A DNA stretch of 15,244 bases, from positions 1-15,244 of the forward strand of contig JAHJSF010000010.1 of the NCBI GenBank assembly GCA_018830405.1, read 5' to 3'. This stretch comes from Nitrospinota bacterium (lineage in GTDB: Bacteria; Nitrospinota; Nitrospinia; UBA9942; JAHJSF01). Shown here one piece after another: positions 1 through 15,244 of the stretch (positions within the stretch are counted from its first letter, which is position 1; each line of letters opens with the position of its first letter). A program made the translations under genes and the position numbers. Below the pieces are notes generated by a model. It was not told the origin of the DNA and did no database searches. It saw only the letters and a list, made by a program, of their open reading frames with translations.

Positions 1-466
1 CCGCCACATCAATCGGATAATGTACCCCCACGTAGACACGAGATATGGCTGCCATCAAGGCTGTAATCAGGGCGTAGGGGGCTGCCTTTTTATAACGGTT
101 GGCCACAACGGCGGCCACGGCGAACATATTGGCGGCATGTTGGGAGGGAAAGGAGAATGAATCGCTGCAACCGGCCATAAGATTAAATGTCCCGGGTGGA
201 ATAACATTGCATGGTCTGATCCTCTCGAAGAAGGGCTTTATGAGACGATAGGTAATCCCATCGGTTAGAGCCACAGCCAATATGAGAAGGAGAATAAAGT
301 AGGCTCCGCTCCTCCAATCTTTGTATATAAGTATAAGGAGAGAGAGGGCGACTATCAGGGACCAATCGGAATATCTGAGGAACATCGGCATAAGATAATC
401 GAGGAACGGGCCTTTTAGTCCCCCATTTATAAAGTGAAACAGTGCGGTGTCTATACTACTTAACAT
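1..466 (-). CDS. PAP2-family membrane phosphatase (3' part missing at left edge)
   Basis: A reading frame from ATG at 466 stays open to the window edge (about 155 residues). It carries all three signature motifs of type 2 phosphatidic acid / lipid pyrophosphate phosphatases. They are KPFFERIRP (K-x6-RP, near residue 83), FPSQHAAN (near 113), and SRVYVGVHYPID (SR-x5-H-x3-D, near 143). The second motif has Gln where PSGH is usual. Hydrophobic stretches around residues 37-70 and 118-140 fit membrane segments. The family dephosphorylates lipid phosphates such as undecaprenyl diphosphate, phosphatidate or lipid A; which one cannot be told here. Its start overlaps the end of the heptosyltransferase gene by 11 bp, so it is probably translated from the same operon mRNA. 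The LPS context suggests a role in envelope lipid carrier recycling or lipid A modification (inference). Confidence 0.9.
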   Translation of the reverse strand, partial: MLSSIDTALFHFINGGLKGPFLDYLMPMFLRYSDWSLIVALSLLILIYKDWRSGAYFILLLILAVALTDGITYRLIKPFFERIRPCNVIPPGTFNLMAGCSDSFSFPSQHAANMFAVAAVVANRYKKAAPYALITALMAAISRVYVGVHYPIDVA

Positions 467-1517
467 CAGTATCTCCTATCTTGGCTCGATAATATTCAGA
501 TACAGGGGAAAATAGGTCATCAACATTTATCTCCTCCATGCAGCGGTGATCGGTCGGGCACTCCCTCTTCCAGCAGGGAGAACAGTCGGCCTCTTTTCTT
601 ACTATAGTGTATAAATCGGATAGGGGTGCCGATTCACTCGGATCGGTTGAGCCGAATATGGCGACTATTGGAGTCCCCACCGCGGCAGCTATATGCATAG
701 GCCCTGAATCGTTGGTGACGTATAAATCACAACGTTTAAGAAGAGCGCCGAGTGTCTTTAGCGAAACCCCTCCCGCCAGCGATATAACCCCTGCGGGGCA
801 GCCGCTTAATATATTTTCTGCGTCTCCCCTGTCCCCCGAGCCGCCGAAGATGATAACCTTCCCCTCCAATTCCCTGACTATCCTGTTGGCCAGTTCCGAA
901 TATCTTTCAAGCGGCCACCTCTTGGCGTTGCCGAAGGCCGCCCCGACACCGAATCCGACCACAAAGGAGGAGCCGGTCAGACCGTTCTCTTGCCAGATTT
1001 TTTCGGCCTCTATGGCGGCCTCCTCGGGAACATGAAAGAATAATCTATCTGCCGGCTGACCGGGGCCTGCTTCGGCCACAAGGTCGGTGTAAAATTTTGA
1101 CTGATGCATGCGTGGGGATTCCCTCTTGGGGAGAGGGACAGGATGGGTCAGGAGAAGGTTCCGCATATCCTTTCTGTAGCCAAGCCTTATTTTAGCCCCG
1201 GCCAGCCATGCGGCCAAGGCCGACTCGAAGGAGTTGGTGAACAATAGGGCCAAATCAAAATCTCTTTCTTTTAAATCACGGTAGAAGGATATCCTTGAGA
1301 GGGGAGAGAGCCCCTCGGGGGAGAAGGAGATTATTTCATCTATGTCGCCGTTCCCCTCCAACAGCGGAGCCAAACCCTTTTTTATCAGCACCGATATCCT
1401 GGAATTGGGAAACGATTCTCTCAGGGCGTGGATGGCCGGCGTAGACATCATTATGTCCCCTATCCAATTAGGTTCCCGGACAAGGATATTCTTAATGGAG
1501 TCGCCATCGATGATCAT
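456..1517 (-). CDS. waaF: ADP-heptose:LPS heptosyltransferase II (glycosyltransferase family 9)
   Basis: A 353-aa GT9 enzyme of full family length. Members transfer heptose from ADP-heptose to the inner core of lipopolysaccharide at the cytoplasmic face of the inner membrane. Visible signatures are the N-terminal VREPNWIGDIMMSTPA (residues 13-28), AFGNAKRWP (194-202, close to the WaaF FGPAKRWP-type motif), IIFGGSGD (222-229), TNDSGPMHIAAAVGTP (268-283) and IFGSTDP (287-293). The C-terminal cysteine cluster CSPCWKRECP...C (312-326) is typical of heptosyltransferase II rather than WaaC. The ATG at 1517 directly abuts the stop of the upstream acyltransferase, and the end overlaps the PAP2 start. 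The gene is therefore inside a compact LPS operon. Acceptor position (HepII) is assigned by family similarity only. Confidence 0.92.
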   Translation of the reverse strand: MIIDGDSIKNILVREPNWIGDIMMSTPAIHALRESFPNSRISVLIKKGLAPLLEGNGDIDEIISFSPEGLSPLSRISFYRDLKERDFDLALLFTNSFESALAAWLAGAKIRLGYRKDMRNLLLTHPVPLPKRESPRMHQSKFYTDLVAEAGPGQPADRLFFHVPEEAAIEAEKIWQENGLTGSSFVVGFGVGAAFGNAKRWPLERYSELANRIVRELEGKVIIFGGSGDRGDAENILSGCPAGVISLAGGVSLKTLGALLKRCDLYVTNDSGPMHIAAAVGTPIVAIFGSTDPSESAPLSDLYTIVRKEADCSPCWKRECPTDHRCMEEINVDDLFSPVSEYYRAKIGDTDVK

Positions 1518-2492
1518 CTATTCTCCCATCTCCAATTCCCCCTTAGAAAAGGGGGGTTGGGGGTTGTTCCCCTTAACAAAGGGGGATGAAGGGGGTTGTA
1601 GGGGAGCCGGTTCCTTCGATTTCCAGCGTCTGTGAACCCAAAACCATTGATCCGGATAATCCCTTATATTTGACTCGATAACCTTGGTCAGGAGCTGGGT
1701 GTATCTCTTCGTATCCTCCTTCTTATCTCCGGTCGGCTCGAATCTTACCTCTTCCTTAATGATTATCTTTATCCTGCCGGGCGAGACCCTTATGGCGAAG
1801 ACGGGGAGAATGGGGGCCCCTGTCTTAAGGGCAACAACCGGAATAACCGGCGTAGTGCAGGCCGGGCGCCCGAAAAAGTCAACAAAGATGCCATGATCCC
1901 AGAGGACATTTTGGTCCATAAGTATGGCCACGGCTCTCTTCCTTTTGAGGGCGTCCATTATTTTGTAGGGAGCCCTCTTATTATTTATCATCTCACTCCC
2001 GAACATGGTGCGGAGGCTGGTGATAAAATCGCTCAGATATTCGTTGTCGAGGGGCCTGGCCACAAAACTTAAAGGGAATTCCCGCCCTATCCCGAGGGCA
2101 ACATATTCCCAGTTGCCGAGGTGTCCGGTCAGTAGCAGGACCCCTTTCCCCTTCCCTAAAGCATCTTCGAGGTGTTCTCTCCCTTCAATCGACACATGTT
2201 CCTTTATCCATCTCTCTCCCTGAACGGAGGCGGCCGCAACCTCGGCCAGCATAATACCTATATTCAGAAATACCTGCTCGGTGATCTCCCAGATCTCCCC
2301 TTCCCCTTTTTGCGGAAAAGATAGCTTAAGATTATCATAGGCGATCAGGCGGTGCTTTCTGCTTAGCTTAAAGAGGAGATAGCCTATAGACTCCCCTATC
2401 TTACGGGAAATTTCAAAGGGGAGAAGACCCAAGACCCTGATTGCGGCGGCCACAACAATATAAATAATCTTTTTTTGGACAGGCCTCTTCAT
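1518..2492 (-). CDS. lpxL: LpxL/HtrB-type lipid A acyltransferase with repeat-derived C-terminal tail
   Basis: A 324-aa lysophospholipid/lipid A acyltransferase. ATG at 2492 is chosen over an in-frame start at 2600 because it makes an ATGA overlap with the rlmB stop and gives the expected N-terminus: a basic stretch, then one membrane anchor at about residues 9-25. The catalytic H-x4-E motif is HLGNWE (124-129). FVARPLDN (143-150), ILMDQN (190-195), FFGRPACTTP (206-215) and DQWFWVHRRWK (281-291) match the family in order. Members add secondary acyl chains to lipid A on the inner membrane. Homologues usually end soon after the WVHRR(W/F)K motif. Here about 30 further residues, containing SSPFVKG and PPFSKGE, are read from a REP-like repeat at 1538-1599, which also leads to the stop. 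The exact acyl donor and position are not determinable. Confidence 0.9.
   Translation of the reverse strand: MKRPVQKKIIYIVVAAAIRVLGLLPFEISRKIGESIGYLLFKLSRKHRLIAYDNLKLSFPQKGEGEIWEITEQVFLNIGIMLAEVAAASVQGERWIKEHVSIEGREHLEDALGKGKGVLLLTGHLGNWEYVALGIGREFPLSFVARPLDNEYLSDFITSLRTMFGSEMINNKRAPYKIMDALKRKRAVAILMDQNVLWDHGIFVDFFGRPACTTPVIPVVALKTGAPILPVFAIRVSPGRIKIIIKEEVRFEPTGDKKEDTKRYTQLLTKVIESNIRDYPDQWFWVHRRWKSKEPAPLQPPSSPFVKGNNPQPPFSKGELEMGE
1538..1599 (-). repeat. REP-like C/G-rich palindromic repeat, two tandem units
   Basis: Two adjacent units of the form CCCCCTTA-N-AAAGGGGG...GGGGGTTGT lie at 1538-1567 and 1568-1599. The same unit recurs at 3369-3398, 11370-11410 and 12339-12382. This copy lies inside the 3' end of the acyltransferase gene and encodes its last residues. 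Confidence 0.85.
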
Positions 2493-3277
2493 CTTGTTTC
2501 CCTCTGTCTCATAATCTCGTAAAATATCAGGGTTGCGGCTGAGGAGGCGTTTAGCGAGCTGACCTTCCCCTTCATAGGGATCGAGACGATAAAGTCGCAA
2601 TTTTCTTTGACTAAGCGGCGTATCCCCTTGGCCTCCCCACCGATTACAACCGCTATCGGGCCTTTGAAATCAAACTCGTAGCAAATTTTATCTCCCCCTT
2701 TTTCAAGTCCGACCACCCAAAACCCTAACTCCTTCAATTCCTCTATCGCCTTAGTTATATTATTTACCGTGGCGATCGGTATATGTTCTGCTGCCCCGGC
2801 CGAACGTTTTATTACCACAGGGGTGATTTGGGCCGCCCTATCCTTTGGTATAACTATCCCCTTCACCCCCAGAACTTCGGCTGACCTTATTATAGCCCCT
2901 AAGTTTCCCGGGTCGCTTACCTCATCCAGTATGGCGATTACGGCCTCTTTATCCTCCTTTAAGGCGTTATTGGCCAATTCGCGCAGGTCGGGGGGGGTCT
3001 CCCCCAATTTAGAGACAAGTGCCGCCACCCCCTGGTGGTTTCTATTACCGGTCAGGGCGGTTATTTCACCCCCTTCCATCAGGGAGACTGCAATTCTATT
3101 CTCCTCGGCTGCCTTTATAATCCCCTTGAGAGTTTGTTTCCCCTCTTTCCCCTTCTCAACGACTATCTCGCCTATTCTCCTTCCGCCTGCGCGGATTGCC
3201 TCGAGGATCGGATTGACTCCGTATATTATCTCTTTATTTTTCATATTGTTGGGTCTTCGTGTCTTAGTGCGGGTCAT
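2489..3277 (-). CDS. rlmB: 23S rRNA (guanosine-2'-O-)-methyltransferase, TrmH/SpoU family
   Basis: A 262-aa SPOUT methyltransferase with the N-terminal substrate-binding domain (IIYGVNPILEAI, residues 17-28) and the catalytic knot. Motif 1 is SDPGNLGAIIRSAEVLGV (121-138), with the conserved Asn and Arg. Motif 2 is VIGGEAKGI (211-219) and motif 3 is IPMKGKVSSLNASSAATL (233-250). The family methylates the 2'-OH of a guanosine in 23S rRNA using SAM; G2251 is the E. coli target. Two starts are possible. ATG 3277 has GAGGGG about 13 nt upstream and AGGGTG immediately before it. ATG 3244 would start right at the conserved domain but has no clear Shine-Dalgarno. It is the first recognisable gene of the minus-strand operon and overlaps the acyltransferase start by 4 bp. 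Confidence 0.9.
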   Translation of the reverse strand: MTRTKTRRPNNMKNKEIIYGVNPILEAIRAGGRRIGEIVVEKGKEGKQTLKGIIKAAEENRIAVSLMEGGEITALTGNRNHQGVAALVSKLGETPPDLRELANNALKEDKEAVIAILDEVSDPGNLGAIIRSAEVLGVKGIVIPKDRAAQITPVVIKRSAGAAEHIPIATVNNITKAIEELKELGFWVVGLEKGGDKICYEFDFKGPIAVVIGGEAKGIRRLVKENCDFIVSIPMKGKVSSLNASSAATLIFYEIMRQRETR

Positions 3278-3301
3278 TCACCCTATTTCCCCTCTTTGGC
3301 G

Positions 3302-3357
3302 CCCCCACCGTAATCCTCTCCCCCCCCGCGGCGGGGGAGGACAAAAGAGAGGGAGAA
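3302..3357. repeat. C-rich/G-rich hairpin repeat, family 2, copy 1
   Basis: A run beginning CCCCCACCGTAATCCTC, then C-rich and G-rich arms (GCGGCGGGGGAGGA) and AAAGAGAGGG. A second copy with the same order (CCCCCACCCTAACCCTC ... GTGGGGGAGGA ... GAGAGGGG) lies at 12528-12574. The arms can form a strong GC hairpin. Confidence 0.7.
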
Positions 3358-3368
3358 TATTACAGAGT

Positions 3369-3398
3369 CCCCCTTAACAAAGGGGGATAGGGGGTTGT
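3369..3398. repeat. REP-like C/G-rich repeat, single unit
   Basis: A 30-bp unit, CCCCCTTAACAAAGGGGG followed by AT and AGGGGGTTGT. It is nearly identical to the units at 1568-1599 and 11381-11410. The first half folds as a hairpin around the AAC centre. Confidence 0.85.
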
Positions 3399-3424
3399 AA
3401 TAATTCTTAAGGCAACTCCGTATA

Positions 3425-3511
3425 GAATAAGTCTAACAAAGAGGCGGGGTAAAAAGAAGGAAACTTTTAGGTAAAGAGCGTAAGCCCTTTTTCTACGGCC
3501 ATAATTATGCG
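3425..3511. repeat. Imperfect direct repeat of the pilin-operon leader, copy 1
   Basis: This stretch starts GAATAAGTCTAACAAAGAGG and matches the sequence at 3939 onward (GAATAAGTCTAATAAATAGG) over roughly 46 bp with few changes. It then matches more loosely through a C-rich, T-rich stretch to CATAATTATGC (copy 2: TTATAATTGC). No promoter or gene is evident directly after this copy. It could be a duplicated regulatory leader or a dispersed repeat. Confidence 0.6.
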
Positions 3512-3588
3512 GGGAACCGGCTCGGCTGAGCCTCAGGCCCGTGGCCAATATAGGGGAGATAAAAAGGAGGAGGACAAGGTAGTCTTCA

Positions 3589-3684
3589 AGCTCCCCTCCT
3601 TGGTTAAGGAGGGGCAGGGGTGGTTTGTTTAGAAAACTTACCACTCCGGCCTTCGGCCACCCCTCCTAAAATAGGAGGGGAGCT
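3589..3684. repeat. Inverted-repeat element, third repeat family
   Basis: Perfect 12-bp inverted ends, AGCTCCCCTCCT (3589-3600) and AGGAGGGGAGCT (3673-3684), enclose about 72 bp. Each end also forms its own hairpin: CCCCTCCTT/AAGGAGGGG at 3593-3614 on the left and CCCCTCC/GGAGGGG on the right. The inner GGGGTGG and CCACCCC blocks are also complementary. It has no coding content and resembles a short palindromic MITE/REP-like element. Confidence 0.75.
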
Positions 3685-3740
3685 ACGCAGAGGGGAATGA
3701 GCGGCTCGGCTGCGCGTCCCCCCCAAGGGGAGAGAAACTG

Positions 3741-3787
3741 GTGACAATAATTGTCGCTGATACAATATGAGTAACATTATTCGTTAC
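3741..3787 (+). promoter_or_regulatory. Two phased palindromes, putative enhancer sites for a sigma-54 activator
   Basis: GACAATAATTGTC (3743-3755) is a perfect palindrome around one A. GTAAC-N7-GTTAC (3771-3787) is a second perfect inverted repeat. Aligned from 3741 and 3771 the two 17-mers agree at 11 positions and lie exactly 30 bp apart, about three helical turns. Their centres fall near -145 and -115 from the start predicted by the -24/-12 promoter, the usual range for bacterial enhancer-binding proteins such as PilR/NtrC-type regulators. The bound protein is not identifiable here. Confidence 0.55.
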
Positions 3788-3867
3788 AATATTTTTCAGG
3801 GGATAAACCGGTCAAGAAGAAACCTTATAAAAACAGGGGGTTATACGAATAGTGCCAACCGGCGATT

Positions 3868-3883
3868 TGGCACGAGTGTTGCG
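3868..3883 (+). promoter_or_regulatory. Sigma-54 (-24/-12) promoter of the minor-pilin cluster
   Basis: TGGCACGAGTGTTGCG matches the RpoN consensus TGGCAC-N5-TTGC(A/T) at all key bases. The invariant GG (3869-3870) and GC (3881-3882) are separated by 10 bp. Predicted transcription start is near 3894, giving a leader of about 180 nt before the first pseudopilin gene. The -24 box is also the right arm of a perfect inverted repeat, GTGCCAA (3852-3858) and TTGGCAC (3867-3873). Type IV pilin genes are commonly RpoN/PilR-dependent in other bacteria, which agrees with the gene order. Confidence 0.85.
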
Positions 3884-3938
3884 TGTTATATGGGCAGGGG
3901 GAAGGGCTGATATTGTTATTGATGGTGATGCAAGTCCG

Positions 3939-4015
3939 GAATAAGTCTAATAAATAGGCGGGCTTAAAAGAAGAAACTTTTAAGCGAGGCCCCGTTTATT
4001 TCTGTTATAATTGCA
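3939..4015 (+). repeat. Pilin-operon leader element with stable hairpin, copy 2
   Basis: Second copy of the repeat at 3425-3511, here inside the leader downstream of the sigma-54 promoter. It holds a perfect 9-bp hairpin, GCTTAAAAG (3962-3970) / CTTTTAAGC (3977-3985), with loop AAGAAA. An outer stem can form between AAATAGGCGGG and CCCGTTTATTT (11 pairs including two G-U), leaving a short bulge. It may be an RNA regulatory structure. I do not recognise a known riboswitch class in it. Confidence 0.55.
4003..4011 (+). promoter_or_regulatory. Possible extended -10 sigma-70 promoter
   Basis: TGTTATAAT is a perfect extended -10 (TG-N-TATAAT) 65 bp before the first pilin start. No -35 box is seen at 16-18 bp. 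It could give a second, constitutive transcript next to the sigma-54 promoter. It may also be chance in an AT-rich leader. Confidence 0.35.
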
Positions 4016-4076
4016 GGTGTTGGGCACTATATATCTCATGATATCTCATAGTTTTCTTGTTAAGGCGAGGGGCATT

Positions 4077-4592
4077 ATGAAACTTTTGTTACAGCATGAC
4101 TCTCAAGATAAAATAATAAATGAATCGGTTGGGTTTACCCTTGTTGAGCTTCTCATCGTCATCGCCATTACCGGCATCATGCTGGCCTTGGCCTACCCTC
4201 AACTTAGATCAAGCAAGCTTGCCGGCGCGGCAGATATGATTTATTATGACCTGCAATTTGCCAGAATGCAGGCGATAACCAATAAAAACAACTTCAGGGT
4301 GTTCCTTGGCGCTGTTGACACCGGCGGCTGTAATCATGCCTTAGATGGCCACACATATATAATTCATAATGATACAGATAGCGACAGCAACTGTGATGCC
4401 GGGGAGGAGCTGATGACCAAAGATATAGGTGACAGTTTTGATGGGGTAACATTCACCACCAGTCCAAATATAGCCACCTACAATCCGGTCGGGACATCAA
4501 ATGCGGGGACTATCACCTTAACTGAAGGCGCCGCCATAAAATATGTCAAATTTTCCGCTACAGGGAGGATAAGGGTAAGTGACGCACCGTAA
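4077..4592 (+). CDS. fimT: FimT/GspH-type minor pseudopilin
   Basis: A 171-aa prepilin-like protein. The class III signal is cut by prepilin peptidase at G19|F20 in VGFTLVELLIVIAITGIM, with Glu at mature position 5 and an N-terminal hydrophobic helix (20-42). The C-terminus NAGTITL...KYVKFSATGRIRV (143-167) is the typical GspH/FimT terminal strand pattern. ATG 4077 is preferred because GAGGGG sits about 7 nt upstream; in-frame upstream codons lack one. The leader peptide is rather long (19 residues). FimT initiates or primes type IV pili with other minor pilins in the periplasm/inner membrane, and GspH plays the like role in type II secretion. Neighbouring pilV/pilW/pilX genes favour the pilus role. 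First gene downstream of the sigma-54 promoter; its end overlaps pilV. Confidence 0.9.
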   Translation: MKLLLQHDSQDKIINESVGFTLVELLIVIAITGIMLALAYPQLRSSKLAGAADMIYYDLQFARMQAITNKNNFRVFLGAVDTGGCNHALDGHTYIIHNDTDSDSNCDAGEELMTKDIGDSFDGVTFTTSPNIATYNPVGTSNAGTITLTEGAAIKYVKFSATGRIRVSDAP

Positions 4593-4980
4593 TAATACCA
4601 ACCAATCCGGTTTTACCTTAATTGAAATCATGATAGCCTTGGCTGTCTTTTCAATCGCTATTCTGGCTATAGTCGGTTTGCAAACGACCGTGATCAAGAG
4701 TAATAAAGGCTCGAGGAATATAACCTCGGCCACATTTCTGGCCGAAGCAAGGATGGAACAATTGCGGGCAGGAGGGTATGCGAGCCTTGCTAACGGCAGT
4801 GATCCGTCCCCTCTTAATTCGCAGGGGGGGACAACAGGGGGCATCTTCACCCGAACTTGGACGATAGCCAATTATGGAACAAACATGAGGCGAATAACCG
4901 TAACCGTGACTTGGAACGACCAGGTGGCGCAAAACAGGAGCATTTCTCTTGTTACTGTCCTATCAAGCCAGATTGACTGA
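4579..4980 (+). CDS. pilV: PilV-type minor pilin
   Basis: A 133-aa protein with a class III prepilin signal, cleavage at G11|F12 in QSGFTLIEIMIALAVFSIAI. The mature N-terminal helix carries Glu5, and the short beta-rich C-terminal domain ends in RRITVTVTWND and SISLVTVLSSQ, the usual PilV finish. GTG 4579 is the start. It overlaps the fimT end by 14 bp, and AGGAT and AAGGG lie just upstream, so translation is probably coupled. PilV joins PilW, PilX and FimT in the minor-pilin complex that primes pilus assembly in the inner membrane (established for Pseudomonas-type systems). Position 2 of the cluster agrees with the standard fimT-pilV-pilW-pilX order. Confidence 0.9.
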   Translation: MTHRNNTNQSGFTLIEIMIALAVFSIAILAIVGLQTTVIKSNKGSRNITSATFLAEARMEQLRAGGYASLANGSDPSPLNSQGGTTGGIFTRTWTIANYGTNMRRITVTVTWNDQVAQNRSISLVTVLSSQID

Positions 4981-4986
4981 ACAACC

Positions 4987-5967
4987 ATGATAAAAAGAGA
5001 TAATAAAGGATTTACACTGGTTGAGATGCTAATAGCCATGGCTATCTTCGCGATAGCTACGACGATTATCTATAATACCTACCGCTTATATGCTAAGAAC
5101 TATTCTGCCCAGCAAAACATTGTCGATATGCAGCAGAATGCCAGGGCGACCCTTGAACTTATGGCCAGAGAGTTGAAAAAGACAAACAGGATAACCGCCA
5201 TTGATTGCACAGCCAATAACAGCAGCATAACGTTCGCCTCTATAGAGGATGCGGGAATGGTCTCAGGCGCCGCTCCAACCACCCTTACTGACAATTCTAA
5301 ATCATGGGAGGCTAATCAGTGGCAAAGGAATACGGGGACAAAAGATACAGTCTTAATAATAGGCGGCAAAGGGAGTGAAACGGATACAGGGACATCCACA
5401 GGTGGCAACTCTAGCACCACCCTGAATAAGACCGGTGCGGGCTGGACTGTTAATCAATGGACAAATTATACGGTCCTAATAACAGGAGGCACAGGGGTTG
5501 GACAAACAAGAACCATTGGTTCCAATACTGCTACTCAATTGACGGTTTCTACTAACTGGACGACAACTCCTGACAATACCTCCACCTATAAGATTCAGCA
5601 GATAAGAGATATTAGTTCAAACAATGCCACCCAATTGACCCTTTCCGGCAACTGGGGAGTAACTCTCGACAGTACACCCAACAATACCTCCCTCTATCTT
5701 ATTCGTGGCACCAGAGGATTTTCGAGGGATGCGGCAGATAACGAGATAGATTACAGGATGAGCGGTTCTGACGGTGCAACTCAGGTTTATGCCGGAAATA
5801 TAACCGGATTAACCTTGCAGGGATTTGACTCTAACGGGGCAAGTATAGCGTGTAACAGCGCTCTTATCAGGAGATTGGATATTACCCTGACTGCTAGGAC
5901 AGAAGATATAAATCCCAACACTAATGCTGTTGATACCTATACCGTTAGTACCTCGGTCATGTTTTAA
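4987..5967 (+). CDS. pilW: PilW-type minor pilin with inserted beta-rich repeats
   Basis: A 326-aa prepilin-like protein with cleavage site KG8|FTLVEMLIAMAIFAI and mature Glu5. NARATLELMARELKKT (51-66) after the helix and IRRLDITLTARTE (294-306) near the end are characteristic of PilW. Between them (about 98-240) lie imperfect repeats of one module. Unit B is complete (143-205: TTLN..GWTVNQWTNYTVLI, then GTGVGQTRTIGSNTATQLTV, then TPDNTSTYKI). Unit A (98-141) resembles its first half and unit C (206-240) its second half. Such GTG-GQ-RTI modules occur in many surface and phage-tail-like beta proteins; their job here is unknown. There is no strong Shine-Dalgarno before ATG 4987. The gene follows pilV by 6 bp, so it is likely coupled. 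Length exceeds a plain PilW core because of the repeats. Confidence 0.88.
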   Translation: MIKRDNKGFTLVEMLIAMAIFAIATTIIYNTYRLYAKNYSAQQNIVDMQQNARATLELMARELKKTNRITAIDCTANNSSITFASIEDAGMVSGAAPTTLTDNSKSWEANQWQRNTGTKDTVLIIGGKGSETDTGTSTGGNSSTTLNKTGAGWTVNQWTNYTVLITGGTGVGQTRTIGSNTATQLTVSTNWTTTPDNTSTYKIQQIRDISSNNATQLTLSGNWGVTLDSTPNNTSLYLIRGTRGFSRDAADNEIDYRMSGSDGATQVYAGNITGLTLQGFDSNGASIACNSALIRRLDITLTARTEDINPNTNAVDTYTVSTSVMF

Positions 5968-5989
5968 CAAATAATAAAAGGAGGCCAAA

Positions 5990-7303
5990 ATGTATAGAAT
6001 AATAAAAGAGGAGAGGGGGATAGCCTTGATAGCCAGCCTGTTGATCTTGGCTGCCCTGACCACCTTGAGCATAGTCGCCGTAAACACCACCATAACCGAT
6101 AGCATGATATCGGGGAATGTCAAGGAGATAAAAGAGGCCCACTACATTGCTCAGGCCGGTATAAGCCACGCGGCAGAATATCTAAGGGTAAATCAAGCAA
6201 TCTGGGATGGGGCGACTGCATCCGCTCAGACCCTTACTCTGGGCAGTACAGCTATTGGCGCCGGCAGTTATAGTGTTACCATGACAGCCGCGGGTGTTGA
6301 CAGGAGAAGGATTATCTCAACCGGAACCACCGACTCAGGCGCAACGAGAAGGATCGAGGCCTTTTTTGGCATAACGTCCGCAACCATTCCGACCGCAATG
6401 GTTACTGGGGGGGCACTTGAAATATCGGGAAATCCAACCATTTCCGGAACGTGTGGCAGTGTCCATTCCAACACTGATTTAACTATCTCAGGGAATCCGG
6501 AAATCTCAGGATCGGCAACTGCCAGTTCGGCCTGTAGCGGAGCCCCTTGTAGTATCGCACCTGCGCAAGATGTTCCGGTGGTAGTTCCCACAAATTTTTA
6601 CAACCTGGCTGATATCCCCTTTACCCACACATTGAAATGCGATGGAACAGGCGCCTTTAATGCAGCTGGCACTCAAGTGACCCCCCCCCCCGCCGGTTGG
6701 GCTTATGACGGTTCTAAGTGGGTATTATCTGGAAAAACACCTGCTGATAATCTAAAGGTTAGAGTTGACTGTGATGTAGAGGTCACAACTAACGGCGGGA
6801 GTGATGCCGATCCACTATCGGTTACCATCTATGCCGATGGAGATTTTAAGGTTTCAGGTAATCCTACAATGGGAGAACTTAACATAATCACCACGGGGAA
6901 TGTAGAAATCTCGGGAAATATTAATGGGAATGCTGGGTCGTCGGCAGAAATCAGCGTTATCGCCGGATTAGACGTCAAGATATCGGGAAACGGCAATCTT
7001 TCTGCCCCTGCAGCCGGTATGTTTGAGGGTTTATTTGTTGTTGGGGGGGGAGATTTGGACCTTGTTGGAAATGTAGAGACTACGCAAATATCGGGCTTGA
7101 TGGCCGTCCATGAGCAGATAAAATTTAGCGGCAACCCGACTTTGATCGGGGCGGTTATCGCCGAAGATGCCGCAGATGTAAGGACTCTGGTAACAGGTGC
7201 TAGCAGCGTTTCCGGCAATCTGAACATCACCTACGATTGCGGTCTTAACCCTGCCGGTCTTGGACTTAACCAGATAACGGCAGCCCTTCGGAGGGAGTTA
7301 TAA
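5990..7303 (+). CDS. pilX: PilX-like minor pilin fused to long ISGN-repeat domain
   Basis: A 437-aa protein behind a strong AGGAGG. The N-terminus ERGIALIASLLILAALTTLS, then SMISGNVKEIKEAHYIAQAG (38-57), is the PilX N-terminal domain: a hydrophobic helix without the Glu5 of other pilins, as is usual for PilX. PilX proteins are commonly much shorter. Here about 300 more residues follow with repeated (I/V/F)SGN(P) motifs near 145, 167, 288, 307, 331, 379 and 408 in a beta-strand-rich pattern that suggests a parallel beta-solenoid (inference). Cysteines at 155, 182, 187, 217, 261 and 417 could form disulfides. The stretch V-T-P-P-P-A-G (230-236) is encoded by a C11 run. No pilY1 or pilE follows, so this protein may provide the exposed tip or adhesive part (inference). 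Confidence 0.85.
   Translation: MYRIIKEERGIALIASLLILAALTTLSIVAVNTTITDSMISGNVKEIKEAHYIAQAGISHAAEYLRVNQAIWDGATASAQTLTLGSTAIGAGSYSVTMTAAGVDRRRIISTGTTDSGATRRIEAFFGITSATIPTAMVTGGALEISGNPTISGTCGSVHSNTDLTISGNPEISGSATASSACSGAPCSIAPAQDVPVVVPTNFYNLADIPFTHTLKCDGTGAFNAAGTQVTPPPAGWAYDGSKWVLSGKTPADNLKVRVDCDVEVTTNGGSDADPLSVTIYADGDFKVSGNPTMGELNIITTGNVEISGNINGNAGSSAEISVIAGLDVKISGNGNLSAPAAGMFEGLFVVGGGDLDLVGNVETTQISGLMAVHEQIKFSGNPTLIGAVIAEDAADVRTLVTGASSVSGNLNITYDCGLNPAGLGLNQITAALRREL
6681..6691 (+). repeat. C11 homopolymer inside pilX
   Basis: Eleven consecutive C bases lie within the pilX reading frame. A gain or loss of one C would truncate the protein after about 230 residues, removing the second half of the ISGN domain. 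Confidence 0.95.
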
Positions 7304-7317
7304 TCACCTTATCCTAA

Positions 7318-7467
7318 CCTGCTAACCCGGCCTCCTTTACCTATCTCGGCACTGTAAACGCCGGAACCGTCTACCTGAGGAATGAACTTGGAGATACGAT
7401 GGCCGTGTCCATCTCCTCGGGGGGCCGCATAAAGACACGGCGTTGGGTCGGAACAGAATTTCAGTAG
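7318..7467 (+). pseudogene. C-terminal remnant of a second FimT/GspH pseudopilin
   Basis: A 49-codon open stretch ends in TAG at 7465-7467 and has no start codon of its own upstream; a stop at 7315-7317 closes the frame. It translates to NPASFTYLGTVNAGTVYL, then RNELGDTMAVSISSGGRIKT and RRWVGTEFQ. This matches the end of GspH/FimT proteins, and in particular the fimT gene at 4077 (GT-x-NAGT-x-x-L ... S-x-x-GRI). It is too short to be functional, lacks the pilin helix and has no ribosome binding site. Most likely it is the relic of a duplicated or recombined pseudopilin gene after pilX. Translational read-through from pilX is unlikely because the frame differs and pilX ends normally. Confidence 0.7.
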
Positions 7468-7522
7468 GTCAACCATCCCCCCTATATATTCTTCATATCC
7501 TTAACTGTTTATAATCTCCCCC

Positions 7523-7551
7523 TTGACAAGCCCCCCCTGTAACCTTACAAT
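7523..7551 (+). promoter_or_regulatory. Sigma-70 promoter of fur-feoA(-feoB)
   Basis: TTGACA (7523-7528), a 17-bp spacer, and TACAAT (7546-7551) make a near-consensus housekeeping promoter. Predicted start is near 7558, which rules out the in-frame TTG at 7557 as the fur start. Confidence 0.8.
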
Positions 7552-7556
7552 AGCAA

Positions 7557-7575
7557 TTGAGAATCAATCGCAATT
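7557..7575 (+). promoter_or_regulatory. Fur-box-like operator at the fur transcription start
   Basis: TTGAGAATCAATCGCAATT has a left half TGAGAAT matching the classical Fur half-site TGATAAT at six of seven bases. The weaker right half is AATCGCA. It also contains ATTGA-GAA-TCAAT, an inverted repeat. It covers the predicted +1, which fits iron-dependent autorepression of fur and feo (inference). Confidence 0.55.
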
Positions 7576-7586
7576 GGAGGTTAGTG

Positions 7587-8030
7587 TTGACCAAGATGAA
7601 TAGAGAGAGCCGTTTTAGAGATTTTCTTTCAACCAAGGGGCTGAAATATACCCCTGAGAGGGGAATTATTCTTTCTGCTATCTTATCCATTAAAGGTCAT
7701 TTCCTGGTGGAAGACCTCTATGCCCACATCCGTCAGAGTGAGCAGGGTATATCCTTGGCTACCGTCTACCGGACCATCCCGCTCCTCTTAGAGGGGGGGG
7801 TGGTGAGAGAGGTGCCGAGCCCGCAGGGGAAGGTGGCCTACGAGCAGATATTGGGAAATGAGCACCATGACCATCTTCTCTGCACCTCCTGCGGGAAGGT
7901 GATTGATTTTAAGGATGACCTTATAGAGAAGCGGCAGGACGCAGTATGTGATAGCCATGGTTTTGAGCCGCAGGGGCATCAGATGGTTATCAAAGGATAT
8001 TGCAGGGCTTGTGCCTCTAAGAATAAATAA
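7587..8030 (+). CDS. fur: Fur-family ferric uptake regulator
   Basis: A 147-aa metalloregulator of usual length. The winged helix includes KGLKYTPERGIILSAI (17-32) and the recognition helix SLATVYRTIPLLLEGGVV (56-73). The metal and dimer domain holds HHDH (93-96), CTSC (99-102), H131 and a second CRAC pair (139-142), the two CxxC pairs forming the structural zinc site. Fur binds operators when loaded with Fe2+ and represses iron uptake. Start TTG 7587 is preferred: GGAGG at 7576-7580 is 6 nt upstream. ATG 7596 would be 15 nt away, and TTG 7557 lies before or at the transcription start. A neighbouring Fur box and the downstream feoA/feoB genes support Fur over PerR or Zur. A G8 run (7793-7800) lies in the gene. 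Confidence 0.9.
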   Translation: MTKMNRESRFRDFLSTKGLKYTPERGIILSAILSIKGHFLVEDLYAHIRQSEQGISLATVYRTIPLLLEGGVVREVPSPQGKVAYEQILGNEHHDHLLCTSCGKVIDFKDDLIEKRQDAVCDSHGFEPQGHQMVIKGYCRACASKNK

Positions 8031-8056
8031 TAGGAGTTAGATTTATAGGTGTTGCG

Positions 8057-8533
8057 GTGATAGATATAAAGACGTTAGACTGTTTGTTGCCGGGTGAAAG
8101 GGGCACTATTGTTAAGGTGGGGGGAGGCCATTCTTTGCACCAACGTATATTGAGCATGGGTATTACGGGGGGGACAGAGGTTGAGGTGGAACGGATGGCC
8201 CCATTGGGTGATCCGATTGAGATAAAAATTCTAGGGTATCATCTCTCCCTGCGGCGTGAAGAGGCCAAGGAAATATCTGTAGAGGTGAATATGATTAAGA
8301 AGGGGGCAATCCCCTTGATGAAGGCCAAGTCGGGGGATATGCTGGAGATTGTTTTTATGGATGGCGGGGAAGAATTTCAGGCCAGGTTGGCCGAGATGGG
8401 ACTTGAAAACGGAACAATGTTTAAACTATTGCATGCCGGAGCAGAGGGGCCGGTGACCATATTGGTCGGCGGGAGCGAACATCTTCTCGGTTGGGGGATG
8501 GTTAAAAAGATATTTGTCAGGAAAGCCGATTGA
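8057..8533 (+). CDS. feoA: Tandem-domain FeoA protein, ferrous iron transport
   Basis: A 158-aa protein made of two FeoA SH3-like domains, where classical FeoA has one (about 75 aa). Domain 1 (1-77) has LLPGERGTIVKVGGG, RILSMGITGGTEVEVERMAP and the end pattern GDPIEIKILGYHLSLRREEA. Domain 2 (84-156) has LMKAKSGDMLEIVFMDGG, RLAEMGLENGTMFKLLH and LVGGSEHLLGWGMVKKIFV. FeoA is a small cytosolic partner that supports FeoB-driven Fe2+ import. GTG 8057 is used as start; AGGTG lies 5 nt upstream, and a stronger TAGGAG is further away. It follows fur by 26 bp on the same transcript. feoB lies only after an inserted repeat element. Confidence 0.9.
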   Translation: MIDIKTLDCLLPGERGTIVKVGGGHSLHQRILSMGITGGTEVEVERMAPLGDPIEIKILGYHLSLRREEAKEISVEVNMIKKGAIPLMKAKSGDMLEIVFMDGGEEFQARLAEMGLENGTMFKLLHAGAEGPVTILVGGSEHLLGWGMVKKIFVRKAD

Positions 8534-8621
8534 AATACCACTGCTCCAAGCGATTTATAATTGAGTCTTCGCGTAATCGAGCGGCGAAGAAGGCCGCGTG
8601 CGGGCCGCCAAAACCGAAACG

Positions 8622-8667
8622 TGTCATTCCCCATGACACCCCCATGTCATTCCCCATGACACCCTCA
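8622..8667. repeat. 23-bp tandem repeat made of short TIR fragments
   Basis: Two 23-bp units start with TGTCATTCCCCATGACA, itself a perfect inverted repeat (TGTCAT/ATGACA). They differ at one base and directly precede the left end of the GIY-YIG element, whose end CGTCATTCCCC falls in the same 23-bp register. Confidence 0.85.
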
Positions 8668-8668
8668 C

Positions 8669-9041
8669 GTCATTCCCCAGCTTGACTGGGGAATCCAGAG
8701 AATATGGAAAAGAATTTTTATGTCTACATAATTAGCGAGTAAGAGAAACGGAACATTGTATATTGGAGTAACTTCTAATTTGATAAAGCGTGTTTGGGAG
8801 CATAAAAACAAATTAGCAGAAGGGTTTACCAAAAAATATAGCGTAAATCAACTTGTTTATTATGAACAGTATCAAGATGCGGAGAATGCAATCAAGAGAG
8901 AAAAAAGGCTGAAGGATTACAATCGTAAGTGGAAATTAGAGCTTATTGAGAAGCTGAACCCAGATTGGAAAGATTTGTATGAAGAGATACTTACTGGATT
9001 CCCCAGTCAATCCCCCGGTCAAGCCGGAGGAGGGGAATGAC
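8669..9041 (+). mobile_element. TIR-bounded element carrying a GIY-YIG nuclease gene
   Basis: The left end GTCATTCCCC...TGACTGGGGAATCCAG (8669-8698) has its reverse complement at the right end CTGGATTCCCCAGTCA...GGGGAATGAC (8994-9041). The right arm has about 18 extra bases in its centre. The 5-bp gap after the left repeat is followed by the nuclease start, and the nuclease stop codon lies within the right repeat. So the gene fills the whole element. It sits between feoA and feoB. Gene-less copies with the same ends are at 12592-12690 and 13272-13328. I see no transposase and no target-site duplication. Confidence 0.75.
8704..9040 (+). pseudogene. GIY-YIG nuclease-domain protein, frameshifted near the N-terminus
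   Basis: Reading from ATG 8704 gives MEKNFYVYII, then meets a stop at TAA 8740. Skipping one base near 8734 restores ASKRNGTLYIGVTSN and a 111-aa protein of normal length for small GIY-YIG (YhbQ/UPF0213-like) proteins. Present motifs are Y-V-Y-I and L-Y-I-G (the GIY and YIG strands), the arginine in NLIKRVWEHK and the catalytic Glu region AIKREKRLK. NPDWKDLYEEI follows at the C-terminal end. The last residues, TGFPSQSPGQAGGGE, and the stop are encoded by the terminal inverted repeat. An internal TTG (8756) could start a shorter product without the first GIY strand. The shift may be a real mutation or a sequencing error. Confidence 0.8.
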
Positions 9042-9044
9042 GGG

Positions 9045-9059
9045 AATAAGGGGGGTTGT
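9045..9059. repeat. Partial REP-like unit
   Basis: AATAAGGGGGGTTGT matches the right end of the 12339-12382 palindrome (AATAAGGGGGTTGT) with one added G. It is probably a truncated copy next to the GIY-YIG element. Confidence 0.5.
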
Positions 9060-9138
9060 AATCGGGGAGCGGGGGGATGCAAGTAAAATATAAACAATAT
9101 TGGAATATTTTTAATTAAATCTGTTTTCGGGGACAGGG

Positions 9139-11295
9139 ATGAGTAATAGTCTAACCAAAAAAATAAAGATAGCCTTGGCGGGGAATCCCAATGCCGGCAA
9201 GTCGACCATTTTTAACCTGCTGACCGGTTCGCACCAGCATGTAGGCAACTACCCCGGTGTTACGGTTGAAAAGAAGATCGGCCACCTCTCTTACAAGGAA
9301 TACAGTATCGAGGTTATCGATCTCCCCGGTATATACAGTATGACGGCCCACTCCCTTGACGAGGTGGTGGCCCGTAATTTTCTTGTCTATGAGAAACCTG
9401 ATGTTGTCATAAATGTTGTTGATTCGTCAAATCTTGAGCGCAACCTCTACCTGAGTACCCAGATTATAGAGATGGGGGTTCCTATCCTCTACGCCTTTAA
9501 TATGTATGATGAGGCCCAGGAGCAGGGGCTGATTATCGACAAGGATATCCTGGCCAGATTTCTTGGCGGCCCCATTGAGTTTACTATTGGAATTAAGAGG
9601 GAGGGGAAAGAGAGTCTTCTTGATAGGGCGATAGAGATAGTTGAGGGGAAAATAGACTATCCTAAGGCCAGAATAGGCTACGGGAAGGAGATTAATGAGG
9701 AGATAGATAAGATAGAGACCCTCCTCCTTGGGGACGAATCCCTCAGGCAGACATACCCGACACGCTGGCTGGCCATAAAGATGCTTGAGCAGGATAAGGA
9801 TGTTTTGAAGATTATCGAAGGGGCTGAGGAGAGGGTTGCTATTGCGGGGCAGCTGGAAAAGAGTCTGGCCTATATTGAGGGAATATTTGATGACCGGGCC
9901 GGGGCCATTATCGCCGAGAGGAGATATGGCTTTATAAGCGGCGCCTGTTCTGAGGCGATCAGAAAAAATTATGAAGTGCGCCATAACCTGTCGGATAAGA
10001 TAGATTCTGTTCTGATCAACAGGGCCCTTGGGCTGCCAATCTTTCTCTTCCTTATGTGGGGAGTGTTCAAGCTTACCTTTGCCCTGAGCGAACCGATGAT
10101 GAGGGGGATAGAGTGGACTGCAAGTTGGCTGGGGAGGGGCATCGCCCAGTTGTTGCCCAAGGGGAGCCCTATTACCTCTTTCATTGTTGATGGGGTGATA
10201 GGAGGGGTTGGCAGTGTCTTAACCTTTGTTCCGATTATATTTCTCCTATTCTTTGCCATCGCTATTCTGGAAGATTCCGGCTATATGTCCCGCGGGGCCT
10301 TTATTATGGATCGGCTGATGCACAAGATGGGGCTGCACGGCAACTCGTTCATCCCTCTCTTGATCGGTTTTGGCTGTAACGTTCCGGCTATCATGGCGGC
10401 CAGAACAATAGAGGATAAGCGGGGGAGATTGATTACTATTCTCATAGCCCCCTTTATGAGCTGTGGGGCCAGATTGCCAATATATATCCTATTGATTGGG
10501 GCCTTTTTCCCCAAAGAGATTGCGGGGGATATTATCTTTTCCCTCTACATGGTAGGGATGCTCGTGGCCGTCATCGTGGCCAAGATATTGCGAAAATATA
10601 TACTGAAAGGACCGGTCACCCCCTTTGTTATGGAACTCCCCCCCTATCGAATGCCGACCATGAGGGGACTTTTGGTCCATGTTTGGGATAGGGGAGGGGC
10701 CTATCTGAAAAAGGCTGGTTCACTTATCTTACTCGGATCAATAATTGTTTGGTTTATCAGCAATTTCCCCTGGAATCCTCTCTACAGCAGGGATTATCTT
10801 AAAGAGATGGAGACTGTTCGTGGTGATGAAGTTGCCCTGGCGCGGGTAGAGAATGAGATGGCCAAAGAGAAGCTGGAAAAGAGTCTGGCCGGAAGGTTTG
10901 GTAGGTTGGTTGTCCCAATCTTCAGGCCGCTCGGACTTGAAGATTGGAGGGTTCCGGTAAGCCTGGTCGGCGGGGTAGCGGCCAAAGAGATAGTTGTATC
11001 TACTATGGGGACATTATACTCGGTTGGTGAGTCTGATGCCGAATCAGCCTCACTAAGGGAGAATCTTCGCCGGGCGAGGACAGCTGAGGGGCGGAATGTC
11101 TATACACCCCTTTCTGCCTATGCCTTGATGATCTTTGTTCTCCTCTATTGCCCCTGTTCCGGCGTTATCGCCGTAACAAGAAAGGAGACCGGGTCATTTG
11201 CCTGGCCAATCATTATGATAGGCTACACCACGACTATCGCCTGGTTACTCGCCTTTGTTGTCTACCAAGGGGGGAGTTTGCTTGGCCTTGGCTGA
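9139..11295 (+). CDS. feoB: FeoB, GTPase-coupled ferrous iron transporter
   Basis: A protein of 718 aa imports Fe2+ across the inner membrane. The N-terminal G domain shows G1 GNPNAGKS (15-22), G2 GVTVE (40-44), G3 DLPG (61-64) and G4 NMYD (121-124). The G5 region reads TIGIKREG, without the usual Ser-Ala. A helical GDI-like region spans about 180-280. The membrane part begins near residue 296 and has the two gate regions. Gate 1 includes EDSGYMSRGAF (377-387), GFGCNVPAIMAARTIED (409-425) and APFMSCGARLPIY (436-448). The C-terminal half has SLVGGVAAKEIVVSTMG (607-623) and LLYCPCSGVIAV (667-678). Start ATG 9139 follows GGGGACAGGG. An element inserted between feoA and feoB may have altered their co-transcription. 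No feoC is seen. Confidence 0.96.
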   Translation: MSNSLTKKIKIALAGNPNAGKSTIFNLLTGSHQHVGNYPGVTVEKKIGHLSYKEYSIEVIDLPGIYSMTAHSLDEVVARNFLVYEKPDVVINVVDSSNLERNLYLSTQIIEMGVPILYAFNMYDEAQEQGLIIDKDILARFLGGPIEFTIGIKREGKESLLDRAIEIVEGKIDYPKARIGYGKEINEEIDKIETLLLGDESLRQTYPTRWLAIKMLEQDKDVLKIIEGAEERVAIAGQLEKSLAYIEGIFDDRAGAIIAERRYGFISGACSEAIRKNYEVRHNLSDKIDSVLINRALGLPIFLFLMWGVFKLTFALSEPMMRGIEWTASWLGRGIAQLLPKGSPITSFIVDGVIGGVGSVLTFVPIIFLLFFAIAILEDSGYMSRGAFIMDRLMHKMGLHGNSFIPLLIGFGCNVPAIMAARTIEDKRGRLITILIAPFMSCGARLPIYILLIGAFFPKEIAGDIIFSLYMVGMLVAVIVAKILRKYILKGPVTPFVMELPPYRMPTMRGLLVHVWDRGGAYLKKAGSLILLGSIIVWFISNFPWNPLYSRDYLKEMETVRGDEVALARVENEMAKEKLEKSLAGRFGRLVVPIFRPLGLEDWRVPVSLVGGVAAKEIVVSTMGTLYSVGESDAESASLRENLRRARTAEGRNVYTPLSAYALMIFVLLYCPCSGVIAVTRKETGSFAWPIIMIGYTTTIAWLLAFVVYQGGSLLGLG

Positions 11296-11369
11296 GGTAT
11301 TGCCTTATTTTTTCAAAAAAGCTGATATTCGGTTTCCGTTTTATGATACTATCCAAACCTATTATTCGT

Positions 11370-11410
11370 CCCCCCTTATTCCCCCTTAACAAAGGGGGAT
11401 AGGGGGTTGT
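11370..11410. repeat. REP-like palindromic repeat, extended unit
   Basis: CCCCCTTATT precedes the unit CCCCCTTAACAAAGGGGG, then AT and AGGGGGTTGT. Outer and inner C/G blocks pair to form a long hairpin. It lies 75 bp after feoB and 78 bp before the cyclophilin start, and could act as a transcription barrier between the two. Confidence 0.85.
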
Positions 11411-11488
11411 ATATTGAGGATTGACGACAAAGCCGGGCGTGTCAAAGGCCGGTCAACTACAGCAAGATTTAGGCAATTAAGCACTACG

Positions 11489-12373
11489 ATGAGAAAGATT
11501 AAACTATTAGTCCTAATAACAATATTAATATTTTCAACATCGGGGTTGGCCATGGCAGAGAATAAGAAGATAAAGACAGAGAAGGCGGGGAATCCGGTTC
11601 TCCTTATGAAGACCAATATGGGGGATATCTATATAGAGCTCTTTCCCAAAGAGGCGCCTAAGACGGTAGCCAATTTTATTGGGCTGGCCGAAGGAGAACT
11701 CGAGTTTGAGGATAGTAAAACGAAGAAGAAGGTTAAGCGCCCCTTTTACGACGGGCTGACCCTGCACCGTGTTATCGATCAATTTATGATTCAGGGGGGA
11801 TGCCCCTTAGCTAATGGAATGGGAGGTCCGGGTTACACCTTCGAGGATGAGATAAATGCGGATAGCCTTGGTCTCAATAAAGAGCCGGCCCTTGATGATG
11901 TCGGAAGAACCCATGCCAGCCTGATGGTTCGAAGCCAGGAGGACTTTGATATGACAGTTATCCAGCCCCTCCTGGTCAATATGGGGATTACCAGCAACGA
12001 AGAGGTTCAGGAGAGACGGGAAGAGATCGATGCCCGCCTGAGAGAGATGACCCTAAAAGATGTTTATATCAACCAAGGGTATATTTATGATTCCAAGCTG
12101 ACCTCCCGTCCCCCCACCAAGGGGGTAATTGCCATGGCCAACTCCGGCCCGAACAGCAACGGCTCACAGTTTTTTATAAACCTTATCGATACCCCCTGGC
12201 TGGCCGGTAAACACACCGTCTTCGGCAAGGTTGTTAAAGGGATGGATGTTGTTGAGAAGATTGGGAAGGTTAAGGTTGATGCGGGGAGTAGACCCTTAAA
12301 GCAAGTTAAGATAGAGTCTGTCCGAAAATATCAGTATAACAACCCCCCATCCCCCTTTGTTAAGGGGGAATAA
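11489..12373 (+). CDS. Secreted cyclophilin-type peptidyl-prolyl cis-trans isomerase
   Basis: A 294-aa cyclophilin with a Sec signal peptide, MRKIKLLVLITILIFSTSGLAMA (cut after A23), so it acts in the periplasm as a folding catalyst. Key residues are conserved: LHRVIDQFMIQGG (92-104) supplies the catalytic Arg with Phe, Met and Gln. GSQFFINL (225-232) and PWLAGKHTVFGKVV (236-249) supply Phe, Trp and His. Between FEDEI (118-122) and KGVIAMANSGPNSNGSQFF (211-229) there is an insert of roughly 65 residues, mostly charged and predicted helical, absent from classical cyclophilins. The final residues NNPPSPFVKGE are read from the REP-like palindrome at 12339-12382. ATG 11489 is chosen for the signal peptide; the Shine-Dalgarno is weak. 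Upstream in-frame codons from 11414 lie next to a repeat and look non-coding. Confidence 0.92.
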   Translation: MRKIKLLVLITILIFSTSGLAMAENKKIKTEKAGNPVLLMKTNMGDIYIELFPKEAPKTVANFIGLAEGELEFEDSKTKKKVKRPFYDGLTLHRVIDQFMIQGGCPLANGMGGPGYTFEDEINADSLGLNKEPALDDVGRTHASLMVRSQEDFDMTVIQPLLVNMGITSNEEVQERREEIDARLREMTLKDVYINQGYIYDSKLTSRPPTKGVIAMANSGPNSNGSQFFINLIDTPWLAGKHTVFGKVVKGMDVVEKIGKVKVDAGSRPLKQVKIESVRKYQYNNPPSPFVKGE

Positions 12374-12382
12374 GGGGGTTGT
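12339..12382. repeat. REP-like palindrome spanning the cyclophilin stop
   Basis: ACAACCCCC at one end and GGGGGTTGT at the other, with CCCCCTTTGTTAAGGGGG in the centre, make a near-perfect palindrome. It encodes the last eleven cyclophilin residues and its stop codon, and it may act as a terminator. Confidence 0.88.
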
Positions 12383-12465
12383 ATGTCGCCTCCTCCTCGC
12401 CGCCTTGTTATCATTTTGAATGCACCTCCGCAAAAGGTGTAGGGAGGGGGTATTTGAAATTTACT

Positions 12466-12494
12466 CACCGCAGAGGTCGCCGAGTGCGCAGAGA
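12466..12494. repeat. CACCGCAGAGG-type dispersed repeat fragment
   Basis: CACCGCAGAGG followed by CGCCGAG and GCGCAGAGA resembles a short dispersed repeat (CACCGCAGAG-GCGCAGAG) common in many bacterial genomes. There is only one copy in this window, so the call rests on recognition. Confidence 0.4.
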
Positions 12495-12527
12495 TTTTGA
12501 ATACTTCCTCCTTTTGACCCCCACCCT

Positions 12528-12574
12528 AACCCTCCCCCCCACGTGGGGGAGGAAAAAGGAGAGGGGGGATTATT
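12528..12574. repeat. C-rich/G-rich hairpin repeat, family 2, copy 2
   Basis: CCCCCACCCTAACCCTC, then CCCCCC, then ACGTGGGGGAGGA and GAGAGGGG. The order of blocks is the same as at 3302-3357. The CCCCCC/GGGGGA arms flank an ACGT centre and form a hairpin. Confidence 0.7.
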
Positions 12575-12591
12575 ATAGGAGGGGTTGGAAG

Positions 12592-12690
12592 TGTCATTCC
12601 GCATCCCCGATTAAAGCATTCGAGGACATGCTTGATGCGGAATCCAGTTCTTGTTTTTTCTGGATTCCCCAGTCAAGCTGGGGAATGACA
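12592..12690. mobile_element. Gene-less TIR element (MITE-like), same family as the GIY-YIG element
   Basis: It starts TGTCATTCCGCA, ends TGGGGAATGACA, and contains GGAATCCAG (left) and CTGGATTCC (right) around a 12-bp T-rich centre (ttcttgtttttt). Each arm is itself a hairpin: ATTCCCCAG/CTGGGGAAT on the right, and CATTCCGCATC/GATGCGGAAT with a longer loop on the left. This is the layout of the 8669-9041 element without its nuclease gene. It reads as a non-autonomous derivative. Confidence 0.75.
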
Positions 12691-12812
12691 TGTGCGGAGA
12701 GATTTGAAATATTTTCTGCTTTTCTCCCTTTCCTGCTCGTCCAAGAAAGGGAGGAAAACCATTTAATTACAAAGGGCGCTGAGAGTGAACATCAACGGAC
12801 AAAAGTGATATT

Positions 12813-13238
12813 TCAAGGGCTAACTTTATTGTTTTCAGTAGGTGCTTTTTGTGCCTCCTTTTCTGAGTTTTCTATCTTTTTAATTGGTATGACATAGCTA
12901 GGAGCGTATTTGCGGTGTTTGTCTGTAATCGCATCTGTTATACCAAGATCTAAGAATATAGCGCTTGCAATGATCTTGGCCCCCATCTCACTTTCAATAA
13001 AGCCTGATGTTTCTCTTCCGTCATCAGTTTTACAAAGTAACCTTAGGGCGTCATCCGACTTTCTAACATAAATGGTGGCGGGTATGTCCATATCCCAAGA
13101 ACCACGTTTATTCTGTAAGGTACATTTGCCATTTGAGCCATCACTAAATGAAATAGCTATAGGGGTCATAGCATCTTCTGTAAGAGTGGCACAGCCAAGA
13201 GTGATAACAACTAACACTAAAATTATTACTTTCTTCAT
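12813..13238 (-). CDS. Predicted lipoprotein, unrecognised small family
   Basis: A 141-aa protein with signal MKKVIILVLVVITLG and a lipid-attachment Cys at 16 (TLGC). ATG 13238 is chosen because GGAGG lies about 7 nt upstream; an upstream in-frame ATG at 13277 lies within a repeat. After the signal, SFSDGSNGKCTLQNKRGSWD and PATIYVRKSDDALRLLCK form a pattern (Cys-Leu-x-Asn-x-x-Gly-x-Trp...Pro...V-x-(R/K)-S...L-x-x-x-Cys) seen in small hypothetical lipoproteins of other proteobacteria. The two Cys could pair. A weak hydrophobic stretch, GAKIIASAIFLDLGI, precedes a basic and Tyr-rich end and a charged tail. Function unknown. It stands alone between TIR repeats. Confidence 0.75.
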   Translation of the reverse strand: MKKVIILVLVVITLGCATLTEDAMTPIAISFSDGSNGKCTLQNKRGSWDMDIPATIYVRKSDDALRLLCKTDDGRETSGFIESEMGAKIIASAIFLDLGITDAITDKHRKYAPSYVIPIKKIENSEKEAQKAPTENNKVSP

Positions 13239-13271
13239 ATTTTCCTCCTCTTCTAATGAATTATTTGTTTT

Positions 13272-13328
13272 TGTCATTCCGCATTCCCGATTAAAGCATT
13301 CGAGGCCACGCTTGACTGCGGAATCCAG
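13272..13328. repeat. Solo arm of the TIR element family
   Basis: TGTCATTCCGCATTCCCGA ... GACTGCGGAATCCAG is nearly the same as the left arm of the 12592-12690 element, including the shared inner block GATTAAAGCATTCGAGG. The right arm is absent. It lies 34 bp upstream of the lipoprotein start at 13238, in its likely promoter region. Confidence 0.75.
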
Positions 13329-13473
13329 TATTAAAAGGGTTGCGTCCCCTTTTTCCCCCTTTTTCCTTTTTACTCTTTTTACTAACCTGTAGTCTAATAT
13401 AATCCAACTTTGGGGTCACTAACTCAGAAACAGAGGGAATTTATAATCGTTGTTCTTTTTTTATTTCTGTTTC

Positions 13474-13650
13474 CTACTCCCAGCCGCTTTCTCCCTTTAC
13501 TTGAACAAAAAACTTTGAGTCGTTTTTTAATTCAATCAGACGGTTTTCTTTAACGCCTGAAAGAGTGTAACGGGGCGCGGTGCAACCGCTAATAAAAATT
13601 CCCACAAAAACCAAAAACCCGCCAACCAAAAAATTAATGCCCTTTTTCAT
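13474..13650 (-). CDS. Small predicted lipoprotein, 58 aa
   Basis: A short frame from ATG 13650 to TAG 13474. The N-terminus MKKGINFLVGGFLVFVGIFI, then SGCTAPRY, is a clear lipoprotein signal with lipobox ISGC (Cys23). The mature part is only about 36 residues: TAPRYTLSGVKENRLIELKN followed by DSKFFVQVKGESGWE. No strong Shine-Dalgarno is seen; the upstream sequence is an A/T-rich run just after the terminator hairpin of the preceding gene. It may be an entry-exclusion or lysis-type small lipoprotein, or a truncated remnant of a larger one. I do not recognise a family. Same strand and class as its neighbours. Confidence 0.6.
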   Translation of the reverse strand: MKKGINFLVGGFLVFVGIFISGCTAPRYTLSGVKENRLIELKNDSKFFVQVKGESGWE

Positions 13651-13657
13651 TATTTAT

Positions 13658-13691
13658 AAAAGGTAAGGACTCAACTGAGTCCTTACCTTTT
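13658..13691. terminator. Perfect 16-bp hairpin, probable bidirectional rho-independent terminator
   Basis: AAAAGGTAAGGACTCA (13658-13673) and TGAGTCCTTACCTTTT (13676-13691) are exact complements around a 2-bp centre. A-rich and T-rich ends give a U tract in both directions. It lies 27 bp after the stop of the 187-aa lipoprotein gene on the minus strand. Confidence 0.8.
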
Positions 13692-13718
13692 CCGATATTA
13701 GGTAAAAAACTTTAGAAT

Positions 13719-14282
13719 TCATAATTTAAGCTGTGATATTTTTGCAAGCCCCTTAGCGATGTTGTCTCTTGCAGCGCCCTCGGTTGCCAGTCTCAACCGC
13801 GTTACTGCTGCGAAGGCGTCGCTGAAAGTGGTGGTATGTTCTGACTTTATTGATTCCTGCCAGACAACTGTGCCGTTATCGGCACGCTGGAGCGTCCAGC
13901 CAGCCTCCATTTTGACTGTGTAGGTCAGGCCGAACATCGGCTGCTTCATATTAAAGAGAAAGACTGTTAGCAGATAGTCGGCGCCCTTGTCTTGAATAAC
14001 GCTTGAAAATATCTGGGATTTGGTAATTGAGTCCACCAGCGCCTGCGTGAACGCTTCATCGGATATCTGAAACGGGTTGCTCAACGTGGATTCCTGTCCA
14101 CCCTGCACATTGACGCTGACTGTTTGAGGATGTTTTTTCGCAGTTTCAAAGGTAGTCGGAATCATCCCCTTATGTTTTGCAGGTGAAGCACATCCGGCAA
14201 GGAGAGCAACGAATATACAGAGAAGTAACAATAGCAGCGGGGACAGATTGCCGGGTAGATATTTTTGAGATAGGCGATTCAT
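13719..14282 (-). CDS. Predicted outer-membrane/periplasmic lipoprotein, 187 aa
   Basis: N-terminus with a hydrophobic run (residues 14-29) and lipobox LLAGC (Cys31). The mature domain starts with a low-complexity linker, then alternates strands and helices: PQTVSVNVQGG, SDEAFTQALVDSITKSQIF, GADYLLTVFLFNMKQPMFGL, KMEAGWTLQRADNGTVVWQE, and a last helix ATEGAARDNIAKGLAKISQL. This pattern resembles unnamed periplasmic lipoproteins; no enzyme motif is present. Its start forms an ATGA overlap with the upstream lipoprotein gene at 14279-14746, so the pair is translationally coupled and probably works together. A strong hairpin terminator follows it. Function unknown. Confidence 0.8.
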   Translation of the reverse strand: MNRLSQKYLPGNLSPLLLLLLCIFVALLAGCASPAKHKGMIPTTFETAKKHPQTVSVNVQGGQESTLSNPFQISDEAFTQALVDSITKSQIFSSVIQDKGADYLLTVFLFNMKQPMFGLTYTVKMEAGWTLQRADNGTVVWQESIKSEHTTTFSDAFAAVTRLRLATEGAARDNIAKGLAKISQLKL

Positions 14283-14746
14283 TGTGTTCCTCCTTTGGTA
14301 GAAACTTGTTTTGGACTGTTGAAAATGTTTGTCAGTACTTCCTCAACCATTTTTTCCGGAGATTTTCTGGTCAGAGAAGAATGAAAGGAATTTCCGACCG
14401 CCAGAGGAAAATTGTTGGTTGGATTTCTGAGCGTGATGGTGAGTTCTATCATGTACATGGTAATATCCCACATCCACTTGTCCTTATAGGTAACAACCAC
14501 ATCCGCCTTATAAGGCGGGGGCATTTCCGGCCCGCTTGTTGCGATAAAACCCATCTTGCCCAGTTGATCCTTGATCAGCTTATCAACCTCGCGTTTATCT
14601 TCAGGTGATTTCACGACATAAAAGACTTTCACTTTGCTCATGTCCGTGCCCGGTGTCTGTAATACTGTGGCACGGTTAACTGCGCAACCGGATGATAATA
14701 ATAGTGCGCCCAGAATAAGCAGTATGGGTGTGAGTTTTTTAAACAC
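14279..14746 (-). CDS. Predicted lipoprotein, 155 aa, first of a coupled pair
   Basis: Start GTG 14746 is chosen over upstream codons because GGAGG lies 8-9 nt before it and the product then begins with a proper lipoprotein signal: MFKKLTPILLILGALLLSSG, Cys21 (lipobox LSSGC). The mature domain has VKVFYVVKSPEDKREVDKLI, a helix to GKMGF, YKADVVVTYKDKWMWDITMY, MIELTITLRNP and the end SPEKMVEEVLTNIF. The D-V-V-V-T-Y-x-D-x-W-x-W-D segment is a pattern I associate with unnamed proteobacterial lipoproteins; no function is known to me. It has an ATGA overlap with the next lipoprotein gene. The same frame is open upstream to 15010, which is discussed under findings. Confidence 0.8.
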   Translation of the reverse strand: MFKKLTPILLILGALLLSSGCAVNRATVLQTPGTDMSKVKVFYVVKSPEDKREVDKLIKDQLGKMGFIATSGPEMPPPYKADVVVTYKDKWMWDITMYMIELTITLRNPTNNFPLAVGNSFHSSLTRKSPEKMVEEVLTNIFNSPKQVSTKGGTQ

Positions 14747-14879
14747 TTTTGGTCTCCTCCTTTCTTTGTTCCTCTCTCGCGGTGTCAATGCCTTTATCTC
14801 CTTCTCCACCGCATCAAAATTTTTTTTGTAGAACTCAGCGTCTTCAACAGTTGCCCCTTTCTGTTTAACCTTTGTAGCT

Positions 14880-15244
14880 TTATTTCCTCTTTTTAAATGG
14901 CTGCCATTGTATATCGGGCACTTGCTGATACTTCTCACACATCGGTTTCCCTGTTTTCGCTTCTTCGTGCCTATCGCGAGAACAATCACTATCCTGAGAT
15001 GTATTATCACTTTTTACAGGCAGTTTTTCCTCAGCCTTAACAGAATGCTTTTCCACCCATGCAGTATATTTTTGATCACCTTTGTCTCCTAAAGAAGAGC
15101 CATAGCGTCCAACTTCTTTTTCGGTTGCTGTTTCAAATTTTCCTGTTGCTGGATTTATCATGGCAGTTCCTTTACCAGTAAATGGGCCGAGTTGTGGCAA
15201 TTCAGGAAGGATAGGTTCCAAAAAATAAGTAAAAGTAAAAGACC
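14880..15244 (-). CDS. Unrecognised hydrophilic ORF, possibly partial at right edge
   Basis: The frame is open from the window edge down to TAA at 14880-14882. Either it is the 3' end of a longer gene, or it starts inside the window at ATG 15161. AAAGGA about 8 nt upstream of that ATG would give a 93-aa protein. TTG 15221 is a further choice. The protein is strongly hydrophilic, rich in Lys, Glu and Asp, with sequence such as NPATGKFETATEKEVGRYGS, KYTAWVEKHSVKAEEKLPVK and three Cys near the end. It has no signal peptide, membrane segment or motif I know. It ends 134 bp before the lipoprotein start at 14746. Confidence 0.5.
   Translation of the reverse strand, partial: SFTFTYFLEPILPELPQLGPFTGKGTAMINPATGKFETATEKEVGRYGSSLGDKGDQKYTAWVEKHSVKAEEKLPVKSDNTSQDSDCSRDRHEEAKTGKPMCEKYQQVPDIQWQPFKKRK

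Follow-up and report, generated by a model that had tools for sequence, protein, structure and literature searches.

Between feoA and feoB of a Nitrospinota bacterium, a gene for a small GIY-YIG nuclease is framed by two inward-facing palindromes, each consisting of CGTC, a hairpin and CCAG. The same arrangement recurs at homologous genes in many bacterial phyla, where protein subclades pair with palindrome families. We consider it very likely that this association, the orientation of the palindromes and the pairing of protein and repeat are real. The framed unit is probably a decayed autonomous mobile element, with the gene-less palindromes as its non-autonomous relatives. The window, i.e. 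the whole stretch of 15,244 nucleotides that was analysed, is one (C51) of the 185 contigs of a draft genome of 1.42 Mb that is 87% complete.

The element between feoA and feoB

The element spans positions 8668-9042 (about 375 bp). Its left end, on the forward strand (8668-8698), reads CGTC (8668-8671)-ATTCCCCAG-CTTGA-CTGGGGAAT-CCAG (8695-8698), with a stem of 9 bp, the loop CTTGA and the tail CCAG. Judged by its sequence, its inverted repeat and its copies in the genome, this is a palindrome of the CGTC-tagged REP type, with an unpaired CGTC end, an A-T stem start, a loop of 5 and a CCA tail. The right palindrome (8994-9042, reverse strand), recognised by sequence and inverted repeat, faces the left one and is imperfect; it reads CTGG (8994-8997)-ATTCCCC...GGGGAAT-GACG (9039-9042). 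The terminal inverted repeats that the original prediction had placed around the gene are real: the arms 8682-8705 and 8987-9010 are 24 nt long and 88% complementary, further inverted arms lie at 8665-8678 and 9032-9045, and each end of the element is a palindrome in its own right. In Rfam, no family was found at the gathering score for the region 8500-9150. Inside 8668-9042 there was no DDE transposase gene and no HUH plus Tyr transposase, the sole encoded protein being GIY-YIG (PF01541).

The gene itself (8704-9040, forward strand) is present as a single, frameshifted copy with one internal TAA, as seen from its translation and the Pfam match. Its ATG at 8704 lies 6 nt past the left palindrome, and the right palindrome encodes the last 15 residues (TGFPSQSPGQAGGGE) together with the stop codon TGA (9038-9040). 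This overlap had been predicted and was borne out by sequence and translation; the nearest homologues (L048-L051) show the identical coding overlap. Read through the frameshift, the protein matches PF01541 with an E value of 7e-15. An intact gene filling the element, as had also been claimed, could not be maintained, because a +1 frameshift near 8730 had been overlooked. The frame from ATG 8704 ends at a stop at 8740-8742, and relative to homologues there is an extra A at about 8730 (8730-8731, forward strand; ACATAATTAGC here versus ACATATTAGC in L019 and other homologues). Homologues show an uninterrupted frame across this point. In the window, the open frame does not begin before TTG 8756 and lacks the GIY strand, so that the first catalytic Tyr is cut off. 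This copy is either a pseudogene or an assembly error.

The GIY-YIG protein is a single domain of ~95 amino acids, encoded at an intergenic location. No NUMOD or other DNA-binding domain and no intron or intein location was found for its gene, and NCBIfam gave no curated family at the cut-off for the protein. An alignment of 40 homologues showed the catalytic Tyr, Tyr, Arg and Glu (Y9, Y20, R30, E67) to be invariant, together with an Asn, a Trp and an Asp in the C-terminal part. The palindrome-framed subfamily additionally shows a conserved C-terminal NPxWxDLY motif. An AF2 model of a homologue reached a pLDDT of 89, and its nearest structures were UPF0213 (1zg2) and Slx1. Slx1 is a nuclease that cuts branched DNA. 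A natural reading of this model would be a nuclease of the Slx1 lineage that acts on the hairpins or cruciforms of the palindromes. At three other loci (L127, L120 and L067), GIY-YIG proteins extend into the palindrome and gain repeat-encoded tails like ...SSVVPAQAGTQ...LDSRIRGNDG.

Regarding the surroundings, feoA with two FeoA domains lies upstream (8057-8533, forward strand, PF04023, E 8e-35) and feoB downstream (9139-11295, forward strand, PF02421/TIGR00437). The distance from the feoA stop at 8533 to the feoB start at 9139 is 605 nt, compared to a gap of 6 nt in the second feo operon of the source genome. This second operon is the only comparable site; in more distant relatives feoB has other neighbours. 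The element had been proposed to split feoA from feoB, and it is indeed located between both genes, but the insertion is not clean or precise, as further intergenic DNA surrounds it (134 nt on one side and 96 nt on the other). The former includes two 23-bp tandem copies, TGTCATTCCCCATGACACCCCCA and ...CCCTCA (8622-8667, forward strand, a direct repeat), each of them half a palindrome and both immediately outside the left end.

Facing palindromes and protein subclades

A scan of one-per-species genomes yielded 80 homologous loci from many phyla. As controls, equally spaced windows were taken at displaced positions of these loci. An inverted-repeat score of at least 14 between left and right flank was reached at 44 of the 80 loci versus 5 of 547 displaced windows. 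Strict palindromes were then defined as GTC, a stem of 6-10, a loop of 3-9 and CCA, facing the gene. These were present on both sides at 31/78 loci (displaced windows, 0/668) and on either side at 51/78 (displaced windows, 21/668), whereas the opposite orientation on both sides was seen at only 5/78. When flanks of mismatched loci were combined, 67/800 reached the score of 14, a background above that of the displaced windows because unrelated bacteria share similar palindromes; the displaced windows are the cleaner control. Hairpins were also gathered at the 80 loci without a tag requirement. Here, CGTC 5' and CCAG 3' of the stem emerged, and the hairpins numbered 57 and 67 per 80 flanks versus 18 per 136 controls. 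Loops of 4-5 predominate. Stems vary widely among loci and the tags and the hairpin are constant, which would fit a recognition of structure and tags together.

Some taxa showed other arrangements. In the case of Neisseria gonorrhoeae, the palindromes near the gene do not face it in the usual way. Two sequences of this species that are listed as plasmids in PLSDB (NZ_CP119140.1 and NZ_CP119142.1, 2.17 Mb) resemble chromosomes in their size, with one GIY-YIG copy amid dRS3-like palindromes. In the case of Sinorhizobium (L180, L185), the gene is flanked by nested-palindrome blocks with a CCTC instead of a CGTC tag and with many copies on the replicons; an alignment of these long blocks gave no boundary information. 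In a phage search, the sole GIY-YIG matches came from Rhizobium phages and were distant (34-36%).

The pairing of proteins and repeats was followed in 100 relatives of the source genome, with palindrome types read in 200-bp flanks. Four GIY-YIG subclades and four palindrome families could be identified: CATTCCC, which is the group of the window, CATTGCGAG, CATTCTGAG (mostly) and CACCCTGAG. A YhbQ-like branch showed no palindromes in its flanks. The window protein falls outside this branch, in a separate palindrome-carrying one, and the earlier label 'YhbQ-like' is consequently right only in part, the YhbQ-like proteins being those without repeats. GIY-YIG copies without such flanks had been named as a sign of an accidental association; the subfamily mostly keeps its flanks, and the copies without them form the separate YhbQ-like branch. 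Mapped onto the protein tree, the palindrome labels required 15 changes versus 38.8 when shuffled, in an alignment of only 95 columns where near-copies add to the clustering. Some single genomes contain several subclades side by side.

Copy numbers followed the same pattern. A count of 5 or more for the matching palindrome was reached in 7/7 genomes with one subclade versus 3/93 without it (Fisher p 7e-9), in 9/14 versus 11/86 for a second (p 1e-4) and in 7/9 versus 5/91 for a third (p 2e-6), p values that are optimistic because the genomes share kinship. Mismatched pairings of subclade and palindrome were weak or absent (all p >= 0.036). The CATTCCC palindrome also occurs in four drafts of 74-93% completeness without a detected matching nuclease (G063, G093, G126, G132). 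Three of these are rich in CATTCCC copies (64 in G126, 19 in G132 and 25 in G093); their nuclease may have been lost, missed in the draft or supplied otherwise. In the class of G079 the picture was mixed: each of two gene-less congeners contains 4 palindromes versus 25, and two other gene-less genomes have 64 and 19. A further observation concerns the genome G022 (C1:634627-636020, L152), where three identical GIY-YIG copies form a tandem array (period 562 bp) in which every copy has its CATTCTGAG palindrome, a local amplification.

Gene-less palindromes and occupied sites

In the source genome, the pattern TCATTCCCC-N3-12-GGGGAATC occurs in 17 copies and a looser form in 32, versus 0 for the reversed-pattern control in both cases. 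Many copies have an inverted partner nearby, so that the family consists of dispersed singles and inverted dimers, the pairing being judged on individual loci. A GIY-YIG gene of this type was found in one copy in this draft. The expectation of many copies of inverted repeats plus gene was therefore not borne out, and the multicopy part is the palindromes (17-32). The gene is framed by a palindrome family that is present elsewhere in the genome, which is a REPtron-like organisation.

Two loci without a complete gene could be compared directly to the element. Within the window, a REPIN-like palindrome pair at 12590-12691 (reverse strand), identified by pattern match and flanks, reads TCATTCCCCAGCTTGACTGGGGAATCCAG-spacer-CTGGATTCCGC...GCGGAATGACA and shares 97% identity with the element's left end. 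Elsewhere in the source genome, the derivative C148 consists of the left palindrome, the 3' end of the gene (...NWKDLYEDIITGF) and the right palindrome. It matches positions 1-42 and 296-334 of the element side by side, with the junction CCAGA, a motif found in both the left tail and the gene, and it keeps 39 nt of the gene just before the right palindrome. Because this pair includes a conserved piece of the gene, it descended from a gene-bearing unit. The genome G030 combines two complete copies with about 28 solo palindromes and at least one decayed copy (C81) that retains both ends.

Presence and absence at otherwise conserved sites was seen in other genera. In Azospirillum lipoferum 4B, the gene with palindromes on both sides lies between sufB and sufC in a gap of 617 nt, whereas in three relatives that are 94-95% identical this gap measures 87-129 nt and contains no element. 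In Sphingobium, the unit lies between fnrL and a response regulator gene in three aligned strains and is wholly absent in TYG72. The strains TYG64 and TYG74 have a solo palindrome at this site, GTC-ACCCCGGG-TCAAG-CCCGGGGT-GAC. This is not a normal GTC...CC palindrome, and its sequence is that of a full unit after deletion between a pair of 8-bp repeats. In these comparisons of occupied and unoccupied sites, the flanks were too diverged and no target-site duplication or exact junction was found.

Three Bradyrhizobium species have the element at one shared place, which shows that vertical inheritance over long times is possible; a strain-level move in this genus was considered and rejected, as the three closest copies are orthologous. 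In Rhizobium tumorigenes, the gene was present in all eight near-identical plasmids, with no unoccupied site among them. Rhodopseudomonas (L215) and a related Bradyrhizobiaceae MAG (L219) share a neighbouring region and have related elements on its one and its other side, respectively, possibly as the result of a short-range move. Altogether, the recurrence in many phyla, the subclade-specific repeats, C148 and the presence or absence at sites elsewhere support well the earlier suggestion of a nuclease-linked repeat family that is not a standard IS.

The nuclease as a candidate mobilising enzyme

Palindromes of this type were defined as CGTC-tagged palindromes by Di Nocera et al. (2013), including dRS3 of Neisseria and RPE-4 and RPE-6 of Rickettsia (PMC3733652). 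According to that work, they occur in at least five phyla, apparently without a dedicated transposase; none was found flanked by them, and it was suggested that their enzymes may be extinct (PMC3733652). GIY-YIG is not mentioned there (PMC3733652), a 2006 survey of GIY-YIG proteins does not mention palindromes (PMC1564403), and enzymes that mobilise repeats are not a subject of the 2025 RepRanger survey (PMC12306157). No earlier link between GIY-YIG and palindromes was found in open-access PMC full text; preprints and subscription journals lie outside this corpus, and priority is uncertain.

We think it rather likely that the GIY-YIG nuclease mobilises these palindromes, and it is the best candidate for the missing enzyme of the CGTC-tagged family. 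The repeats described here agree with that family in the CGTC tag, a stem starting with AT, a loop of 4-5, a CCA tail and the mixture of dispersed singles and inverted pairs. They differ from the published account in that a gene is framed and that protein subclades pair with palindrome families (PMC3733652).

A first alternative is that the palindromes are the target: a homing-like selfish GIY-YIG gene would cut pre-existing pairs and insert between them, and another agent would spread the palindromes. GIY-YIG domains are known in homing enzymes, gene-less pairs are common, some genomes have palindromes and no gene, and in Sphingobium TYG64 and TYG74 a palindrome occupies the place where other strains have the gene. 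However, this last palindrome is the expected deletion product of a full unit, and C148 holds the 3' end of the gene, so at least that pair came from a gene-bearing unit. Start and stop codons within a few nt of the palindromes or inside them, the lack of a NUMOD or other DNA-binding domain and the tracking of the protein subclade by the repeat families also speak against pre-existing targets, and we consider this explanation unlikely.

It is similarly improbable that the nuclease merely travels along as a passenger or serves the host in maintenance. RAYT-like or other transposases would then move the palindromes, and the gene would either ride between them or be under selection because it processes palindromes where they block replication. 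Repair is indeed a function of structure-selective nucleases in the Slx1 lineage, and some genomes retain palindromes although no matching nuclease was detected. However, no transposase flanked by CGTC palindromes was found (PMC3733652), a passenger leaves unexplained why there is one palindrome family per subclade and why several subclades share one genome, and for a host gene both the palindrome framing and the presence or absence in otherwise conserved operons would be unexpected. Finally, mere coincidence, i.e. a plain YhbQ-like gene in the neighbourhood of repeats that are frequent between genes, with the right palindrome past the stop codon as a possible terminator, is very improbable, and as a general explanation for the flanks it is refuted by the displaced windows (facing palindromes on both sides at 31/78 loci versus 0/668) and by the palindrome-free YhbQ-like branch.

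The arrangement is organised like a RAYT/REP system, with an unrelated enzyme. As in RAYT, GTAG-REP and REPIN systems, there is one framed gene, usually at single or low copy, short unpaired tags and many solo or paired non-autonomous copies. In contrast to RAYTs, which are IS200/IS605-related tyrosine transposases, the protein is an unrelated GIY-YIG of ~95 amino acids without HUH or Tyr, and the tags are CGTC...CCAG and not GTAG. With GIY-YIG homing endonucleases such as I-TevI it shares the catalytic domain family and the association with mobile DNA; unlike these, it is a minimal domain without NUMODs, intron or intein, located at scattered unrelated sites and framed by palindromes. UPF0213/YhbQ and prokaryotic Slx1-like proteins (1zg2, 1ywl; Slx1 6seh) have the same minimal fold and size and are the nearest solved structures, yet the YhbQ-like branch of our sample lacks the palindromes, and the framed subfamily carries the conserved NPxWxDLY motif. 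In Penelope-like retroelements, a GIY-YIG nuclease likewise cuts DNA for a mobile element, but these are eukaryotic, much larger and encode a reverse transcriptase, a partner that is not present here (PMC3846280).

By analogy to RAYT, the nuclease would cut the palindromes, transpose the element and act in trans on solo palindromes, presumably by cutting the hairpins at their tags. In such a mechanism, palindromes would become single-stranded or extruded, e.g. at a replication fork, and the nuclease would recognise the unpaired GTC/CCA tags together with the hairpin or branched DNA and nick there. A point against this scheme is that DNA hydrolysis by GIY-YIG nucleases involves no covalent intermediate, and another activity must therefore join the strands. 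Enzymes of host replication and repair could copy or paste the hairpin-bounded segment at another place. The gene-bearing unit would move itself and supply the nuclease in trans to solo palindromes, as RAYT does for GTAG REPs, and internal deletions at microhomologies would turn gene-bearing units into elements with two palindromes or one.

We know of no role for GIY-YIG as a stand-alone mobility enzyme in bacteria. More tentatively, at somewhat under even chances, the lone minimal GIY-YIG may represent a new class of bacterial mobility enzyme that acts on hairpin or cruciform DNA and whose subclades made and still spread several of the commonest intergenic palindromes of bacteria, the CATTCCC/dRS3-like, CATTGCGAG, CATTCTGAG and CACCCTGAG families, as non-autonomous elements of one system. 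For annotators, the terminal peptides of such proteins may be repeat-encoded and derived from palindromes. The pairing of subclade and palindrome turns the question of the missing transposase into a direct biochemical one on a protein of 95 residues. If confirmed, this enzyme class would have a new stand-alone mobility role in bacteria and account for a large share of intergenic repeats, and a nuclease with a 30-nt hairpin would be a simple pair for studying selfish repeats in genomes. If the nuclease is sufficient for movement, the system would merit its own class.
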